From the NCBI RefSeq assembly GCF_023204875.1, contig NZ_CP096247.1, positions 1,984,001 to 2,048,000 on the forward strand: a stretch of 64,000 nt of DNA. Reading direction: 5' to 3'. The notes beneath the pieces are model-generated. The model had not been told where the DNA came from. It did not search any database and worked only from the letters and a program-made list of their open reading frames with translations. Positions 1 through 64,000 of this stretch are shown here, piece after piece. The stretch's first letter is position 1. The number at the start of each line of letters is the position of its first letter. A program made the translations under genes and the position numbers. This DNA comes from Prevotella sp. E15-22. GTDB lineage: Bacteria > Bacteroidota > Bacteroidia > Bacteroidales > Bacteroidaceae.

Positions 1-1
1 C

Positions 2-271
2 AATGAAGCACTCGGCATGTCAGCTATCGAGGCCACAGCGATGGGATTACCAGTCATCGCCACCAACGACGGAGGGCTCCCTGAAACCTTAATAGGACAG
101 AAAAATATTATCATTGACAAAAACAAGAATCTTACCACACAGATAGCCGAAGCCATATTAGAAATAAAAGGGCATTATGCTGACTATACGGGCAATCAGC
201 TAAACGCCCAATTCACGAAAGAGGTATATACACAATCATTCTATAACTCATTATGCTCTTTGTATGATTAG
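2..271 (+). CDS. glycosyltransferase family 4, C-terminal part (5' truncated by window edge)
   Basis: The reading frame is open from the first bases of the window, so only about the last 89 residues are visible. They show the end of a GT-B fold glycosyltransferase: an E-x7-E element (EALGMSAIE) followed by A.GLPVIATN and GGLPE, the usual nucleotide-sugar-binding region of family 4 enzymes. The ATG at 17 is inside this motif and is not the true start. The enzyme would transfer a sugar from an activated donor to a growing surface glycan at the inner face of the membrane. It is followed by a flippase and further transferases on the same strand, which supports a polysaccharide locus. Donor and acceptor cannot be read from this fragment. 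Confidence 0.85.
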   Translation, partial: NEALGMSAIEATAMGLPVIATNDGGLPETLIGQKNIIIDKNKNLTTQIAEAILEIKGHYADYTGNQLNAQFTKEVYTQSFYNSLCSLYD

Positions 272-293
272 TAATAAAATATCGTTATACTAA

Positions 294-325
294 TTTGGAA
301 ATAACAGAAGTTATTATTATCTTTG
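294..325 (+). promoter_or_regulatory. Bacteroidota-type promoter for the flippase-led operon
   Basis: TTTG at 294-297 and TATCTTTG at 318-325 are separated by 20 nt, matching the -33/-7 elements used by Bacteroidota housekeeping sigma factor. It lies just after the preceding transferase gene and about 75 nt before the flippase start, so it probably drives the genes from 400 to 4919. Confidence 0.7.
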
Positions 326-399
326 CATCAATTAATAACAATCCATTATAAAAACATTCATTAAAAAATATTAGATAGTAGGAAAACAACATCTAAAGC

Positions 400-1941
400 A
401 TGTCAGTTTCACGCACAAAAAGAACTATTCAGAACTCAAAAGTATCATTAATACTTTTTGTGATACAAATCTTTGTGGGTTTTTACTCCCGCAAGGTTTT
501 TCTTAACTATCTAGGTGATGAAATCATTGGACTCAATACTACCCTTGGCAATATTCTAAGTTTTCTTAATTTAGCAGAACTTGGCATTGGTATTGCTATG
601 GCGACATCACTATACAAGCCCATTCATGATAAAGATGAAAATGCCATTATAGATATCATGTCCGTGCAAAGAATACTCTACAGACGAATAGCGATTCTTC
701 TATGCGGATTAAGCATCCCAATTCTGATTGCGATTCCTTTTATCTTTCCTTCTACGGAATGCAGTATTATTTATATATACATTGCTTATTTTGTTTTTCT
801 TAGTGGTTCCATTTTTAGCTATCTTTGGAACTATCGAGAAGTACTTATCGAGGCAGACCAGAAGAGTTTCAAACTAACCCCATGGATTCATTGTGTACGC
901 TATATAAAAATAATCACACAGGTTATATTACTCATTTTCACCCCCCTCGGTATTTGGGGATGGATTGGTGCGGAACTCGCTGGCAATATTGCTACAGTAT
1001 TTGTAATCAACAGTGTTATTAAGAAAGAATATCCTTGGCTACATAAATCCAAAGAGGAAACTTCAATACTGCTACAAAAACACAATATCATTTTAACTAA
1101 AACAAAACAGTTATTTGTTCATAAGATTGGTGGTTTTGTTCTATACCAAACCTCACCAATCGTGATTTATGCATTTGTATCTCTCGAGATGGTCACCCAC
1201 TATGGGAATTATATGATGTTAATTGGATATTGCTTATCCCTTACATCAGTTATCTTCGGCGGAATGGGTGCTTCGATTGGAAATTTAGTTGCAGACAACA
1301 ACAAGCAACATACTATGGATGTATTCTGGGAACTTTTTTCTTCCAGAATATGGATAGGAGGCATCATTTGTTTTGCCATGTATATATGTATTGAACCATT
1401 CATTTCAATGTGGATTGGCAATAAATATATTTTGGATGAAAGTACCCTCTTACTACTTATCCTTTATATGTTTATACAAATTTCACGCTCTGTAATCGAA
1501 TCATTTAAAGATGCATTCCAACTTTTCGGAGATGTATGGGCACCTATTGTTGAAGCATGTATTAATCTGGGAGGATCAATTCTCTTTGGATACCTATGGG
1601 GATTAAACGGAGTCCTAATTGGAGTCAATCTTAGTCTTATCATTATTATCCTAATTTGGAAACCATTCTATATCTTCCGCCATGGTTTGAAATCATCTGT
1701 TTTATCCTATTATTATCAATATACATTTCACCTACTTATTTTAGTCGTAGGCGCTTTGATTGCAAAATCGTTAATGACTCAAATAAGTGATAAAGAGAGT
1801 AACATATTAATTATAGCATTATCCATTGTTATAGGTCTAACAGTATTCTCTTTAATCACGTTCTCTATATTATACCTCTGCAACAGAGGTATGCGAATGT
1901 TCATCGTCCGCATTAAAAACATTATTACGAACAGAATTTAA
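400..1941 (+). CDS. polysaccharide flippase (Wzx/RfbX-like, MVF/MATE-type)
   Basis: A 513-residue, strongly hydrophobic protein with many predicted membrane segments spread over its whole length, as expected for the 12-14 helix oligosaccharide-lipid flippases. The N-terminus (SRTKRTIQNSKVSLILF, then FYSRKVFLNYLG and GLNTTLGNILSFLNLAELG) is typical of the RfbX/Wzx branch found in Bacteroidales capsule and O-antigen loci. Its role would be to move undecaprenyl-linked repeat units across the inner membrane. It heads a same-strand run with a GT4, a GT2 and an acyltransferase, and a good promoter lies just upstream. Codon use is AT-rich compared with the housekeeping genes further along, as is common for exchanged surface-glycan loci. 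Substrate unknown. Confidence 0.85.
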   Translation: MSVSRTKRTIQNSKVSLILFVIQIFVGFYSRKVFLNYLGDEIIGLNTTLGNILSFLNLAELGIGIAMATSLYKPIHDKDENAIIDIMSVQRILYRRIAILLCGLSIPILIAIPFIFPSTECSIIYIYIAYFVFLSGSIFSYLWNYREVLIEADQKSFKLTPWIHCVRYIKIITQVILLIFTPLGIWGWIGAELAGNIATVFVINSVIKKEYPWLHKSKEETSILLQKHNIILTKTKQLFVHKIGGFVLYQTSPIVIYAFVSLEMVTHYGNYMMLIGYCLSLTSVIFGGMGASIGNLVADNNKQHTMDVFWELFSSRIWIGGIICFAMYICIEPFISMWIGNKYILDESTLLLLILYMFIQISRSVIESFKDAFQLFGDVWAPIVEACINLGGSILFGYLWGLNGVLIGVNLSLIIIILIWKPFYIFRHGLKSSVLSYYYQYTFHLLILVVGALIAKSLMTQISDKESNILIIALSIVIGLTVFSLITFSILYLCNRGMRMFIVRIKNIITNRI

Positions 1942-1964
1942 ACAATAACATAATCCCCCATACA

Positions 1965-3113
1965 ATGAGAATCCTATACGACCATCAAATGTTTGCGATA
2001 CAAGAGATTGGAGGTATCTCACGTTGTTTTGCAGAGTTATATAAAAACATGCCAAGCAATGTTGATGCTCAAATATCTTTGGTTGAATCAGACAATGTAT
2101 ACATCAGGGAAATGAATCTACATGGGATTCGACCTAAAAGAGATGGAATTAATCATTTCATATGTCGCCAAAATTTTCCAGGAAAATGGCGTTTATATGA
2201 ATTGTATAAAAAGATAACAAAAAAAGATGTAAGACCTGACAACAATCTAATAAATTCTATTGAAATCATTAAGAAGGGAGACTTTGACATTTTCCATCCG
2301 ACATATTTTGACGACTACTATTTGCCATATCTGAATGGTAAACCTTTCGTGTTAACAATTCATGATATGATTCCAGAACTATATCCACAGTATTTCCAGA
2401 AAGATGATTTTCAAATTAGAATGAAGCGAAAATTAGCACCTTTAGCAAATGCTATTATCGCTGTAAGCGAGAACACAAAACAAGACATCATCCGTATTCT
2501 AGGTATTCCAGAGGAAAAAGTTCATGTGGTATATCATGGAAGTTCATTAGCTGTTCCACAAAAGAGTAGCTCACCCATTCAATCTCCATATATTTTATAT
2601 GTTGGAGATCGAAGAGGCTATAAGAATTTCATTCCTTTTGTAAAACAAGTGTCTCCTCTGCTTAAGCAAAATAAAGATCTACGGGTTATTTGTACTGGAC
2701 ATACTTTTAGCAAAGAAGAAAAGACACTATTCCAAGAATATGGTATAAGCAAATCCTTTATCAATATCTGGGCAAAGGATGATGCACAGTTATATTCACT
2801 ATACCATCATGCAATATGCTTCATCTATCCAAGTGAATACGAGGGGTTTGGAATTCCAATTTTAGAGGCATATCAGGCTGATTGTCCTGTCTTGCTCAAT
2901 AACGCCAGCTGCTTTCCAGAAATTGCAAAAGATGCTGCAATTTATTTTGAATTAACACCAGAAAGAACCAATCTGAAAGAAAAGATTGAAATGATTCTAT
3001 CATTATCTTCAGAAGAAAGAAAAACCTTATTATCAAAACAACGCACTCGTCTTAACAATTTCTGTTGGAAGAAAAGTGCCGAGGAACTATCTAAAATATA
3101 CGAAACGATATGA
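1965..3113 (+). CDS. glycosyltransferase family 4
   Basis: A 382-residue GT-B glycosyltransferase. The N-terminal domain starts MRILYDHQMF and contains the glycine-rich acceptor-side loop (EIGGISRCF) and HDMIPE; the C-terminal domain holds the E-x7-E motif in YEGFGIPILEA followed by CPVLLNN. This is a full-length member of the WbaZ/MtfB-like mannosyltransferase group by general appearance, though the actual sugar cannot be deduced. It follows the flippase by 23 nt and overlaps the next gene by 4 nt (ATGA), so it is co-translated with the GT2 that follows. No signal peptide; expected at the cytoplasmic membrane surface. Confidence 0.85.
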   Translation: MRILYDHQMFAIQEIGGISRCFAELYKNMPSNVDAQISLVESDNVYIREMNLHGIRPKRDGINHFICRQNFPGKWRLYELYKKITKKDVRPDNNLINSIEIIKKGDFDIFHPTYFDDYYLPYLNGKPFVLTIHDMIPELYPQYFQKDDFQIRMKRKLAPLANAIIAVSENTKQDIIRILGIPEEKVHVVYHGSSLAVPQKSSSPIQSPYILYVGDRRGYKNFIPFVKQVSPLLKQNKDLRVICTGHTFSKEEKTLFQEYGISKSFINIWAKDDAQLYSLYHHAICFIYPSEYEGFGIPILEAYQADCPVLLNNASCFPEIAKDAAIYFELTPERTNLKEKIEMILSLSSEERKTLLSKQRTRLNNFCWKKSAEELSKIYETI

Positions 3114-4015
3114 AATACTCCATTATAACAATTAACTACAATAATCGTGATGGTTTAAGAAATACTATTGAGAGTATCATAAACCAGTCATACAAAGACT
3201 ATGAATTCATTGTCATTGATGGTGGTTCTACCGATGGCAGCGTTGATATAATCAATGAATATAAAGACAGAATAACTTACTGGGTATCAGAAAAAGATAA
3301 TGGCATATACCATGCGATGAATAAAGGCGTTAAAGCTGCTCATGGTGAATACTTAAGTTTCATTAACTCAGGTGACATGCTATATAATGAGCACGTTTTG
3401 GAAGATTGCCTTCCTTACCTTAAATGGGACATTGTCCATGGTTTTGCAGAAAACATAAATACGCCTGTAGCTACACTTTGCCTTATCAAGATTCCTGGAA
3501 AGAAAGACCCTTTCTCACCAACCCTACATCATCAAGCATGTCTTTTCAAGAAAGAACTCTTCGATAATGAACAGTATGATGAAAGTTACAAGATTGTTTC
3601 AGACTGGAAGTTTTATATAGAACAAATACTTTTTTACAACTGTTCTTTTTATCGAATGCCAGTAAAAATTGCGATGTGTGAAGGAGAAGGTGTTTCAGAA
3701 AAAGGAAAAGCTTTAGGTATCAAGGAACGCATAAGCGTCTTAAAGGAGATAACAACCAGATTAAAAAAGAATGATTTATATGAAATCAATAAAGATTTAA
3801 TGCATCATTTAATGTTTACCTGCAAACAGGGACTCCTGATAGACAAAAACATCAGGGATATAGACTGCTACATTCACACTTTTCCTGAAGCAAACAACTA
3901 TTATAAATACTATCCTTTTACAATAAGACAAAGGATTCTATTCTTCCTCGCAAAAAACAAAATGACATGGATACTAAAGGTAATAACTAAACTTCAAAAG
4001 GTAACAAAGGACTAG
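3110..4015 (+). CDS. glycosyltransferase family 2
   Basis: A 301-residue GT-A transferase. The N-terminus has the family signature SIITINYNNRDGLRNTIES, the nucleotide-binding FIVIDGGSTDGS and the INSGD segment at the position of the metal-binding DxD. The middle region (HHQACLFKKELF, then SDWKFYIEQI) resembles the Bacteroidales GT2 subgroup often annotated as PGL/p-HBAD-type transferases. The start overlaps the stop of the preceding GT4 (ATGA), showing operon organisation. Donor and acceptor sugars cannot be stated. It likely adds one residue of the surface glycan built by this cluster. Confidence 0.85.
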   Translation: MKYSIITINYNNRDGLRNTIESIINQSYKDYEFIVIDGGSTDGSVDIINEYKDRITYWVSEKDNGIYHAMNKGVKAAHGEYLSFINSGDMLYNEHVLEDCLPYLKWDIVHGFAENINTPVATLCLIKIPGKKDPFSPTLHHQACLFKKELFDNEQYDESYKIVSDWKFYIEQILFYNCSFYRMPVKIAMCEGEGVSEKGKALGIKERISVLKEITTRLKKNDLYEINKDLMHHLMFTCKQGLLIDKNIRDIDCYIHTFPEANNYYKYYPFTIRQRILFFLAKNKMTWILKVITKLQKVTKD

Positions 4016-4025
4016 AACATAGGTG

Positions 4026-4919
4026 ATGAGAACGTCATACATTTGTCTGAAACGCGAAGGATATGATCCCTTTATCGATTATCTTAAAGGGATATGTATC
4101 TTCTTTGTTATACTAAACCATTGCCTACCATCAGAATTCACAAACAAGACATTCTTTTGTATCTGGGGATCGACCGCCGTTCCGATTTTTCTCATCATTC
4201 AAGTTTTTCATACGTACAAGAAAGGTATTGAGAGAATAAATACAAATTACAAAAAAATATGGAATAGAATCATAAAGCCATTTCTTTTGACTGAGAGTAT
4301 TATCATATGCCTTCACTTTACGAGGCATGTGATATATGGTGATACAAGTACTTCGCAGTTTATTGAAACAACTATTCTATGGGGAGGAATTGGACCAGGC
4401 TGCTACTATCCTTGGATATACATTCAATTCGCAATTCTATTGCCTCTTTTTGCTGCCATTTTCAGAAAAATCAAGGGAACAAAACTACTTCTTTTATTCA
4501 TAGTTTTATCTACAATAATTGAAATCGTAGTCGCAAATATAATTCCAACGCGTATATATAGACTACTATTTCTAAGATACCTTTTCTTAATTTATCTCGG
4601 AAACATTATAGCAGTACAAGGAATAAGAATAAACATCACAACATCTATTATTGCCTTGATAGGAATGGGGGCCACCATATTATTCCATTACAATGATATA
4701 TATATATACCCTTTCACAAATCAAAAAATATCGATTTGTAACTGGATATGCTATTTATATATAACATTTGGATTTCTAAAAATTCTCAAAAAATTATATT
4801 CCTACCCTACTAAGAATCTATTCATAAACAAAGGCCTACAATGGATGGGTATACACTCCTATGAAATTTTTCTTATCCAAATGCTAGTTTTCTCAATTAT
4901 AGACCTATGGAAATCCTAA
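4026..4919 (+). CDS. membrane acyltransferase family 3 (O-acetyltransferase-like)
   Basis: About 297 residues, highly hydrophobic, with the N-terminal acyltransferase-3 signature DYLKGICIFFVILNHCLP, in which the His of LNH is the conserved catalytic residue of the family. Roughly ten membrane segments are apparent. Such proteins move acetyl or other acyl groups onto sugars of exported glycans. A GTG at 4023 is directly followed by ATG at 4026; the ATG is preferred. The gene comes 10 nt after the GT2 stop and ends the forward run; the next gene converges from the other strand with only 27 nt between. Base composition is very AT-rich. Confidence 0.8.
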   Translation: MRTSYICLKREGYDPFIDYLKGICIFFVILNHCLPSEFTNKTFFCIWGSTAVPIFLIIQVFHTYKKGIERINTNYKKIWNRIIKPFLLTESIIICLHFTRHVIYGDTSTSQFIETTILWGGIGPGCYYPWIYIQFAILLPLFAAIFRKIKGTKLLLLFIVLSTIIEIVVANIIPTRIYRLLFLRYLFLIYLGNIIAVQGIRINITTSIIALIGMGATILFHYNDIYIYPFTNQKISICNWICYLYITFGFLKILKKLYSYPTKNLFINKGLQWMGIHSYEIFLIQMLVFSIIDLWKS

Positions 4920-4946
4920 ATAAATAATTAAAAGAGGATTCTTAGA

Positions 4947-5900
4947 TTACATCTTCAACTTCTTTACATATAGTTTTTTGTATATAAACCTATTGATAAT
5001 TTTGTTAGCATATACAAATATAATATCAGCTCTGTTTCCATCGAAAACTTTTGGATATTGATTGACATAAGTATGTTTATCTTTAATATCATGAGTCTTT
5101 AACAGCACAGTCCAAAATCCTCGATGCGCTCTTTTTTGAAGGTAATTCAATTTAAACAAAGAAATCAAGTCATTTACTATTGCGGCTGCATCTTTCATTG
5201 CATTATCGGATACCGATCCTCTCGCAGATACCTTGTTCATATGCTGACGAAAAGAATTCAAACGAATGGAAACCTCTATAACATCACCAAGCAAACACAT
5301 TCTTGCCCAAAAAGCCCAATCACCGCAATACCTAAATTTTTTATAAATATCATCAACTTTACTAAAAGCGGAACGTAAAAAGACAACCATACTTGCATTA
5401 TAAATATAATTGGCAGTTAGCAGCCGCCTATATGCAAAATAGCGTCCTTTATATAAATCTATATCACCATCCTTAGTTTTTCCATGCCAATCTTCAGAAG
5501 TCCTATCTCCATTCTCATTAATCGTCCACGAATGAGAAAAAGCCACAACTGCAGAAGGATTATTCTCTAACAAAGGGATTATTATCGAAAGAAAATTCTC
5601 ATCTGCGACATCGTCACTTTCGGCGATCCAAACATATTTGCCCCTTGCCAATTCAATACCTTTTTCCCACTGAACAAATGTATTACCAGTATTAACACTA
5701 TTATATACTACATGTGTAACGTGTGGATCTTGCTCAAATTCTTTTATGATGTCCTTACTATTATCTGTAGAACAATCGTCCAATATAATCAACTCAAAGT
5801 TATCAAACTTTTGATTAAGCACACTGGAAATGCGCTCTTGAAGATACAGAGCATGATTATAATTGGGAATTATAACACTAACTAAAGGATTTCGTACCAT
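4947..5900 (-). CDS. glycosyltransferase family 2
   Basis: A GT-A transferase of about 317 residues when started at the ATG at 5898-5900 (MVRNPLVSVIIPNYN); an upstream TTG at 5924 would add eight residues that look like non-coding leader. The N-terminal domain shows VSVIIPNYNHALYLQERI, ELIILDDCSTDNS and the acidic ESDD at the metal site, followed by the FRYCGDWAFWARM acceptor-side region frequently seen in these transferases. It lies opposite to the 400-4919 run, so it is transcribed from the other side of the cluster. It is cytoplasmic or membrane-associated and probably contributes to the same or a neighbouring glycan. The substrate is unknown. Confidence 0.82.
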   Translation of the reverse strand: MVRNPLVSVIIPNYNHALYLQERISSVLNQKFDNFELIILDDCSTDNSKDIIKEFEQDPHVTHVVYNSVNTGNTFVQWEKGIELARGKYVWIAESDDVADENFLSIIIPLLENNPSAVVAFSHSWTINENGDRTSEDWHGKTKDGDIDLYKGRYFAYRRLLTANYIYNASMVVFLRSAFSKVDDIYKKFRYCGDWAFWARMCLLGDVIEVSIRLNSFRQHMNKVSARGSVSDNAMKDAAAIVNDLISLFKLNYLQKRAHRGFWTVLLKTHDIKDKHTYVNQYPKVFDGNRADIIFVYANKIINRFIYKKLYVKKLKM

Positions 5901-6019
5901 AAATATAATCAAAAAGCGCTGCAAAAATACAAAAAATTTATATAATACACAAATGATATGATTATTTTATTTCAATAATCTATGTGCTAACGCCATGACT
6001 ATCGAAATACAAATGAATA

Positions 6020-7864
6020 TTATTTTACCACAACTTTCTTAACGACCTTGCCTTGACGTAATAGATAGATGCCTGATTGTAAACCCTCCATCTTAGCGCC
6101 ACAATAGCGACCTGAGAGTGTATATACTTGATAGGCTTTCGTCATATCAACCGCTACATCGGCAATGCCGTTAGGAGCAAAGGTATAATTCAGTTTTTTG
6201 TCCATCCAGGCAATGCGTTCCTTCATATAAGTACGTACATTTTCTACCTCGGCCTGATAACTACCCCAAATACGCGGATTCTGATGCACGCCCTGATTCA
6301 TTATAGGCCAGCGGATAAAATTTAAATTCTGAGATTGCTGCAATGCATTTTCTAAAGAGTCAATATAGGCCAACATATATTCCTCTGTCAATCCGCTTTG
6401 ACGTGCCTCAGCCCAAATCTCTGCTAACAGAGATTTGGCATCAACATCATTCACCACGATTTCATCCACAAAATTACGCATGTTGCCTGTACAACTTCCA
6501 TAACTTCTATAGATATAGTCTTTCTTACTGTTAATAGGATAGGTACGATTATCATTTTCAAACGCCAAGTCAAAGTCCCAAACGGGACCTGTATACATCA
6601 TATCATCGCCACGCTCTTTATACATAAACATGCTCCAATAGGTATCTGTGTTACCCGACAATTCCCCCACTAGGAAATGTCGCAGAAAGCTGTTAAGGTC
6701 CAAATAACTCTTCCATTGTACCTCCATTTTATTAAAATAGTTCATAATATAATTTTTCTGCGCAATCGTTATACTGTCCTCGTCTGGCGACTTAATAGTG
6801 ACGGGAGTACCTTTCGTTGATCTGAACCACGAATTTTCCTGGTCAGCATATGCATCAACCTCCACGAAATAACCTCCTGTTAAGGCTGTTCCTTCATTGT
6901 CTTGCGAGGTCATTTCGGTGATATTGACGCGGTTCTTATTAATATTCACTTGATCACACAACTGATAACAGCCCTTATATTCACCATTCAATATCACATC
7001 AACAGCTGCACCAAAAGGAGTATACGTCATACCTAATCGACGACTCAACTCAAAAGCCAACAAATTACGCATCAACGTTTTATCGCCATAATTATTTATT
7101 AATGTCCACTTCTTGGCCTTTGCAGGAGCATCAAGCACACGCTGTTTCTTGTCAAACTTAATACGATATGGTTTCTTGGGAAAAGAGCGTGAGAAGTTCC
7201 CCCTCTCACGTATCGTTCCAGACTCAGAAAGTAACTTGGTGCCATTATCAGAAATGATTGTCAATTGCGATACAATTTGATGTTTTTTATCATAAGGAAT
7301 CTCGTTGTCCTGCGTATGGATGCTTACAGTGGGCAGATTCGTCAACTGATACAGGCTACTATCGTTACCCACTCCCTGATAGCCATAGAACTCCAACTCA
7401 GCAATATTGCATCGGGCATCAGAAGGCCCCACATACCTAACATAGCGAAAGCCACGGGAACATTGGACATCGGCATATGACATCAGTCCATTTTGTCCCT
7501 TTTCTGTTATAACATAAATAGGTAAGGCATCCATAAAATCCTCACGATTGGCTCCCTCGAAGACACCAAGAAGAATACGTTTATCACCTTGGCCATCTTT
7601 TCGTGGCGACCAGCCCACCCTTGTAATGACATGAGATTCACCTAAATCCAACCCGACCCAAGTATAACTTCTTTCCCACGAGGCAAAATACGTATTCAAG
7701 TCTCCATCAAAAGCATTCATACAAGTGTTGACCGTAGTCGATTTACTGAAATCACCATAGTCCACAGTTTCCTTGGTGCCTATTACCGCTCCCGTCAACT
7801 TTTCATCAGCAAAAGCTATCTGACATATTGCCAGCAAAAGTATTGTACTGTATATCTTATTCAT
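6020..7864 (-). CDS. secreted CotH-kinase-like protein with discoidin (F5/8 C) domain and T9SS-type C-terminus
   Basis: A 614-residue protein. Residues 1-19 form a Sec signal peptide (hydrophobic LLLAIC core, cut after AFA). Residues about 30-165 resemble an F5/8 type C (discoidin) carbohydrate-binding fold (FDGDLNTYFASW, WVGLDLGESHVITRVG). Residues about 195-510 match the CotH family: RGNFSRSFPKKPYRIKF, VILNGEYKGCYQL, and GPVWDFDLAFEN with the metal-binding acidic residues of the kinase-like fold. The last ~45 residues (VYTLSGR, SGIYLLRQGK, ending VVVK) look like a type IX secretion sorting domain, so the protein is probably displayed or released outside the cell. It stands alone; whether it phosphorylates proteins, as Bacillus CotH does, is inference. 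Confidence 0.82.
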   Translation of the reverse strand: MNKIYSTILLLAICQIAFADEKLTGAVIGTKETVDYGDFSKSTTVNTCMNAFDGDLNTYFASWERSYTWVGLDLGESHVITRVGWSPRKDGQGDKRILLGVFEGANREDFMDALPIYVITEKGQNGLMSYADVQCSRGFRYVRYVGPSDARCNIAELEFYGYQGVGNDSSLYQLTNLPTVSIHTQDNEIPYDKKHQIVSQLTIISDNGTKLLSESGTIRERGNFSRSFPKKPYRIKFDKKQRVLDAPAKAKKWTLINNYGDKTLMRNLLAFELSRRLGMTYTPFGAAVDVILNGEYKGCYQLCDQVNINKNRVNITEMTSQDNEGTALTGGYFVEVDAYADQENSWFRSTKGTPVTIKSPDEDSITIAQKNYIMNYFNKMEVQWKSYLDLNSFLRHFLVGELSGNTDTYWSMFMYKERGDDMMYTGPVWDFDLAFENDNRTYPINSKKDYIYRSYGSCTGNMRNFVDEIVVNDVDAKSLLAEIWAEARQSGLTEEYMLAYIDSLENALQQSQNLNFIRWPIMNQGVHQNPRIWGSYQAEVENVRTYMKERIAWMDKKLNYTFAPNGIADVAVDMTKAYQVYTLSGRYCGAKMEGLQSGIYLLRQGKVVKKVVVK

Positions 7865-8013
7865 TATTGCCTCGATTCAAATTATTTATATATAATTTTA
7901 AATAGCAAGATTAAAGAATAACACCCAGAAAAAAAACGAGTCTATTCCAACGTTTCTCACCTATATTTATATTTTCAATCAACATAATGACCCATTAATT
8001 ATAAATTCAAATG

Positions 8014-8021
8014 CAAAGTTA
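8014..8021 (-). promoter_or_regulatory. possible -7 element for the CotH-like gene
   Basis: Read on the reverse strand this is TAACTTTG, about 150 nt upstream of the CotH-like start. No clear TTTG is found 19-21 nt further upstream, so only the -7 is supported. The leader between them is AT-rich and shows no structure I could assign. Confidence 0.35.
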
Positions 8022-8090
8022 CATAATTTCTGTCAAAAAGAATTCTGTTTAGGTAAATATCTTGAAAAAAGCAAAAAAAAAATGTATTGA

Positions 8091-8390
8091 AATCAGAAAA
8101 AGTCAAACTATATCAAGATCAGCATGACAGAGTGTGGAGATCCCAAGGAGAATGCAGTAGCCGAAAGTGTCAACGGCATTGTCAAGAACGAATTGCTTAT
8201 GGACATGTCGTTTTTCTCTATTGATGAGGTAAAAAGAGCCCTGAAAGTAGCTATTGACTTCTATAACAACGAGCGTCCACATATGAGCCTTGACTGGAAA
8301 ACGCCAGCTCAGGCTGCTCTCTGTACTGGCGAATTGAAGAAGAAATGGAAGAGTCACAGAGAAATTGCACTCAAAGCTTTGGCTGCATAA
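8091..8390 (+). pseudogene. IS3-family transposase (orfB integrase core), 3' remnant
   Basis: The translated stretch (SMTECGDPKENAVAESV, then KNELL and FYNNERPHMSLDWKTPAQA) is the C-terminal part of the DDE integrase core of IS3-group transposases, including the final catalytic Glu (KENAVAES). An in-frame TGA at 8088-8090 closes the frame, and the N-terminal two-thirds, with the first two catalytic Asp, is absent; an ATG at 8124 is internal. The remnant therefore cannot encode an active enzyme. Homology seems to begin near 8106. No intact terminal inverted repeat pair was recognised. It marks an old insertion or deletion boundary beside the repeat array that follows. Confidence 0.85.
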
Positions 8391-8409
8391 AATTAAATAG
8401 GTATCTTTG
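8378..8409 (+). promoter_or_regulatory. promoter reading out of the IS3 remnant toward the hairpin array
   Basis: TTTG at 8378-8381, inside the last codons of the transposase remnant, and TATCTTTG at 8402-8409 are 20 nt apart, a full match to the Bacteroidota promoter. No long open reading frame follows until 8761, so a transcript starting near 8416 would run through the array at 8553-8660. Confidence 0.5.
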
Positions 8410-8552
8410 CATCAGAATAGGTGTAAACCCGATTTATAACTAATTCCAAATAGAGTCAACGTGAAATAAAAATTAAGTTTAATTGAGTCAACTCTTATCA
8501 TTAATTAGACTGGAAGTAGGCAAGTAAAAACGTTAAACTACACCCCTCAAAA
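8410..8552. other. non-coding stretch between IS remnant and array
   Basis: AT-rich, no open reading frame of note. The octamer GAGTCAAC occurs twice, at about 8453 and 8484. This may include the decayed right end of the insertion sequence, but I could not define an inverted repeat. Confidence 0.4.
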
Positions 8553-8660
8553 CTGTTTCAACGTTCGAAACAGAGTGTTTCCTTGTGAGAAACACTTTAT
8601 TTCGATAATGGAAACAAAGTGTTTCTATAGGAGAAACAAAGTGTTTCCATAGGGGAAACA
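8553..8660. repeat. array of five 22-bp inverted-repeat units with variable 7-nt loops
   Basis: Units begin at 8553, 8575, 8597, 8619 and 8641, an exact 22-bp period. Each reads (N)TGTTTC, seven variable bases, GAAACA(N)(N); unit 3 has TTATTTC in the left arm. The loops are AACGTTC, CTTGTGA, GATAATG, TATAGGA and CATAGGG. Seen from the other phase, it is a 15-bp near-palindrome GAAACAAAGTGTTTC separated by 7-bp spacers; a worn sixth copy follows at about 8664-8680. It could be a tandem operator, a structured RNA or a selfish repeat; no function is established. Confidence 0.85.
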
Positions 8661-8699
8661 AAATGGAAACACTTTTCCAATTTATTTCTACACAAATAA

Positions 8700-8731
8700 T
8701 TTGGAAAACGTCAGGAAATTTATTACCTTTG
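8700..8731 (+). promoter_or_regulatory. promoter of the four-Cys small protein gene
   Basis: TTTG at 8700-8703 and TACCTTTG at 8724-8731 with a 20-nt spacer. It lies between the hairpin array and the start at 8761, so the array occupies roughly -60 to -185 relative to this promoter. Confidence 0.7.
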
Positions 8732-8760
8732 CATGCGTATAACAAAAAGTGAAAGAAACC

Positions 8761-9195
8761 ATGAATAAAGTAAACCAACTTAAGCAGAAGGCAGATCATT
8801 ACTTGCCTTGTTTTATTAATGAATGTAAGCGTCACGACAGTTGCCTGCACTGGTTGATTAACCCTTACGTTAGTGGCGATACGCTGAACGTGATGAGTGT
8901 AAATCCAAGGAATCCTGAAGTTAATTCAAACCACTGTCCTTTCTATCGCGAGAACAAGATTGTAAAGAATGCGAAAGGTATGAATCACCTGTTGGACGAG
9001 ATTCCCTATAATGATGCGAAAGCCATTAAGAGGGAGTTGATTAGAGTCTTCTCGCGCAAACGTTTCTACGAGTATCGCAACGGCACACGCCTTATCTCAC
9101 CTGAGCAGCAGGCGATAATTGCCCAGATTTGCAAAGCGCATGGCTGGAACAAAAAAGTGACGTACGATGGGTGGGAAGAGGACTATATGTGGTAA
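8761..9195 (+). CDS. small four-cysteine protein, Bacteroidales family (DUF6078-like)
   Basis: 144 residues from the ATG at 8761; a GTG at 8749 would add four. The N-terminal third has Cys spaced as C-x4-C-x5-C (CFINECKRHDSC) plus a fourth in NHCPFYR, suggesting a zinc or iron-sulfur site. The C-terminal half is basic and helical (RELIRVFSRKRFYEYRNGT, SPEQQAIIAQICKAHGW) and could form a nucleic-acid-binding helix-turn-helix; it ends in an acidic aromatic tail. I recall similar proteins under the name DUF6078 in Prevotella and Bacteroides, but this was not checked. Function unknown. It has its own promoter and sits directly after the 22-bp array, which makes a functional link with the array worth testing. 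Confidence 0.65.
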   Translation: MNKVNQLKQKADHYLPCFINECKRHDSCLHWLINPYVSGDTLNVMSVNPRNPEVNSNHCPFYRENKIVKNAKGMNHLLDEIPYNDAKAIKRELIRVFSRKRFYEYRNGTRLISPEQQAIIAQICKAHGWNKKVTYDGWEEDYMW

Positions 9196-9218
9196 TCTGT
9201 AATATAAATCCAAATAAA

Positions 9219-9250
9219 TTTGGTTTTTTACTCACTTAATCGTACCTTTG
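9219..9250 (+). promoter_or_regulatory. upstream glnN promoter
   Basis: TTTG at 9219-9222 and TACCTTTG at 9243-9250, spacer 20 nt. Transcription from here would give a leader of about 100 nt before the glnN start. Confidence 0.6.
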
Positions 9251-9305
9251 ATTGCAAATCGAAGGTAGGCTGCATCTCGGAAATAAAAGAAAAAATACCA
9301 TTTTC

Positions 9306-9336
9306 TTTGTATTTCGCTCGATTTGCACTACCTTTG
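9306..9336 (+). promoter_or_regulatory. proximal glnN promoter
   Basis: TTTG at 9306-9309 and TACCTTTG at 9329-9336, spacer 19 nt. A start about 6 nt downstream would leave a leader of only about 15 nt. Two consecutive full promoter matches suggest alternative transcription starts, possibly a nitrogen-responsive choice, but no regulator site was identified. Confidence 0.6.
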
Positions 9337-9357
9337 CAGGCAAAATCAATGCAAATG

Positions 9358-11580
9358 ATGGCAAACAACTTAAGATTTCAGGTAGTAGAAGAGGCGTTTA
9401 AGAAGCACGCCCTTGAGGTAAAGGTGCCCGCAGAGCGCCCTTCAGAGTATTTTGGCAAGTATGTATTCAATCGTCAGAAGATGTACAAATACCTGCCAAA
9501 GGACATCTACGACAAGATGATTGATGTGATGGATAACGGTGCCCGTCTGGACCGCTCGATTGCCGATGCAGTGGCTGCAGGCATGAAGCAGTGGGCCCTG
9601 GAGATGGGTGTGACACACTATACGCACTGGTTCCAGCCCCTGACCGAGGGTACAGCCGAGAAGCACGACGCCTTCGTGGAGCACGACGGTAAGGGCGGCA
9701 TGATTGAGAAGTTCTCAGGCAAGCTGCTGGTGCAGCAGGAGCCCGATGCCAGTTCGTTCCCCAACGGTGGTATCCGCAACACGTTTGAGGCTCGCGGCTA
9801 CTCAGCCTGGGATCCCACATCGCCCGTGTTTATCATCGACGACACACTGTGTATCCCCACCATCTTTATTGCCTATACGGGCGAGGCCCTCGACTATAAG
9901 GCTCCCCTACTCCGTGCTATCCATGCCGTGAGCAAGGCCGCCAAGGATGTTTGCCAGTATTTCTACGACGACGTGACCAAGGTGCAGGTGAACCTGGGTT
10001 GGGAACAGGAGTACTTCCTCGTGGACGAGGGCCTCTACTCTGCCCGTCCTGACCTGCTGATGACCGGCAGAACACTGATGGGTCACGAGAGTGCCAAGAA
10101 CCAGCAGATGGACGACCACTACTTTGGTACCATCCCCGACCGTGTGCAGGCCTTTATGAAGGACCTCGAGATTCAGTCGCTGGAGTTGGCCATCCCTGTG
10201 AAGACACGCCACAACGAGGTGGCCCCCAACCAGTTTGAGTTGGCCCCCATCTTCGAAGAGTGTAACCTCGCCGTTGACCACAACATGCTGTTGATGAGCT
10301 TGATGAAGAAGGTGGCTCGCAAACATGGTTTTCGCGTGCTGCTCCACGAAAAGCCCTTCGACGGCATCAACGGCAGCGGTAAGCACTGCAACTGGAGTCT
10401 GACTGCAATGCACAATGCACAATGTACAATGCACAATGAGTCATCTACACTGCTGCACGCCCCTGGCACCACGCCAGAAGAGAACCTGCGCTTCATCACC
10501 TTCATCGTTGAGACGCTGATGGCCGTATATCATCACAATGGACTGCTGAAGGCATCGATCATGAGTGCCACCAACGCCCACCGTCTGGGCGGCAACGAGG
10601 CACCTCCCGCTATCATCAGCTCGTTCCTGGGCACACAGCTCACCGAGGTGCTGAACCATATCGAGACATCAAAGACCAACGAACTGTTCAACCTGAAGGG
10701 TAAGCAGGGCATGGAGATTGACATTGCCCAGATTCCTGACCTCGTGGTGGACAATACCGACCGCAACCGCACGTCACCCTTTGCCTTCACAGGCAACCGC
10801 TTCGAGTTCCGTGCACCTGGTTCCAGCGTGAACTGCGCCAGCGCTATGATTGCCCTGAACGCCGCCATGGCCGAGGCCCTGAACTCATTCAAAGAGCGTG
10901 TGGACGCCAAGATTGCCAAGGGCGAGGATAAGATTCAGGCCTTGCTCGAGGTACTGAAAGACGACGTGAAGACCTGCAAACCCATCCGCTTTGATGGCAA
11001 CGGCTACTCAGAGGAATGGGTAGAGGAAGCCGCCAAGCGTGGACTCGACGTGGAGAAGTCGTGCCCCGTGATCTTCGAGCACTACCTCGACGACTCGAGC
11101 ATCAAGATGTTTGAGAGTACCAAGGTGATGAACAAGAAGGAGTTGGAAGCCCGCAACGAGGTGAAATGGGAGATGTACGTGAAGACCGTTCAGATTGAAG
11201 CACGCGTGCTGGGCGATTTAGCGATGAACCACATCATCCCTGTGGCCACCCACTATCAGAGTAAGCTCATCAAAAACGTACAGGGCATGAAGGAAGTGTT
11301 TGCCGCAGAGCGAGCAGAACGCCTGTCAACCCGTAATATGAAACTCATCGAGGAGATTGCCGAGCGCACAGAGAAGATTGAGCAGTTGGCCGAGGACCTC
11401 ACTGAGGCACGCCGTGTGGCCAACCGCATTGAATGCATCCACAAGCGCGCCATTGCCTATCACGACACCGTATGTCCGCTGATGGAGGCTATCCGCAAGC
11501 AGATTGACAAGCTGGAACTCATCGTGGAAGACGGTCTGTGGACACTACCCAAATACCGTGAACTGCTGTTCATCAGATAA
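9358..11580 (+). CDS. glnN: glutamine synthetase type III
   Basis: About 740 residues, the size of GSIII, which joins ammonia to glutamate with ATP. The start is placed at MANNLRFQVVEE; upstream codons in frame overlap the promoters, and ATGs at 9349 and 9355 are alternatives. Visible family motifs are EYFGKYVFNRQKM near the N-terminus, GWEQEYFLVDEG, RHNEVAPNQFELAP, GSGKHCNWSL (ATP/glutamate site) and ATNAHRLGGNEAPPAIIS, with NRTSPFAFTGNRFEFRAPGS. Just after NWSL, residues 351-360 (MHNAQCTMHN) are encoded by a 7-bp tandem repeat and replace a normally shorter loop; the frame stays open. cysE follows 11 nt later, probably co-transcribed. G+C is clearly higher than in the preceding polysaccharide cluster. 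Confidence 0.95.
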   Translation: MANNLRFQVVEEAFKKHALEVKVPAERPSEYFGKYVFNRQKMYKYLPKDIYDKMIDVMDNGARLDRSIADAVAAGMKQWALEMGVTHYTHWFQPLTEGTAEKHDAFVEHDGKGGMIEKFSGKLLVQQEPDASSFPNGGIRNTFEARGYSAWDPTSPVFIIDDTLCIPTIFIAYTGEALDYKAPLLRAIHAVSKAAKDVCQYFYDDVTKVQVNLGWEQEYFLVDEGLYSARPDLLMTGRTLMGHESAKNQQMDDHYFGTIPDRVQAFMKDLEIQSLELAIPVKTRHNEVAPNQFELAPIFEECNLAVDHNMLLMSLMKKVARKHGFRVLLHEKPFDGINGSGKHCNWSLTAMHNAQCTMHNESSTLLHAPGTTPEENLRFITFIVETLMAVYHHNGLLKASIMSATNAHRLGGNEAPPAIISSFLGTQLTEVLNHIETSKTNELFNLKGKQGMEIDIAQIPDLVVDNTDRNRTSPFAFTGNRFEFRAPGSSVNCASAMIALNAAMAEALNSFKERVDAKIAKGEDKIQALLEVLKDDVKTCKPIRFDGNGYSEEWVEEAAKRGLDVEKSCPVIFEHYLDDSSIKMFESTKVMNKKELEARNEVKWEMYVKTVQIEARVLGDLAMNHIIPVATHYQSKLIKNVQGMKEVFAAERAERLSTRNMKLIEEIAERTEKIEQLAEDLTEARRVANRIECIHKRAIAYHDTVCPLMEAIRKQIDKLELIVEDGLWTLPKYRELLFIR
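10408..10438 (+). repeat. 7-bp tandem repeat inside glnN
   Basis: Four consecutive copies of ATGCACA (third copy ATGTACA) followed by a partial ATG. The repeat encodes about ten residues not expected in the GSIII loop after the GKHxNWS motif. Because 7 is not a multiple of three, loss or gain of one copy would shift the frame. Confidence 0.85.
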
Positions 11581-11591
11581 AGATATAGATT

Positions 11592-12500
11592 ATGGATCAA
11601 CTGAACGAGGTGCTACAGAGAAACGTAGCAAAGCTGTCGAAACTGTCAGAACGCGAGCACGACATGATGCCCGCTGGCACAGCTCCGATGCCAAGTGTGG
11701 AAGAGGTAAGGCGAATTGTGAGCCTGTGTAAGGACATCATCTTCACCGACTATTTCCACAAGCGCCAGAGCGACGAGAAGATGCGCTCTTACCATATCGG
11801 CGTCAGCATGGACGAACTATACAACCTGCTGAAACGTCAGATTGCCCGTGGCATGCAGTTTTGCGAGGATTGCAACTGTACGGAGGAGGAAGTGCTTCGC
11901 GCTGCCGAGAACCTGGCACTGAAGTTCATTGACCAGTTGCCCGAGGTGAAGCGACTGCTGTATACCGATGTGGAGGCCATGTTCCAGAGCGACCCTGCCG
12001 CCACCAACTATGGCGAGGTGATCTACTGCTATCCAGTGATGAACACGATGACGCACTATCGCATTGCCCATGTGCTACATCAGATGCAGGTGCCCGTGAT
12101 TCCACGCATCATCACAGAGCAGGCCCACTCCAAGACAGGTATCGACATCCATCCAGGTGCGCAGATTGGCGAGTACTTCGCCATCGACCACGGCACTGGC
12201 GTGGTGATTGGCGAGACCACCATCATCGGCAACCACGTAACCCTGTATCAGGGCGTGACCCTGGGTGCCAAGAGTTTCCGCTACGACGAGAACGGCAACA
12301 TGCTGAACATTCCCCGTCACCCCATTATAGAGGACCACGTAACAGTCTATTCAAATGCTTCCATCCTTGGACGCATCACCATTGGCCACCATTCTGTCAT
12401 TGGTGGCAACATCTGGGTGACGAACAACGTGCCGCCCTACTCGCGCATTCAGCAGAGCAGAGCCATTGACGCCTCGTTCCAAGGAGGCCTGGGAATATAA
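11592..12500 (+). CDS. cysE: serine O-acetyltransferase
   Basis: A 302-residue enzyme that acetylates L-serine with acetyl-CoA, the first step of cysteine synthesis. The N-terminal ~140 residues are helical; the C-terminal part is the left-handed beta-helix with hexapeptide repeats: IDIHPGAQIGEYFAIDHGTG, containing the catalytic Asp/His pair, then VVIGETTIIGNHVTLYQGVT and VYSNASILGRITIG. The C-terminal tail ends near QGGLGI. The length and long N-terminal helical domain fit the Bacteroidota EpsC/CysE branch. It begins 11 nt after glnN, so nitrogen and cysteine assimilation genes appear to share a transcript. It converges with a reverse transporter gene 12 nt downstream, with no clear terminator. 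Confidence 0.92.
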   Translation: MDQLNEVLQRNVAKLSKLSEREHDMMPAGTAPMPSVEEVRRIVSLCKDIIFTDYFHKRQSDEKMRSYHIGVSMDELYNLLKRQIARGMQFCEDCNCTEEEVLRAAENLALKFIDQLPEVKRLLYTDVEAMFQSDPAATNYGEVIYCYPVMNTMTHYRIAHVLHQMQVPVIPRIITEQAHSKTGIDIHPGAQIGEYFAIDHGTGVVIGETTIIGNHVTLYQGVTLGAKSFRYDENGNMLNIPRHPIIEDHVTVYSNASILGRITIGHHSVIGGNIWVTNNVPPYSRIQQSRAIDASFQGGLGI

Positions 12501-12512
12501 GAAAGGGTTTTC

Positions 12513-13694
12513 TTATTTTGCTGCGGTTCTAAGGGTGAAAGATGACAGAATGGTGAGCAGCGATACAATCAACGCCATCACAAAAAAGGCATTATAGCCC
12601 ATCAACTGCAACAAGGGTCCTGAAGCAAGGCATCCCAACAAAAGTGAAAGCGCCATCAACGACTTGCCTTTCTCACGATGGGCCGTATGCTTAAGGAATG
12701 AAAGATACAAGGCAAAGCCGAAGCCATAGGTCAACTGCTCAGCAAGCACGCTGGAGGCAACAACGTACAACTCGCGTGGCTGCCAATAACTGAGAGCCAG
12801 ATAGACGGCACAAGGTATCAGCATGACGAGCGTCATGGGCCAAAGATAACGGTTGAAGCCAAAGCGGTTAATCGTCTTGGTACCTAAGAGTCCACCAACG
12901 GTCAGGGCCGTGATACCCACAATACCCATCACAAAGCCAAACTCCTGAGGAGAGAGTCCCAAGCCGCCATTGCTATAGGAATCCATCAAGAACAGTACAC
13001 TGACCTTTGCCACCATGCCCTGGGCAAAGGCATAGCAAAGAAAGAAAACAAGTCCACCCCAGTAAGCATGATATAATATTGTGGGCATGGCGTTCTGCTC
13101 ATCACGATGAGCTGTTCTGCGACGAGGCAGCATCCACACATGCCAAATCATCAAGAACAGATAGAAGCCCGCCAACAGATAGAACAACACGCGCCATGAA
13201 TAAAGCATGTCGTGACGATAGAGCACCTGGATGTTGCCCACCAGCACCAACAGCATGCCCTGACCTACCACCATTGAGAACTTACGGAACAATTCCTGAA
13301 CCACAGAATGATGAGAGGCCAGAGGGCGCAGACGAGCAAAGCCATCGGCTGCCACGTTATGCATGGCCGTGAGCCATGACAAGCAAACAAGGAGACACCA
13401 CATCTGCCATCTCACAGAGAGTGAGAAGGCCAGTAGCGCAAAAGTGAGCGAAAGGAGGAACTGGGTGGTCAGAATCCAATGACGATAAGTCAGCGTGGTG
13501 TCAACAAAGGGCTTCCACCACACCTTCAACACCCAAGGCAGGTAGAAGAGTGACACGCCACAAAGAACCTCGGCCACATGGAATCCCATCTGGCGGAACA
13601 GCAACAGGGCAATGACAAAAACAACCACGCGAGGCATGCCCTTTGCAAAATACAAAGAGGAAAGCCACATCGTCGTTCTGCCCTGTCCGTCCAT
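12513..13694 (-). CDS. AmpG-like (PAT family) major facilitator transporter, second copy
   Basis: A 393-residue polytopic membrane protein with about 12 helices. The N-terminus (MWLSSLYFAKGMPRVVV, FYLPWVLKVWWKPFVD) aligns by eye with the neighbouring transporter and with the AmpG/acetyl-CoA transporter (PAT) family, which import muropeptides or related compounds. It starts six nt after the stop of the other AmpG-like gene and is third in a tight reverse operon headed by the GT2-DUF4922-SpoIID protein. That context suggests transport of a cell-wall-derived sugar or muropeptide; this is inference. It is the more divergent of the two copies. Confidence 0.8.
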   Translation of the reverse strand: MDGQGRTTMWLSSLYFAKGMPRVVVFVIALLLFRQMGFHVAEVLCGVSLFYLPWVLKVWWKPFVDTTLTYRHWILTTQFLLSLTFALLAFSLSVRWQMWCLLVCLSWLTAMHNVAADGFARLRPLASHHSVVQELFRKFSMVVGQGMLLVLVGNIQVLYRHDMLYSWRVLFYLLAGFYLFLMIWHVWMLPRRRTAHRDEQNAMPTILYHAYWGGLVFFLCYAFAQGMVAKVSVLFLMDSYSNGGLGLSPQEFGFVMGIVGITALTVGGLLGTKTINRFGFNRYLWPMTLVMLIPCAVYLALSYWQPRELYVVASSVLAEQLTYGFGFALYLSFLKHTAHREKGKSLMALSLLLGCLASGPLLQLMGYNAFFVMALIVSLLTILSSFTLRTAAK

Positions 13695-13700
13695 CGTTAT

Positions 13701-14978
13701 TTATTTCTTCTTGCCAAACTCAGGGTCAATATTCACAAACCATGCCACCAGGAACGTGACACCACACAGAGCCATCACAATGAGGAAGAAGGTCTGATAG
13801 CCCACAGCGTCCTTCAGGTAGCCAGAGAACATGGCAGGCACCTGCAAGCCCAGATACGACAGACCAGTACAGATGGCATAGAAAGAGGTTTTAAACGGTC
13901 CCATACTGAAATACAGCATATAGAGCGTGAGCGCCGTGAAGCCAAGTCCATAGCCAAACTGCTCGATAAAGATGCACGAGCTGACAAGTACCATATTCTC
14001 GGGCATGGCATAACTCATATAGACATACACCACATCGGGCAGGGTGATGGCGCAGACCATGGGCCACAGCCAGCGTTTCAAACCATCACGACTGGCCAGC
14101 CAACCACCAACGATGCCACCAAGAAGTAGACCAATGAGTCCAACGGTGCCATAGCTGATGCCATACTCGGCCAGCGAGAGTCCCAAGCCACCATCCTCCT
14201 GCGAACGGGTCAGGAAGGTCTTACTCATAGCATTGAGCAGGGCTTCAGGGAAACGATAGAACATGATGAAGATGACGGCACACAGCAACTCGCGCCAAGG
14301 CATACGCGTAAAAAACACCTTGAACATCTCGACAAGTCCGCGAGTAACTTCAGCTGCCGTCACATGATTACGCACATCGGCAGCAGCCTTAGGCATCAGG
14401 TAGCAATGCCACAGCCAGAACGCAATGAACAATGCAGCCACACCATAGAACACCAGACTCCACACAAAGGCATGGCGATCAGGATAGATGGTCTGCAGAT
14501 AGCCTGCCAAAGGCACCAAGGCGCCATTGCCAAAAATAACAGCCAGTCGGTAGAAGGTGTTGCGGATGCCCACGAACCACGACTGCTGATGCTCGTCGAG
14601 TTCCAGCATATAATAGCCATCGGCGGCAATATCGTGGGTGGCACTGGCAAAGGCCATCAGGAAGAAGCAGAACATGGTGCCTTGAAACCAGAAGTCGGTG
14701 TTCAGGGTGAAAGCGATGCCTGCCAACGACGAGCCCAACAGCAACTGCATGGCGAGTACCCACCAGCGTTTGGTCTTACACAGGTCGACAAACGGACTCC
14801 AGAAGGGTTTGATAATCCAGGGCAGGCCCAACCAACCGGTATAAAGGCCTATCTCTGTGTCTGTCAGTCCCATCTGCATATAAAGCACTACGGCGACGGA
14901 TGTCACAATGACATTGGGCAGACCCTCTGCCATGTAGAGCGAGGGTATCCACATCCAAGGGGATTTCTTCTGTTGCAT
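13701..14978 (-). CDS. AmpG-like (PAT family) major facilitator transporter, first copy
   Basis: A 425-residue, 12-helix inner-membrane protein. The amino end (WIPSLYMAEGLPNVIV, GLPWIIKPFWSPFVD) carries the features of AmpG permeases, which import anhydro-muropeptides in Gram-negative bacteria. The D after the KPFWSPFV loop is the conserved charged residue between helices 2 and 3. It sits six nt after the three-domain SpoIID protein and six nt before the second copy, so the three are surely one operon. Two adjacent copies may form a pair with different substrates or a heterodimer. The exact substrate is not shown by sequence. Confidence 0.85.
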   Translation of the reverse strand: MQQKKSPWMWIPSLYMAEGLPNVIVTSVAVVLYMQMGLTDTEIGLYTGWLGLPWIIKPFWSPFVDLCKTKRWWVLAMQLLLGSSLAGIAFTLNTDFWFQGTMFCFFLMAFASATHDIAADGYYMLELDEHQQSWFVGIRNTFYRLAVIFGNGALVPLAGYLQTIYPDRHAFVWSLVFYGVAALFIAFWLWHCYLMPKAAADVRNHVTAAEVTRGLVEMFKVFFTRMPWRELLCAVIFIMFYRFPEALLNAMSKTFLTRSQEDGGLGLSLAEYGISYGTVGLIGLLLGGIVGGWLASRDGLKRWLWPMVCAITLPDVVYVYMSYAMPENMVLVSSCIFIEQFGYGLGFTALTLYMLYFSMGPFKTSFYAICTGLSYLGLQVPAMFSGYLKDAVGYQTFFLIVMALCGVTFLVAWFVNIDPEFGKKK

Positions 14979-14984
14979 ATCGTG

Positions 14985-17900
14985 TTAATAGATTTGTTTA
15001 ATTTCTGCACCTCTATAATAATATAGGAGGATATCATCATAATCATAACCCTTCTCGCCCATCACGGCAGCACCAATCTGACAAAGACCTACGCCATGGC
15101 CCCATCCGCGACCATGAAGGATAAAGCGGTTGTCGCGCTTCTCCACATCAAAGGCACTGCTATAAAGGTGGGTCTCACTCAGGGCTCGACGAATCTCGAG
15201 TTCCTTACCAATGATAAAGCTGCGCTTGGTGCCCACCAATTGCAGACGCCAGATGCGACCACTCTTACCACGGTCGAGGGGAATCATATCTGTGATATCG
15301 CCCAGGTCGAGCTTGGTCTTGCGATTCACCAACTCGCTGAGCTCTTCTTGTGAATACTCTACCGTCCATTCGTAGAAGTCGGGCGTTTCCTGATCATAGT
15401 CGTTCAACACCTGCGACAAGATGCGACGGTCGTTGGTATGACAGAAGGGATCGCTGACAGACACGAGATAGGGCTTCTTGATGTTCTCCCAGCAATACTG
15501 GAACTCCTCGGTCTGACCACCACAGCACTTCGAGAAACGGGTGTCACAAAGCTCGTTCTCAGACATAAGCACCTGACCACGGGTGGCTTTGATAGCCTCA
15601 GCCACAGCAGGCGATGAAGCACGGGTGATGCCCTGATAGCGCTGACAATGGTCGTCGGCACAAACGTCAAAGAGGGTATGGTCCTCACGATCGTACCAAC
15701 GCAGCAACTCATCGTCCTTCTTCACAAACGAGAAGAAGCTGTTGCCCTTGTCACGACCTTCCTTCTTACGGTTCTCCATCTGGCAGAGCAGCCATGAACG
15801 CGAAATAACGGCATGAGCCTTCAAGAGTTCAGGCGACGAGGTGGCACTCATCTCGCTGGAGATAACACTTTCAAGATATTGCTCTACAGGCAGTTCGTTG
15901 ATGGCCACAACCTTGTCGGCCTCAACCACCAGGCGAAGGGTGCCACGGAAGGTCTGCTTCTCCTGTCGCTCCCAGTGGAAGCCAACACCGATGGTCACAT
16001 CGTGCAGGGTGAACGACGCCTCCTCGTCCTGTGGATGGAAGCGCAACTCACGATAGTTCTGACCACGCCATAGCAGTCCACCCTCAGCCAGTTCCACAGT
16101 CTGCATGCCTACCAGGGACTCACCCTTGGCCATGTAACTACCGTTCAACTCGAAAACCACCTTCTGACCACTGACAATGCCAACGGTAACATCAGGCTCT
16201 TCCATCGAGGCACCAGAACGCTGCACGTTAAAGGTAACCTTGGCCAAACGGTCTTTCAGGACAGTCATCTCTTCGTCGGACAGGGCACACTCTTTCAGGA
16301 TACCTTCTGCCTGTTCGGCCGTCAGGCGCTCGAAATCCTCGCGACGAGGCGTAATGAGCAGACCAGACATATCCAGAGCGCCTGGACTAATCAGCAGTTT
16401 CTCGTCATTTTCTTTATAGTAACAATCAGGACGGTGCTTCCTGCGAGGGAACACCACTGAGATATATTCATCGTCAACACGCCATGCCACAATATTGAGC
16501 ATCGGCTCTGTCTGGTCGGGCACCTTGGGCAGGGCATGATAGAGGGCAGCAAACATGCGCTCACTGCTGCGACGGCCATGAGCCTGAATGACCAATGCGG
16601 CACAGGGATAATCCTCCATCACCGACAAGGTGGCATCCTCGCCACGACGAGCCACCTCTGTGAGGTTGCGCGACAGGCGCTGCCACTCGCGCTGCAAAGG
16701 CAGGACACCTGAGGTGCCAGCCTGCAAATGGGCATGATCAGGGGCAGAAGCGCCACACAAAGGACCATTATAGAAAACCATCAGATCAGGATAGTGCTTC
16801 AGCAACTGTATCATTTCGCCATACATACCACGTATCTGCTGAGGCTGATGGCGTCGCATGGGAATGGTGAAATGCATGGGCAGGATGGGATACGGATTGA
16901 CCAGCAACTCGTAGTCGGCATTCTGTATCTTGGTCAACTGCTCTGCAGGACGATTGGCCTTACACAGGAAGCAAGGACGGGCGGCCAAAGCCTCCTTACT
17001 GATGGTGGCACCAGTAGAACGGATGCGTGCTGGGTTAAACTGCACCTCGAAAGTAGAAGAGCCCACACTCAACTCACGGGTCTCCACATGACTCAACTCA
17101 CGATAACGGTCGCGGGTCTCAGGCCACAATTTCAGCTGTCTGTCAAAATAACGGTCCAGGGGAGAGAGTTGAGAAATGATTGGTGATTGATGAGCGTTCT
17201 TAGCCTGGCGTGCCTTAATCTCCAAAGTGCGCAAACGATCTTTATACAAGTTGTTGGCATTGACCTTGTCGACAGAGAGGGCCGCATCGCTATTACCTCC
17301 CCAACGGCGACAAAGATACAGTTCATCATAGATACGTCCGATGCGATAATTGCGTGAAAACCAAAGGCCCATGGCATAGTCCTCACCATAACTTGTATTA
17401 GGTAATTGCACCTCACGAAGCAACGGAGTAAAGAATGCACGAGGTGCGCCTAAACCATTGATACGCAATGCGTTATTAGGACCGTTCTCCTCAGTCCACT
17501 CTTTATGGGCAATCAGCCCTGGCGGCAGCGTATTCAACTCAAAATCGCACATACGGTATGAGCCAACTACCATGGCTGCCTTTTGATGATAGAAGGCATC
17601 AACAATGGTCTGCAAGGTCTTGGGCGATGAATAAAGATCGTCGCTATCGAGTTGTACTGCAAAGCGACCACAATGGGTATCATTGACAGCCAGGTTCCAA
17701 CAACCACCAATGCCAAGATCGGTACGCTCAGGCGTGAGAACATGGAGTTTGTTGCCATGACTTGACAACAAATCCGACAGGATGTCGGAGGTACCATCAG
17801 TAGAATGATTATCAACCACAATGACGTTATAGACAAACGACGCTTCCTGTTCCAAAGCACTCTTCACAGCATCGGCAATGGTCTTGGCGCGATTAAAAAC

Positions 17901-18620
17901 GGGGATAATGACTGAAGCCTCAACATCAAAAGGCTGTTCATTATAATCAATCGTCAGCAGGTTATTGGTATCAACCAAAGCACCAATAGCCTCCAGATGA
18001 CGGGTGGCCACCTGTTCCATCTCAACCTGCACCTCACGATTGGCAGGGTTGACATAGTCGAACTGCTTCTCACCAGAGGCACGTACATCACGCTCCACCT
18101 CAGTATAGAGCATCTCATTAAGATGCAGCAAATCTCCCTGACGACTCAAGAACAGGCGCAAGTCGTAGAGACCACCATATATATAATGCGTATTGGCCGA
18201 CTCATGGGCCCACTGGCGCAACCATTCGCCACGCACCAGCCACAAGGCACCAAAGTCGAAATCATCACGGATGGCACCCAACTGGTAGTCAATCACAGGA
18301 TGTCTCTCAACCTTCCATTCGTCATCAATTTTCTTCTTCTCATAACGGTCGGCATAAACCATGGCCGCCCCACTATCAGAGGCCACTTTCACCATGCGCT
18401 CTAAAGCGCCTTCGCCTAATTCTAAAGCTGTGTCTTTCACGATTAATGCCACATAAGGAGCTTGTGTCTGATCGGCTATCTGTCGAAGCGCTTCGCTGGA
18501 ACGGAAAGCATCCACACGAAACACATTTTGTACCAGGGTACTTGTTAGCACTTGTTCCTTGAGGGTCACTGCCCATTCATCGTCAATAGCGGGCAGGAAG
18601 ATATCAAGATGTTCTTTCAT
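14985..18620 (-). CDS. three-domain protein: GT2 glycosyltransferase - DUF4922 (HIT-like phosphorylase) - SpoIID/LytB
   Basis: 1211 residues from the ATG at 18618-18620; an in-frame ATG at 18692 lies upstream of the promoter's predicted start and is rejected. Residues ~1-225 are an unassigned GT-like N-terminal region. About 235-470 is a GT2 domain ([35 protein letters not shown]). About 530-830 matches DUF4922, related to HIT/GalT nucleotidyl enzymes: [11 protein letters not shown] and PDHAHLQAG with the H-x-H-x-Q triad. About 890-1211 is SpoIID/LytB ([13 protein letters not shown], ending [13 protein letters not shown]), a domain that in sporulating bacteria cuts denuded peptidoglycan glycan strands. 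No clear signal peptide is seen, odd for SpoIID. It leads an operon with two AmpG-like permeases. Confidence 0.85.
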
Positions 18621-18638
18621 GAGTTTCTTATTTTTCTG

Positions 18639-18669
18639 CAAAAGTAATAAAATAATGTCAGTCGGCAAA
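18639..18669 (-). promoter_or_regulatory. promoter of the GT2-DUF4922-SpoIID operon
   Basis: On the reverse strand, TTTG (18666-18669) and TACTTTTG (18639-18646) with a 19-nt spacer. Transcription would start near 18633, just before the ATG at 18620, which fixes the choice of start codon. Confidence 0.7.
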
Positions 18670-18684
18670 ATTCCACAGAAACAT

Positions 18685-18715
18685 TTTGCCATTTCCTTAA
18701 AATTTCGTAACTTTG
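18685..18715 (+). promoter_or_regulatory. rlmN promoter
   Basis: TTTG at 18685-18688 and TAACTTTG at 18708-18715, spacer 19 nt. It is back to back with the promoter of the reverse operon, leaving only 15 nt between the two -33 boxes. The predicted start near 18721 favours the ATG at 18749 for rlmN. Confidence 0.7.
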
Positions 18716-18748
18716 CAACTTAATATGGAATCTACAAAGATAGGGAAC

Positions 18749-19831
18749 ATGAACAAGAAAGTGCTACTTGGACTAACGGCTACGGAACTGAAACTGGTTG
18801 CGAAGGAGTTGGGTATGCCTGCCTTTACGGGTGGACAAATAGCAAAGTGGCTCTACGAAAAGAATGTCAGAAGCATTGATGAGATGACCAATATCTCAAA
18901 ACAGAACAGAGAGAAGTTGGCAGAACATTACTGCGTCGGCAACATGGAACCTATTGATTGCCAGCGAAGTATCGACGGAACGATCAAGTATTTGTTTCCT
19001 GTTAGGACTGAGGGTTGCGATGATATCGCAACGAACGAAAAAGGACTATTTGTTGAGACCGTATTCATCCCTGATGGCGACAGAGCGACCCTCTGCGTAT
19101 CAAGTCAGGTGGGCTGCAAAATGAACTGTCTGTTTTGTCAGACAGGCAAGCAAGGCTTTCAGGGGAACCTGACTGCTGGCGATATTCTGAACCAGATTTA
19201 TTCGCTGCCCGAAAGAGAGCGACTGACCAACGTGGTGTTTATGGGACAGGGAGAACCTATGGACAACCTGGACAATGTGCTGAAGACGACAAGCATCCTG
19301 ACGGCTGCCGACGGCTACGCATGGAGTCCTAAGCGCATCACCGTGAGTAGCGTGGGGGTGAAGAACAAGCTCAAGCGATTCCTTGACGAGAGCCAGTGTC
19401 ATGTAGCTATCTCGATGCACTCGCCCCTACCCGACCAGCGCCAGTCATTGATGCCCGCTGAGAAGGGCATGTCGATTACTGACACCGTAGCCCTGCTGAA
19501 GCAATACGACTTCACACACCAGCGTCGCTGTTCGTTTGAGTACATCTGCTTTAGCGGTCTGAACGACACATTGGAGCACGGTCGCGAGATTGTCAAACTG
19601 CTGCAGGGTCTGGAATGTCGTGTCAACCTGATTCGCTTTCACCAGATTCCTGACGTGGACCTGCCTGGTGCCAACGAGCAGCGCATGGAGCAGTTGCGTG
19701 ACTACCTGACACAGCACGGGGTATTCACCACCATTCGTGCGAGTCGCGGCCAAGATATCTTTGCGGCCTGCGGACTCCTTTCAACTGATAGAAAAAACAA
19801 GGGGCTCAGAACCCCTAAAGACTCTCAATAA
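18749..19831 (+). CDS. rlmN: 23S rRNA (adenine-2503-C2) methyltransferase, radical SAM
   Basis: About 360 residues from MNKKVLLGLTATELK; ATGs at 18713 and 18725 are too close to the promoter. RlmN methylates A2503 of 23S rRNA and A37 of some tRNAs using a 4Fe-4S cluster and SAM. The cluster cysteines are in CKMNCLFC (C123, C127, C130), and the second methyl-carrying Cys is in AACGLL near residue 341. GQGEPMDNLDNV and ISMHSP are further family marks. A short basic tail follows. pdxA starts 11 nt later, so these two and the genes to secG probably form one long transcript. Confidence 0.93.
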   Translation: MNKKVLLGLTATELKLVAKELGMPAFTGGQIAKWLYEKNVRSIDEMTNISKQNREKLAEHYCVGNMEPIDCQRSIDGTIKYLFPVRTEGCDDIATNEKGLFVETVFIPDGDRATLCVSSQVGCKMNCLFCQTGKQGFQGNLTAGDILNQIYSLPERERLTNVVFMGQGEPMDNLDNVLKTTSILTAADGYAWSPKRITVSSVGVKNKLKRFLDESQCHVAISMHSPLPDQRQSLMPAEKGMSITDTVALLKQYDFTHQRRCSFEYICFSGLNDTLEHGREIVKLLQGLECRVNLIRFHQIPDVDLPGANEQRMEQLRDYLTQHGVFTTIRASRGQDIFAACGLLSTDRKNKGLRTPKDSQ

Positions 19832-19842
19832 GCTCAACAACT

Positions 19843-20970
19843 ATGGAACAAGAAAGAAAAATACGCGTAGCCATTACGCATGGTGACACCAACGGCATTG
19901 GCTATGAAGTGATATTAAAGACATTTGCAGACCCTGCGATGCTGGAGATTTGCACGCCCATCGTCTATGGCTCGCCCAAGTTGGCCAGCTATTATTGCAA
20001 GACGCTGGGCTTGGAAACGCCATTCACCGTCATCAAGGATGCGAAAGAGGCACATGACGCGCGTTTGAACTTGCTCACTGTGACCGAAGAGGAGATTAAG
20101 GTTGACCTGGGTATCTCAACGCCCGAGTCGGGCATGGCCGCAAAGATTGCCATCGACAAGGCACTGGCCGACTACAAGGAGGGACTCTTCGACGTGCTGG
20201 TAACGGCTCCCGTCAGCAAGAACAGTATTCCTGGCTTCAACGGCCATACCAACTACATTGAGAAGACTCTGGCCGACGGCAAAAAGGGACTGACCATTCT
20301 GACCAACGACGACCTGCGCGTGGCTCTGGTAACCAACAATGTGGCCATTAAGGATGTGGCAGAAGCTATCACCAAGCAGAAAATTGTTGAGAAGGCGCGT
20401 TTATTCCATCAGGCATTGAAGCGCGACCTGCGCGTGGCCAACCCTCGCATTGCCGTACTGGCTTTGAATCCCCGTTGTGGAGAGGATGGTATTCTGGGCG
20501 ACGAGGAGCAGACGATTATCAACCCTGCCATCAGCGAATTGGCAGAACAGGGCATTCAGGTGTTTGGTCCCTATGCTGCCGATGATTTCTTCGGACGCAG
20601 TGCCTATTACCATTTCGACGGTGTGCTGGCCATGTACCATGATCAGGGTCAGACGCCTTTCAAGGCTGTGGCCTATGAGAACGGCGTACGTTTCACCACT
20701 GGTTTGGACATCATCCGAACAGCACCAGCTCATGGTGTATGTCTGAACATGGTGGGCAAGAACATGGTGGACGAACAGTCGCTGCGCAACGCCATCTATG
20801 AGGCTATCGACGTATGGCACAACCGCCAGAACTACGACGAGCCTCTGGAGAACCCGTTGCCCAAGCTCTATCACGAGAAGCGTGACGACAGTGAAAAGGT
20901 GCGTTTCCGTTCATCAGGCGACGACAAGTCGAAAGCGCCTAAGGAAACTAAGTCAGCTAATTATGAATAA
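19843..20970 (+). CDS. pdxA: 4-hydroxythreonine-4-phosphate dehydrogenase
   Basis: A 375-residue NAD-dependent dehydrogenase of the DXP-dependent vitamin B6 pathway, oxidising 4-phosphohydroxy-L-threonine. Signatures are ITHGDTNGIGYEVILKTF at the N-terminus, TAPVSKNSIPGFNGHT with a metal-binding His, and AMYHDQGQTPFKAVA with a second metal His. The C-terminal ~25 residues are charged and probably disordered. The stop codon overlaps the start of the sigma-54 activator gene (TATGAATAA, 8-nt overlap), which indicates translational coupling. Cytoplasmic dimer in the known family. Confidence 0.93.
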   Translation: MEQERKIRVAITHGDTNGIGYEVILKTFADPAMLEICTPIVYGSPKLASYYCKTLGLETPFTVIKDAKEAHDARLNLLTVTEEEIKVDLGISTPESGMAAKIAIDKALADYKEGLFDVLVTAPVSKNSIPGFNGHTNYIEKTLADGKKGLTILTNDDLRVALVTNNVAIKDVAEAITKQKIVEKARLFHQALKRDLRVANPRIAVLALNPRCGEDGILGDEEQTIINPAISELAEQGIQVFGPYAADDFFGRSAYYHFDGVLAMYHDQGQTPFKAVAYENGVRFTTGLDIIRTAPAHGVCLNMVGKNMVDEQSLRNAIYEAIDVWHNRQNYDEPLENPLPKLYHEKRDDSEKVRFRSSGDDKSKAPKETKSANYE

Positions 20971-22657
20971 CGTTGAATTACAACGAATAAAACAGAGATA
21001 TAACATCGTGGGCAACTGCGATGCGCTGAACCATGTTCTGGACGTGGCGCTGCAGGTGGCTCCTACGGATTTGAGCGTACTCATCATTGGCGAGAGTGGC
21101 GTGGGAAAGGAGATTATCCCTCGTGTGATTCATGACAACTCGCCTCGCAAGCGCGAAAAGTATTTCGCCATCAACTGCGGCTCTATCCCTGAGGGAACCA
21201 TCGACTCAGAACTCTTTGGCCATGTAAAAGGTTCATATACGGGAGCTGTCAACGACTCTCCAGGATACTTCGGTGCTGCCAACAAGGGCACGCTGTTTTT
21301 GGACGAGGTAGGCGAACTGCCATTAGCCACGCAAGCCCGATTGCTACGTGTGCTGGAGACTGGCGAGTACATTCCCGTGGGTGGCACAGAGATTCGTAAG
21401 ACCGACGTGCGCATTGTAGCAGCAACCAACGTCAACATCAGACTGGCCATCAGCGAAGGACGTTTCCGTGAGGATCTCTACTATCGATTGAACAGTATTC
21501 CCATCCAGATGCCGCCTCTGCGCGAGCGTGGCGAGGATATCGTACTGCTGTTCCGTCTCTTTGCCATGCAGATGGCTGAGAAATACCGTATGGAGCGTAT
21601 CACACTGACCGATGAGGCCAAGCACATGCTGATGCGCTACAAATGGCCAGGAAACGTGAGACAACTGAAGAATATCACAGAACAGATTTCCGTTCTGAGC
21701 AAGGAACGCACCATCACCCCTGAGATTCTGGCTCAGTTTATTCCACAGGATAAGGAGACAACGCAACTGGCTGTGGTGAATAACAGCAACAGCGACCATT
21801 CGTTTGAGAACGAACGCGAGATTCTATATAAGATTCTGTTTGAGTTGCGTGGCAACGTGAACGACATGCGTCGCGAGATGGGACAACTGAAGAAGCAGAT
21901 GGAGGATGTGCAAAACAAACACACTATCATTGGTGCGCCTGCAACAACGTCCATCACACCGATTCAACCAATCCACCCCATGATGGAGGAAGCTGAGGCT
22001 GAGGAATATATTGAGCCGACGCCTGAGCAGGAGAACTTGAACTTAAACGACCTGAGCAGACAGATGTTGGAAAAGGCTTTGGAGCGTAACAAAGGCAATC
22101 GCAAGAAAGCGGCACAGGAGTTGGGCATTAGCGACCGTACACTCTATCGCAGACTGAAGCAGTATGGCATGATGATGGTGATTTTCGTGGCATCGCTCTT
22201 TATGTCGTCGTGCTACACCTTTAATGGTGCCAGCATCAACTACGACATAACAAAGACTATTCAGATAGCCGACTTCCCCATTCGCTCTAACTACGTGTGG
22301 GGACCGATGGCTAACATCTTTAATACAGCGCTGAAGGACCAGTATGCCAATCACACCAAGCTATCGCAGGTGAAACGCAATGGCGACCTGAAGATTGAAG
22401 GTGAGATTACGCGTTACGAGCAACGCAACAAGTCGGTGAGCAGCGAAGGCTATTCTGCCCAGACGGAGTTGTCGATGACCGTCAACGTAAGGTTCACAAA
22501 CAACAAGAACCACGAGCAGGACTTTGAACGCCAGTTCACATCCCAAGCCTCGTACGCAACAACGCAATCACTCAACTCTGTACAGGAGGAGCTTGTGACG
22601 CAGATGACGAAAGACATCATTGATCAGATTTTCAACGCTACAGTAGCAAATTGGTAA
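20963..22657 (+). CDS. sigma-54 activator (AAA+ and Fis HTH) fused in frame to an LptE-like lipoprotein
   Basis: The start is MNNVELQRIKQRYN at 20963; the frame is open further upstream but that part is pdxA read in another frame. Residues ~10-240 are the AAA+ domain: Walker A GESGVGKE, L1 loop GSYTGA (canonical GAFTGA), Walker B GTLFLDEVGE, FREDLYYRLN. Residues ~370-402 are a Fis-type HTH (NRKKAAQELGISDRTLYRR). No receiver domain precedes it. No stop occurs after the HTH; the frame continues into a lipoprotein-type signal and LptE-like sequence ending DQIFNATVANW (residues ~403-564). In relatives these are two genes. Either a true fusion, or LptE is also made from internal ATGs at 22169, 22172 or 22175. 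Confidence 0.8.
   Translation: MNNVELQRIKQRYNIVGNCDALNHVLDVALQVAPTDLSVLIIGESGVGKEIIPRVIHDNSPRKREKYFAINCGSIPEGTIDSELFGHVKGSYTGAVNDSPGYFGAANKGTLFLDEVGELPLATQARLLRVLETGEYIPVGGTEIRKTDVRIVAATNVNIRLAISEGRFREDLYYRLNSIPIQMPPLRERGEDIVLLFRLFAMQMAEKYRMERITLTDEAKHMLMRYKWPGNVRQLKNITEQISVLSKERTITPEILAQFIPQDKETTQLAVVNNSNSDHSFENEREILYKILFELRGNVNDMRREMGQLKKQMEDVQNKHTIIGAPATTSITPIQPIHPMMEEAEAEEYIEPTPEQENLNLNDLSRQMLEKALERNKGNRKKAAQELGISDRTLYRRLKQYGMMMVIFVASLFMSSCYTFNGASINYDITKTIQIADFPIRSNYVWGPMANIFNTALKDQYANHTKLSQVKRNGDLKIEGEITRYEQRNKSVSSEGYSAQTELSMTVNVRFTNNKNHEQDFERQFTSQASYATTQSLNSVQEELVTQMTKDIIDQIFNATVANW
22169..22657 (+). other. lptE: LptE-like LPS-assembly lipoprotein module (possible internal start)
   Basis: Three consecutive ATG codons (22169, 22172, 22175) begin a segment with a hydrophobic run (VIFVASLF) and a lipobox-like MSSC, then YTFNGASINYD and a C-terminal DQIFNATVANW typical of the Bacteroidota LptE family. 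LptE anchors in the outer membrane and plugs LptD for lipopolysaccharide insertion. From 22175 it would be 160 residues, close to the size of stand-alone relatives. The signal lacks its own positive n-region; the only basic residues belong to the HTH before it. No clear ribosome site is seen. Confidence 0.7.
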
Positions 22658-22661
22658 TAGA

Positions 22662-23429
22662 ATGGATATAGTAGAACTGATAGATCACCCTGAGAGAATG
22701 GATCGCGACTCACTCTATGAGTTACGTTCCATGCTAGCGCTATATCCGTATTTCCAATCGGCGCGACTGCTACTGCTGCAGAATCTTTATCTGCTGCACG
22801 ACCCATCATTTGACCAGGAACTGCGCCAGGCAGCCATCTATATCACAGACCGCAAGGTGCTGTTCCAGATGATTGAGGCCGCCCACTATCAATTGAAAAC
22901 TCAGAAACAGCAGACGGAGAAGAAGGCTGTCAGCGCAGACGAAAGAGACAGTCGTACGCTGTCACTGATTGACGACTTCCTGGACTCACTACCCAAGGAA
23001 GAGGAGCCAGAGAAGAAAGCCAAGCGCAAGCCCACACCTGCCGACGCTGCTGTGGACTATGTGGCATATCTGCTTGAGAGTGAGACGGAAGAGGAACGTG
23101 AGCAAGCCGCCAAGGTGCCACAACTTATTGGACAGAGCCTTATTGACTCGTTCATAAATAACGACAAAGGCAAGATAGTACTCAACGAGAACCCCACCCT
23201 CAAGCCTGAACTCGATAATGACGCATTTGAGAGCAAAAAAGAGGGTAAACAGGGTGAAAAAGGATATTTTACGGAAACTTTGGCCCGAATTTACATCAAA
23301 CAAGGCAATTATTCCAAAGCTTTAGAAATTATTCAGCAATTAAGTTTGGAAAATCCGAAAAAAAATGTTTACTTTGCAGACCAAATACGTTTCTTAGAGA
23401 AATTAATAATAAATAATAATAAAAAATAA
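22662..23429 (+). CDS. conserved Bacteroidales protein, TPR-like C-terminus
   Basis: 255 residues starting four nt after the lptE segment. Residues 1-80 are helical (MDIVELIDHPERMDRDS, LRSMLALYPYFQSARLLLLQ), the middle is charged and probably disordered (SLPKEEEPEKKAKRK), and the C-terminal ~45 residues (YFTETLARIYIKQGNYSKAL) look like a tetratricopeptide helix pair. No signal peptide or membrane segment is seen. Its position between lptE and secG recurs in Bacteroidales as I recall, hinting at envelope biogenesis or scaffolding. I cannot assign an activity. Confidence 0.75.
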   Translation: MDIVELIDHPERMDRDSLYELRSMLALYPYFQSARLLLLQNLYLLHDPSFDQELRQAAIYITDRKVLFQMIEAAHYQLKTQKQQTEKKAVSADERDSRTLSLIDDFLDSLPKEEEPEKKAKRKPTPADAAVDYVAYLLESETEEEREQAAKVPQLIGQSLIDSFINNDKGKIVLNENPTLKPELDNDAFESKKEGKQGEKGYFTETLARIYIKQGNYSKALEIIQQLSLENPKKNVYFADQIRFLEKLIINNNKK

Positions 23430-23437
23430 ACAACAAA

Positions 23438-23800
23438 ATGGGAACTTATTTTCTTTTAGTGATCCTCATCGTGATTGCCGCCATTCTGATGGTTGGCATT
23501 GTTCTGATTCAGGAATCAAAAGGTGGTGGTTTGGCTTCAAACTTCGCCTCTTACAACCAGATCGGTGGTGTTCGTAAGACCACTGACTTCATCGAGAAAG
23601 CTACTTGGAGCTTGGCTGCCTTCATGGTTGCTGTCAGCGTTATCTGCGCATATGTAGCACCCAAGAACGAAGATGCAGTTAACGCCATCGAGAAAGCCGT
23701 CGAGGCTCCTATGACCAGCCCCAGCAATGCTAATGGTCTTGGCGCAAGCCCTGTACAGGAAGAGGCTCCCGCTGCTCAGGCTCCTGCCGAGAACGAGTAA
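23438..23800 (+). CDS. secG: preprotein translocase subunit SecG
   Basis: A 120-residue inner-membrane protein with two hydrophobic helices (residues ~2-23 and ~55-75) and between them the family loop QESKGGGLASNFASYNQIGG. SecG binds SecYE and assists SecA-driven export. The C-terminal ~40 residues are rich in Ala, Pro and Glu and vary in the family. It closes the rlmN-pdxA-regulator/lptE run and is followed by a strong terminator hairpin. Confidence 0.92.
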   Translation: MGTYFLLVILIVIAAILMVGIVLIQESKGGGLASNFASYNQIGGVRKTTDFIEKATWSLAAFMVAVSVICAYVAPKNEDAVNAIEKAVEAPMTSPSNANGLGASPVQEEAPAAQAPAENE

Positions 23801-23823
23801 GTCAACTTCCGGACATACAAGAA

Positions 23824-23867
23824 AGCCCCTACTCTCCTCAAGCAATAGAGAAGATTGGGGCTTTTTT
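23824..23867 (+). terminator. intrinsic terminator after secG
   Basis: AAGCCCC at 23823-23829 can pair with GGGGCTT near 23857-23863, followed by a run of six T. It separates the secG operon from the tRNA unit. Confidence 0.8.
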
Positions 23868-23897
23868 CATGCCATATTAAAAAAAATACGCAATTAG

Positions 23898-23929
23898 TTT
23901 GGTAATATCAAAAAAAAGTCGTACCTTTG
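23898..23929 (+). promoter_or_regulatory. tRNA-His promoter
   Basis: TTTG at 23898-23901 and TACCTTTG at 23922-23929, spacer 20 nt, about 29 nt before the mature tRNA. Confidence 0.7.
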
Positions 23930-23958
23930 CACTCGCTTTTAAGGAAGCAACCAACATG

Positions 23959-24032
23959 GTGCCCGTAGTTCAGTTGGTTAGAGCGTCAGATTGTGGTTCT
24001 GAATGTCGTGGGTTCGAGTCCCACCGGGCACC
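23959..24032 (+). tRNA. tRNA-His (anticodon GTG)
   Basis: Cloverleaf folded by eye: acceptor arm GTGCCCG (23959-23965) pairs with CGGGCAC (24025-24031); anticodon stem TCAGA/TCTGA encloses loop TTGTGGT with anticodon GTG at 23993-23995; T arm contains GGTTCGAGTCC. The discriminator is C (24032) and the base before the acceptor is G (23958), the G(-1):C73 pair specific for histidine tRNA. CCA is not encoded. It has its own promoter and terminator. Confidence 0.95.
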
Positions 24033-24035
24033 CTC

Positions 24036-24072
24036 AAAAAAAGACATCGCTGAAAAGCAATGTCTTTTTTTT
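24036..24072 (+). terminator. intrinsic terminator after tRNA-His
   Basis: AAGACAT at 24041-24047 pairs with ATGTCTT at 24060-24066, flanked by A-run and T-run, so it can act on both strands. It also ends the converging glycosyltransferase operon. Confidence 0.8.
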
Positions 24073-24075
24073 GTT

Positions 24076-25224
24076 TTAGAACACAAGACCTTTTAAGAAC
24101 GCGACATACTGGGCATAGACAGAAGCCTCATTATATCGATAAACATTCTGACGTGCAGCCGCACCCATACGAATGCGACTTTCCTGATCCTCTATCATAC
24201 GACAGATCTTCGAAGACATATCGCAAACATCACCATTCTGAACCAGAATACCATCTTCCCCGTTAGCAATGATACTACGAGGACCGTTATCACAATCAAA
24301 GGAGACAACGGGCAAGCCACATGACATAGCCTCAATGATAACCAAGCCAAACGATTCCCAACGTGAAGAGCAAACAAGAAAATCACTCTTCATATACTCA
24401 GCATAGATATTGGTTGTAGCTGGGTGAATGGCAACACGCTGTAAACGAAGAGAAGACATTTGGGATAAAAGAGCGTTTTTCTCCAAGCCATCACCATAGA
24501 TATCCAAGAACCAATCAGGATGCTGCTGCTCCACTTCCTGCCAAGCCTGCAAAAGAAGATCCTGTCCTTTCTGATAATCCAAGCGTCCCACAGCAATCAC
24601 ATGTTTTTTTTCTTCTGAAAGATTGACTGCCTGAGAAGGGAAATACGTAAGCGTATTAGGCATTACCACAGTTTTAATCCACGGTTGCCAACAGCGAGCA
24701 TCCTCTTCTGTCAGTGCAATAAGGACATCATAATTAGATACTGCCAATTTTAATCGCAACAAATCCTTGTAGGCAATCTGCCGACGCCAGAAAAAATTAG
24801 TGCGCTGCACTTGCATCTCATGATCTACCATACCCGTATGCGCCTCGACAACAAGTTTCTCGGTAGTATGTGCCTTATACAAGGCTTTCAATTCGTGTGC
24901 GTCCTTGTCGGTAGAAATAATGACGTCTGCCTTTTCTTCCTTCAAGAAGACATGCAGGGCCTGCGACAACTTACGACGTAACCTTACCTTCTTATAATAA
25001 CGCAAAGGATAAGCCGATTTATAGGCAGAATAGAGATGAACATCCAAGTCAACCTGTCGCACCTTAGGCGACAACTCATACGGGAAAGGCTCACCATTCT
25101 GCTCATATGTAAGCAGTATCACCTCCCAGCCCATCTGCTCGGACAGGTAATTTGCTTTCATGGCCATCATACGTTCTATGCCGCCTTTGCAATAATTGGC
25201 ATGATGAAGAAAAATGATTTTCAT
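24076..25224 (-). CDS. glycosyltransferase family 4
   Basis: About 382 residues from the ATG at 25222-25224, which overlaps the upstream stop (ATGA); in-frame starts further upstream lie inside the previous gene. GT-B marks: FLHHANYCKGGIERMM at the N-terminus, VVEAHTGM, VGRLDYQKGQDLLL in the linker, and E-x7-E in ESFGLVIIEAMSCGLPVVSF. It resembles the GT4 genes at 28299 and 31337 in this window, so the three look like paralogues from one ancestor. Last gene of a five-gene reverse operon. Sugar specificity unknown. Confidence 0.85.
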   Translation of the reverse strand: MKIIFLHHANYCKGGIERMMAMKANYLSEQMGWEVILLTYEQNGEPFPYELSPKVRQVDLDVHLYSAYKSAYPLRYYKKVRLRRKLSQALHVFLKEEKADVIISTDKDAHELKALYKAHTTEKLVVEAHTGMVDHEMQVQRTNFFWRRQIAYKDLLRLKLAVSNYDVLIALTEEDARCWQPWIKTVVMPNTLTYFPSQAVNLSEEKKHVIAVGRLDYQKGQDLLLQAWQEVEQQHPDWFLDIYGDGLEKNALLSQMSSLRLQRVAIHPATTNIYAEYMKSDFLVCSSRWESFGLVIIEAMSCGLPVVSFDCDNGPRSIIANGEDGILVQNGDVCDMSSKICRMIEDQESRIRMGAAARQNVYRYNEASVYAQYVAFLKGLVF

Positions 25225-26357
25225 AGGCATTGATCTACTACTTTCTGCATCTGCACTTTCCATGACAGATGTTCCACTGAGTGGCGGATATCTTGAGGTG
25301 TCATCTGAAGTTGTTCTTCGAACGACACGATACGGGCAATATCAATAGGTGATTCGTCTGCAGGAACCTTCAACACATAAGGTTGATGGTCGAAATCACT
25401 ATCATTTTCGGAATAGACAAAGGGAATACCACGACAGGCATATTCGCGATTCTTCAAGGTCTTAATATCAGTAATACCACAACGATGGCGGGCCAAACTG
25501 CCAACAGCAAAATTAGCTTTAGCAAAGACTTCATTCAACTCATCACCAAACAACTGATCATGGAAGAATACCTTATCAAGAATTCCATATTTTTTTGACA
25601 GTTCAAAAAAGCCTGGTGCGTGTTCATCATTATACATCTCTGACCTCCATATGCCACCGACGATATGAAAGTAAACAGGCTTCACGTTGGGTTGACGATA
25701 GTACTCACCCAAGCCTGCTATCAGTCGATCATAGCCATGCCAATAGTGCACCTCGGCAACACCAATTAAATGAAGTTCCTTGGTGGTATCGACTTTCTGA
25801 TGCAAAGGCATGCAATCAAAATCCACGCCATTACTGATACGGATGGTACGCTGACCAAAGATCTGTTCAAGATTGGTAAAGGTGACAATAGCCTCAAGAT
25901 GACGTGCTAACCCTTTACGGAATATCTGATCAATGCGCAGTTGCAGACGCTCAATGCGAGAAAAGCCTTCAAACTCCTGGTCATAGGGATAAGTAGGAAT
26001 CTCCATCACTGCTTTAATACCAGCTTTCTTTAATCTGGCAAAGAAATGATTCAACCATGGGTTTGCATTCTGGAAGCAACGAGCATAGACCATCTGGATG
26101 CCGTTCGACACGCAATAGTCATAAACAGCGCCATAACTGATACGCTGACGAAGACCAGCCATTCGTCCGGTACCATAATCCTCAATAACAGTTCCTTCAT
26201 CAACCAACCGCTGCCAATGTCCATTCTGCCCCACATCATAATAGCAAAGATGAACCTCGTGACCATTCTGACGAAGGCCCTTCACCTGATAATGAATCTT
26301 CTTAGAGATGCCACTTACTTCAGAGAAACCGTGATATACAAGAAATAGTATCTTCAT
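25221..26357 (-). CDS. glycosyltransferase (GT4-like), atypical C-terminus
   Basis: 378 residues. The N-terminal domain begins MKILFLVYHGFSEVSGISK with the Gly-rich acceptor loop, and ISNGVDFDCMPL and VGGIWRSEM mark a GT-B fold. Instead of the usual E-x7-E it carries LKNREYACRGIPFVYS, a variant seen in some GT4-like enzymes of surface-glycan clusters. Overlaps of 4 nt on both sides tie it to its neighbours in the operon. It acts in the cytoplasm on a lipid-linked or nascent glycan; donor not deducible. Confidence 0.78.
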   Translation of the reverse strand: MKILFLVYHGFSEVSGISKKIHYQVKGLRQNGHEVHLCYYDVGQNGHWQRLVDEGTVIEDYGTGRMAGLRQRISYGAVYDYCVSNGIQMVYARCFQNANPWLNHFFARLKKAGIKAVMEIPTYPYDQEFEGFSRIERLQLRIDQIFRKGLARHLEAIVTFTNLEQIFGQRTIRISNGVDFDCMPLHQKVDTTKELHLIGVAEVHYWHGYDRLIAGLGEYYRQPNVKPVYFHIVGGIWRSEMYNDEHAPGFFELSKKYGILDKVFFHDQLFGDELNEVFAKANFAVGSLARHRCGITDIKTLKNREYACRGIPFVYSENDSDFDHQPYVLKVPADESPIDIARIVSFEEQLQMTPQDIRHSVEHLSWKVQMQKVVDQCL

Positions 26358-27310
26358 CCCTTATGCTGATGTAAATTTAGTTTGGTTAATAACGCTATCC
26401 ACAACCTATACCACGCCCATCGATTTTGTTTATAGTCGGTGGCGTAGATATAATGGTCCTTAAAACGTGTCAAATTAAACTGATGGCCACCATCACGGAA
26501 GATGGTGTTCTTGGGCAAGATATTCCTCTTATAAAGCGTCTCAGAATATTCCGTCTCACTCAACTTAGTAATCTCCATTAGAGAAACGTTATCACCATAG
26601 TCACGATGGCAGTCTTGAGTGACTCGCAGAAGATGACCATTGTAATCTATCAATGATCCGCCATTACGTCCATACTCGTTACTCACACATATAGGAGAAC
26701 AAGGATGCTTCACAAACGTACCTTCAAGGAGATTGTCCGTCATATAGAGCTCTTGATAGTACATCCAATCCTTCTGATAGGAAGTAAAGAGATAATAGGA
26801 TTCGCCTTTTTTATAGATATGACTATCGTTCAAGTTATAATGAATGCCTTTTGTACGTTCCTGACGCAACAGTGTACGCACCTTTGAAAAAGAGGTCAGC
26901 TCATCGTTATCAGCACGGTAAAGATGAATGGCATCACTTTCCTGTGACTCAGGCACCATATAGACCACACCATTATCCTCAAAAACATAAGGAAAGGAGA
27001 GATGAAAGGGTTGTTTAAGAACAACAACAGGCTCTGTCCAAGTTACTAAATCAGATGTTTTCACCATGGCTATCACACCAGGATCATCCCAATGCTGTAA
27101 TTCGTAGAACAGATAAAGAATATCGTCTTTAACAAAAAGGAAGGAATCGGCCTGATAGAGGACTGGTTTGGGGCGCCACATACCCGTGATATGGCGTTGA
27201 TAGACAAGATGACGCTCGTCAAAACAATCGAGCGACAACCGACTATCAGCGAAAACGGCTGGAGCAAAAGCACCTTCTTTTCGAAAAAGTTTATCTAACA
27301 TTTTTATCAT
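26354..27310 (-). CDS. beta-propeller protein resembling GINT1 N-terminal/GH43-like domain
   Basis: About 318 residues (an ATG at 27299-27301 is an alternative start). The sequence is a series of beta-propeller blades: HITGMWRPKPVLYQADSF, YLFYELQHWDDPGVIA, FPYVFEDNGVVYMVPES, GGSLIDYNGHLLRVTQD, and DGGHQFNLTRF. This pattern is what I know from the glucosamine inositolphosphorylceramide transferase (GINT1) N-terminal domain and GH43-like propellers in bacterial polysaccharide loci, usually alone or fused to formyltransferases. No signal peptide, so it works in the cytoplasm. It probably recognises or modifies a sugar, but no catalytic residues can be assigned with confidence. Confidence 0.65.
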   Translation of the reverse strand: MIKMLDKLFRKEGAFAPAVFADSRLSLDCFDERHLVYQRHITGMWRPKPVLYQADSFLFVKDDILYLFYELQHWDDPGVIAMVKTSDLVTWTEPVVVLKQPFHLSFPYVFEDNGVVYMVPESQESDAIHLYRADNDELTSFSKVRTLLRQERTKGIHYNLNDSHIYKKGESYYLFTSYQKDWMYYQELYMTDNLLEGTFVKHPCSPICVSNEYGRNGGSLIDYNGHLLRVTQDCHRDYGDNVSLMEITKLSETEYSETLYKRNILPKNTIFRDGGHQFNLTRFKDHYIYATDYKQNRWAWYRLWIALLTKLNLHQHKG

Positions 27311-28292
27311 TACTACTTGTTATACTAACCAAAATACGATTCAAAATAGTCTTACCAACATATGCCAAAACAAATGACAACAAAATAGCAACTAAGAGAA
27401 GTAGCATATTATTATATAAATTATATGCCTTCAAATATAATGACCATATTACAAATTCATGTATAAGATATAATTCTAAAGAAATACTTCCCGTAAAAAA
27501 ACAAAAATGTCGAAATAAAACAGGAATTCTAGATAGTAATATAATACATCCAATAACCATAACAGGAGTACCCAATGCTGTACAAAGAGGGAGGAAGCAA
27601 CTAATCCATAAAGGTAATTCTATCATTTTGGCAATTATGACAAGAAGAACAGCGAAGATAAACGCCCCCAAGCACATATATAATCTCTGTTTATAAATTA
27701 TTTTGGGGAAAAGAGCGAAAAACATCCCAAAGACAAAGACTGGTAGGCGTCCCAAAGTCCATGTCAAGACACCGATAGGACTTCTCCAATTATATCCTAC
27801 TATAGGAGTTAAAAAGAAGTGGGAGAGGAAATATGCTATAAGAACAGTTAACGCCCCTAATTCAGGATACTTCATCAGAAATCTATATAATAGAGGGCTC
27901 ATAACATAATAAATGATTATTGAGTGGATAAACCACAAATCAAGACTAAAACATGACCAAAGGTTTATATGAAGTTCTGATAAACATGAATCATCTACTT
28001 GGAATATAGACCATTTAAACAACCCAAAAAACAAACAAGCAGGAAATAGACGCTGTAATCTATGATAAAAAAAGATACGAACACTATTTTTAGCAAGAGA
28101 GCGAACCATTCCCATTCCTGACAAAAAAAGAAAAATCTCAACCCCCCAATGACCATAGTTATGAAAAAAATTAAATGGAGGGAAACTTGAGAACTCTTGA
28201 TGTGAAAGCATTATGGAGAACATTGCTAATCCCATAATACCATTTCTGTATTTGCTCAGTTGTGAAAAAAAATCGTTTATCAAGAGTTTCAT
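27291..28292 (-). CDS. membrane acyltransferase family 3
   Basis: 333 residues with about ten hydrophobic helices. Family marks near the N-terminus are GLAMFSIMLSHQEF (with the His of the active site) and FLSGMGMVRSL; RLQRLFPACLFFG follows. Proteins of this kind O-acylate surface glycans or lipids from the membrane. It is second in the five-gene operon, seven nt after the GT4 upstream, and its 3' end overlaps the next start. Its base composition is strikingly AT-rich compared with both neighbours, which suggests it was acquired separately and slotted into the operon. Confidence 0.8.
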   Translation of the reverse strand: MKLLINDFFSQLSKYRNGIMGLAMFSIMLSHQEFSSFPPFNFFHNYGHWGVEIFLFLSGMGMVRSLAKNSVRIFFYHRLQRLFPACLFFGLFKWSIFQVDDSCLSELHINLWSCFSLDLWFIHSIIIYYVMSPLLYRFLMKYPELGALTVLIAYFLSHFFLTPIVGYNWRSPIGVLTWTLGRLPVFVFGMFFALFPKIIYKQRLYMCLGAFIFAVLLVIIAKMIELPLWISCFLPLCTALGTPVMVIGCIILLSRIPVLFRHFCFFTGSISLELYLIHEFVIWSLYLKAYNLYNNMLLLLVAILLSFVLAYVGKTILNRILVSITSSNDKNVR

Positions 28293-28298
28293 TATATA

Positions 28299-29441
28299 TT
28301 ATATTAAAGAATCAAACAATTTGCGCCACTGACTCATGATACGGTCTTTTGAATAAAAGGCCATATGCTGCTTGGCCTTACGTCCAAGTTGGCGACGCAG
28401 TTCATCATTCTCCATCAACAAGCAAACCTTATCTGCGAAAGCCTCAATACAGCCATCTTCCACCAGATAGCCATCCTCTCCATCGTTGATGATATAACGC
28501 GGGCCACTGGGACAATTGAACGAGATGCAAGGCAAGCCACAGCCCATAGCCTCCTGCAAGACAACGGGGAAGCCTTCGTAACGAGAAGTCAACACACAAA
28601 GGGAACTAGTCATATACTCATGTTCCATATCTTTTGTGGGAGGCATAAATATCACTTGCTGCTCGATACCATATTGTTTTACCTTCGTTTTCAGGTCATT
28701 TAGCATAGCGCCTGTGCAGAACATGCGCAAGGTCCAATCTGGATGACGCTGAGCCACCAATCGCCAAACATCAATCAAGCGATCAGGAGCCTTTTCGTAT
28801 TCAGCACGACCAACATATATGACACTCTTAGCCAATAAAAGGTTTTCCTCCTCTGGATAATACTGAACGGCATTGTTGATGACCTTAACCTGACGGACAG
28901 AGTGCCATAGCTGTTCTTCCAAAGTGTTCAGTACTACTACCTCATCGAACTTCTTGGCCGAGGCATTCAACTGATGCTCTATATAAGCAGCCAACAGTTT
29001 ATATACCCCACCCTTCAGTCTGAGATTAGGCAAAGCACGGATATTCTTCTTTGTTGTGTGAACCTCTGCTATAGCAGCTTTGGCATAGCGCTTATAAAGA
29101 TTCACGAACTTGGCATCGCGACTGAAGGTAGAGATAATTATGTCGGGTTCGATTTGTGCCAAGGTTTGCGTCAAAGCCTTTTTATATGCACGCATCAAAC
29201 GCAGATAAACCATCAACCTCTTTAATGGACCATACTGATACTGCTGAAAGAAGTTGATGTTTAGGTCGACAAGATGTACTTTCTCTGAAAGAGGAAAGAA
29301 TGGCTCAATGCCATTTTGAGAATCTGTAATCAGGAACACCTCATATCCCCAATGGTCAGCCATATAATTAGCCTTACTGATGATGATTTTGTCGGCACCA
29401 CCAATATTGATAAAAGCGGGATATATGTAGGCTAATCGCAT
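28299..29441 (-). CDS. glycosyltransferase family 4
   Basis: 380 residues, first gene of a five-gene reverse operon. The N-terminus YIYPAFINIGGADKIIISK contains the GT-B acceptor loop; YVGRAEYEKAPDRLIDVW is the linker; EGFPVVLQEAMGCGLPCISF carries the E-x7-E motif. It is paralogous in appearance to the genes at 24076 and 31337, all sharing the GG..K/R...KANY..... GY/W pattern at the amino end. It probably acts at an early step of a glycan made by this locus. Linkage and donor unknown. Confidence 0.85.
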   Translation of the reverse strand: MRLAYIYPAFINIGGADKIIISKANYMADHWGYEVFLITDSQNGIEPFFPLSEKVHLVDLNINFFQQYQYGPLKRLMVYLRLMRAYKKALTQTLAQIEPDIIISTFSRDAKFVNLYKRYAKAAIAEVHTTKKNIRALPNLRLKGGVYKLLAAYIEHQLNASAKKFDEVVVLNTLEEQLWHSVRQVKVINNAVQYYPEEENLLLAKSVIYVGRAEYEKAPDRLIDVWRLVAQRHPDWTLRMFCTGAMLNDLKTKVKQYGIEQQVIFMPPTKDMEHEYMTSSLCVLTSRYEGFPVVLQEAMGCGLPCISFNCPSGPRYIINDGEDGYLVEDGCIEAFADKVCLLMENDELRRQLGRKAKQHMAFYSKDRIMSQWRKLFDSLI

Positions 29442-29464
29442 AGATTATTCGATTGTATATGTGG

Positions 29465-29496
29465 CAAAGGTACAAAAAACATAGAGCAAAACCAAA
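29465..29496 (-). promoter_or_regulatory. promoter of the five-gene reverse glycosyltransferase operon
   Basis: On the reverse strand TTTG (29493-29496) and TACCTTTG (29465-29472), spacer 20 nt; predicted leader under 20 nt. Confidence 0.7.
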
Positions 29497-29515
29497 TACT
29501 TTTCAAAAAAAATTG

Positions 29516-29523
29516 TACCTTTG
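29516..29523 (+). promoter_or_regulatory. -7 element for the forward GT2 gene at 29544
   Basis: TACCTTTG 20 nt before the ATG. The -33 position is T-rich but lacks a clean TTTG. It lies back to back with the reverse operon promoter. Confidence 0.5.
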
Positions 29524-29543
29524 CATCAAATAGTTCGAACAAC

Positions 29544-30485
29544 ATGAAGCAGAACATTAAATTCAGTGTCACGATTCCTGCCTACAAGGATAAATACCTT
29601 AAGGAAACGATTGACAGTGTGTTGGCACAGACGTATCAAGACTACGAGGTTGTGATTGTTAATGATGCATCGCCATACGATTTGGACAGTATTGTGAACC
29701 AATACACAGACCCACGTATCCGCTATTTCAAGAACGAGAAGAACTGCGGTGCCAAGAACGTGGTGGATAACTGGAATATTTGTCTGAGTCATGCTACAGG
29801 CGACTATCTCATTTGCATGGGAGATGACGACAACTTGACGCCACGCTGTCTGCAAGACTTTGCCGAGCTAATTGAGAAGTATCCAGAATTGGACTTATAT
29901 CATGCCCGCAGCGAAATTATTGATGATGATTCGAACTTTGTATGTGTACTTGAGGAACGTCCTGAATGGGAATCGGTATATTCACTCATTTACAACCCAC
30001 GAAATACGCATTTAGGCGACTGGCTCTTTAAGACCGACACGCTCCGAAAGAATGGAGGCTTTTACAAACTCCCCTATGGGTGGCAGAGTGACGATATCAG
30101 TGCTTTTATCGCGGCTGCCAGTCATGGCGTAGCCAACACCAAAGAGCCTGGATTTCAGTATAGAGGAAATGGTCTTTCAATTAGTCACGACCTGACATGT
30201 ATTGAAGATAAAATTGAGGCTGTGCGCTTCTCTATCAAATGGCGCTTGGAATTTGTAGCCGACAAGCATTCAGGCAATGCAGACGATGAGAAACTGATTG
30301 AACTTATCAAACGCGATGCCCTATCGAAAGGCAATCAGGATATTGATGACATGGTGGAGTTTGATATTCGCAAACACCTATGGAGTCGCAGTTGGTTCTG
30401 GCTATGGAACCGACAGAAGCACGACATATCCATGAAGCGCTACTTGCGCTGCGTATTGAAGACCATCAAATATCGATTAAGATAG
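29544..30485 (+). CDS. glycosyltransferase family 2
   Basis: 313 residues. FSVTIPAYKDKYLKETIDSV and VVIVNDASPYDLDSI are the nucleotide-binding part of the GT-A fold, and LICMGDDDN is the metal-binding acidic cluster. GGFYKLPYGWQSDDISAF is the acceptor-side region. It is the only forward gene between two reverse units and has its own -7 element, so it is expressed separately. The 3' end faces the next reverse gene at a distance of 3 nt. Role in surface glycan synthesis is inferred from context. Confidence 0.83.
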   Translation: MKQNIKFSVTIPAYKDKYLKETIDSVLAQTYQDYEVVIVNDASPYDLDSIVNQYTDPRIRYFKNEKNCGAKNVVDNWNICLSHATGDYLICMGDDDNLTPRCLQDFAELIEKYPELDLYHARSEIIDDDSNFVCVLEERPEWESVYSLIYNPRNTHLGDWLFKTDTLRKNGGFYKLPYGWQSDDISAFIAAASHGVANTKEPGFQYRGNGLSISHDLTCIEDKIEAVRFSIKWRLEFVADKHSGNADDEKLIELIKRDALSKGNQDIDDMVEFDIRKHLWSRSWFWLWNRQKHDISMKRYLRCVLKTIKYRLR

Positions 30486-30488
30486 TAC

Positions 30489-31334
30489 TTACATCATATT
30501 TTCTTTGGTGTCCTCGTAATGATCAGTCGAATGAAAAATACGGGTAATCCCCTTTCCCTGTACTTTAATACGATGCCATAGACTCTGAAACAGGGAACCT
30601 TCATTGAGTGTTCCATAACCCGTTACTGGGCGAGCCTTACGATTATACAAGAAGGAAATCTTGCCGAACTTCTTCAATTCAAGGGCTAACGATCCATCCT
30701 CACCACGACGGATATCGGTACGAATCTTCACCTGACGGGCATAATCGGCACGGAATGCAAAGGTCATGCCACGAACATTTAGTTCTGGACGCTTAAAATG
30801 TTGAATCCATAAAAATGCGTCACGAATGAACTCAAAGAGGAACAAGCCAAAAGCGGAATGCTTTTCATCAGGATAATAGCTCCAGAAAGTGCCAACACAT
30901 GACACACCTGATTTCTCGAGCTTATGCATCATCAAATCGACATAACAAGAAGGATAGAGCGTATCTGCATCAATAAAGAAATGGTACTTGCCCTTGGCAT
31001 GTTCCAAGCCACACTGTCTGGCATAACCAGGACTTTGCTTTGTCTCGTTATAATAAGGCAAACCGAAAGACTTATAAACGAGCTCTGTATCATCTTTCGA
31101 GTTATTATTAACGCCAAGAATTTCTAATGGATACTTAGACTTTAGATTACTCAGTGCCCACAAACAAGCAGGAAGGCGTGTAGACTCATTATAGGCTATT
31201 ACAACAACACTAACCAACGGTTCTGAACTTTGCAGCGAAGCCAACCTGGCACGACTTTCGGCAATGATATGATGAGGGACTACGCTAAAAGGCATCCCAT
31301 AGATGGAAAGATATTGATTGTACCAATGTGCCAT
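30489..31334 (-). CDS. glycosyltransferase family 2
   Basis: About 281 residues from the ATG at 31332-31334 (MAHWYNQYLS), which is two nt after the stop of the upstream GT4; a GTG at 31370 lies within that gene. Motifs are VSVVVIAYNESTRLPACLWA, LGVNNNSKDDTELV and HFFIDADTLYP with the DxD. RRGEDGSLALELKKFG is the acceptor side. Such GT2 enzymes act on lipid-linked intermediates; the fold is certain but the substrate is not. It is co-transcribed with the GT4 upstream. Confidence 0.82.
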   Translation of the reverse strand: MAHWYNQYLSIYGMPFSVVPHHIIAESRARLASLQSSEPLVSVVVIAYNESTRLPACLWALSNLKSKYPLEILGVNNNSKDDTELVYKSFGLPYYNETKQSPGYARQCGLEHAKGKYHFFIDADTLYPSCYVDLMMHKLEKSGVSCVGTFWSYYPDEKHSAFGLFLFEFIRDAFLWIQHFKRPELNVRGMTFAFRADYARQVKIRTDIRRGEDGSLALELKKFGKISFLYNRKARPVTGYGTLNEGSLFQSLWHRIKVQGKGITRIFHSTDHYEDTKENMM

Positions 31335-31336
31335 AC

Positions 31337-32491
31337 TTATGAATCTAAATCCGAAAAAAGAAGTCTCCACCTATCAGCAATTTGATTGATATTGAATCGC
31401 TTCACATTTCTTTGAGCTGCCTGCGACATCGTATTGCGCATTTGTTCATCTGAAATCAGACGAGAAATGGCATTTTCCAACGCATCAACATCACCGTTCT
31501 TCACCAACAAACCATCTTCACCATCACTAACAATATCTTTGGGACCACATGGACAGGCAAAGGAAACCACGGGCAAGCCACATGCCATGGCTTCTACCAA
31601 TACCATACCAAACCCTTCGAAGCGAGAGCTAAAAACAAATAATGAACTGTTGGCGTATTCAAGCTGGATATTAGTTGTTGGTCCATTCAAATGACAACGA
31701 CCAGCATCAATCCCTAACTGTTTCATCAATTGCTCGTAAGGAACACGATCGCCATCACCAAAGATAACCAACTGCCAATCAGGATGTTCCTTTTCAACTT
31801 TCGACCAAGACTGAAGCAAAAGATCAAAGCCTTTCTGATAGACATAACGGCCTACAGCAATGACACGTTTTTCTGTAAGAGTACTGAACTGGTTAGGAAC
31901 GAACGAGAGAGGATCTGGTATTACACTAACATTTGTCAGTTCCAACCAAGCCAATCTATCCTCATTTGTCAATACAATAAATCTATCTAGTTTTTTCAGC
32001 TTTGTAACCAAGCTATGCATCCAGAATTTAGCGAACAAGTTCTTGATGAGATTCGAATCACCAGCCTCAAAGTTTCGATAGTTAGCGCGATTCACATGCA
32101 ATTCACCAATCTTCTTACTTCCATCCTTAATATCATTGAGAAAGTTAATTTCACGACGAAGCAAACTGATTGTGAAATCAGGATGAATTCGCATTAATTC
32201 GGCCTTAACAAGTCTTTTATATCGGCGTTGTTTCTTCAAATAAACGAAGATCTTCTTGAGGAAAGAGCACGTCCACAACTCCTCGAAATTAATATCAAGA
32301 TTGACAACCTTTATCTTAGGTGAAAGCGAATAAAAGAATGGTTTATCTTTGCCTTCGGTCAGAATAATGGTAATATCATATCCAAAGTGCTCAGCAAAAT
32401 AATTGGCCTTGAGCGTAAGTACACGCTCTACTCCTCCGGCCATATATAAAGCTGGAGTCAGGTAAACCAATTTATATTGCTTTTCATTCAT
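31337..32491 (-). CDS. glycosyltransferase family 4
   Basis: About 384 residues from the ATG at 32489-32491 (MNEKQYKLVYL); the longer frame to 32521 overlaps the promoter region. LTPALYMAGGVERVLTLK is the acceptor loop, VGRYVYQKGFDLLLQSW the linker, and EGFGMVLVEAMACGLPVVSF the E-x7-E motif. The carboxy half is very close in pattern to the GT4 at 24076. The gene is followed directly by a GT2 in the same direction, and it opens divergently from the GT2 at 32590. Cytoplasmic face of the membrane. Confidence 0.85.
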   Translation of the reverse strand: MNEKQYKLVYLTPALYMAGGVERVLTLKANYFAEHFGYDITIILTEGKDKPFFYSLSPKIKVVNLDINFEELWTCSFLKKIFVYLKKQRRYKRLVKAELMRIHPDFTISLLRREINFLNDIKDGSKKIGELHVNRANYRNFEAGDSNLIKNLFAKFWMHSLVTKLKKLDRFIVLTNEDRLAWLELTNVSVIPDPLSFVPNQFSTLTEKRVIAVGRYVYQKGFDLLLQSWSKVEKEHPDWQLVIFGDGDRVPYEQLMKQLGIDAGRCHLNGPTTNIQLEYANSSLFVFSSRFEGFGMVLVEAMACGLPVVSFACPCGPKDIVSDGEDGLLVKNGDVDALENAISRLISDEQMRNTMSQAAQRNVKRFNINQIADRWRLLFSDLDS

Positions 32492-32510
32492 CGAGTTAGG
32501 TTTTATGTTG

Positions 32511-32518
32511 CAAAAATA
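32511..32518 (-). promoter_or_regulatory. possible -7 element for the reverse GT4
   Basis: Reverse-strand TATTTTTG, about 20 nt before the chosen ATG. No good -33 match at the expected distance. Confidence 0.35.
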
Positions 32519-32538
32519 CAAAATAAAACGGAAACTAC

Positions 32539-32569
32539 TTTGATAATCGAGAGAAAAATATTACTTTTG
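32539..32569 (+). promoter_or_regulatory. promoter of the forward GT2-acetyltransferase-GT4 run
   Basis: TTTG at 32539-32542 and TACTTTTG at 32562-32569, spacer 19 nt, 20 nt before the ATG at 32590. Confidence 0.65.
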
Positions 32570-32589
32570 CGAAAAATATAATTCTACAG

Positions 32590-33489
32590 ATGCCCAAAGT
32601 TAGTGTCATATTGCCGGTATATAATGTGGCTCCCTACTTGGACGAGGCACTTAAATCCTTAGAGAATCAAACTCTGAAGGATATTGAGATTATTGCCGTA
32701 AATGATGGCTCTACAGACAATAGTGAAGAGATACTAAAAAAACATCAAGAAACAGACCAACGCATAAGATACTTCAACCAAGAGAATCGAGGACAATCGG
32801 CAGCGCGCAACTTGGCAATGAAATATGCTAAAGGAGAATATATATACTTCATGGATTCTGACGATGTGATTGACATAGAGGCATTACAAATATGTTACAA
32901 TCATGCTAAGACGACAAATGCGGATTTTATATTCTTCGATGGAGAAACCATGTTGGATGAAGGTGCTCAGCCTCTGTCATGGGATTATAAAAGAACGAAT
33001 CTAGTTAGCGACGATAGACAGGATGGACTGAAGTTACTTAATAGGATGCTGGATAAGGAAAAACACAATTGTGTTGTGTGGGTTTTATTTATCAAACATG
33101 AATATTTACGAAACATTCAATTAAGTTTTTATCCAGGCATCATACACGAAGATGAACTCTTTACGACCTTATTAACTTTGCAAAGCAGTAACATCTTTGC
33201 ACTAAAGAAGTCTTTCGTAAAACATCGAGTAAGGAAAGCTTCGACAATGGGCAAGCATTATTCAAAGTATAATCTTAATTGCTATCTGACGGTCATAGAT
33301 GAACTTTTCAGATTTCAAGACTCGCCCATCATCAGGAAATTTGCTCGCTACACACTGAGTAAGGTATTCTATACTGGCCACGTAATACCACTAAGCGAGA
33401 AATTTGGCGTATTTTGGCGCGCGATAAAGTCAGGCTATCTGAGATATATTGGATGGAAAGCGACAATGGTGTTTTGGCTGAAACGATGA
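32590..33489 (+). CDS. glycosyltransferase family 2
   Basis: 299 residues. [34 protein letters not shown] and [14 protein letters not shown] are textbook GT2 motifs: nucleotide site, Asp of the donor site, and the DxD-like metal site. [11 protein letters not shown] is a frequent acceptor-side element in EpsH/WaaV-like capsule transferases. It starts a three-gene forward run; its stop overlaps the start of the acetyltransferase gene by 4 nt (ATGA). Sugar specificity cannot be read. Confidence 0.85.
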
Positions 33490-34088
33490 AAATAACTATG
33501 AATAAAGAAGGATTCAGACAACAAATGAAGAATAGTCCACGGTTCAAGCGCTTGCTGGACTACCTCATAATGAACCAACGGGATGCACGTCCACGATGGT
33601 ATATCAGATTATTGGCTCCATTGTATCAACATCGGGGACGAGGCTCTAAGATATATTGGTCGGTGAGGATGGACACCCCACCCTATAGAAAATTCTCGTT
33701 GGGAAGGCATAGTGTGGTGGAATCGTACACGTGTGTCAACAATGCGGTGGGCGACGTGGTGATTGGCGACTATACTCGCATAGGTATTCACAACACGATT
33801 ATTGGTCCTGTGACCATTGGAAGTCATGTGAACCTGGCACAGGGTATCACCGTAACGGCGCTGAATCACAACTTTGAGGATAAGAACAAGCGCATTGACG
33901 AGCAAGGCGTATCGACCAAGCCAGTGGTCATTGGTGATGATGTGTGGATTGGAGCGAATGCCGTGATATTGCCAGGCGTTACCATTGGAAAGCATGCAGT
34001 GGTGGCTGCTGGAGCTGTTGTTACGACAGATGTTCCTGAGAACACCGTTGTTGGCGGAGTGCCTGCCAAAGTCATCAAGAAACTATAA
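33486..34088 (+). CDS. hexapeptide-repeat acyltransferase (WcaF/LbH family)
   Basis: 200 residues from the ATG at 33486, which forms an ATGA overlap with the GT2 stop; an ATG at 33498 is possible. The C-terminal two thirds are a left-handed beta-helix built from hexapeptides ([38 protein letters not shown]), with the active-site His in TALNHNFED and the characteristic [13 protein letters not shown] ending. These enzymes acetylate sugars of surface polysaccharides from acetyl-CoA in the cytoplasm. It sits between two glycosyltransferases, so its target is likely the same glycan. Confidence 0.88.
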
Positions 34089-34121
34089 GAAAGAACGAAC
34101 AACCTTTAATCTAAGAGAGAC

Positions 34122-35246
34122 ATGAGAATCGGTATTGAAGCACAGCGCATCTTCCGCAAGAACAAACACGGCATGGACTATGTGGTGCTGCAGGAGATAT
34201 TGCAACTACAACAGATGGACCATCAGAATGACTACTATGTGTTTGTCAAACCAGGTCCTGATCATTGCGTTAAGGATTCGAGTAAGGTGCATATCATTGA
34301 AATTGACATGCCTACGTATCCTCTATGGGAACAGTATGCCTTGCCAAAAGCAGCCAAAGAGATTGGGGTTGACATCCTGCACTGTACCAGCAACACGGCA
34401 CCAATCCACTGTAATATTCCAATGATACTAACCTTGCACGACATTATATTCCTGGAACCACGTGACAAGAAGAACAAGTCGCTGTATCAGAACATGGGAT
34501 GGCTATACCGCCGACTGGTGGTGCCACGTATTCTTCATAAGTGCAGACGAATCATTACCGTCAGCGAGTTTGAGAAGAACAATATCATCAACAGGCTGAA
34601 TATTTCAGAACGACGAATGGCGATGATATATAATGGCTTCAATGATTGGTTCAGACCTATTGATGATGAAGAAGAGAAATATAAGAACTATATGCCTGAA
34701 AAGGGCTTCCTATTTTTCTTAGGCAACACAGACCCGAAGAAAAACACGGAGCGAACACTGGTGGCTTATTCAAGATATTTGGAACGGTCGGAAGTGAAAC
34801 GCCCCTTGCTGATGGCTGATTTGGACAGGGATTATCTGAATGGTATTATTAGCAGGAACCGCATAGATAATGTGCGCGAGAAAATTTTTATGCCAGGATA
34901 CATACCTAACCAGGATTTACCTTATATATATAATAGTGCGTTTGCCTTCCTGTACACATCGCTCCGTGAGAGTTTTGGAATCCCTTTACTTGAAGCTATG
35001 GCTTGCGGCACGCCAGTGGTTACAAGCAACACATCGTCAATGCCAGAGATTGGTGGTATTAATGCGATACAAGTGAACCCAGAGAATGCCGACGAGATAG
35101 CAGATATGCTCATCAAGTTGGAGAACGATTCTGAATTCTATCGCCAGCAAAAGGAATGGGGAATGGCCAGAGCTGAACTATTCTCGTGGAGAAAGACGGC
35201 CGAGCAATTGCTTGACCTATACCGAGAGGTTTATATGGAAAGATAA
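34122..35246 (+). CDS. glycosyltransferase family 4
   Basis: 374 residues. MRIGIEAQRIFRKNKHGMD is the N-terminal strand and acceptor loop, LTLHDIIFLEPRDKKNKSL an internal mark, FLGNTDPKKNTERTLVAY the linker, and ESFGIPLLEAMACGTPVVTS the E-x7-E motif. This form (long N-terminal HDI segment, PKKN) resembles mannosyltransferase-type GT4 enzymes in capsule loci. It is last in the forward run begun at 32590 and ends about 30 nt before a converging reverse gene. Exact linkage unknown. Confidence 0.85.
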   Translation: MRIGIEAQRIFRKNKHGMDYVVLQEILQLQQMDHQNDYYVFVKPGPDHCVKDSSKVHIIEIDMPTYPLWEQYALPKAAKEIGVDILHCTSNTAPIHCNIPMILTLHDIIFLEPRDKKNKSLYQNMGWLYRRLVVPRILHKCRRIITVSEFEKNNIINRLNISERRMAMIYNGFNDWFRPIDDEEEKYKNYMPEKGFLFFLGNTDPKKNTERTLVAYSRYLERSEVKRPLLMADLDRDYLNGIISRNRIDNVREKIFMPGYIPNQDLPYIYNSAFAFLYTSLRESFGIPLLEAMACGTPVVTSNTSSMPEIGGINAIQVNPENADEIADMLIKLENDSEFYRQQKEWGMARAELFSWRKTAEQLLDLYREVYMER

Positions 35247-35276
35247 ACACTCGAAAACAAGGCGGGAAAAAGATAA

Positions 35277-35633
35277 TCAAGAGAAAAATTCGTCGAACAA
35301 ATTGAGCGAGAGGTCTTGTTGCGATTTCTCCTCTTCTTCTTCATCTTCTGTCATCTCCTCTTCACGGAAATCCAGCATCAGCTGACGGGCAACGGCATTA
35401 TTACCGGTGTTTAAACGATAATAGCCACGACGACCTGTGCTTTCGATCAGCGACTGTGAAGATTTGGAATTCTTGAGCAGATACTGCTGTACCATACGAT
35501 ACACCTCCTGCATATCGGGCTGAGAAAACAGGGTGCAGTTCATATTATATATGTTCTTGGCCAACATGGACACACTGATGCCACGCTCACCTACCTGAGA
35601 AAGAATATGTAATATCTGCTCTTCGTATGTCAT
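35277..35633 (-). CDS. small conserved protein with acidic tail (winged-helix-like)
   Basis: 118 residues. The first ~70 residues (EEQILHILSQVGERGISVSM, LAKNIYNMNC) have the helix pattern of a winged-helix or DUF-type DNA-binding domain and include a GRRGYYRLN wing-like element. The last ~35 residues are strongly acidic (EEEMTEDEEEEE) and end in LFDEFFS, an arrangement reminiscent of RNA polymerase or ribosome-binding acidic tails. No signal peptide. I do not recognise it. It lies downstream of a strong terminator on the reverse strand, so it has its own transcription start or is read through at a low level. Confidence 0.6.
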   Translation of the reverse strand: MTYEEQILHILSQVGERGISVSMLAKNIYNMNCTLFSQPDMQEVYRMVQQYLLKNSKSSQSLIESTGRRGYYRLNTGNNAVARQLMLDFREEEMTEDEEEEEKSQQDLSLNLFDEFFS

Positions 35634-35638
35634 ATTAC

Positions 35639-35680
35639 TAAAAAAGGTCGGTAAAACACATTGCTTACCGACCTTTTCTT
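35639..35680 (-). terminator. intrinsic terminator of the DUF2582-like gene
   Basis: AAAGGTCGGTAA and TTACCGACCTTT form a long hairpin with T-run on the reverse strand, placed between the winged-helix gene (35701) and the acidic-tail gene. Confidence 0.85.
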
Positions 35681-35700
35681 ATTGTTAAAATGCTCGTCTC

Positions 35701-36018
35701 TTAGGCAAGAACAACCTTATTGTTGTCTGCGCTCAGGAGCTTACCCTCCTTGAACAGCCAGCCGAGACCCAGCAAAGTCTCCTCTTCAGAAATTTTTGCA
35801 GCCTTAGCAATCTCCTTTACAGTGAGAGCTTTCTCTGCTGCTGCCAGCGCCTGATAAACATCTCCAGCCTTAAAACCAATGTTCTCAGCATTTACTGCTA
35901 CTGTGGCCTTGTCTGCCTTCACGGCTGCGACCTTCTTGGTTGTTGACTTCTTTGCTGCAGGAGCCTTAACTTCCTTTGTCTCAGCAGCCTTCTTTGTTGT
36001 AGCTTTCTTTTCTGCCAT
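35701..36018 (-). CDS. winged-helix (DUF2582-like) protein with histone H1-like Lys/Ala tail
   Basis: 105 residues. The first ~40 are low-complexity Lys/Ala/Thr (EKKATTKKAAETKE, APAAKKSTTKKVAA), like eukaryotic histone H1 tails and bacterial nucleoid proteins. The remaining ~60 residues (NIGFKAGDVYQALAA, LTVKEIAKAAKISEEE, LGLGWLFKEGKL) match the DUF2582 winged-helix domain. A basic tail on a small helix-turn-helix domain suggests DNA binding and a role in chromosome organisation or transcription. It stands alone with a terminator downstream. Function by analogy only. Confidence 0.75.
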   Translation of the reverse strand: MAEKKATTKKAAETKEVKAPAAKKSTTKKVAAVKADKATVAVNAENIGFKAGDVYQALAAAEKALTVKEIAKAAKISEEETLLGLGWLFKEGKLLSADNNKVVLA

Positions 36019-36130
36019 AATACTTGAAATATTAATACTATTGAAGTTATATATTCAAATCTGTTGGCAAAATTACTACATTATGTTAAGAAAACTAGCT
36101 AAAAGATAACGGTTTCTACTAAAATTTTAA

Positions 36131-37891
36131 CTATTCTTGACGTAAGTCAATCTGCAAATTCAGCTCCTCTAACTGTTTGGGATCCAGTTCTCCAGGAGCA
36201 TCGAGCATCACGTCGCGACCACTATTATTCTTGGGGAATGCAATGCAATCGCGAATGCTGTCGAGACCTGCCATAAGACTCACGAAACGGTCGAGACCGA
36301 AGGCGAGACCAGCGTGAGGAGGTGCTCCATACTTGAAGGCATTGATGAGGAAGCCAAACTGTGCCATGGCGCGCTCGGGGGTGAAGCCCAGAATCTGGAA
36401 CATCTTCTCCTGAAGTTTGCCATCGTGAATACGGAGTGAACCACCACCGACCTCAACGCCATTGCAAACGAAGTCATAGGCCACAGCACGTACTTTCTCG
36501 GGAGCACTGTCGAGCAATGGAATATCGTCGGGGTTAGGCATTGTGAACGGATGGTGAGTAGCCATAAGGCGCTGCTCCTCATCGCTCCACTCGAACAAGG
36601 GGAAGTCGACAATCCACAGACACACGAACTTATCCTTATCGCGAAGTCCCAGACGATCGCCCATCTCAAGACGAAGGGTGCAGAGCTGCACACGGGTCTT
36701 ATTGGCATTGTCGCCAGAAAGGATCAGCACAAGATCGCCATCCTTGGCACCCATCGCCTCTTTCACCTTCTGCCATACCTCGGGCTCGTAGAACTTATCA
36801 ATTGATGACTTCACAGTACCATCGGCATTGAACTTCACATAAACCAAACCCTTGGCTCCTACCTGAGGACGCTTAACAAATTCGGTGAGCTGGTCGAGCT
36901 GCTTGCGGGTGTAATCAGCGCAACCAGGCACACAGATACCACCAATATAGTTGGCCTCATTGAATACGGGGAATGTGCCTGTGCCCTTGAGTACGTCCAT
37001 GAGTTCCACGAACTCCATGCCGAAACGAAGATCGGGCTTATCGGAACCGAAGCGACGCATAGCCTCGTGCCATGTCATACGCTGAAGGGCGGGCAACTCG
37101 ATGCCACGAATCTCCTTGAACAGATGACGAGCCAGGTCCTCGAAAATCTGAAGCACATCTTCCTGCTCGACAAACGACATCTCACAGTCAATCTGAGTGA
37201 ACTCGGGCTGACGGTCAGCACGCAGGTCCTCATCGCGGAAGCACTTGGCAATCTGGAAATAACGATCGAAACCTGAAACCATCAACAGCTGCTTCAAGGT
37301 CTGAGGACTCTGGGGCAGTGCATAGAACTGACCGGGATTCATACGACTGGGCACCACGAAATCGCGAGCACCCTCGGGAGTAGAACCGATGAGGATAGGA
37401 GTTTCTACCTCAATGAACTGCTGAGCATCGAGGAAGTTGCGGATGAGGATAGTCATCTTATGGCGCAACTCGAGATTCTTGCGAACAGCCGAACGACGCA
37501 GGTCGAGATAACGATACTTCATGCGGATATCATCGCCACCATCGGTATTATCCTCAATGGTGAAAGGCGGTGTGAGACTCTCGCTCAGGATATTCAGCTC
37601 GCTCACCATAATCTCGATATCGCCAGTGGGCATCTTGGGGTTCTTGGCCTGACGCTCGCAAACCTTACCCTTAATCTGAATACAGAACTCGCGTCCCAGT
37701 TTGTTGGCACGGTCGCAAAGAGCCGTATCGCCAGATTCGTCGAATACCAACTGTGTGATTCCATAGCGGTCGCGCAGGTCGACGAAGGTCATGCCTCCCA
37801 TCTTTCGAGTGCGCTGCACCCATCCAGCCAATGTTACCTCCTGGCCGGCATCGGTGAGACGAAGCTCACCACAAGTTTTAGTTCTATACAT
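36131..37891 (-). CDS. aspS: aspartyl-tRNA synthetase
   Basis: 586 residues, a class II synthetase charging tRNA-Asp. Residues ~1-110 are the OB-fold anticodon domain ([20 protein letters not shown]). Motif 2 is in [18 protein letters not shown], a GAD-type insertion lies in the middle, and motif 3 is [15 protein letters not shown]. The length and insertion fit the bacterial type AspRS. A -7 element precedes it. The stop is about 110 nt before the winged-helix gene start, both reverse. No oddity seen. Confidence 0.95.
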
Positions 37892-37921
37892 ATTTTATTT
37901 TATGTTTTTTCTATTGAGGTG

Positions 37922-37929
37922 CAAAGTTA
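37922..37929 (-). promoter_or_regulatory. -7 element of aspS
   Basis: Reverse-strand TAACTTTG, about 30 nt before the aspS ATG; the -33 match (TTGG at a 22-nt distance) is weak. Confidence 0.45.
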
Positions 37930-37981
37930 CATATTTTTCCGTAATTTACGCCAACTTTAACTGCTAAAAAATAGAAAAAGA

Positions 37982-40084
37982 TTATTCTTCCCAATGTAGT
38001 ACGGCGCCATTACGACGGGCAGGGTCCGGGCCGGTGTAGTCCATTGAATAGGGACTGCCCGTGGTGGGACTCTTACCAAGATAACGATGACTCGTGAGTG
38101 AGAGGAGCATGAAGTCGTGGTCAAGATAGTCCTGCCAAAGGAATTCCTCGGCTTCTTTTGGGTCGGTGGTGAAGCGTACATCACCAGGCAATCCCTCGCC
38201 ATAGACCTTGATATAACGGCCATCGACACACTGAAGGACAACACGTCCCTGCTGACGGTCAATCACACGGAACTTGGTCAAGTCACTCTTGTCGCCAGCA
38301 TGGGTATCATATAGCAGGCCATGCTTCAGAGCAATGGCGGGTCGATTAGTTGACTTATTAATGATGCGGATAGTCTTTCCATAAGGAATATTCTCATGGC
38401 GATCGGCGCAAGGCTCCTCCACGATAAAGTTGTCAAACTCGGCATATCCGCCATTCTTTCCCTTGACATTAAAGGCAAAGAGCGCATGGCGCGAGCCCTG
38501 GAATGTGATGAGCTGATAGGTCAACGGCATCATACGGCCGAGGGTCTTATACTCCTTGCCATCAAGGGAATAGGCGTATTGGGCTTGATCATTATCGTAC
38601 TCGCCAATGCAGCGAAGCCATAGTTTTGACAGACTGGGAATAGCCACATCGATGGTATCGTTGGTCATCTGTTCGAAGCAACGAAGGGTGAGGTTCTTAC
38701 CATTCTTCACAACACCAATCCACGAGCAAGGCACGTTGATATTACCAAGACCACAGACATCGCCATCCTTCATTCCCTTGACACTGAGTTCAACGGTAGC
38801 GATGCTCTTGGGACCAACAACGCGCTGTGTCAATGTGTTGCGAGCCCACATCAACTGTTCGGCAGGCATTGTATTCAGACGGAGCTTGCCTCCCTTCAGA
38901 CTCCACATCTTTTCCTCTGGATTATGGTTCCACTGCCATACGCGACCCAAGGTCTTGCCATCAAAGTTCTCACAACGGTTATATGGCGCATGAGTCAATG
39001 TTTGTTGCTGTGGCGCAGCAACAGACTGGGTTGCGGGCTTGAACCACGTGCGAGGTGCACGACCGAGATTACCTTCCAAGCCGACCATGGGCCATCCGTC
39101 TTTCCATGTCATGGGCATCAGGCAGACTGTTCGGCCAACAGAATGGAAGTCCTGCATAAAGAGGGCCCACCAAGAGCCATCGGTTGCCTGAACGATGCCA
39201 CCCTGATGGGCATTATCGCAACCTGTGGCATCAGGGCCGGCATGCGACACGCCAAACTTAGTGCCATCGTCACCGATACGATACTTAGTGCCGCGTGGTA
39301 CTATCGTACGGTCGACTCCATGATAGCCATAGGTCTCGTCGGCCTGGATGACACGTGTCTCGTATGGTCCCCAGATACTCTTAGAGCGTGAGCAGAGTGT
39401 ACGACCGTTGGGAGAGTAATCGGTAGAGATGAGATAATACATACCGTTAATCTTATACATGTGATGGCCCTCGCCAATGCCTGCGCCTTCGGGTATAATC
39501 ACACGGTCGCTACCCTCTACAGGACCACTCATATCGGGTTTCAACTCTGTGCAATGTACCTCGCCATACTTATGAATGGCATAAATCTTTCCATCATCAT
39601 CAAACAGCACGCCGAGGTCGTAAATATTTCCTTGCATGTTGTGATGCTTCCATGGACCTTCAATCTTTTCACTGGTATAGCACTGCAAACCTTTGCCATT
39701 GACATTTGAGAAGACATAGAACATGCCGTTGGCATAGCGGATGCAAGGGGCCCATATGCCCTGACCATAAATTTCCTGATGATTTTTTAAGGCAAACTTG
39801 TCGTCGGCAAAATCAAAGCGATCAAAGCAATAACTGACGTTCTCCCAATTCACAAGGTCTTTGGAATGAAGAATAACAAGGCCTGGCACTGAGTGCATTG
39901 TAGTGCCCGCCAAATAATAGTCCTCACCCACACGGATAACATCGGGATCGGAGAACTCATCGTAGAACAAGGGGTTGGTAAACGTGCCATTACCATTGTC
40001 GGCTGTCCACGACGAAGTTTGGGCTGTAGCATTTAGGGCGGCACAAGTCAAAAGACTTGCACACCATAGTTTGAGGTTGTTCAT
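37982..40084 (-). CDS. secreted glycoside hydrolase family 43
   Basis: 700 residues with a Sec signal peptide (LLTCAALNATAQ). Residues ~35-345 form the five-bladed propeller of GH43, with the catalytic base Asp in FSDPDVIRVGEDYYLAG and further marks GIWAPCIRYANGMFYVFS and GEGHHMYKINGMYYLISTD where a catalytic acid Glu is expected. About 365-560 resembles a concanavalin-like beta-sandwich often joined to GH43 xylosidases and arabinofuranosidases, and the C-terminal ~130 residues may be another beta module. It should remove side-chain sugars (arabinose/xylose type) of plant polysaccharide; the exact substrate is open. Divergent from the GH105 gene with its own promoter. Confidence 0.87.
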   Translation of the reverse strand: MNNLKLWCASLLTCAALNATAQTSSWTADNGNGTFTNPLFYDEFSDPDVIRVGEDYYLAGTTMHSVPGLVILHSKDLVNWENVSYCFDRFDFADDKFALKNHQEIYGQGIWAPCIRYANGMFYVFSNVNGKGLQCYTSEKIEGPWKHHNMQGNIYDLGVLFDDDGKIYAIHKYGEVHCTELKPDMSGPVEGSDRVIIPEGAGIGEGHHMYKINGMYYLISTDYSPNGRTLCSRSKSIWGPYETRVIQADETYGYHGVDRTIVPRGTKYRIGDDGTKFGVSHAGPDATGCDNAHQGGIVQATDGSWWALFMQDFHSVGRTVCLMPMTWKDGWPMVGLEGNLGRAPRTWFKPATQSVAAPQQQTLTHAPYNRCENFDGKTLGRVWQWNHNPEEKMWSLKGGKLRLNTMPAEQLMWARNTLTQRVVGPKSIATVELSVKGMKDGDVCGLGNINVPCSWIGVVKNGKNLTLRCFEQMTNDTIDVAIPSLSKLWLRCIGEYDNDQAQYAYSLDGKEYKTLGRMMPLTYQLITFQGSRHALFAFNVKGKNGGYAEFDNFIVEEPCADRHENIPYGKTIRIINKSTNRPAIALKHGLLYDTHAGDKSDLTKFRVIDRQQGRVVLQCVDGRYIKVYGEGLPGDVRFTTDPKEAEEFLWQDYLDHDFMLLSLTSHRYLGKSPTTGSPYSMDYTGPDPARRNGAVLHWEE

Positions 40085-40117
40085 TGTTATGATGTTTATT
40101 ATGTCATTTTACTGCCA

Positions 40118-40149
40118 CAAAGGTACTGCTTTTTATTTAATCGCACAAA
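40118..40149 (-). promoter_or_regulatory. promoter of the GH43 gene
   Basis: Reverse-strand TTTG (40146-40149) and TACCTTTG (40118-40125), spacer 20 nt. Confidence 0.7.
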
Positions 40150-40184
40150 CACTTAGACGCAAAATAGCTTATTTACGGATATTA

Positions 40185-40216
40185 TTTGGTGGTTTAAGGA
40201 CTTATTAGTAACTTTG
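40185..40216 (+). promoter_or_regulatory. promoter of the GH105 gene
   Basis: TTTG at 40185-40188 and TAACTTTG at 40209-40216, spacer 20 nt, 30 nt before the ATG. The two divergent promoters have 35 nt between their -33 boxes, room for one shared regulator. Confidence 0.7.
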
Positions 40217-40245
40217 CGGCACAAAATCTAAAAACTAAAACAAAA

Positions 40246-41391
40246 ATGAGAAAAATAGCTGCTCTTTGGGGTGCGTTGATGACGGCTGCAACACTGTCGG
40301 CCCAAAATACGGCTCAACAGGTGCTGAGCACTACCCAGAAGGTGAACGACTACTTCATGTCGAAATACGCCGACCCTACCCTACCAACGAATGTTAAGAA
40401 GGTGAGACCATCAAGTTTATGGACACGCGCCGTCTATTATGAGGGACTTATGGCACTTAATGATATAGACCCACAGCAACGCTACATGGACTATACCGAC
40501 CGCTGGGCCTCGTTTCACCAATGGACACCAAGAAATGGCATCAAGACTTGTGACGCTGACGACCAGTGCTGCGAACAGACATACTTGATGCGTTATACAC
40601 AGAACAAGAACGAGAAGATTCTATCCACCACGCTGCAGAACTTGGACCAGCAGATGGAGAGGGCTAATCCGAAGAATAGCTCTATATATGGCTGGTGGAC
40701 ATGGATAGACGCCATCCAGATGGCAATGCCTGTATATATGCAGGTTTACAAGATAACGGGCGAAGAGAAATATCGTGACCACGCCATGCAAATGTATCGC
40801 TGGAGCAGAAACGAGTGTGGCGGTGGACTCTTCAACGAAAAAGACGGACTGTGGTGGCGTGATGCCGACTATGTGCCTCCTTATAAAGAGCCTGACGGCA
40901 AGGACTGCTATTGGAGTCGTGGCAATGGCTGGGTGTATGCTGCCTTGGTGCGCTGTATGAACCAGTTGGACAAGAAAGATAAGGCTTATAAGGAACTGAA
41001 GAAGGATTTCCTTATGATGAGCGAGGGCTTGAAGAAATGCCAACGCGAAGATGGTTTCTGGAATCCTAGTTTGGTGTCTACAAACTATGCCATGACGGAA
41101 GCAAGTGGTACTGCGCTTTTCCTCTACGGCATGGCATGGGGCATTCGCAACGGACTACTTAAAGCGAAAGACTATCGCGAAGCCTGCGACCAAGCTTGGG
41201 CTGCCATGGTGAAGACCAGCGTTCATAGTGATGGTTTTCTTGGGTGGATGCAGGGCACAGGAAAGGATCCTTCTGACGGTCAGCCATTAAGCTACACCCG
41301 TGTGCCCGACTTCGAAGATTATGGCACAGGATGCTTCTTATTAGGAGCGACAGAGTATTATAAACTACTAACTAAATTTAAAAACTCCTAA
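40246..41391 (+). CDS. secreted unsaturated glucuronyl/rhamnogalacturonyl hydrolase (GH105, YteR-like)
   Basis: 381 residues with signal peptide (MRKIAALWGALMTAATLSAQ). The (alpha/alpha)6 barrel shows WTRAVYYEGLMALNDID, WWTWIDAIQMAMPVYMQV with the catalytic Asp of GH88/105 enzymes, GLWWRDADYVPP, CYWSRGNGWVYAALV and GFWNPSLVS. The enzyme removes unsaturated uronic acid from oligosaccharides produced by pectin or rhamnogalacturonan lyases. Opposite to a GH43 gene, it suggests pectin side-chain use, but there is no SusC/SusD or lyase next to it here. Terminal T9SS tail absent, so probably periplasmic. Confidence 0.88.
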   Translation: MRKIAALWGALMTAATLSAQNTAQQVLSTTQKVNDYFMSKYADPTLPTNVKKVRPSSLWTRAVYYEGLMALNDIDPQQRYMDYTDRWASFHQWTPRNGIKTCDADDQCCEQTYLMRYTQNKNEKILSTTLQNLDQQMERANPKNSSIYGWWTWIDAIQMAMPVYMQVYKITGEEKYRDHAMQMYRWSRNECGGGLFNEKDGLWWRDADYVPPYKEPDGKDCYWSRGNGWVYAALVRCMNQLDKKDKAYKELKKDFLMMSEGLKKCQREDGFWNPSLVSTNYAMTEASGTALFLYGMAWGIRNGLLKAKDYREACDQAWAAMVKTSVHSDGFLGWMQGTGKDPSDGQPLSYTRVPDFEDYGTGCFLLGATEYYKLLTKFKNS

Positions 41392-41399
41392 ATTAGCAC

Positions 41400-41428
41400 T
41401 TTGTTTTATTAACTTTTTTGTACTTTTG
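41400..41428 (+). promoter_or_regulatory. probable promoter of the DUF1573 gene
   Basis: TACTTTTG at 41421-41428 is a good -7; TTTG at 41400-41403 is 17 nt away, shorter than usual, and a T-run lies in between. Confidence 0.45.
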
Positions 41429-41462
41429 CGTCAAATAATTAGAAAACATAAACGAAAACGAT

Positions 41463-41849
41463 ATGAAGAAACTCATTCTCTTTACAATGATGCTTATTAG
41501 CGGCATGACCGCAATGGCACAGCAGCCAGCCGAGATTAAGTTCGACACGCTGACTCATAACTTTGGAAAGTTCTCAGAGAAAGAACCCGTGGTAAACTGC
41601 ACCTTCAACTTCACCAACGTTGGCGAGCAGAACCTGATTATCAATCAGGCTATTGCCTCTTGCGGATGCACAGTGGCAGAATACACAAAGGATCCTATTA
41701 AGCCAGGCGAGAAGGGACAACTGAAGGTAACTTACAACGGAACAGGCAAGTTCCCTGGACACTTTAAGAAGTCTATCACCGTTCGCACGAATGGTAAAGT
41801 GGAAATGACGCGCCTCTATATCGAAGGTGATATGGAAGAAGCAAAATAA
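41463..41849 (+). CDS. exported DUF1573 domain protein
   Basis: 128 residues: signal peptide (MKKLILFTMMLISGMTAMAQ) and a single immunoglobulin-like DUF1573 domain (HNFGKFSEKEPVVNCTFNFT, NQAIASCGCTVAEYTKDPI, GTGKFPGHFKKSITV). Members are common as periplasmic or surface proteins of Bacteroidota and often have several copies per genome, with the Cys pair CGC as a mark. Role unknown; perhaps binding in the periplasm. It is monocistronic with a strong terminator shared with the converging rny operon. Confidence 0.88.
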   Translation: MKKLILFTMMLISGMTAMAQQPAEIKFDTLTHNFGKFSEKEPVVNCTFNFTNVGEQNLIINQAIASCGCTVAEYTKDPIKPGEKGQLKVTYNGTGKFPGHFKKSITVRTNGKVEMTRLYIEGDMEEAK

Positions 41850-41870
41850 AGATAGAATAAAAACAAAAAA

Positions 41871-41903
41871 ATCAGGCAGTCGTTTGACTGCCTGATTTTT
41901 TTA
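41871..41903. terminator. bidirectional terminator between DUF1573 gene and rny
   Basis: Perfect 11-bp stem ATCAGGCAGTC/GACTGCCTGAT with loop GTTT, A-run before and T-run after, serving both convergent genes. Confidence 0.9.
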
Positions 41904-41922
41904 TCAACTAAACAATTGCTTA

Positions 41923-43464
41923 TTACTTTGCATAAGCAACGGATCTTGTCTCGCGGATAACGGTAATCTTCACCTGACCTGGATAGGTCATCTCATTCTG
42001 AATCTTTGTTGCAATCTCTCCGCTCAGTGCCTCGGTCTCAGCATCGTCCATCTTGTCGGCACCGACAATGACACGAAGCTCACGACCAGCCTGGATAGCA
42101 TAGGTCTTGGTAACGCCAGGATAGCTCATGGCAATAGCCTCAAGGTCGTTCAGACGCTTGATGTATGCCTCAACAATCTCACGACGGGCACCAGGACGAG
42201 CACCACTGATAGCATCACATACCTGTACGATAGGAGCCAACAGCGTCTGCATCTCCATCTCGTCGTGGTGTGCACCAATTGCATTACAGATATCAGGTTT
42301 CTCCTTGTACTTCTCGGCAATCTTTGCGCCATAAAGTGCGTGAGGCATCTCACTCTCCTCATCGGGCACCTTACCAATATCGTGGAGAAGACCAGCACGC
42401 TTAGCTTTCTTGGGGTTCAAACCAAGTTCTGAAGCCATCACTGCACAGAGATTAGCGGTCTCACGAGCGTGCTGCAGCAAGTTCTGGCCATAACTTGAAC
42501 GGTATTTCATCTTACCGATGATACGTACCAACTCAGGATGCAAACCATGGATACCCAAGTCGATAGCTGTACGTTTACCAGTTTCGATAATCTCGTTGTC
42601 AAGTTGCTTCTTCACCTTGGCAACCACTTCCTCGATGCGAGCGGGGTGGATACGTCCATCGCTCACCAACTGATGGAGTGCCAAACGACAAACCTCACGG
42701 CGAACAGGATCGAAACCACTGATAACGATGGCCTCGGGCGTATCATCAACCACGATTTCCACGCCGCAAGCTGCCTCAAGAGCACGGATATTTCTACCCT
42801 CACGACCAATAACGCGGCCTTTCACATCATCGTTGTCAATATGGAAAACAGACACACTATTCTCGATGGCTGTTTCTGTAGCCACACGCTGAATGGTCTG
42901 GATAACAATCTTCTTGGCCTGAGCATTGGCGTTCAACTTAGCCTCGTCCATGATCTCGTTGACATAAGCGGCAGCATCGGTACGAGCTTCGTCCTTCATG
43001 GCTTCCACCAAGCGGTTCTTAGCCTCCTCAGCGCTCAGTCCAGAAAGTTCCTCCAGTTTCTCACGCTCCTTCTGCTGCATCTTTCCCAACTCTTCCTGCT
43101 TCAAGGCCAAAGCCTTCTTCTCGTTGTCAATGCGCTGTTGCAGGTTGTCAAGCTCGTTCTTACGGCGTCCGAGTTCATCCTGACGCTGATTCAGAGAGAT
43201 TTCACGCTGCTTCAAACGGTTCTCACTCTGTTGGATGTGCTGGTTGCGCTGCTGCACCTCCTTTTCGAGTTCACTCTTCTTGTTGAGGAACTTCTCCTTA
43301 ACCTCCAACAATTTCTTTTCTTTGATGACGTCTGCCTCTTTTGTGGCAGCATCAACCATGGCGTTGTATTTTCCCTTGATAACCTTCAGAAATACAACAT
43401 ATCCGCATCCCACGCCCACAATAAGCGTAGAAACGGCTATTAAAATAACATAGATAATGTCCAT
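41923..43464 (-). CDS. rny: ribonuclease Y
   Basis: 513 residues, membrane-anchored endoribonuclease of mRNA decay. An N-terminal helix ([19 protein letters not shown]) is followed by a long coiled coil (~25-190, rich in E/K/Q), a KH RNA-binding domain ([18 protein letters not shown]), and the HD phosphohydrolase domain ([25 protein letters not shown] with the HD metal pair). The length is the family norm. It follows zapA and a coiled-coil gene in the same direction with small gaps, probably one operon linked to cell division and RNA turnover. Confidence 0.94.
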
Positions 43465-43503
43465 AAATAATATATATAGGTTGTTAATATTCTACATCTT
43501 TGT

Positions 43504-43800
43504 TTACTTCAACGCGTCCTCGATTTCGGAAGTTAACTGAGAGAGAATATTATCATAAGGCTTAGTGTCGTTCTTTGCCAACTCCTTTTCATAGCGCAAA
43601 GCAATCTCAATAAGAGTCATCAGAGCGATGGTATGATCACTCTTGCGGCCACGGTAAACCTGTGCATAAGCACCATAGCGTTCGGTGATAAGTTTGGCCG
43701 CTGCACGATAGTACTCCTCATCCTCACGGTTGTGGAGCTTCATTGCAATTTCTTCGTCGTAGACGTGCAACTTTATATTGAGTACACTTTCCTCTGCCAT
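43504..43800 (-). CDS. zapA: cell division protein ZapA
   Basis: 98 residues. ESVLNIKLHVYDEEIAMKL and the helical C-terminus (ALMTLIEIALRYEKELA) fit the ZapA family: small protein with an N-terminal beta-alpha head and a coiled-coil tail that cross-links FtsZ filaments. It lies between a coiled-coil gene and rny in one reverse operon. Similarity is by pattern only, but length and context agree with the usual Bacteroidota order zapA-rny. Confidence 0.8.
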   Translation of the reverse strand: MAEESVLNIKLHVYDEEIAMKLHNREDEEYYRAAAKLITERYGAYAQVYRGRKSDHTIALMTLIEIALRYEKELAKNDTKPYDNILSQLTSEIEDALK

Positions 43801-43815
43801 TTATCGTCTCGTCTG

Positions 43816-44112
43816 TTACTTCTCGTCACTCAGGACGGTAATACATTTATTGACCTCGCGAATCAACTTAGCCACCCGATCCTTGGCACCTTCCAAGTCT
43901 CCATCGGTGATTTCCATCATGCGGGCCATCTTCAACGACTGATAGTCATGCTCCTGCTGTGCCAGTTTTGCCTCGAGCTGCTTGATGCGCTTATCGCTCT
44001 CGTCCATCATCGCATACAAATCTGAATTCTCCTTTTTCAGTTCTTGAAACCGAAGAATCATCTGCCGTATACGGGTCTGAAACGTGGCTAAAACCTTTTC
44101 ATTCTGAGTCAT
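43816..44112 (-). CDS. small coiled-coil protein (ZapB-like position)
   Basis: 98 residues from MTQNEKVLATFQTRI at 44110-44112 (longer frame to 44133 enters the promoter, -7 at 44131-44138). The sequence is almost all heptad-like helix (MILRFQELKKENSDLYAMM, DKRIKQLEAKLAQQEHDYQS). A TACTTTTG -7 precedes. Placed immediately before zapA (15 nt), it may be the division-linked coiled-coil partner, as ZapB is in other bacteria, but sequence similarity to ZapB is not established. Confidence 0.65.
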   Translation of the reverse strand: MTQNEKVLATFQTRIRQMILRFQELKKENSDLYAMMDESDKRIKQLEAKLAQQEHDYQSLKMARMMEITDGDLEGAKDRVAKLIREVNKCITVLSDEK

Positions 44113-44130
44113 GCCTATACTTTTATTCCA

Positions 44131-44138
44131 CAAAAGTA
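44131..44138 (-). promoter_or_regulatory. -7 element of the coiled-coil/zapA/rny operon
   Basis: Reverse-strand TACTTTTG, about 19 nt before the ATG at 44112. No good -33 seen. Confidence 0.4.
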
Positions 44139-44191
44139 AACAAAATTAATTAAAATGCCCACTTTCGCTCTACATATTTAATATTTATTAA

Positions 44192-44812
44192 TCATTTGTC
44201 GGCTGTTTGAGGCTGCTTTTCTTTCTTTGCCAGCATCACAACACGATAAACAAAATCTGTGGTCCACTTCTCTGAGAAGCCAAGACGCTTGTCAATCTCA
44301 CGAATTGAGACGATTGTTTTCAGGACGCCTGCGTCCTTATAATCGTTCTTATTAAAGATATCGTGAACGGTCTTCTCTGTTGCTGCATAGATGGCCTTCT
44401 TGAAGAAACCAGGCAAACGGAGTTTAAACTTCATCAGATTGCCCGACAACATCATCACATCCTGAACAAATGTCTGGAACTGCAGCAGATAGGTCTGCAC
44501 ATCTTGAATCTTCTTACAACGACGATGGATGCTTTGATCAATTTCCTTAAAAAACTGATCATCCATCTCGTAGAGTTCCTTCAGCATCTTCTTGCAACGT
44601 GCCTTCTCACCAATACCCAGTTTTCCGCCCTGAGTAGGCACACGAAGTGTTGTTTTAAATACACGCAAGTCGGGCAATGCGTTTAGATTCGTGATGCCCA
44701 AATCGGCCGCCATCACAGCCTGAAAATATACACGGATAAGTGTCATGAAATCCTCCATGCCACCTACCTTCTGTTCCTCCTTTTTTCCTAGGATTTTACT
44801 TATAATACTCAT
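44192..44812 (-). CDS. conserved Bacteroidales protein of unknown function
   Basis: 206 residues, mostly helical, no signal peptide or membrane segment. It opens MSIISKILGKKEEQKVGGME and contains basic stretches (KKMLKELYEMDDQFF, RRCKKIQDVQTYLLQ) and FKLRLPGFFKKAIYAA. A reverse-strand TAACTTTG lies at 44844-44851 as a possible -7. It is separated from the zapA operon by 79 nt. I do not recognise a family; similar stand-alone genes are, as I recall, common in this order. Confidence 0.6.
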   Translation of the reverse strand: MSIISKILGKKEEQKVGGMEDFMTLIRVYFQAVMAADLGITNLNALPDLRVFKTTLRVPTQGGKLGIGEKARCKKMLKELYEMDDQFFKEIDQSIHRRCKKIQDVQTYLLQFQTFVQDVMMLSGNLMKFKLRLPGFFKKAIYAATEKTVHDIFNKNDYKDAGVLKTIVSIREIDKRLGFSEKWTTDFVYRVVMLAKKEKQPQTADK

Positions 44813-44872
44813 TTCTTTAACGTTAAATTCTAATATTTGCGTGCAAAGTTACGAAATTATTCAAATATTTCG

Positions 44873-44880
44873 TATATTTG
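44873..44880 (+). promoter_or_regulatory. -7 element of rfbA
   Basis: TATATTTG about 30 nt before the ATG; no TTTG at the expected -33. Confidence 0.4.
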
Positions 44881-44910
44881 CAAGCGAAATTGTACTAAAA
44901 ACGAGAAAAA

Positions 44911-45786
44911 ATGAAAGGCATCGTATTAGCGGGAGGCAGCGGCACACGCCTCTACCCCATCACCAAAGGCATATCGAAGCAACTAATTCCTATCTTCGAT
45001 AAGCCGATGATTTACTACCCTATATCGGCATTGATGCTGGCTGGCATCCGTGACATTCTTATCATCTCGACCCCCTACGACCTACCAGGATTCCAACGCC
45101 TGCTGGGCGACGGTCGTGATTTGGGCGTTCACTTTGAATATGCCGAGCAACCATCGCCCGACGGACTGGCTCAGGCATTCATCATTGGCGAGGAGTTTAT
45201 TGGTGACGACTGCGCCTGCCTAGTATTGGGTGACAACATCTTCTATGGTTCAGGCTTCAGCGGTTTACTACGCGAGAGTGTTGAAAACGCCGAGAAGAAT
45301 GGATTGGCCACTGTCTTTGGTTATTATGTCAACGACCCTGAGCGCTATGGCGTGGCGGAGTTTGACAAGGAAGGTAACTGCCTGAGCATTGAAGAGAAGC
45401 CACAAAATCCGAAATCAAACTATGCTGTAGTAGGTCTCTACTTCTATCCAAACAGTGTGGTAAAGATTGCCAAGAACATCAAACCAAGTGCTCGCGGTGA
45501 GTTGGAAATCACCACCGTCAACCAAGAGTATCTGGCACAGAAGAAGCTGAAGGTACAGACACTTCAGCGTGGCTTTGCATGGCTCGACACTGGCACACAC
45601 GATTCTCTGGCCGAAGCTAGCACCTTTATTGAAGTCATCGAAAAGCGACAAGGCTTAAAGGTGGCATGTCTGGAGGAGATTGCCTACAAACAAGGTTGGA
45701 TTAACAAGGAACAAATAAAAGAACTGGCCAAGCCGATGCTAAAGAACGGCTATGGCCAGTATCTGATGCAACTCGCAGAGGATTAA
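44911..45786 (+). CDS. rfbA: glucose-1-phosphate thymidylyltransferase
   Basis: 291 residues making dTDP-glucose from glucose-1-phosphate and dTTP, the first step toward dTDP-rhamnose. The N-terminus [20 protein letters not shown] is the nucleotide-binding signature, and [27 protein letters not shown] and [13 protein letters not shown] complete the family pattern. The usual partners rfbB, rfbC and rfbD are not adjacent, so the pathway is split or shared with other loci. It is a single-gene unit ended by a terminator that overlaps the converging protease gene. Confidence 0.94.
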
Positions 45787-45808
45787 TCTGCAGTGCTTAT
45801 CCCTATAG

Positions 45809-45845
45809 AAGGAAGGTCTTTACTTAATGAAGACCTTCCTTTTTT
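45809..45845. terminator. terminator of rfbA overlapping the 3' end of the M6 protease gene
   Basis: AAGGAAGGTCTT (45809-45820) pairs with AAGACCTTCCTT (45830-45841), then T-run. The right arm lies within the last codons of the reverse protease gene (stop at 45820-45822). Confidence 0.85.
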
Positions 45846-48366
45846 CTTGTCCCTGATGAATGATATAGAAGCCAGGCTTCGTCATATTCTGCACACGACG
45901 GCCATCTAGAGTATAGATAGAGGTCTGCGTATCATTATTTTCAGAAAAGTTAATACTATTCACGACAGATTCTACGGGTGTATTCAACAACGCAAACTCT
46001 TTATACAAGACTCCTTGATGGTTACAAACAGTCAGGATTCCCGTAAAATCATATTTCTGACTTGTACCTCCTTGGGGAATAGTTACATCATTCAATCCAA
46101 AAGTATTGAAGACACGCAAACTATTGGTACCATCAGTAATAAATGACACGCCTCTCATATTGGTCTTAACCTGTCCTCCAACAATAGTAATTAAATTTGC
46201 ATAATAATCATCTGTGACATCTCCAACATTCAAGACAGCAGGTTGTGGTACATTCTCCTCTTCTTTACATGAAACAAAATTCTTGTTTGTATCAATTAAA
46301 AGCATAAGTAGCATATCTGCTCTTGTATCTTTATAGCCGTAAAGAGAACCATTTACGACATCCCCCTGCTTCAAGTTCATTTGATTACCTACAACCACAA
46401 GACTACCTGTTGAATCACGCAAATATACATCAGACCCATGCACATACAAAACCTGAGCATTATTAAGTTTAAGTACGCCAGCATTATTAGCCATATCCTT
46501 GAACAACTGGATGCTATTAAATTCTTCCATATCACGAACTTGCACAACTACAGAGTCTGTCAACTGTACATTATTATTTGCTACGATAGAAATAATAGCC
46601 GTTCCTGCGCTTTTTCCTGTTACCAAGCCATTCTCGTTGACAGTAGCCACATTCTCATTGCTGGAAGTCCATACTAACGAGCATGGAGCTTCCTCTGGAT
46701 AACATTCCACAGTCAACGCATAATCCAGTCCAACATTTACGCAGACAGTATCAGGGAGATTCACACTGGTAAGCACGTTTACGTCAACCACATCAAACGA
46801 AATTACACCATTAACTTCGGCAATATTATCTAGTCCCCAAGGAGATTCCCTGCCAGCCCATGTTTTGAGATTCGCTGGCGAAGTCGTGTTATTAAGTTTT
46901 CGCACCTTTTTTTTACCAGGAAAAGGATCCGAGGATGAAGCGGAGCCCTGTACTCCTCCTGCACGTAACAACTCAAAATAATTATGCACAGGATTAACAT
47001 TAACTTTATTGTCATTCCACACACCAACATTCGTTCGATCAACACGGAACACCAACATACCATGTCCAGGTGCATACAGATTCCATTTATCCTTTTGGCG
47101 ATTCTCCAAAAGGAAATACTCGTTATTCTGACGGGTATTTAAACGAAAACCTGTATTGGAAGATACATTCTGCAAAGTATACGAGCCTTCGCTATCTATC
47201 AGCACCGGTTCAGCAAAACCTATAGCACTGCGTTCATAAAGCGTATAACCCACAGGGGTGCGGCTATAATTGTGGTAACTACCACCAGCCATAATATCCC
47301 AATCATCAGGATGATTACTCTGGCCGCCACTTCCCTCGTAGTCCGTATCATAGAAATCCGGCAGACCTAGTACATGACTAAACTCATGGCAAATAGTTCC
47401 AATACCGTCAATAATGTTTTGTGTTTGCGTAGAAGGGCCATACAACTCTGTTGAACAAGCATAACGTCCCATCCACACACCATCCTTATTCACATAAGAG
47501 TATGTCTGAGGATTATACACTTGACCAGCATGAGGCCAGATAAGACGTTCATCACTTCCGCCGAAATTAGAGCCATGACCTGCAAAGATGAAATATATCA
47601 TATCCACCATGCCATCTCCATCACGATCATAATCACTAAAGTTCACTTTAGAATCAGCAGCGGTTAATGCATCACAAACCACCTGAGCAGACTTTTCCGT
47701 TTGCCTTGGATAGTACTGGCTTCTATTGATTTTCACAGGTCCGACCACATCAAACTCAGGTTTAAAAAGGCCACCTGAAATATCATTGAAGTAGTCGCGA
47801 ACGCTACCTGTAAACGGATATTGCGTACTGAAGCCAGAATAATTCTCTGCATTAGCGATATCGTTGGCAATAGAATCATAGTCCGAACGCGAGAAACTCT
47901 TATCATTGAATTCCACCAAAATAATAAGTCCACGAAAATTGTTATAATCATATTGTGCTGCACGATTATGAGTCTTCTGAAGAGTTTGAGCTCGTCTTGA
48001 CAACTCCCTACTTTTTTCCTCAGCAGCATTTTTTGTCATCTCAGGAGCAAGATACTTCTTAACGCCATCTAGATATGCCTTTTCTGATAAAGATCGTTCA
48101 TTTATATCATGAGCAATAAGTGCAGTCGGTAGCAATTGACCATTTTTTAAATCCGCATAGACATAACCACCCTTATCATTCTTCGTAATAGAATAGCCAT
48201 CCTCAGTCGTATAGTAATTCATATACTCATCACCATGCAAACTAATAGTAACAGTTGTACCATCAGGTTGCTTAATCTTTACTGCACCTTTATATGCAGG
48301 AACAGCTCTCACATTTTGAATGCCAAATGTGATGGCCAGAGCAAAAAAAATGAATATTTTCTTCAT
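45820..48366 (-). CDS. secreted M6-family metalloprotease with Big_2 domain and T9SS-type C-terminus
   Basis: About 848 residues from the ATG at 48364-48366 (MKKIFIFFALAITFGIQ signal peptide). The catalytic zinc motif is HEFSHVLGLPDFYD near residue 326. Upstream marks are GLIILVEFNDKSF and YFNDISGGLFKPEFDVVGP as in immune-inhibitor-A-like M6 peptidases. About 540-630 is an Ig-like Big_2 domain (VTGKSAGTAIISI). The C-terminus (IYTLDGRRVQN, GFYIIHQGQEKRKVFIK) is a type IX sorting signal. The enzyme probably degrades extracellular protein. It is the end of the reverse SusCD-linked region but has its own promoter. Confidence 0.88.
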   Translation of the reverse strand: MKKIFIFFALAITFGIQNVRAVPAYKGAVKIKQPDGTTVTISLHGDEYMNYYTTEDGYSITKNDKGGYVYADLKNGQLLPTALIAHDINERSLSEKAYLDGVKKYLAPEMTKNAAEEKSRELSRRAQTLQKTHNRAAQYDYNNFRGLIILVEFNDKSFSRSDYDSIANDIANAENYSGFSTQYPFTGSVRDYFNDISGGLFKPEFDVVGPVKINRSQYYPRQTEKSAQVVCDALTAADSKVNFSDYDRDGDGMVDMIYFIFAGHGSNFGGSDERLIWPHAGQVYNPQTYSYVNKDGVWMGRYACSTELYGPSTQTQNIIDGIGTICHEFSHVLGLPDFYDTDYEGSGGQSNHPDDWDIMAGGSYHNYSRTPVGYTLYERSAIGFAEPVLIDSEGSYTLQNVSSNTGFRLNTRQNNEYFLLENRQKDKWNLYAPGHGMLVFRVDRTNVGVWNDNKVNVNPVHNYFELLRAGGVQGSASSSDPFPGKKKVRKLNNTTSPANLKTWAGRESPWGLDNIAEVNGVISFDVVDVNVLTSVNLPDTVCVNVGLDYALTVECYPEEAPCSLVWTSSNENVATVNENGLVTGKSAGTAIISIVANNNVQLTDSVVVQVRDMEEFNSIQLFKDMANNAGVLKLNNAQVLYVHGSDVYLRDSTGSLVVVGNQMNLKQGDVVNGSLYGYKDTRADMLLMLLIDTNKNFVSCKEEENVPQPAVLNVGDVTDDYYANLITIVGGQVKTNMRGVSFITDGTNSLRVFNTFGLNDVTIPQGGTSQKYDFTGILTVCNHQGVLYKEFALLNTPVESVVNSINFSENNDTQTSIYTLDGRRVQNMTKPGFYIIHQGQEKRKVFIK

Positions 48367-48386
48367 AAATCTAGTATTTCGGCTGA

Positions 48387-48418
48387 CAAAGGTAACACTT
48401 TTTATCAAAATAGCCAAA
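48387..48418 (-). promoter_or_regulatory. promoter of the M6 protease gene
   Basis: Reverse-strand TTTG (48415-48418) and TACCTTTG (48387-48394), spacer 20 nt, leader about 15 nt. Confidence 0.7.
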
Positions 48419-48451
48419 TAATAAGTTCAAATTGTTACAAACATACAATTA

Positions 48452-48484
48452 CAAAAAGGGAAGACTTATAAAAAAGCCTTCCCT
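48452..48484 (-). terminator. terminator of the T9SS-type protein gene
   Basis: GGGAAG at 48458-48463 pairs with CTTCCC at 48478-48483 and a T-run follows on the reverse strand. Confidence 0.65.
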
Positions 48485-48508
48485 CATATATAAAAAGGTA
48501 GTTTATGA

Positions 48509-49840
48509 TTACTTCACAAAGAACTTCTTGCCATCGCGAACAACAAAACCCTTCTGATTAGAATTAACTTTCTGACCATTCAGATTGAATGTTGCGCCAG
48601 CATATTTAGCATTCTGCTCTTTAGCGATATCATTAATACCTGCATAAACGGGTTCATATGTGATAGTGATTTTCATATCAACACAGTTCATCATTCCTCC
48701 ATTACCATATGCAGCATCCTCAAAGACATAATCACCATAGCATGTTCCTGCGGTGTTCTCAATCGTGGTAGTCTCGTCTGCATTATCTGTAATCTTATAG
48801 GTTGAAACATAATCATTATCCTTATTGAAGCCAGTAAGCTCTCCATTTGTCTGAACAAGACCAACAGTTACAACATCTCCAGGATGTGTTTCTGTTCGAG
48901 ATTCATCATTATAGAAATTATATCGAGCAACAAACTGATTTTCAATTACATCTGCAACAGACTGATCATCATCTCTTACATCAAACTCAATCCATGCTTT
49001 CTGGCTCTCAGGGTCACAACCTTTTATGTTATATACGCCATCACCCAGATATACTTCCACATTACCAGAGTAATTATACTGTGATCCGTAATAGCTGGTG
49101 CATGACACAGTACCTTTAGAAATATACTGATTCATATCATCTTTAGGAGTCAGATACAAACGACGTGCTACATAATCCTCATCAAAAATATCGGTCTTGG
49201 TTTCATCCTTCTCAAACAAGGCGACAGTTGAGGGAAGATAAAGCTCATTTGTTTCTGCAATATAATAGGCGCCAAATGTCTTCTCACCCAAGCGATAAGG
49301 AGTGTAATTACTAATATAGCAGGGTTCAAGTACTAGTTCTACTTTTTCTTGAGTCTCTTTATTAGTATAAACAGCAATCTGACTTGCAGTGAAAGTAATT
49401 GAGTCAATACCCTCACCATATTGACTAGGAACAGTCTCTACTACACCCTCTACATAACCCAAGTTTGCGAAAGGTGCAAGATAAGCCTTACCATCTTTTA
49501 CAAGGAAACTAGCGTCACTATACATAATTTGAGGAATAAAACCACCCAAAAGGGTTGTATAGTGATATGTCCAACTTGAATAAGAAGGAATCAACTGAGG
49601 CTCTGCTTCCTCTGCACGATTTGATTTCAAAATCTGTCCTACCTTACGCGTCATGTTGTCCGTAGAATAGAAAGCATTCATTGCTGCCATCTTCTCTGAC
49701 ATATTCTTAAATGCGCCAGGAGTAGTCATTACAACCTTTTTGTCATTAATCAAACCATTTTTTGAATCATGGTTACGATTCATTGCTGATGCACTTACAG
49801 CTACAAGTGCGACAGCGGCAACAAGTAAAATCTTCTTCAT
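48509..49840 (-). CDS. secreted protein of unknown function with T9SS-type C-terminus
   Basis: 443 residues with signal peptide (MKKILLVAAVALVAVSASA). The body (~100-380) is beta-rich, with repeated aromatic/Asp strands (YGNGGMMNCVDMKITITYE); no enzyme motif is seen. The last ~30 residues (TFNLNGQKVNSNQKGF, then RDGKKFFVK) are a type IX secretion signal like those of the M6 protease and CotH-like proteins here. It lies 50 nt after the DUF4302 gene in the same direction, so it may belong to the SusCD-led unit. Likely surface-exposed; role unknown. Confidence 0.75.
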   Translation of the reverse strand: MKKILLVAAVALVAVSASAMNRNHDSKNGLINDKKVVMTTPGAFKNMSEKMAAMNAFYSTDNMTRKVGQILKSNRAEEAEPQLIPSYSSWTYHYTTLLGGFIPQIMYSDASFLVKDGKAYLAPFANLGYVEGVVETVPSQYGEGIDSITFTASQIAVYTNKETQEKVELVLEPCYISNYTPYRLGEKTFGAYYIAETNELYLPSTVALFEKDETKTDIFDEDYVARRLYLTPKDDMNQYISKGTVSCTSYYGSQYNYSGNVEVYLGDGVYNIKGCDPESQKAWIEFDVRDDDQSVADVIENQFVARYNFYNDESRTETHPGDVVTVGLVQTNGELTGFNKDNDYVSTYKITDNADETTTIENTAGTCYGDYVFEDAAYGNGGMMNCVDMKITITYEPVYAGINDIAKEQNAKYAGATFNLNGQKVNSNQKGFVVRDGKKFFVK

Positions 49841-49890
49841 AATTACTTTGTTTTTAAATTAATAAAAAATATCTAAAATGTTCATACGCG

Positions 49891-51279
49891 TTATTCCACA
49901 ATGGGTTGCAAACGCAACCTGATAGCATTACCACTCTCAACAGGATTCAAGACAGCACTTGTCGGACGGAAATAATCATTTGGCACAATATCATACGAGC
50001 CATAAATGGTCTCAGCAAACTGCTCACACAATTCTTTCAGATTCGTATCCTTAAACATTTTCATATTCTCCGTCATGTGCTCATTACCAAGATTAACAAA
50101 CTCCACCTTACCAAACATTTGTCTATTAATTGCCATATCAATATAAGGCTTATACTGTGGTACACGTCCCATCTTCTTTGGACCATGAACATACAAGAAC
50201 AAACCAGGACAAACTTTTGTGGTATTATCGTCTTGGAGTTCATTTGCATGACCTATCAAGATACTATCTAGAACGTAAGCATTATTAACCTTTTTAACTT
50301 CTGCTTCCATTTGTTGATAAAGAGCTGTTTGCTCTGGCGTAAAACTTTCGGGATCAATACGCCAATCTGAAGGACCATTAATGATATAAGTATCCCAGCA
50401 TGCAATAACTTTCACCTTTTTATCCTCACTCTGTAAGCAAGTCTGATCATCAGATATTGAAAATTCTTGGAAAGCAGCATCTCCCAACGAATCTGGACGT
50501 TCAAGACGGAAACCCTTAGGTGTGAATACACACTTAAGCGTCTTTTTCTGAAGAGGGTCTTGAATACGCTCTGCATAGGTGAACAATCCCTTATTAAGCT
50601 CTGTAAAGAACAAAGTATCTGCACCATTAACAACATAATAGTCATTCAAAGTTGATGTCGTAATACTTTTCTTCATATCCTGAGTATCGTTAATATACTG
50701 CTGCCAGGGACGATCACAAGGAACAAAACGAGTTATAGCACCATGACGTTCGCCATAAAACTGAATATCTGTGTCACCAAGTTTCTTCAGAACAAGATTC
50801 TGGTCACCATACATACCCTCACCATTATTAACAAGCTGACCAGGAGCCTTAGTAGGATCCACAGGGTCGACAAAAACAGTAAGAATATCGTTCCATGTGT
50901 TAAACGCAAGTACAGAACCTTCTTCTGCCAACATATCATAATAACTGGTATGCTCAGTGTATTTTCCGGCATTACCATTACGCAAGAACTTATGGTCACT
51001 TGCCAAAGTAACAGTACCATTATTATTAAAACGACCAAAGAGGTTGAAGCCCTCAAAGTTATAGTCATCGGTACCTGCTACAAAATACTGGATAACCCAA
51101 CCATACTTATCTGCAGCACTCTGAGCAACAAGACGATTTTTGATAGTTTCATTCTGATGGGTAACGCGCAACGATGCACTCTCATCAAAATACTCGTCCT
51201 GTTCAAAAGAACAACTAGTCGTGAGAGCAACCGTCATCATTGCGACCGGAAGTGCGAGAAATAATTTCTTATATGTCAT
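49891..51279 (-). CDS. DUF4302 lipoprotein
   Basis: 462 residues. The signal peptide ends in a lipobox (ALTTSC, Cys ~23), so it is a lipoprotein, likely outer-membrane. DSAS-like start then the repeated acidic region and RLVAQSAADKYGWVIQYFVA and NLFGRFNNNGTVTLASDH, features I associate with DUF4302, a family found in SusC/SusD operons together with a zinc metallopeptidase. It sits downstream of the metallopeptidase gene in the same order. Possible role: binding of peptide or protein substrate at the cell surface. No catalytic motif. Confidence 0.75.
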   Translation of the reverse strand: MTYKKLFLALPVAMMTVALTTSCSFEQDEYFDESASLRVTHQNETIKNRLVAQSAADKYGWVIQYFVAGTDDYNFEGFNLFGRFNNNGTVTLASDHKFLRNGNAGKYTEHTSYYDMLAEEGSVLAFNTWNDILTVFVDPVDPTKAPGQLVNNGEGMYGDQNLVLKKLGDTDIQFYGERHGAITRFVPCDRPWQQYINDTQDMKKSITTSTLNDYYVVNGADTLFFTELNKGLFTYAERIQDPLQKKTLKCVFTPKGFRLERPDSLGDAAFQEFSISDDQTCLQSEDKKVKVIACWDTYIINGPSDWRIDPESFTPEQTALYQQMEAEVKKVNNAYVLDSILIGHANELQDDNTTKVCPGLFLYVHGPKKMGRVPQYKPYIDMAINRQMFGKVEFVNLGNEHMTENMKMFKDTNLKELCEQFAETIYGSYDIVPNDYFRPTSAVLNPVESGNAIRLRLQPIVE

Positions 51280-51307
51280 AATTATCTTTCTTTCTGTGAT
51301 TCAACGT

Positions 51308-52537
51308 TTATTTCAAATCATAAATGGTCACATTGTTCTTGACGTAGTCATTCACCTTGTCCTGACGTTCGCGAACCTCTTTACGAAGTTGGAACAAATC
51401 CAATCCCCACTTCTCCTTATGCCATTTCTGGGCAATCGATATTTTCTTAAGGATTGCATTAATACCTGCAGCCTTATCTTCTTTATCAAGCTGTACCCAT
51501 TTATCCAGATAGTCCCTAAACGAAGTAAAATCCTTAACTTTCTCAAATTTCAAAGAAACCTCACTCTTTGAACGAGCTTCGTCTAGATGGAAACCTGGAA
51601 CAAGACGAGTACTGTCATATTCACCTGTCTGTTCATTCAATGCACTCTCTTTATAGATTGAGAATTTATTCCATACCATATTAGGATCGTCAAAGTTGCG
51701 AATACCAAGAGAGTCTATCAACTCATACACGGCTTCCTTATCACCAGTCTTTACGCCACCATTCAGACAAGCCTCGATAATAGTGGTCATCCAACGGTAG
51801 TCGGTGTCAGTAATTGTGCAAGACAAAGTCTCCACAAAATCCTCATAGGTTGCAGAAGAACCATAATGAGTCAAATAACCCAGCATATGAGTCTCAATAG
51901 AATCACGTTTCTGCCAATCGCGAGGCTGATAAGTACCAGATGTAACCTGACCGAAAGCAACAGGATAACTCTTTGTCTGATGCAGGATATGCGAGAACTC
52001 ATGGTGCATAACGTGGAATTGGTCCTTATTCAATTGATCCATATCAGCATCTGTATATGGTGACTCAGGAGTCCAATACTTCATGTTGTTCACATTAATC
52101 AGCGTAATCTTTACACCTGCCGATGCATAACCCAACGTCTCTGTACCAGTAGACGGAGCATAAGCAGCAGAACCAATGTAGTGGAACATACGCGGGCCAT
52201 ACTTCTTCATGAAGTCATCACCACCATACTTATTATATACATCATAGAACAAGTACTTGATAAAATGACTTAACAACTGCGACTTCTTGTAATCGGCGGG
52301 AGTCAGCTGATAATCCATACTCGAAGCCGGAAGATTAAACTTATACTGAATCTCCGTGTTATAAGGCACCACGAAGTTATCGTAGAGCCACTGATCAAAG
52401 GGAGCCGTAGCAGAAGTTGTATCAACAGCCCCCGTTGTTGTATCAAAGATGGTGCTTGTAAAATCATCATCATTGCTACATGATGTCATGACGACACCCA
52501 TGCTAGCAGCCAGGAAAAAATATAATATCTTTTTCAT
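51308..52537 (-). CDS. zinc metallopeptidase lipoprotein (Peptidase_Mx1-like)
   Basis: 409 residues. Lipoprotein signal MKKILYFFLAASMGVVMTSC with acidic residues after Cys, a signal for surface display. The catalytic segment is HHEFSHILHQTKSYP near residue 179 (HExxH zinc site), followed by YLTHYGSSATYEDFVETLS with a third ligand Glu candidate. The C-terminal half is helical (FRDYLDKWVQLDKEDKAAGI). This family accompanies SusC/SusD pairs as a substrate-processing enzyme and points to protein or peptide rather than glycan uptake. 14 nt from the SusD gene. Confidence 0.82.
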   Translation of the reverse strand: MKKILYFFLAASMGVVMTSCSNDDDFTSTIFDTTTGAVDTTSATAPFDQWLYDNFVVPYNTEIQYKFNLPASSMDYQLTPADYKKSQLLSHFIKYLFYDVYNKYGGDDFMKKYGPRMFHYIGSAAYAPSTGTETLGYASAGVKITLINVNNMKYWTPESPYTDADMDQLNKDQFHVMHHEFSHILHQTKSYPVAFGQVTSGTYQPRDWQKRDSIETHMLGYLTHYGSSATYEDFVETLSCTITDTDYRWMTTIIEACLNGGVKTGDKEAVYELIDSLGIRNFDDPNMVWNKFSIYKESALNEQTGEYDSTRLVPGFHLDEARSKSEVSLKFEKVKDFTSFRDYLDKWVQLDKEDKAAGINAILKKISIAQKWHKEKWGLDLFQLRKEVRERQDKVNDYVKNNVTIYDLK

Positions 52538-52550
52538 CGTAATCTAATTA

Positions 52551-54278
52551 TTATTTTGACTGAAAAGGAAGAGGTGTTGACTCAAGAGCATGATTCTGGT
52601 AACCACCACCGCCAGATCCACCCATAGCACCTGTACCACGGTTTGAAGGATAGCCAGCCTCCATTACATTGTTAGGCACCTGAAGTACACGGCGGGGGTC
52701 ATTGTAAGTCAAGGAATCTGTATGGATTTCATCCTCATTAGCACCACGATAGTGGTGATAAACAGTTATACCATAACGCTTGATATCATACCAACGCAAG
52801 CCCTCAAACATAGTCTCAATACGACGGAAGTGCAGGATACAATCAAGTACTGCCAGATCATCGCCTGTCAGAACCTTCTCAAAGCCCATCTCTGCAGGAT
52901 GAATAGCGCTGACATAATCATCGTGCTTACCATCATGAGCATACTTGCCCTTAATTCCTGATAAACTCAAAGCACTCGTTACACCATGATAGGTTGTCCA
53001 AAAGCCAAGGTCTTGGATAGCACCAGCCTGATCTCCCTTATAGAGCTTTGCCTCAGCACGGCAAAGCAGGGTCTCATCGGCAGTAAACGGCTGATAGAGC
53101 ATGTGAACATATCCAATACCAGCAATCTTGTCGGTATACTCGAAATACTCGTAAACGCGGAACAACCAAACGCCAAATTCCTGACCACCAAAGATGAACA
53201 GGTTACTGTCGAAGGCGGGCAACTGACCACTCCAGTTTGGACCACCACCATCGATGAGTGACTTCAACGTTGAAGGAACAGTCCACTTACGTCCATCATT
53301 ATCAGTAAACACTTTACCATTATTGATAGCGAAACGACATGCAGACAACATACGGTCCTGAACAGAGTATGTAGACTGAATCAAGAAGTTACAGGGAGCC
53401 TGATGATCATTAAACCAGTTCAAACGAGAGTCCATCGTGTTGGTATTAATGGTATTCCACTTACGCAACATAGATGAAGGATTTGTACCCAATGCCTGAT
53501 CAGCATAGTAGATAACCTTATCATAATCACGCTTATACAGATAGAAACGAGCTGCAAATGCATTAGCTGCATTTCTGTTAAAGTGATATGCTACCACCTT
53601 ATACTTAGAATCATCAATCAAGTCAATACCCTCAAGAAGATCCTTCTCAATCAAATCATAAGTTTCCTTCACACTGTGCAAGAACTCAGATGTCGTATAG
53701 TCCACATGCACCGTAGTCTCTGGTTTTGTTACATAAGGAATACCACGATCAGCAGCACTCATTGTCTCATCCTTATAAGCCTCAGCAAAAGTATTCACCA
53801 AAACGAAATGCAGATAAGCACGAAGCACGTGAGCCTCACCCCATGAATGAGCCAATTCCAAATCGTTGGCAGGATCGTCACTCATTTCAAGCATAGCACG
53901 AATAGCGTGATTACATACTGAGATACCAGCATAATATGTCTCCCACACCTGATTAGGCGTATCCTGCTCACCCATAGAGTAGTTATTAATATCCTTCCAC
54001 TGGTAAGCCTCTTCATGCCATTTACTTCTTGCGTCATTGTGAGTGGCAGGAACCACCACGTTATCGTCAATGTAGTTATCACCCGAAAGCTCACACAACA
54101 GAGCCGGTGTCTCTTGAGGATAAGCCGACACAAGCAGTAATCTTACCTTTTCGGGACTATCAATTTCTGTACGGTTATCAGGCACCTCGTCCAATGCATC
54201 GAAGCAAGAAGTAAGACTTGCTACCATCAAGAACAGAGCGATGGCCTTTATACCTTTATATATATAGTTCTTTTTCAT
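52551..54278 (-). CDS. SusD/RagB-family outer-membrane lipoprotein
   Basis: 575 residues. Lipobox LTSC after a hydrophobic signal, then the SusD fold: helical TPR-like segments such as NQVWETYYAGISVCNHAIRA, GEAHVLRAYLHFVLVNTFAE and the C-terminal RRIETMFEGLRWYDIKRYG. SusD proteins lie on the outer side of the outer membrane and cap the SusC barrel, binding ligand. The gene follows SusC by 23 nt and precedes the metallopeptidase lipoprotein, the standard RagB arrangement. The C-terminus ends with a Gly-rich stretch. Confidence 0.93.
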   Translation of the reverse strand: MKKNYIYKGIKAIALFLMVASLTSCFDALDEVPDNRTEIDSPEKVRLLLVSAYPQETPALLCELSGDNYIDDNVVVPATHNDARSKWHEEAYQWKDINNYSMGEQDTPNQVWETYYAGISVCNHAIRAMLEMSDDPANDLELAHSWGEAHVLRAYLHFVLVNTFAEAYKDETMSAADRGIPYVTKPETTVHVDYTTSEFLHSVKETYDLIEKDLLEGIDLIDDSKYKVVAYHFNRNAANAFAARFYLYKRDYDKVIYYADQALGTNPSSMLRKWNTINTNTMDSRLNWFNDHQAPCNFLIQSTYSVQDRMLSACRFAINNGKVFTDNDGRKWTVPSTLKSLIDGGGPNWSGQLPAFDSNLFIFGGQEFGVWLFRVYEYFEYTDKIAGIGYVHMLYQPFTADETLLCRAEAKLYKGDQAGAIQDLGFWTTYHGVTSALSLSGIKGKYAHDGKHDDYVSAIHPAEMGFEKVLTGDDLAVLDCILHFRRIETMFEGLRWYDIKRYGITVYHHYRGANEDEIHTDSLTYNDPRRVLQVPNNVMEAGYPSNRGTGAMGGSGGGGYQNHALESTPLPFQSK

Positions 54279-54301
54279 AATTAGTTAAATGCTGATTTAT
54301 T

Positions 54302-57300
54302 TTAGAAAGCCAGACGAACGGTTGCTGTGAACTGTTTAGAGATAGGTGATGCCACACCACCAGAGTTAACAAACTCAGGATCCTGACCGTTCAAATTCTT
54401 GTCGGCATAGAGCAGGCATAGGTTGGTGGCAGCCAGTTTCACAGAAGCATTGCTTAAGAAGCCACTCTTAGAAACCCACTGTTGGGGGAAAGTATAAGTA
54501 ATAGCAACTTCCTTCAGGCGAACAAAGTCACCCTTAGCAATACGAGCCGTAGAATAGTTATAGGCATTGTATGCCTGTGAAAGGGTTGTACTACCATAAC
54601 GATCAAGCTGATTGCGTGAAGCAATAACAGGAATGTTGGTTGTCAACTCATCACCAGGAGCCATCCAGCGGTTTTTAAAATCACGAGGCAGCGCTGAAAG
54701 ATCTGAGTAGCTTGAACGGAACACAGGGTCCAGACGCACCACATTACCACCAGAATAGGTGATGAATACATCCAAGTTCAACTTACCAGCTTTATCAAAG
54801 GTATAGGTAAATGAGTTATTGAACGAACCATACCAAGTTGGATCAGTTGGCCCCTCGTAAACCAAATACTTAGTAATATCCTGTGTCTCCTGGAAGTTAA
54901 CATCTCCCATAGTAGATACACCTTTCTCGTTAATCACCTTAGGCAGACCCTCTGAAGTCAGACCATCAAACTGATAACTAAAGAGCGCACGTACGGGATA
55001 ACCCTCTACGCCATAACCCGTACCAGTTACCAAGTCAACCACACGACCAGCGGTCTTCAAGTTAGTAATTTCGTTCTTAGCCTTTGAATAAACCAGGTCA
55101 GAGGTCCACTTGAAGTGGGCATTCTGAATATTCACTGTAGAAAGACCAAGTTCCACACCATTAGACTTCATGTCGGCAACGTTGGCATACTTAAAGGTTT
55201 CGCCACCACCACCTTGTGTAAAGGTCTGACCAATCAGGTCGAAGTTATTACGCCAGTAGACATCAGCAGTCAAAGCAATACGATTATTGAGGAAACCTAA
55301 GTCTACACCAATATTAAACTCGTGCTTCTTCTCAAAAGTAAGCTCAGTGTTTGCAATCTGATAGATATAAATCTCGGGTTCACGAGTAGCAGTTGTTGGA
55401 CGCCATCTATTACGTGTTTTATAGATAGCCGTAGCATTTGTCACCCATGAAGGACCTGTATCGGCAGTCAAAGAGTAGCTTCCGCGGAACTTAACCTGTG
55501 ACAACCAACTAGAGAACTGCTGCATAAATGGCTCACTTGTCATGTCGTAACTGGCACTGACATTCCATGTAGGCAACCAGCGAGAAGATGTTGCCTTACC
55601 CAAGCGGTTGGTTCCCTCATAACGCAATGTACCGTTGATGGTATAACGCTGCATCAAGTTATAAGCCAACTGACCATAGAAAGCCAAGGTATTATTCTGT
55701 GTGAAGTTCTCACTGAAATAATCAGTATTCTCCAAGTTCATCTGCTTCATCCACAGATATGGCGTATCCGTGATACCACCATAATCATAACGGTATCCCC
55801 AACCAGTCCAGGTATTTGCAGTACGGCGCACCTTTGAAAGCTCCGTTCCAGCCAAGGCGTTAATTTGGTGTTTATCGCTGAAATTGCCACGATATTCTGC
55901 CATAGCACGATAGAAATACGAACGCATCACATCATCGTTCTGATACTTGATACCACCATTAGGAAGTATAGATACAGGCAGAGCCAAATCATCTTCAGGA
56001 TCCGTGAACAACAGACTGTTGTTATCACGAACAGTTGAATTATCGTCAGTTGCGTCAACACCTGCACGATAAGCATTTGCCTGGTTTGACTTGTCCATCA
56101 CATTATGATGACGACGAGTATGAGAGATACGTGTTGAAATCAAGCCACTCAACGTCAAGCTGTTTTCTTCAGTCTGAATAGGCTTATACTCAACCTCACC
56201 ACGATACATCAACTCATTCACAGAAATATCATTGTAGTTGTACTCCAACTCATCAAAGATATTAAAGCCTGTATAGAAACGAGTATAATTAATATTAGGA
56301 TCCAAGCATCGGCTAGTATTCAAGGCGTAACTGAATGGGTTAATATCAAAGTCACGCTTTACCTCACCAGTAACAACGTCAGTTGTTTGATTCAAAGAAC
56401 CTGGAGCCTCCTGAGAACGATGGCTACCCTGAGCAGCCAACTTCACTGTCAAATTCTTACGAATATCATAAGAAGTATTGGCATTAAAGGTATAACGTCT
56501 TACTTTACTGCGGTTAACATACTGACCAGGATCATTCATTAATGACATAGACAAGTAAGTCTGAGATTTCTCTGTACCATTTGAAACAGAAACTGAGTGA
56601 TTCTGAGTCACGGCACTCGAGAAAAGCAAATCAAACCAGTCTGTGTTACGGAATTCAGCCTCCTGCAGATACGCATTACGTGCTGCTTCAGTATTAATAA
56701 GACCAAACTTACCAGAGGTCTCATCATACTTACGAAGCTGCTGGAACATATAGCCATAAACACCTGTGTTCTGTGCATTGGCCATGGTCTCAATCTGCAA
56801 CCAACCCTTGTCAGCCATTTCCTTATAAACACCCATCATCTCCTGAGAGTTCATAATGTTATAATCACGGTAGCTGGGTTTTAAACGAGTAGAGAACTCA
56901 CCTGTATAATTAACAGAAGCACGACCCTTCGCACCACGCTTGGTTGTAATAACAATCACACCAGCCATTGCGCGCGCGCCATATATAGAGGTAGCACTAC
57001 CGTCCTTCAGAATCGTAAATGACTCAATATCATCCGAGTTAAGACCGGCTACTGCTGATGAGATCAGGGTTTTAGCATCACCAGAAGAAAGTTCGTCTGC
57101 TGACACGTCAACGTTATCCTCGTATATCACATTATCGATAACCCAAAGAGGCTTTGAGTTACCATAAATAGATGTTGCACCACGAACACGAATTTTAGGA
57201 GCAGCACCAAAAGCACCACTCACATTGGTTACCTGCACACCTGCAACACGACCTTCCAAGGAACGACTGACATCAGCCATACCTGAAAGCTTTGCCTTAT

Positions 57301-57673
57301 CAGCGTCAATTTTCGTAGCAGAACCGGTAAACATACGCTTATCCTGCTTAATCACACCTGTAACAACAACCTCGTCAATAAGTTTAGCATCAGAAACAAG
57401 CGTTACCTTCATGCCATTCTTAGGTGTAAGGCGTTGTGGTTTATAACCAATGTAACTAAACTCCAACTTTTTACCTGCTGGAACTGAAATAGTGAACTTA
57501 CCGTCAATGTCGGTAGTCAATCCCTGTGTACTGCCTGCCACCTTCACAGTGGCACCGATAATCGGTTCTCCGTCATCCTGCGAGACGACCGTACCCGAAA
57601 TCTTGTTCTGCGCTATTGTAACTCCCAATGAGAGGAATAGGCCTACCAAGAATGCTGTTAGTCTTTTCTCCAT
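54302..57673 (-). CDS. SusC/RagA-family TonB-dependent outer-membrane transporter
   Basis: 1123 residues. Signal peptide (FLVGLFLSLGVTIAQ), then the N-terminal carboxypeptidase-regulatory-like domain (ISGTVVSQDDGEPIIGATV, residues ~23-105), the TonB box/plug region (DEVVVTGVIKQDKRMF and VRGATSIYGNSKPLWVIDNV), and a long beta-barrel ending in a terminal aromatic strand (TATVRLAF). It imports substrate released by the surface peptidase with energy from TonB. First gene of the SusCD-metallopeptidase-DUF4302 operon, with a promoter about 110 nt upstream. Size is within the RagA range. Confidence 0.94.
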   Translation of the reverse strand: MEKRLTAFLVGLFLSLGVTIAQNKISGTVVSQDDGEPIIGATVKVAGSTQGLTTDIDGKFTISVPAGKKLEFSYIGYKPQRLTPKNGMKVTLVSDAKLIDEVVVTGVIKQDKRMFTGSATKIDADKAKLSGMADVSRSLEGRVAGVQVTNVSGAFGAAPKIRVRGATSIYGNSKPLWVIDNVIYEDNVDVSADELSSGDAKTLISSAVAGLNSDDIESFTILKDGSATSIYGARAMAGVIVITTKRGAKGRASVNYTGEFSTRLKPSYRDYNIMNSQEMMGVYKEMADKGWLQIETMANAQNTGVYGYMFQQLRKYDETSGKFGLINTEAARNAYLQEAEFRNTDWFDLLFSSAVTQNHSVSVSNGTEKSQTYLSMSLMNDPGQYVNRSKVRRYTFNANTSYDIRKNLTVKLAAQGSHRSQEAPGSLNQTTDVVTGEVKRDFDINPFSYALNTSRCLDPNINYTRFYTGFNIFDELEYNYNDISVNELMYRGEVEYKPIQTEENSLTLSGLISTRISHTRRHHNVMDKSNQANAYRAGVDATDDNSTVRDNNSLLFTDPEDDLALPVSILPNGGIKYQNDDVMRSYFYRAMAEYRGNFSDKHQINALAGTELSKVRRTANTWTGWGYRYDYGGITDTPYLWMKQMNLENTDYFSENFTQNNTLAFYGQLAYNLMQRYTINGTLRYEGTNRLGKATSSRWLPTWNVSASYDMTSEPFMQQFSSWLSQVKFRGSYSLTADTGPSWVTNATAIYKTRNRWRPTTATREPEIYIYQIANTELTFEKKHEFNIGVDLGFLNNRIALTADVYWRNNFDLIGQTFTQGGGGETFKYANVADMKSNGVELGLSTVNIQNAHFKWTSDLVYSKAKNEITNLKTAGRVVDLVTGTGYGVEGYPVRALFSYQFDGLTSEGLPKVINEKGVSTMGDVNFQETQDITKYLVYEGPTDPTWYGSFNNSFTYTFDKAGKLNLDVFITYSGGNVVRLDPVFRSSYSDLSALPRDFKNRWMAPGDELTTNIPVIASRNQLDRYGSTTLSQAYNAYNYSTARIAKGDFVRLKEVAITYTFPQQWVSKSGFLSNASVKLAATNLCLLYADKNLNGQDPEFVNSGGVASPISKQFTATVRLAF

Positions 57674-57786
57674 AAAATCTCAATAAATCTTTTCAATCTT
57701 TTACCGTTCTTATGTTTGTTTTTAAAATCTCTTAGTTTAAGGCCATTAAAAATGACACATTTCTACGTTTCTTTCAATTTGAGTTG

Positions 57787-57817
57787 CAAAAGTAATACAT
57801 TTTTTTATAAATTCAAC
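57787..57817 (-). promoter_or_regulatory. promoter of the SusC-led operon
   Basis: Reverse-strand TACTTTTG (57787-57794) with GTTG (57814-57817) 19 nt upstream in place of TTTG; leader of about 110 nt. Confidence 0.5.
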
Positions 57818-57960
57818 TTTTTTTTATTAAAAAACGCATTTAAAACGCATTTTTTTTACTTTTATCAACGAAATAGCAACAAAATCACACCAAATCGGCT
57901 ATTTTTGCAACAATTATGCAGAAATGACCTAAAGAAAACGACATGGTTGTCACAAACAAA

Positions 57961-57991
57961 AAAAAAGAGAATGTACTTGCATACATTCTCC
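57961..57991 (-). terminator. terminator of the infC-rpmI-rplT operon
   Basis: GAGAATGTA and TACATTCTC (57967-57990) form a 9-bp stem followed by a T-run on the reverse strand. Confidence 0.85.
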
Positions 57992-58015
57992 TTAAATCAT
58001 TCTAAATAGAATCTT

Positions 58016-58360
58016 TTACTTTACCTTCTCAACGATAGCCTTGAAAGCCTCGGGGTTGTTCAGAGCGAGGTCAGCGAGCACCTTACGGTTAATCTCGATA
58101 CCAGCCTTTGACAGAGCACCCATCAGCTTAGAATAGCTCATACCCTCCAGACGAGCGGCAGCGTTGATACGCTGAATCCACAGTGCGCGGAAGTTACGCT
58201 TCTTATTACGACGATCGCGATAAGCGTAGGTCAGACCCTTCTCCCAGGTATTCTTCGCTACTGTCCAAACATTCTTGCGGGCACCAAAGTAACCGCGAGT
58301 AAGTTTCAGGATTCTCTTACGTTTTGCTCTTGATGCAACGTGATTTACTGATCTTGGCAT
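58016..58360 (-). CDS. rplT: 50S ribosomal protein L20
   Basis: 114 residues. [38 protein letters not shown] and [17 protein letters not shown] are conserved L20 sequence; the basic N-terminus binds 23S rRNA and the protein is needed for early 50S assembly. It is last in infC-rpmI-rplT, the standard bacterial order, with a strong terminator behind it. No autoregulatory L20 leader was recognised. Confidence 0.97.
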
Positions 58361-58396
58361 AGTTTCTTTACTTTAAATGTTAGACAATAGGGTTAA

Positions 58397-58594
58397 TTAA
58401 CGGAGACACAACAGGTCACGAACCTGCTTCATATTGGTCTGATCAACGATTGTTGAACCAACCAAGTTACGCTTCTGCTTCTTAGTCTTCTTAGTCAGAA
58501 TGTGACTGTGGTAAGCGTGGTGTCTCTTAACCTTACCTGTACCGGTGAATGAGAATCTCTTCTTGGCACCGGAATTTGTCTTTACTTTTGGCAT
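58397..58594 (-). CDS. rpmI: 50S ribosomal protein L35
   Basis: 65 residues, very basic, with the family pattern [20 protein letters not shown] and [14 protein letters not shown] and a Lys/Arg-rich end. It belongs to the large ribosomal subunit. Gap to infC is about 80 nt, to rplT 36 nt, so it is the middle gene of this translation operon. Confidence 0.97.
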
Positions 58595-58675
58595 TGTTTT
58601 TAAAATTTAAAATTGTTATTAATAATCGGCAGCTACGCATATACCGGGCGCGCCACCTTCTTTTTCTTTTTATTA

Positions 58676-59368
58676 TTACTCGTCAGTCTCAGTCAACTTT
58701 TTCAGTGCATCGGCACTAATCTTGGCATTTGCAAACAACCCACCATTTGCGGGTGTTTCCACATCAACCTCTGCCTGAGATTTCTGGCTCTTCTGTTCTG
58801 CTTCAATAGCTTCACGGTCACGAGCCTGCTGACTCTTCTTTGCCACACCAGCTTTCTTAGGAGCCAGATAAAGGAACATCTTCTTTCCTTCAAGGCTTGG
58901 CATTGACTCAACCTTACCAACTTCTTCCAAGTCGTTTGCGAAACGCAGCAACAGCACCTCGCCTTGTTCCTTAAACAGGATGCTTCGACCACGGAAGAAC
59001 ACATACGCACGAACCTTATTACCTTCCTCAAGGAATTCCTTTGCGTGCTTCAGTTTAAACTGATAGTCATGCTCATCGGTCTGAGGTCCGAAACGAATTT
59101 CCTTCACCTCCACCTTCACCTGCTTGGCTTTCATTTCCTTTGCACGTTTCTTCTGCTGGTAGAGGAACTTAGAGTAGTCAATGAGACGACACACAGGAGG
59201 ATTAGCATTAGGCGAAATCTCCACAAGGTCAACACCCTGCTGACGAGCCATATCCAATGCTTCTCTTGTAGGCATCACCGTGGATCCGCTCTCGCCTACA
59301 ATGCGGACCTCTCGTACACGAATCTGTTCGTTAACGCGGTATTGGTTCTGTTTCTTGTCTGTCTTCAT
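58676..59368 (-). CDS. infC: translation initiation factor IF-3
   Basis: 230 residues from an ordinary ATG, unlike the AUU start known from enterobacteria. N-terminal domain: [19 protein letters not shown] and [20 protein letters not shown]; linker [21 protein letters not shown]-terminal domain: [20 protein letters not shown] and [14 protein letters not shown] charged extension of ~40 residues follows the core ([20 protein letters not shown]), longer than in most bacteria. IF-3 controls start codon choice and subunit separation. thrS is not upstream here; the divergent aroB is. Confidence 0.95.
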
Positions 59369-59393
59369 TAAGCTATTTTAAGCAAATCGGCTG

Positions 59394-59424
59394 CAAAGGT
59401 ACAACAAATCAGCGAAATAGCAAA
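59394..59424 (-). promoter_or_regulatory. promoter of infC-rpmI-rplT
   Basis: Reverse-strand TTTG (59421-59424) and TACCTTTG (59394-59401), spacer 19 nt; leader about 20 nt. Confidence 0.7.
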
Positions 59425-59465
59425 ACTTTTTGACCTATTTTTTTCCATTATATAAAAAAAAGGTG

Positions 59466-59473
59466 TACCTTTG
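59466..59473 (+). promoter_or_regulatory. -7 element of aroB
   Basis: TACCTTTG, whose position rules out the in-frame ATG at 59471 as a start and supports 59498. The -33 is only a T-run. Confidence 0.5.
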
Positions 59474-59497
59474 CACATACAAAACGAGACATTAACA

Positions 59498-60550
59498 ATG
59501 GAGAAGCAGAAAGTCATCATCAGCGAGGCACTAGAGTCAGAGCTCAGTAAGGCCATTGCCATGTGCAGCAAAGATCGTCTATTCATTTTAACAGACGAGA
59601 CCACCGAGCAATTATGCCTGCCCGTTATCAAGAACTATAGCGCCATCAAGGATGCCGAGATTATTACCATCGAAGCCGGCGACACACACAAAGATCTCGA
59701 GTCTATTAGTCATGTATGGGGCGAACTGCAACGAAAGGGTGCCACCCGTCACTCACTCATGATTAATTTAGGCGGTGGCATGGTCACTGACTTAGGTGGT
59801 TTTGCAGCCTCAACCTTCAAGCGTGGCATCTCCTTTATCAACATTCCCACTACCCTACTCTCAATGGTTGATGCATCCGTAGGTGGCAAAACGGGTATCA
59901 ACTTCGGTGGGTTAAAGAATGAGATTGGCGTCTTTAACAATGCAAACTGCGTGATTCTCGACACCATTTTTCTCCAGACGCTTGACGAAGAGAACATACT
60001 CTCTGGCTATGCAGAGATGCTAAAGCATGGTCTCATTTCAACAGAATCACATTGGGCCGAGTTGATGAACTTTGACATTGACAAGCCTGACTTCAAAGAA
60101 TTGGGACAGTTAGTAGCAAAAAGCGTGCAGGTAAAAGAACATATTGTTACTGAGGATCCAACAGAGAAGGGCATTCGAAAGGCATTAAACCTTGGACACA
60201 CCGTAGGACACGCTTTCGAATCGCTAGCCCTGCAACGCAAGCCTGTCCTTCATGGTTATGCAGTGGCATGGGGATTAATCTGTGAACTTTATCTGAGTGT
60301 GGCAAAAACAGGATTCCCTGTTGACAAGATGCGACAGATGACGCGCTATATCTTTGAGCGTTATGGAAGAATGCCCATTACATGCGACGATTACCCCACG
60401 CTTTTGGAATTGATGACACACGACAAAAAGAACACAGGCAATGCCATCAATTTCACGTTACTTGGCGGCATTGGAGATATCCGCATTAACCAAACAGCAA
60501 CAAAAGAAGAGATAGAAGAAGCATTAGATTTCTATCGCGAGGGTTGCTAA
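59498..60550 (+). CDS. aroB: 3-dehydroquinate synthase
   Basis: 350 residues from MEKQKVIISEALE at 59498. The enzyme converts DAHP to dehydroquinate with NAD in the shikimate pathway. Marks: INLGGGMVTDLGGFAAST, NIPTTLLSMVDASVGGKTG, IDTIFLQTL-like metal region, and LNLGHTVGHAFE with zinc-binding His. The last 27 nt overlap the 3' end of the reverse menE gene. Single gene with its own promoter, divergent from infC. Confidence 0.94.
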   Translation: MEKQKVIISEALESELSKAIAMCSKDRLFILTDETTEQLCLPVIKNYSAIKDAEIITIEAGDTHKDLESISHVWGELQRKGATRHSLMINLGGGMVTDLGGFAASTFKRGISFINIPTTLLSMVDASVGGKTGINFGGLKNEIGVFNNANCVILDTIFLQTLDEENILSGYAEMLKHGLISTESHWAELMNFDIDKPDFKELGQLVAKSVQVKEHIVTEDPTEKGIRKALNLGHTVGHAFESLALQRKPVLHGYAVAWGLICELYLSVAKTGFPVDKMRQMTRYIFERYGRMPITCDDYPTLLELMTHDKKNTGNAINFTLLGGIGDIRINQTATKEEIEEALDFYREGC

Positions 60551-61492
60551 GCGCTCCGCTTCCCTACGAGCAGGCTTTCCCGTTTCTGTCATCGGCAAAG
60601 AATCAACATGCAAATAGCTACGCGGCTGCCAGTATTTTGGTAATACCCGTTGACAGACATCTCGCACAAAACACATATCATTCGATTCGGTGAGCAAGAC
60701 AACTTGTTCACCAAATTTTTTGTCTGCCCGCTTCGTAATCACGAATGCCGTTGAGATATGAGGCCGTAGTATCCTTTCCACCTCCTCTATTTGGATTTTA
60801 ATACCACCAGAACAAATAACATTATCCTTACGTCCAAGGATACGGAACCCTTTATCCGACAGCTCTGCTATATCGTTGGTTACCAATGGCCCATCATGTA
60901 CTGCAGGTGCATCAATAACAAGACACCCATCTTCCGTTAGCGAAAGCATTACACCCTCAAAAGGCATGTACCATTCACTCGCTTCATCCCCATTCAGTCG
61001 ACGCAAAGCGACATGCGAAAGAGTCTCCGTCATGCCATACGTGCTCCACACAGCATTTGGAAATGATCTTAGTTTTTCCGCCAACTCATCATCGATTGCG
61101 CCACCCCCAATAATCAAATGTCGTATAGCCATCAGTCGACGACGTCCATCCTCAGTTAGCAGAAGATTATACACCTGCATTGGTACCATTGCCGCAAAAT
61201 TAATATCGCCATCCCACGAAGGACATCCACAAGGTGCAATGCTCACCAGACGTAATCCACGAACCAACGAGCGAACAACCATCATCTTACCAGCGATATA
61301 ATCGAGCGACATACAAAGCAACGCCGTATCACCAGGCTTCAGTCCTAAGAAATCACACGTGATACGCGCCGAAGCCTCCATGCGCCGTTTTTCCACAAGC
61401 ATCGGCTTTGGTTTTCCCGTAGAGCCACTGGTGTGTACCAGCACCGTAGGACTATCACTATGCCACTCGGCTAAGAATTCCTCGAGATCCAT
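60524..61492 (-). CDS. menE: o-succinylbenzoate-CoA ligase (short form)
   Basis: 322 residues, shorter than the ~450-residue enzymes in Bacillus or E. coli. The ATP-binding P-loop is VLVHTSGSTGKPKPMLVEK right at the N-terminus; WSTYGMTETLSHVALR and LGRKDNVICSGGIKIQIEEV are the other conserved parts of adenylating enzymes; LPMTETGKPARRE supplies the C-terminal catalytic Lys. It activates o-succinylbenzoate with CoA in menaquinone synthesis. It starts within menC's last codons (22-nt overlap) and its end overlaps aroB. Confidence 0.85.
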   Translation of the reverse strand: MDLEEFLAEWHSDSPTVLVHTSGSTGKPKPMLVEKRRMEASARITCDFLGLKPGDTALLCMSLDYIAGKMMVVRSLVRGLRLVSIAPCGCPSWDGDINFAAMVPMQVYNLLLTEDGRRRLMAIRHLIIGGGAIDDELAEKLRSFPNAVWSTYGMTETLSHVALRRLNGDEASEWYMPFEGVMLSLTEDGCLVIDAPAVHDGPLVTNDIAELSDKGFRILGRKDNVICSGGIKIQIEEVERILRPHISTAFVITKRADKKFGEQVVLLTESNDMCFVRDVCQRVLPKYWQPRSYLHVDSLPMTETGKPARREAERLATLAIEI

Positions 61493-62496
61493 AGCTTATC
61501 CCCCCTAATCTCCAGCGGCATAGGAATATTATCTGTAAAAAGCTGACCAGTTCCCAAGCCCTGAGGAAAAGTAATCTCATCACCATATACCTCGCTACAG
61601 AACTGTGCAATGGCATTCAATCCTACATTACTCTCCAAGGCAGAGGTAATCCAAGAACCGATACCCTCCTCACGAGCAATATCGATCCATTCCCGACAGC
61701 CCATCATTCCACCATGCAAAGAAGGCTTCAACACAATATAAGCCGGCTTGATGATACGCAACATCTGGCGTTTAATCTCAGGATCGTTTACTCCAATAAG
61801 TTCCTCATCAAGTGCAATAGACAATGGAGCGTCACGACAGAGTTCTGCCATCTTAGCCCACTGCTTTTGCTTAATTGGCTGTTCTATGCTATGAATAGCA
61901 TACTGCGACAACAACTCCAAGCGATAGAGCGCATCCTCAGGTTTAAAGCCGCCATTTGCATCGAGTCTCAACTCCACCTCATGGTGCGAGAAACGTTCAC
62001 GAATACGCTTCACCAAGTCAAACTCATGCTCAAAGTCAATGGCACCCACTTTCAGCTTTACGCAATGGAAGCCCTGTGCCAGTTTATCCTCCATGCGCTG
62101 AAGCATCTCTTCATAAGATCCCATCCACACCAATCCATTGATAGGAATACCTTGAACGCCATGTGCAAAAGGTGTATCAAACAGAAGACAGCCTCGACGC
62201 AGGTTCAGCATAGCCGTCTCAAGTCCAAAGAGCATCGATGGGTAGTCGCGCAAATCCTCATAAGGAATCTCACCCGTCTGCTCCACCTGACGACAGAAAT
62301 CACCCAACACCTTATTATATATATAAGGCTCCAAGGCATCACAACTCAGGTCAGGCAACGGGGCACACTCACCCATTCCGACAGAAGAGCCATCGGACAT
62401 GCGAACCAGCCATATACGACGTTCCGTATAGACACCACGGCTTGTGCCTGCAGGTTGCTTAAAATGGAGTACACGCTCCTCGACGTCTATCTTCAT
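61471..62496 (-). CDS. menC: o-succinylbenzoate synthase
   Basis: 341 residues, enolase superfamily dehydratase of the menaquinone pathway. [15 protein letters not shown] has the catalytic Lys (KxK), LRLDANGGF and IEQPIKQ the metal-binding Asp/Glu, and IALDEELIG and [16 protein letters not shown] the remaining ligands and second Lys. It starts inside the 3' end of menB (4-nt overlap), giving the order menB-menC-menE. Confidence 0.9.
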
Positions 62497-63350
62497 GGAA
62501 TCTTAGGATACTGATCGAAATTAGGCTTACGCTTTTCAAGGAATGCCTTACCGCCCTCTTGCGCTTCGTCCAAGAAGTAATAAAGCATGGTGCAATCGCC
62601 AGCCAGTTGCTGAATACCTGCCTGTCCGTCAAGCTCTGCATTCAGTCCAGCCTTGATCATACGCAGTGCTATAGGCGAACGCTCCATCATCGTTTCCGCC
62701 CAGTTCACACACTCATCCTCCAGTTGTTCAATAGGCACCACCTTATTCACCATGCCCATCTCCTCGGCCTCCTTAGCAGAGTACTGTCGACACATGAACC
62801 AGATTTCGCGCGCCTTCTTCTGTCCCACGATGCGAGCCAGATACGAAGAGCCGAAGCCTGCATCAAACGAACCTACTTTAGGTCCCGTTTGTCCAAAGAT
62901 GGCATTCTCAGAAGCAATGGTCAGGTCACATACAAGATGAAGCACATGACCACCACCAATGGCATAACCGTTCACCATGGCAATAACAGGCTTAGGCAGA
63001 CGACGAATCTGCATCTGTACATCAAGCACAGATAGACGAGGCACGCCCTCATCATCAATATAGCCACCACGCCCCTTCACATGCATATCGCCACCAGAAC
63101 AGAAAGCATGCTTCACATCAGCCAGTGTTTTTCCCTCAGGCACTTCACTCATAGCGCCCGTCAGCAGCACCACACGAATGCGCTGCAACTCACGACACAT
63201 AGCAAAAGCCTGACTCAGTTCCAGCGTTGTCTTTGGCGTAAAAGCATTGCGGTAGCGCGAGCGATTGATGGTTATCTTCGCAATACCATTATACTCTTCG
63301 AAGAGGATCTCCTCGAACTTACGAATCTCTTTCCATTCTCTTTGTGCCAT
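62493..63350 (-). CDS. menB: 1,4-dihydroxy-2-naphthoyl-CoA synthase
   Basis: 285 residues, crotonase fold. [34 protein letters not shown] (oxyanion hole), [19 protein letters not shown] and [19 protein letters not shown] are characteristic of MenB, which closes the naphthoate ring. It starts 23 nt after greA, so transcription may come from the greA promoter. menF and menD, often just upstream in Bacteroidota, are absent here. Confidence 0.94.
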
Positions 63351-63373
63351 ATCTTTATTCTTTCTTTATTTCA

Positions 63374-63838
63374 TTACAACGTGATACCCTCAATGCGCAA
63401 CTTCATCAGACCCGCAGGTACGCGCACCTCCACCACATCACCAACACCCTTGCCCAGCAAAGCCTGAGCAATGGGCGACTTAATAGAGATTTTCCCTTCA
63501 CGGAGGTTTGCCTCATGAGGACTTACGATGGTGTAAGACATGCGACTATTCGTATTCATGTTCGTCATTTCCACCTTACACAACAGGCCCACACTACCAT
63601 CACCAAGCAGAGACTTATTGATGACACGTGCATTTTCCAGGACCCTTTGACGAAAACGTATCTGACTCAGCAAGCGTCCCTGTTCACGCTTAGCCGCATG
63701 ATATTCAAAGTTCTCACTGAGGTCACCTTTGTCGCGAGCCTCAGCTATTGCATCTCTCACCTGTGGCAGTTCCACCGTTTCCAGGTGATGAAGTTCAGCC
63801 ACGAGCTTGTCGTAGCCTTCTTGTGACATATATTCCAT
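63374..63838 (-). CDS. greA: transcription elongation factor GreA
   Basis: 154 residues: coiled-coil N-terminal domain (MSQEGYDKLVAELHHLE, then AIAEARDKGDLSENFEYHAA with the acidic tip that enters the polymerase secondary channel) and a FKBP-like C-terminal domain (ISIKSPIAQALLGKGVGDV). It rescues backtracked RNA polymerase. It is the first gene of the reverse greA-menB-menC-menE run, with a weak -7 (reverse TAATTTTG at 63871-63878). Confidence 0.95.
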   Translation of the reverse strand: MEYMSQEGYDKLVAELHHLETVELPQVRDAIAEARDKGDLSENFEYHAAKREQGRLLSQIRFRQRVLENARVINKSLLGDGSVGLLCKVEMTNMNTNSRMSYTIVSPHEANLREGKISIKSPIAQALLGKGVGDVVEVRVPAGLMKLRIEGITL

Positions 63839-63906
63839 AACGTATCTTATATGCTGTTTTAAAGACGATGCAAAATTAGCAAAAAAAAAGCAATTCCAAC
63901 TACATA

Positions 63907-63938
63907 TTTGGAAGATTCGCAGAAAGTTTGTATCTTTG
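63907..63938 (+). promoter_or_regulatory. promoter of the gene starting at 63960
   Basis: TTTG at 63907-63910 and TATCTTTG at 63931-63938, spacer 20 nt, divergent from greA. Confidence 0.7.
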
Positions 63939-63959
63939 CACCAAAATCTTATCTACGCT

Positions 63960-64000
63960 ATGCTTCAAATACGCTGCAAGAACAACAACGTCACAAAGAG
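63960..64000 (+). CDS. start of a probable nucleoside kinase (uridine kinase-like), 3' truncated by window edge
   Basis: Only 13 codons are visible from the ATG at 63960 (MLQIRCKNNNVTK). This matches the opening of the Bacteroidota nucleoside kinase that begins with a TGS-like domain and is often encoded divergently from greA. A good promoter lies 22 nt upstream. The identification rests on a short N-terminus and gene order, so it is tentative. Confidence 0.5.
   Translation, partial: MLQIRCKNNNVTK

Follow-up and report, generated by a model that had tools for sequence, protein, structure and literature searches.

We propose that the palindrome array of the 64-kb window (the whole stretch of Prevotella sp. 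E15-22 DNA analysed here) belongs to a dispersed repeat family, in which each DUF6078 gene goes together with arrays carrying the same arms, and in which the DUF6078 protein would read the arms and thereby cause the array to be copied; to this reading we assign a probability of about 0.6. Sequence comparison establishes that DUF6078 genes are recurrently and arm-specifically associated with 22-bp palindrome arrays and that such arrays are copied whole.

The array (8554-8660) was identified by reading the sequence and by a pattern scan, and consists of five consecutive units with a 6-7-6-3 geometry, i.e. a 6-bp arm, a 7-bp loop, a second 6-bp arm and a 3-bp spacer (Table 1). It was independently detected by Tandem Repeats Finder (8567-8662, period 22/44). 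An earlier note on this DNA had correctly described five units, all five loops and the worn left arm of unit 3, with unit starts that must be moved one base to the right; it missed the linked DUF6078 gene, the other copies of the array, and the adjacent insertion sequence (IS) standing by an older array. A search for 6-7-6-3 arrays with any arms (3 units, ≤4 mismatches) found this array alone in the window, and periods of 19-26 with loops of 3-10 (≤3 mismatches) added nothing there except the same array in another phase. The single-unit pattern with 2 mismatches is only weakly enriched in the window (9 matches versus 4.23 expected, with at least 9 in 3 of 100 shuffles), and the significance of the array lies in its exactness, its tandem spacing and its recurrence. 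If the array were to act as RNA, its transcript would form a row of hairpins serving as a processing or stability element, and the predicted fold of the segment (-48.9 kcal/mol) is indeed much more stable than those of shuffled sequences (z -7.6), though this is expected of any array of palindromes. We consider such a role very improbable, given that the arms are symmetric, that arrays are found both upstream and downstream of DUF6078 as well as within a gene, and that hairpins need neither strict 22-bp spacing nor gene-specific arms. Rfam 15 reported 11 matches at E ≤1 for the region 7800-9600, every one under its gathering score, and a known RNA family was accordingly rejected.

Table 1. Features in and around the array (positions in the window, except for the row with G000 C1 coordinates)
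Feature	Position	Strand	Basis
Unit 1, TGTTTC-AACGTTC-GAAACA	8554..8572	.	sequence reading
Unit 2, TGTTTC-CTTGTGA-GAAACA	8576..8594	.	sequence reading
Unit 3, TATTTC-GATAATG-GAAACA	8598..8616	.	sequence reading, loop comparison
Unit 4, TGTTTC-TATAGGA-GAAACA	8620..8638	.	sequence reading
Unit 5, TGTTTC-CATAGGG-GAAACA	8642..8660	.	sequence reading
TGGAAACACTTTTCCA, partial palindrome extending the array edge	8664..8679	.	sequence reading
IS3-family insertion sequence, 3' part	8099..8542	+	rve_3 / IS3 matches; 97.7% identity over 444 bp to the L020 IS
C-terminal ORF of the IS transposase	8124-8390	+	rve_3 / IS3 matches
Starts of IS right-end segments	G000 C1:808979, 1992286, 2861870, 2956063, 3142960		genome matches
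DUF6078 gene (144 aa, PF19555), proposed array partner	8761..9195	+	PF19555, E 7.6e-39; association of the family with arrays
Possible Bacteroidetes-type promoter of DUF6078	8700..8731	+	TTTG 8700-8703, TACCTTTG 8724-8731, sequence reading

Across the single contig of the genome (3,335,334 bases), 30 exact TGTTTC-N7-GAAACA units were counted versus 0 for the reversed pattern, and 34 two-unit matches at ≤3 mismatches, again versus 0; nine TGTTTC arrays were recognised, each with four to five recognisable units. Six of the copies (L018, L019, L020, L023, L024 and L026), read in one direction, have an ordered series of loops in common, beginning with AACGTTG in five of them and with AACGATG in L020. 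Comparison of their 30 loops, one of which (L023, unit 5) is interrupted by an IS, found 52 of 75 loop pairs alike at ≥6 of 7 bases and 4 more after reverse complementing, while among the spacer comparisons 33 of 60 were equal and 14 exactly reverse-complementary; controls with reversal only or complementing only gave 0 for both loops and spacers. L018, L023 and L024 contain a loop CATTATC, whose exact reverse complement forms the loop of unit 3 in the window. The reverse-complement loops and spacers indicate that segments between inverted arms flip, and within the mechanism proposed here a flipped loop would be the trace left by strand switching or by recombination between inverted arms. Bacteroides has invertible DNA sites of the type GTTAC-N7-GTAAC, which resemble the units in having short arms about a 7-bp centre, but the units described here form tandem 22-bp arrays.

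The BLAST match over the array stops ≤29 bp from the array in 11 of the 15 pairs of copies; among the remaining pairs a shared IS lengthens the match in 3, and L020/L024 have 79 bp more in common. Further flank stretches are common to L019/L020 and L019/L024, so that three loci of this genome have flanks in common. Taken together, the order of the loops and the ends of the matches near the array indicate that each array was copied as one unit, with segmental duplication perhaps responsible in part. The "spacer-like diversity" formerly attributed to the loops does not hold, since the copies carry the same ordered series, some members flipped, inherited with the copied array; a CRISPR-like spacer array was rejected, as the loops are 7 bp long and common to the copies in the same order. 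One array (L021) lies in frame inside a conserved ORF (L021 2273-3415) that has no Pfam match. We read 19 homologues of this ORF in the genus. The corresponding position is occupied in L161 by a TGTTCC-armed array of identical geometry and in L162 by one with GGTTTG-like arms (by eye; below the scan threshold), while no array was seen there in the other 17; L161 and L162 represent two further species with differently armed arrays at this position.

The IS3-family element ends 11 bp from the window array. Its right end has five matches in the genome, each with the first array unit 10-11 bp away (IS copies were found via this right end, so copies without it would escape), and four of the four complete copies are bordered by apparent 3-bp target duplications. 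The ends of the IS are constant, whereas the 10-11 bp that separate it from the array vary. In L023 half a unit is found on the far side of the IS, which places this insertion within a unit; most insertions are at the array edge. Arrays face the IS in both orientations, and 4 of the 9 arrays lack an IS right-end match. The arrays are older than the IS, which inserted beside existing arrays, and the possibility that the array is part of the neighbouring IS, a MITE or otherwise IS3-derived was rejected, because its termini differ from those of the IS. IS1397, ISKpn1 and others are described as targeting REP palindromes (PMC1525189). The position of the present element relative to its palindromes and its apparent duplications recall this behaviour (IS1397, ISKpn1, ISPsy8 and others), however with the 22-bp array instead of a REP as the target.

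Beyond this genome, at least 118 stretches from GTDB genomes contain the two-unit TGTTTC pattern, 80 of which are named among the matches listed; the hosts among the latter are mainly Prevotella, Bacteroides and their relatives, together with some Treponema MAGs. The exact two-unit pattern with TGTTTC arms had 0 matches in IMG/VR. It is rare in the genus of the window, being present among 40 relatives (own genome included) only in G008 and in the own genome. One match (L088) belongs to an archaeal MAG, perhaps through chance or contamination. In three Treponema MAG loci (L070, L081 and L224) DUF6078 accompanies TGTTTC-type arrays, which suggests transfer across phyla or contamination of the MAGs. 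The search of related genomes for these arms at a 22-bp period, suggested in the earlier note, found them kept in many relatives: the array does not occur here alone, nor is its period lost. The same note had argued for selection on pairing or on protein binding, and this fits what we found, since both arms change together wherever arm sequences differ (TGTTTC/GAAACA, TATTCC/GGAATA, ATTACC/GGTAAT, TTCGGA/TCCGAA and others), a concerted change that is consistent with recognition by a protein or with pairing. At a locus common to L077 and L129, differing bases amount to 5/28 in the loops, 2/48 in the arms, 0/9 in the spacers and 13/300 in the flanks (loops versus flanks, p 0.012).

Two Xylanibacter ruminicola genomes differ by exactly one unit at one locus, from which it follows that slippage does act on the arrays; their comparison revealed loss or gain of a unit only, with no empty site. 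Compared with Ga6B6, X. ruminicola D31d carries several hundred additional bases to the left of the array (L263 657-1452 versus L258 1361-1452). As a full explanation, local slippage or chance is hardly credible, and we regard it as refuted by the nine arrays of this genome, by the stretches in other genomes, and by the link of arrays with the same geometry and other arms to one gene family, DUF6078.

This link was not apparent at the outset: when the array was tied to its neighbouring gene by one arm sequence only, the association seemed absent (two DUF6078 genes versus nine arrays), and it became visible only with the arm sequences left free in the scan. In the window the DUF6078 gene starts 100 bp downstream of the array, and 61 bp downstream of the second DUF6078 gene of the genome lies a 22-bp array with the arms TTGGTA/TACCAA. 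Of 31 DUF6078 loci, 15 had an array in the free-arm scan at ≤3 mismatches; at ≤4 mismatches, 37 of 61 loci have a 6-7-6-3 array, often with other arms, versus 0 of 1220 local shuffles. Among control loci of a different gene an array was found in 1 of 19, namely L161, which is a scattered array. A survey of periods 16-30 in 31 loci made period 22 stand out (12 loci with a loop of 5 or 7 and 9 with a loop of 3), with no more than 1 locus for every other period. In the 37 loci the array is upstream of DUF6078 in 13 and downstream in 24, at a median distance of 55 bp and at most 406 bp away; in most cases only one side of the gene carries an array.

The association is also seen from the side of the arrays. 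Clustering of the neighbours at 89 array loci (9 from this genome and 80 from others, among the matches listed) placed DUF6078 and the VapE family at the top, with 7 loci each. The 118 stretches (0.88 Mb, among the matches listed), searched with a purpose-built family profile, contain 11 DUF6078 ORFs, 10 of them strong, compared to ~0.36 expected from the rate in the genus, where the survey found DUF6078 in 60 of 100 genomes (123 matches in total). We chose 44 array loci from the 80 among the matches listed; of the 42 genomes from which they come, 38 encode DUF6078, 37 of them above the cut-off; G128 has a sub-threshold match only, and G130, G138, G140 and G146 have none.

The arm type beside DUF6078 mostly predicts the arm type of the scattered copies. 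TTACCA arrays (≤2 mismatches) were found in 12 of 100 genomes (reversed control: 0), including 6/6 genomes whose read DUF6078 locus has TTACC arms and 6/94 others (Fisher 8e-7). This test also counts home arrays; copies elsewhere, checked separately for the six genomes (G017, G044, G070, G078, G091 and G060), exist in all six. An exact search for the ATTACC pair yielded 2 of 100 genomes only, because its arm frame was poor, as is evident from the result of the TTACCA frame. TTACCA arrays with no DUF6078 match were observed in G012, G093 and G107. TGGTA-N7-TACCA arrays (≤1 mismatch) are present in 14 of 100 genomes (reversed control: 1 match, in G075) and are most numerous in the own genome (66 two-unit matches, a raw count), as its second DUF6078 gene predicts; the home TTGGTA array, with about ten units, can account for only a few of them. 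In G057 both matches are the home array. GTTTC-type arms accompany DUF6078 in 14 of 19 arrays from genomes picked for TGTTTC versus 1 of 16 from genomes not so picked; without one home array that had itself been picked (L226 = L077), the cleaner figure is 13/18 (p 1e-4). A Mantel test of protein versus arm distance gave r 0.29 (p 2e-4, 44 loci; uncorrected for kinship and sampling). The first step of the proposed mechanism, shown by association, is that DUF6078 genes and arrays belong together, with arms differing between DUF6078 lineages and with scattered arrays mostly carrying the arms of some DUF6078 protein of the same genome.

Each of the 15 DUF6078 proteins scanned gave a match to the DUF6078 family, and Y1_Tnp (PF01797) is absent among the 10 families reported at E ≤10. 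The alignments A1 and A2 have no histidine in their invariant or nearly invariant columns. Comparison of DUF6078 with a library of viral-protein structures and with sequences of solved structures gave nothing significant, and PADLOC and PHROGs gave no match. The C-terminal half is weakly HTH-like and carries a conserved RKRxYEY helix. We infer that DUF6078 binds the arrays and reads the arms in double-stranded DNA via this helix; with 22 bp close to two helical turns, the sites would lie on one face and the bound molecules side by side. More tentatively, binding might allow the array to be copied into further sites in the manner of a non-autonomous element, a step modelled on RAYT proteins acting on REP palindromes; a VapE-family (primase/helicase-like) neighbour may supply the copying reaction.

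The HTH-like half and the lack of a matched transposase domain would also suit a transcription factor or a nucleoid-type protein, for which the arrays would be operators, both next to its own gene and at target promoters, copied through segmental duplication or IS activity rather than a dedicated mobilisation. Bacteroidetes promoters have the consensus TTTG-N19-21-TAnnTTTG, and a possible promoter starts 39 bp past the window array; several scattered arrays in other genomes are, by eye, close to promoter-like TGCAAAGGTA sequences, and the flanks common to three own loci also agree with such copying. On the other hand, 24 of the 37 arrays are downstream of DUF6078, one own array is in frame inside an ORF, and whole arrays are copied together with their loops, as operators need not be. 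We regard regulation as unlikely and prefer the reading of DUF6078 as the partner of a copied repeat.

In its working, this partnership would have its nearest analogue in the "REPtrons", i.e. REP/BIME with RAYT (TnpA_REP, Y1/HUH) (PMC2817692). REP palindromes stand beside one protein gene and have scattered copies, a genome may have several families, each with its gene, protein and repeat coevolve, and IS elements insert at the repeats (PMC2817692, PMC1525189, PMC6006769). Likewise, cognate palindromes flank the DUF6078 gene (37/61 loci) and are scattered in the same genome, with two families in the own genome. However, the DUF6078 partner has no matched Y1 (PF01797, HUH) transposase domain, no constant 5' GT(A/G)G foot was seen in the array units read, whose 3-bp spacer varies, the units are strictly tandem at 22 bp, and there are 9 TGTTTC arrays here compared to the tens to hundreds reported for REPs. 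The lack of the transposase domain and of the foot motif, as judged from the sequences, excludes membership of REP/RAYT. No description of DUF6078 or of such 22-bp palindrome arrays was found in the open-access PMC literature. With somewhat less than even confidence, we suggest a new class of protein and repeat without sequence kinship to RAYT/REP, in which DUF6078 would read double-stranded arms on one face and drive the copying of whole arrays according to a lineage-specific arm code, with symmetric ~430-bp elements lying between DUF6078 and a BT4734/VapE-type primase-helicase gene as the fullest form. If the pairing is true, REP-like partnerships would have arisen independently of HUH transposases. 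For DUF6078, a domain of unknown function, the arrays offer a testable role and a predicted DNA target per paralogue, and, if the pairing is true, a natural set of small proteins with differing, readable 6-bp half-site specificities.

A VapE-family neighbour was confirmed, member by member, within 1.5 kb at 23 of 61 DUF6078 loci; none was found within this distance at the other 38. The type with BT4734-like_N accounts for 14 loci, 10 of which bear an array, and the type with VapE-like and DUF3874 for 9 loci, 0 with an array, BT4734-like_N not being seen in the part covered. One VapE-family protein matches PHROG DNA helicase/primase families and a PADLOC PrimPol profile. Origins with iterons have tandem sites of about 22 bp, and satellite replication modules with VapE/PrimPol exist. 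By analogy, the array might be part of an iteron-like origin, so that a VapE-family protein, DUF6078 and a symmetric array would make up a small replicon or satellite and the copies without genes would be orphan origins. Of the 118 stretches among the matches listed, 26 have TACATT-type motifs at near-fixed offsets beside the array, 19 of them on both sides, which agrees with an origin; in contrast to iterons, the arrays here are palindromic, most loci have no VapE-family neighbour in the stretch covered, and TACATT-type motifs were found within 400 bp of 0 of the 9 own TGTTTC arrays. This explanation seems to us rather improbable, and the partnership of DUF6078 with a copied array remains our preferred one.

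The nine loci with DUF6078 beside VapE-like and DUF3874 and with no detected array (L182, L183, L185, L187, L195, L210, L211, L219 and L235) perhaps represent a DUF6078 subgroup with another role. The mirrored TACATT-type layout spans ~430 bp, with several of the stretches coming from the same or close genomes, and the 8-mer ATGTATAG is 88-fold enriched in the mirrored regions. In L084, L052, L142 and others the mirrored motifs lie ~70-190 bp either side of the array, with outer ends TTTTTCTCA in several; in L142 and L097 the mirrored region is located between divergent VapE-family and DUF6078 genes. A second protein, for example the VapE-family neighbour, may have its sites at the mirrored motifs. 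In other genomes TGACATTA-type motifs replace the TACATT-type ones, with a similar layout, by eye, in L077, L107, L129 and L262.
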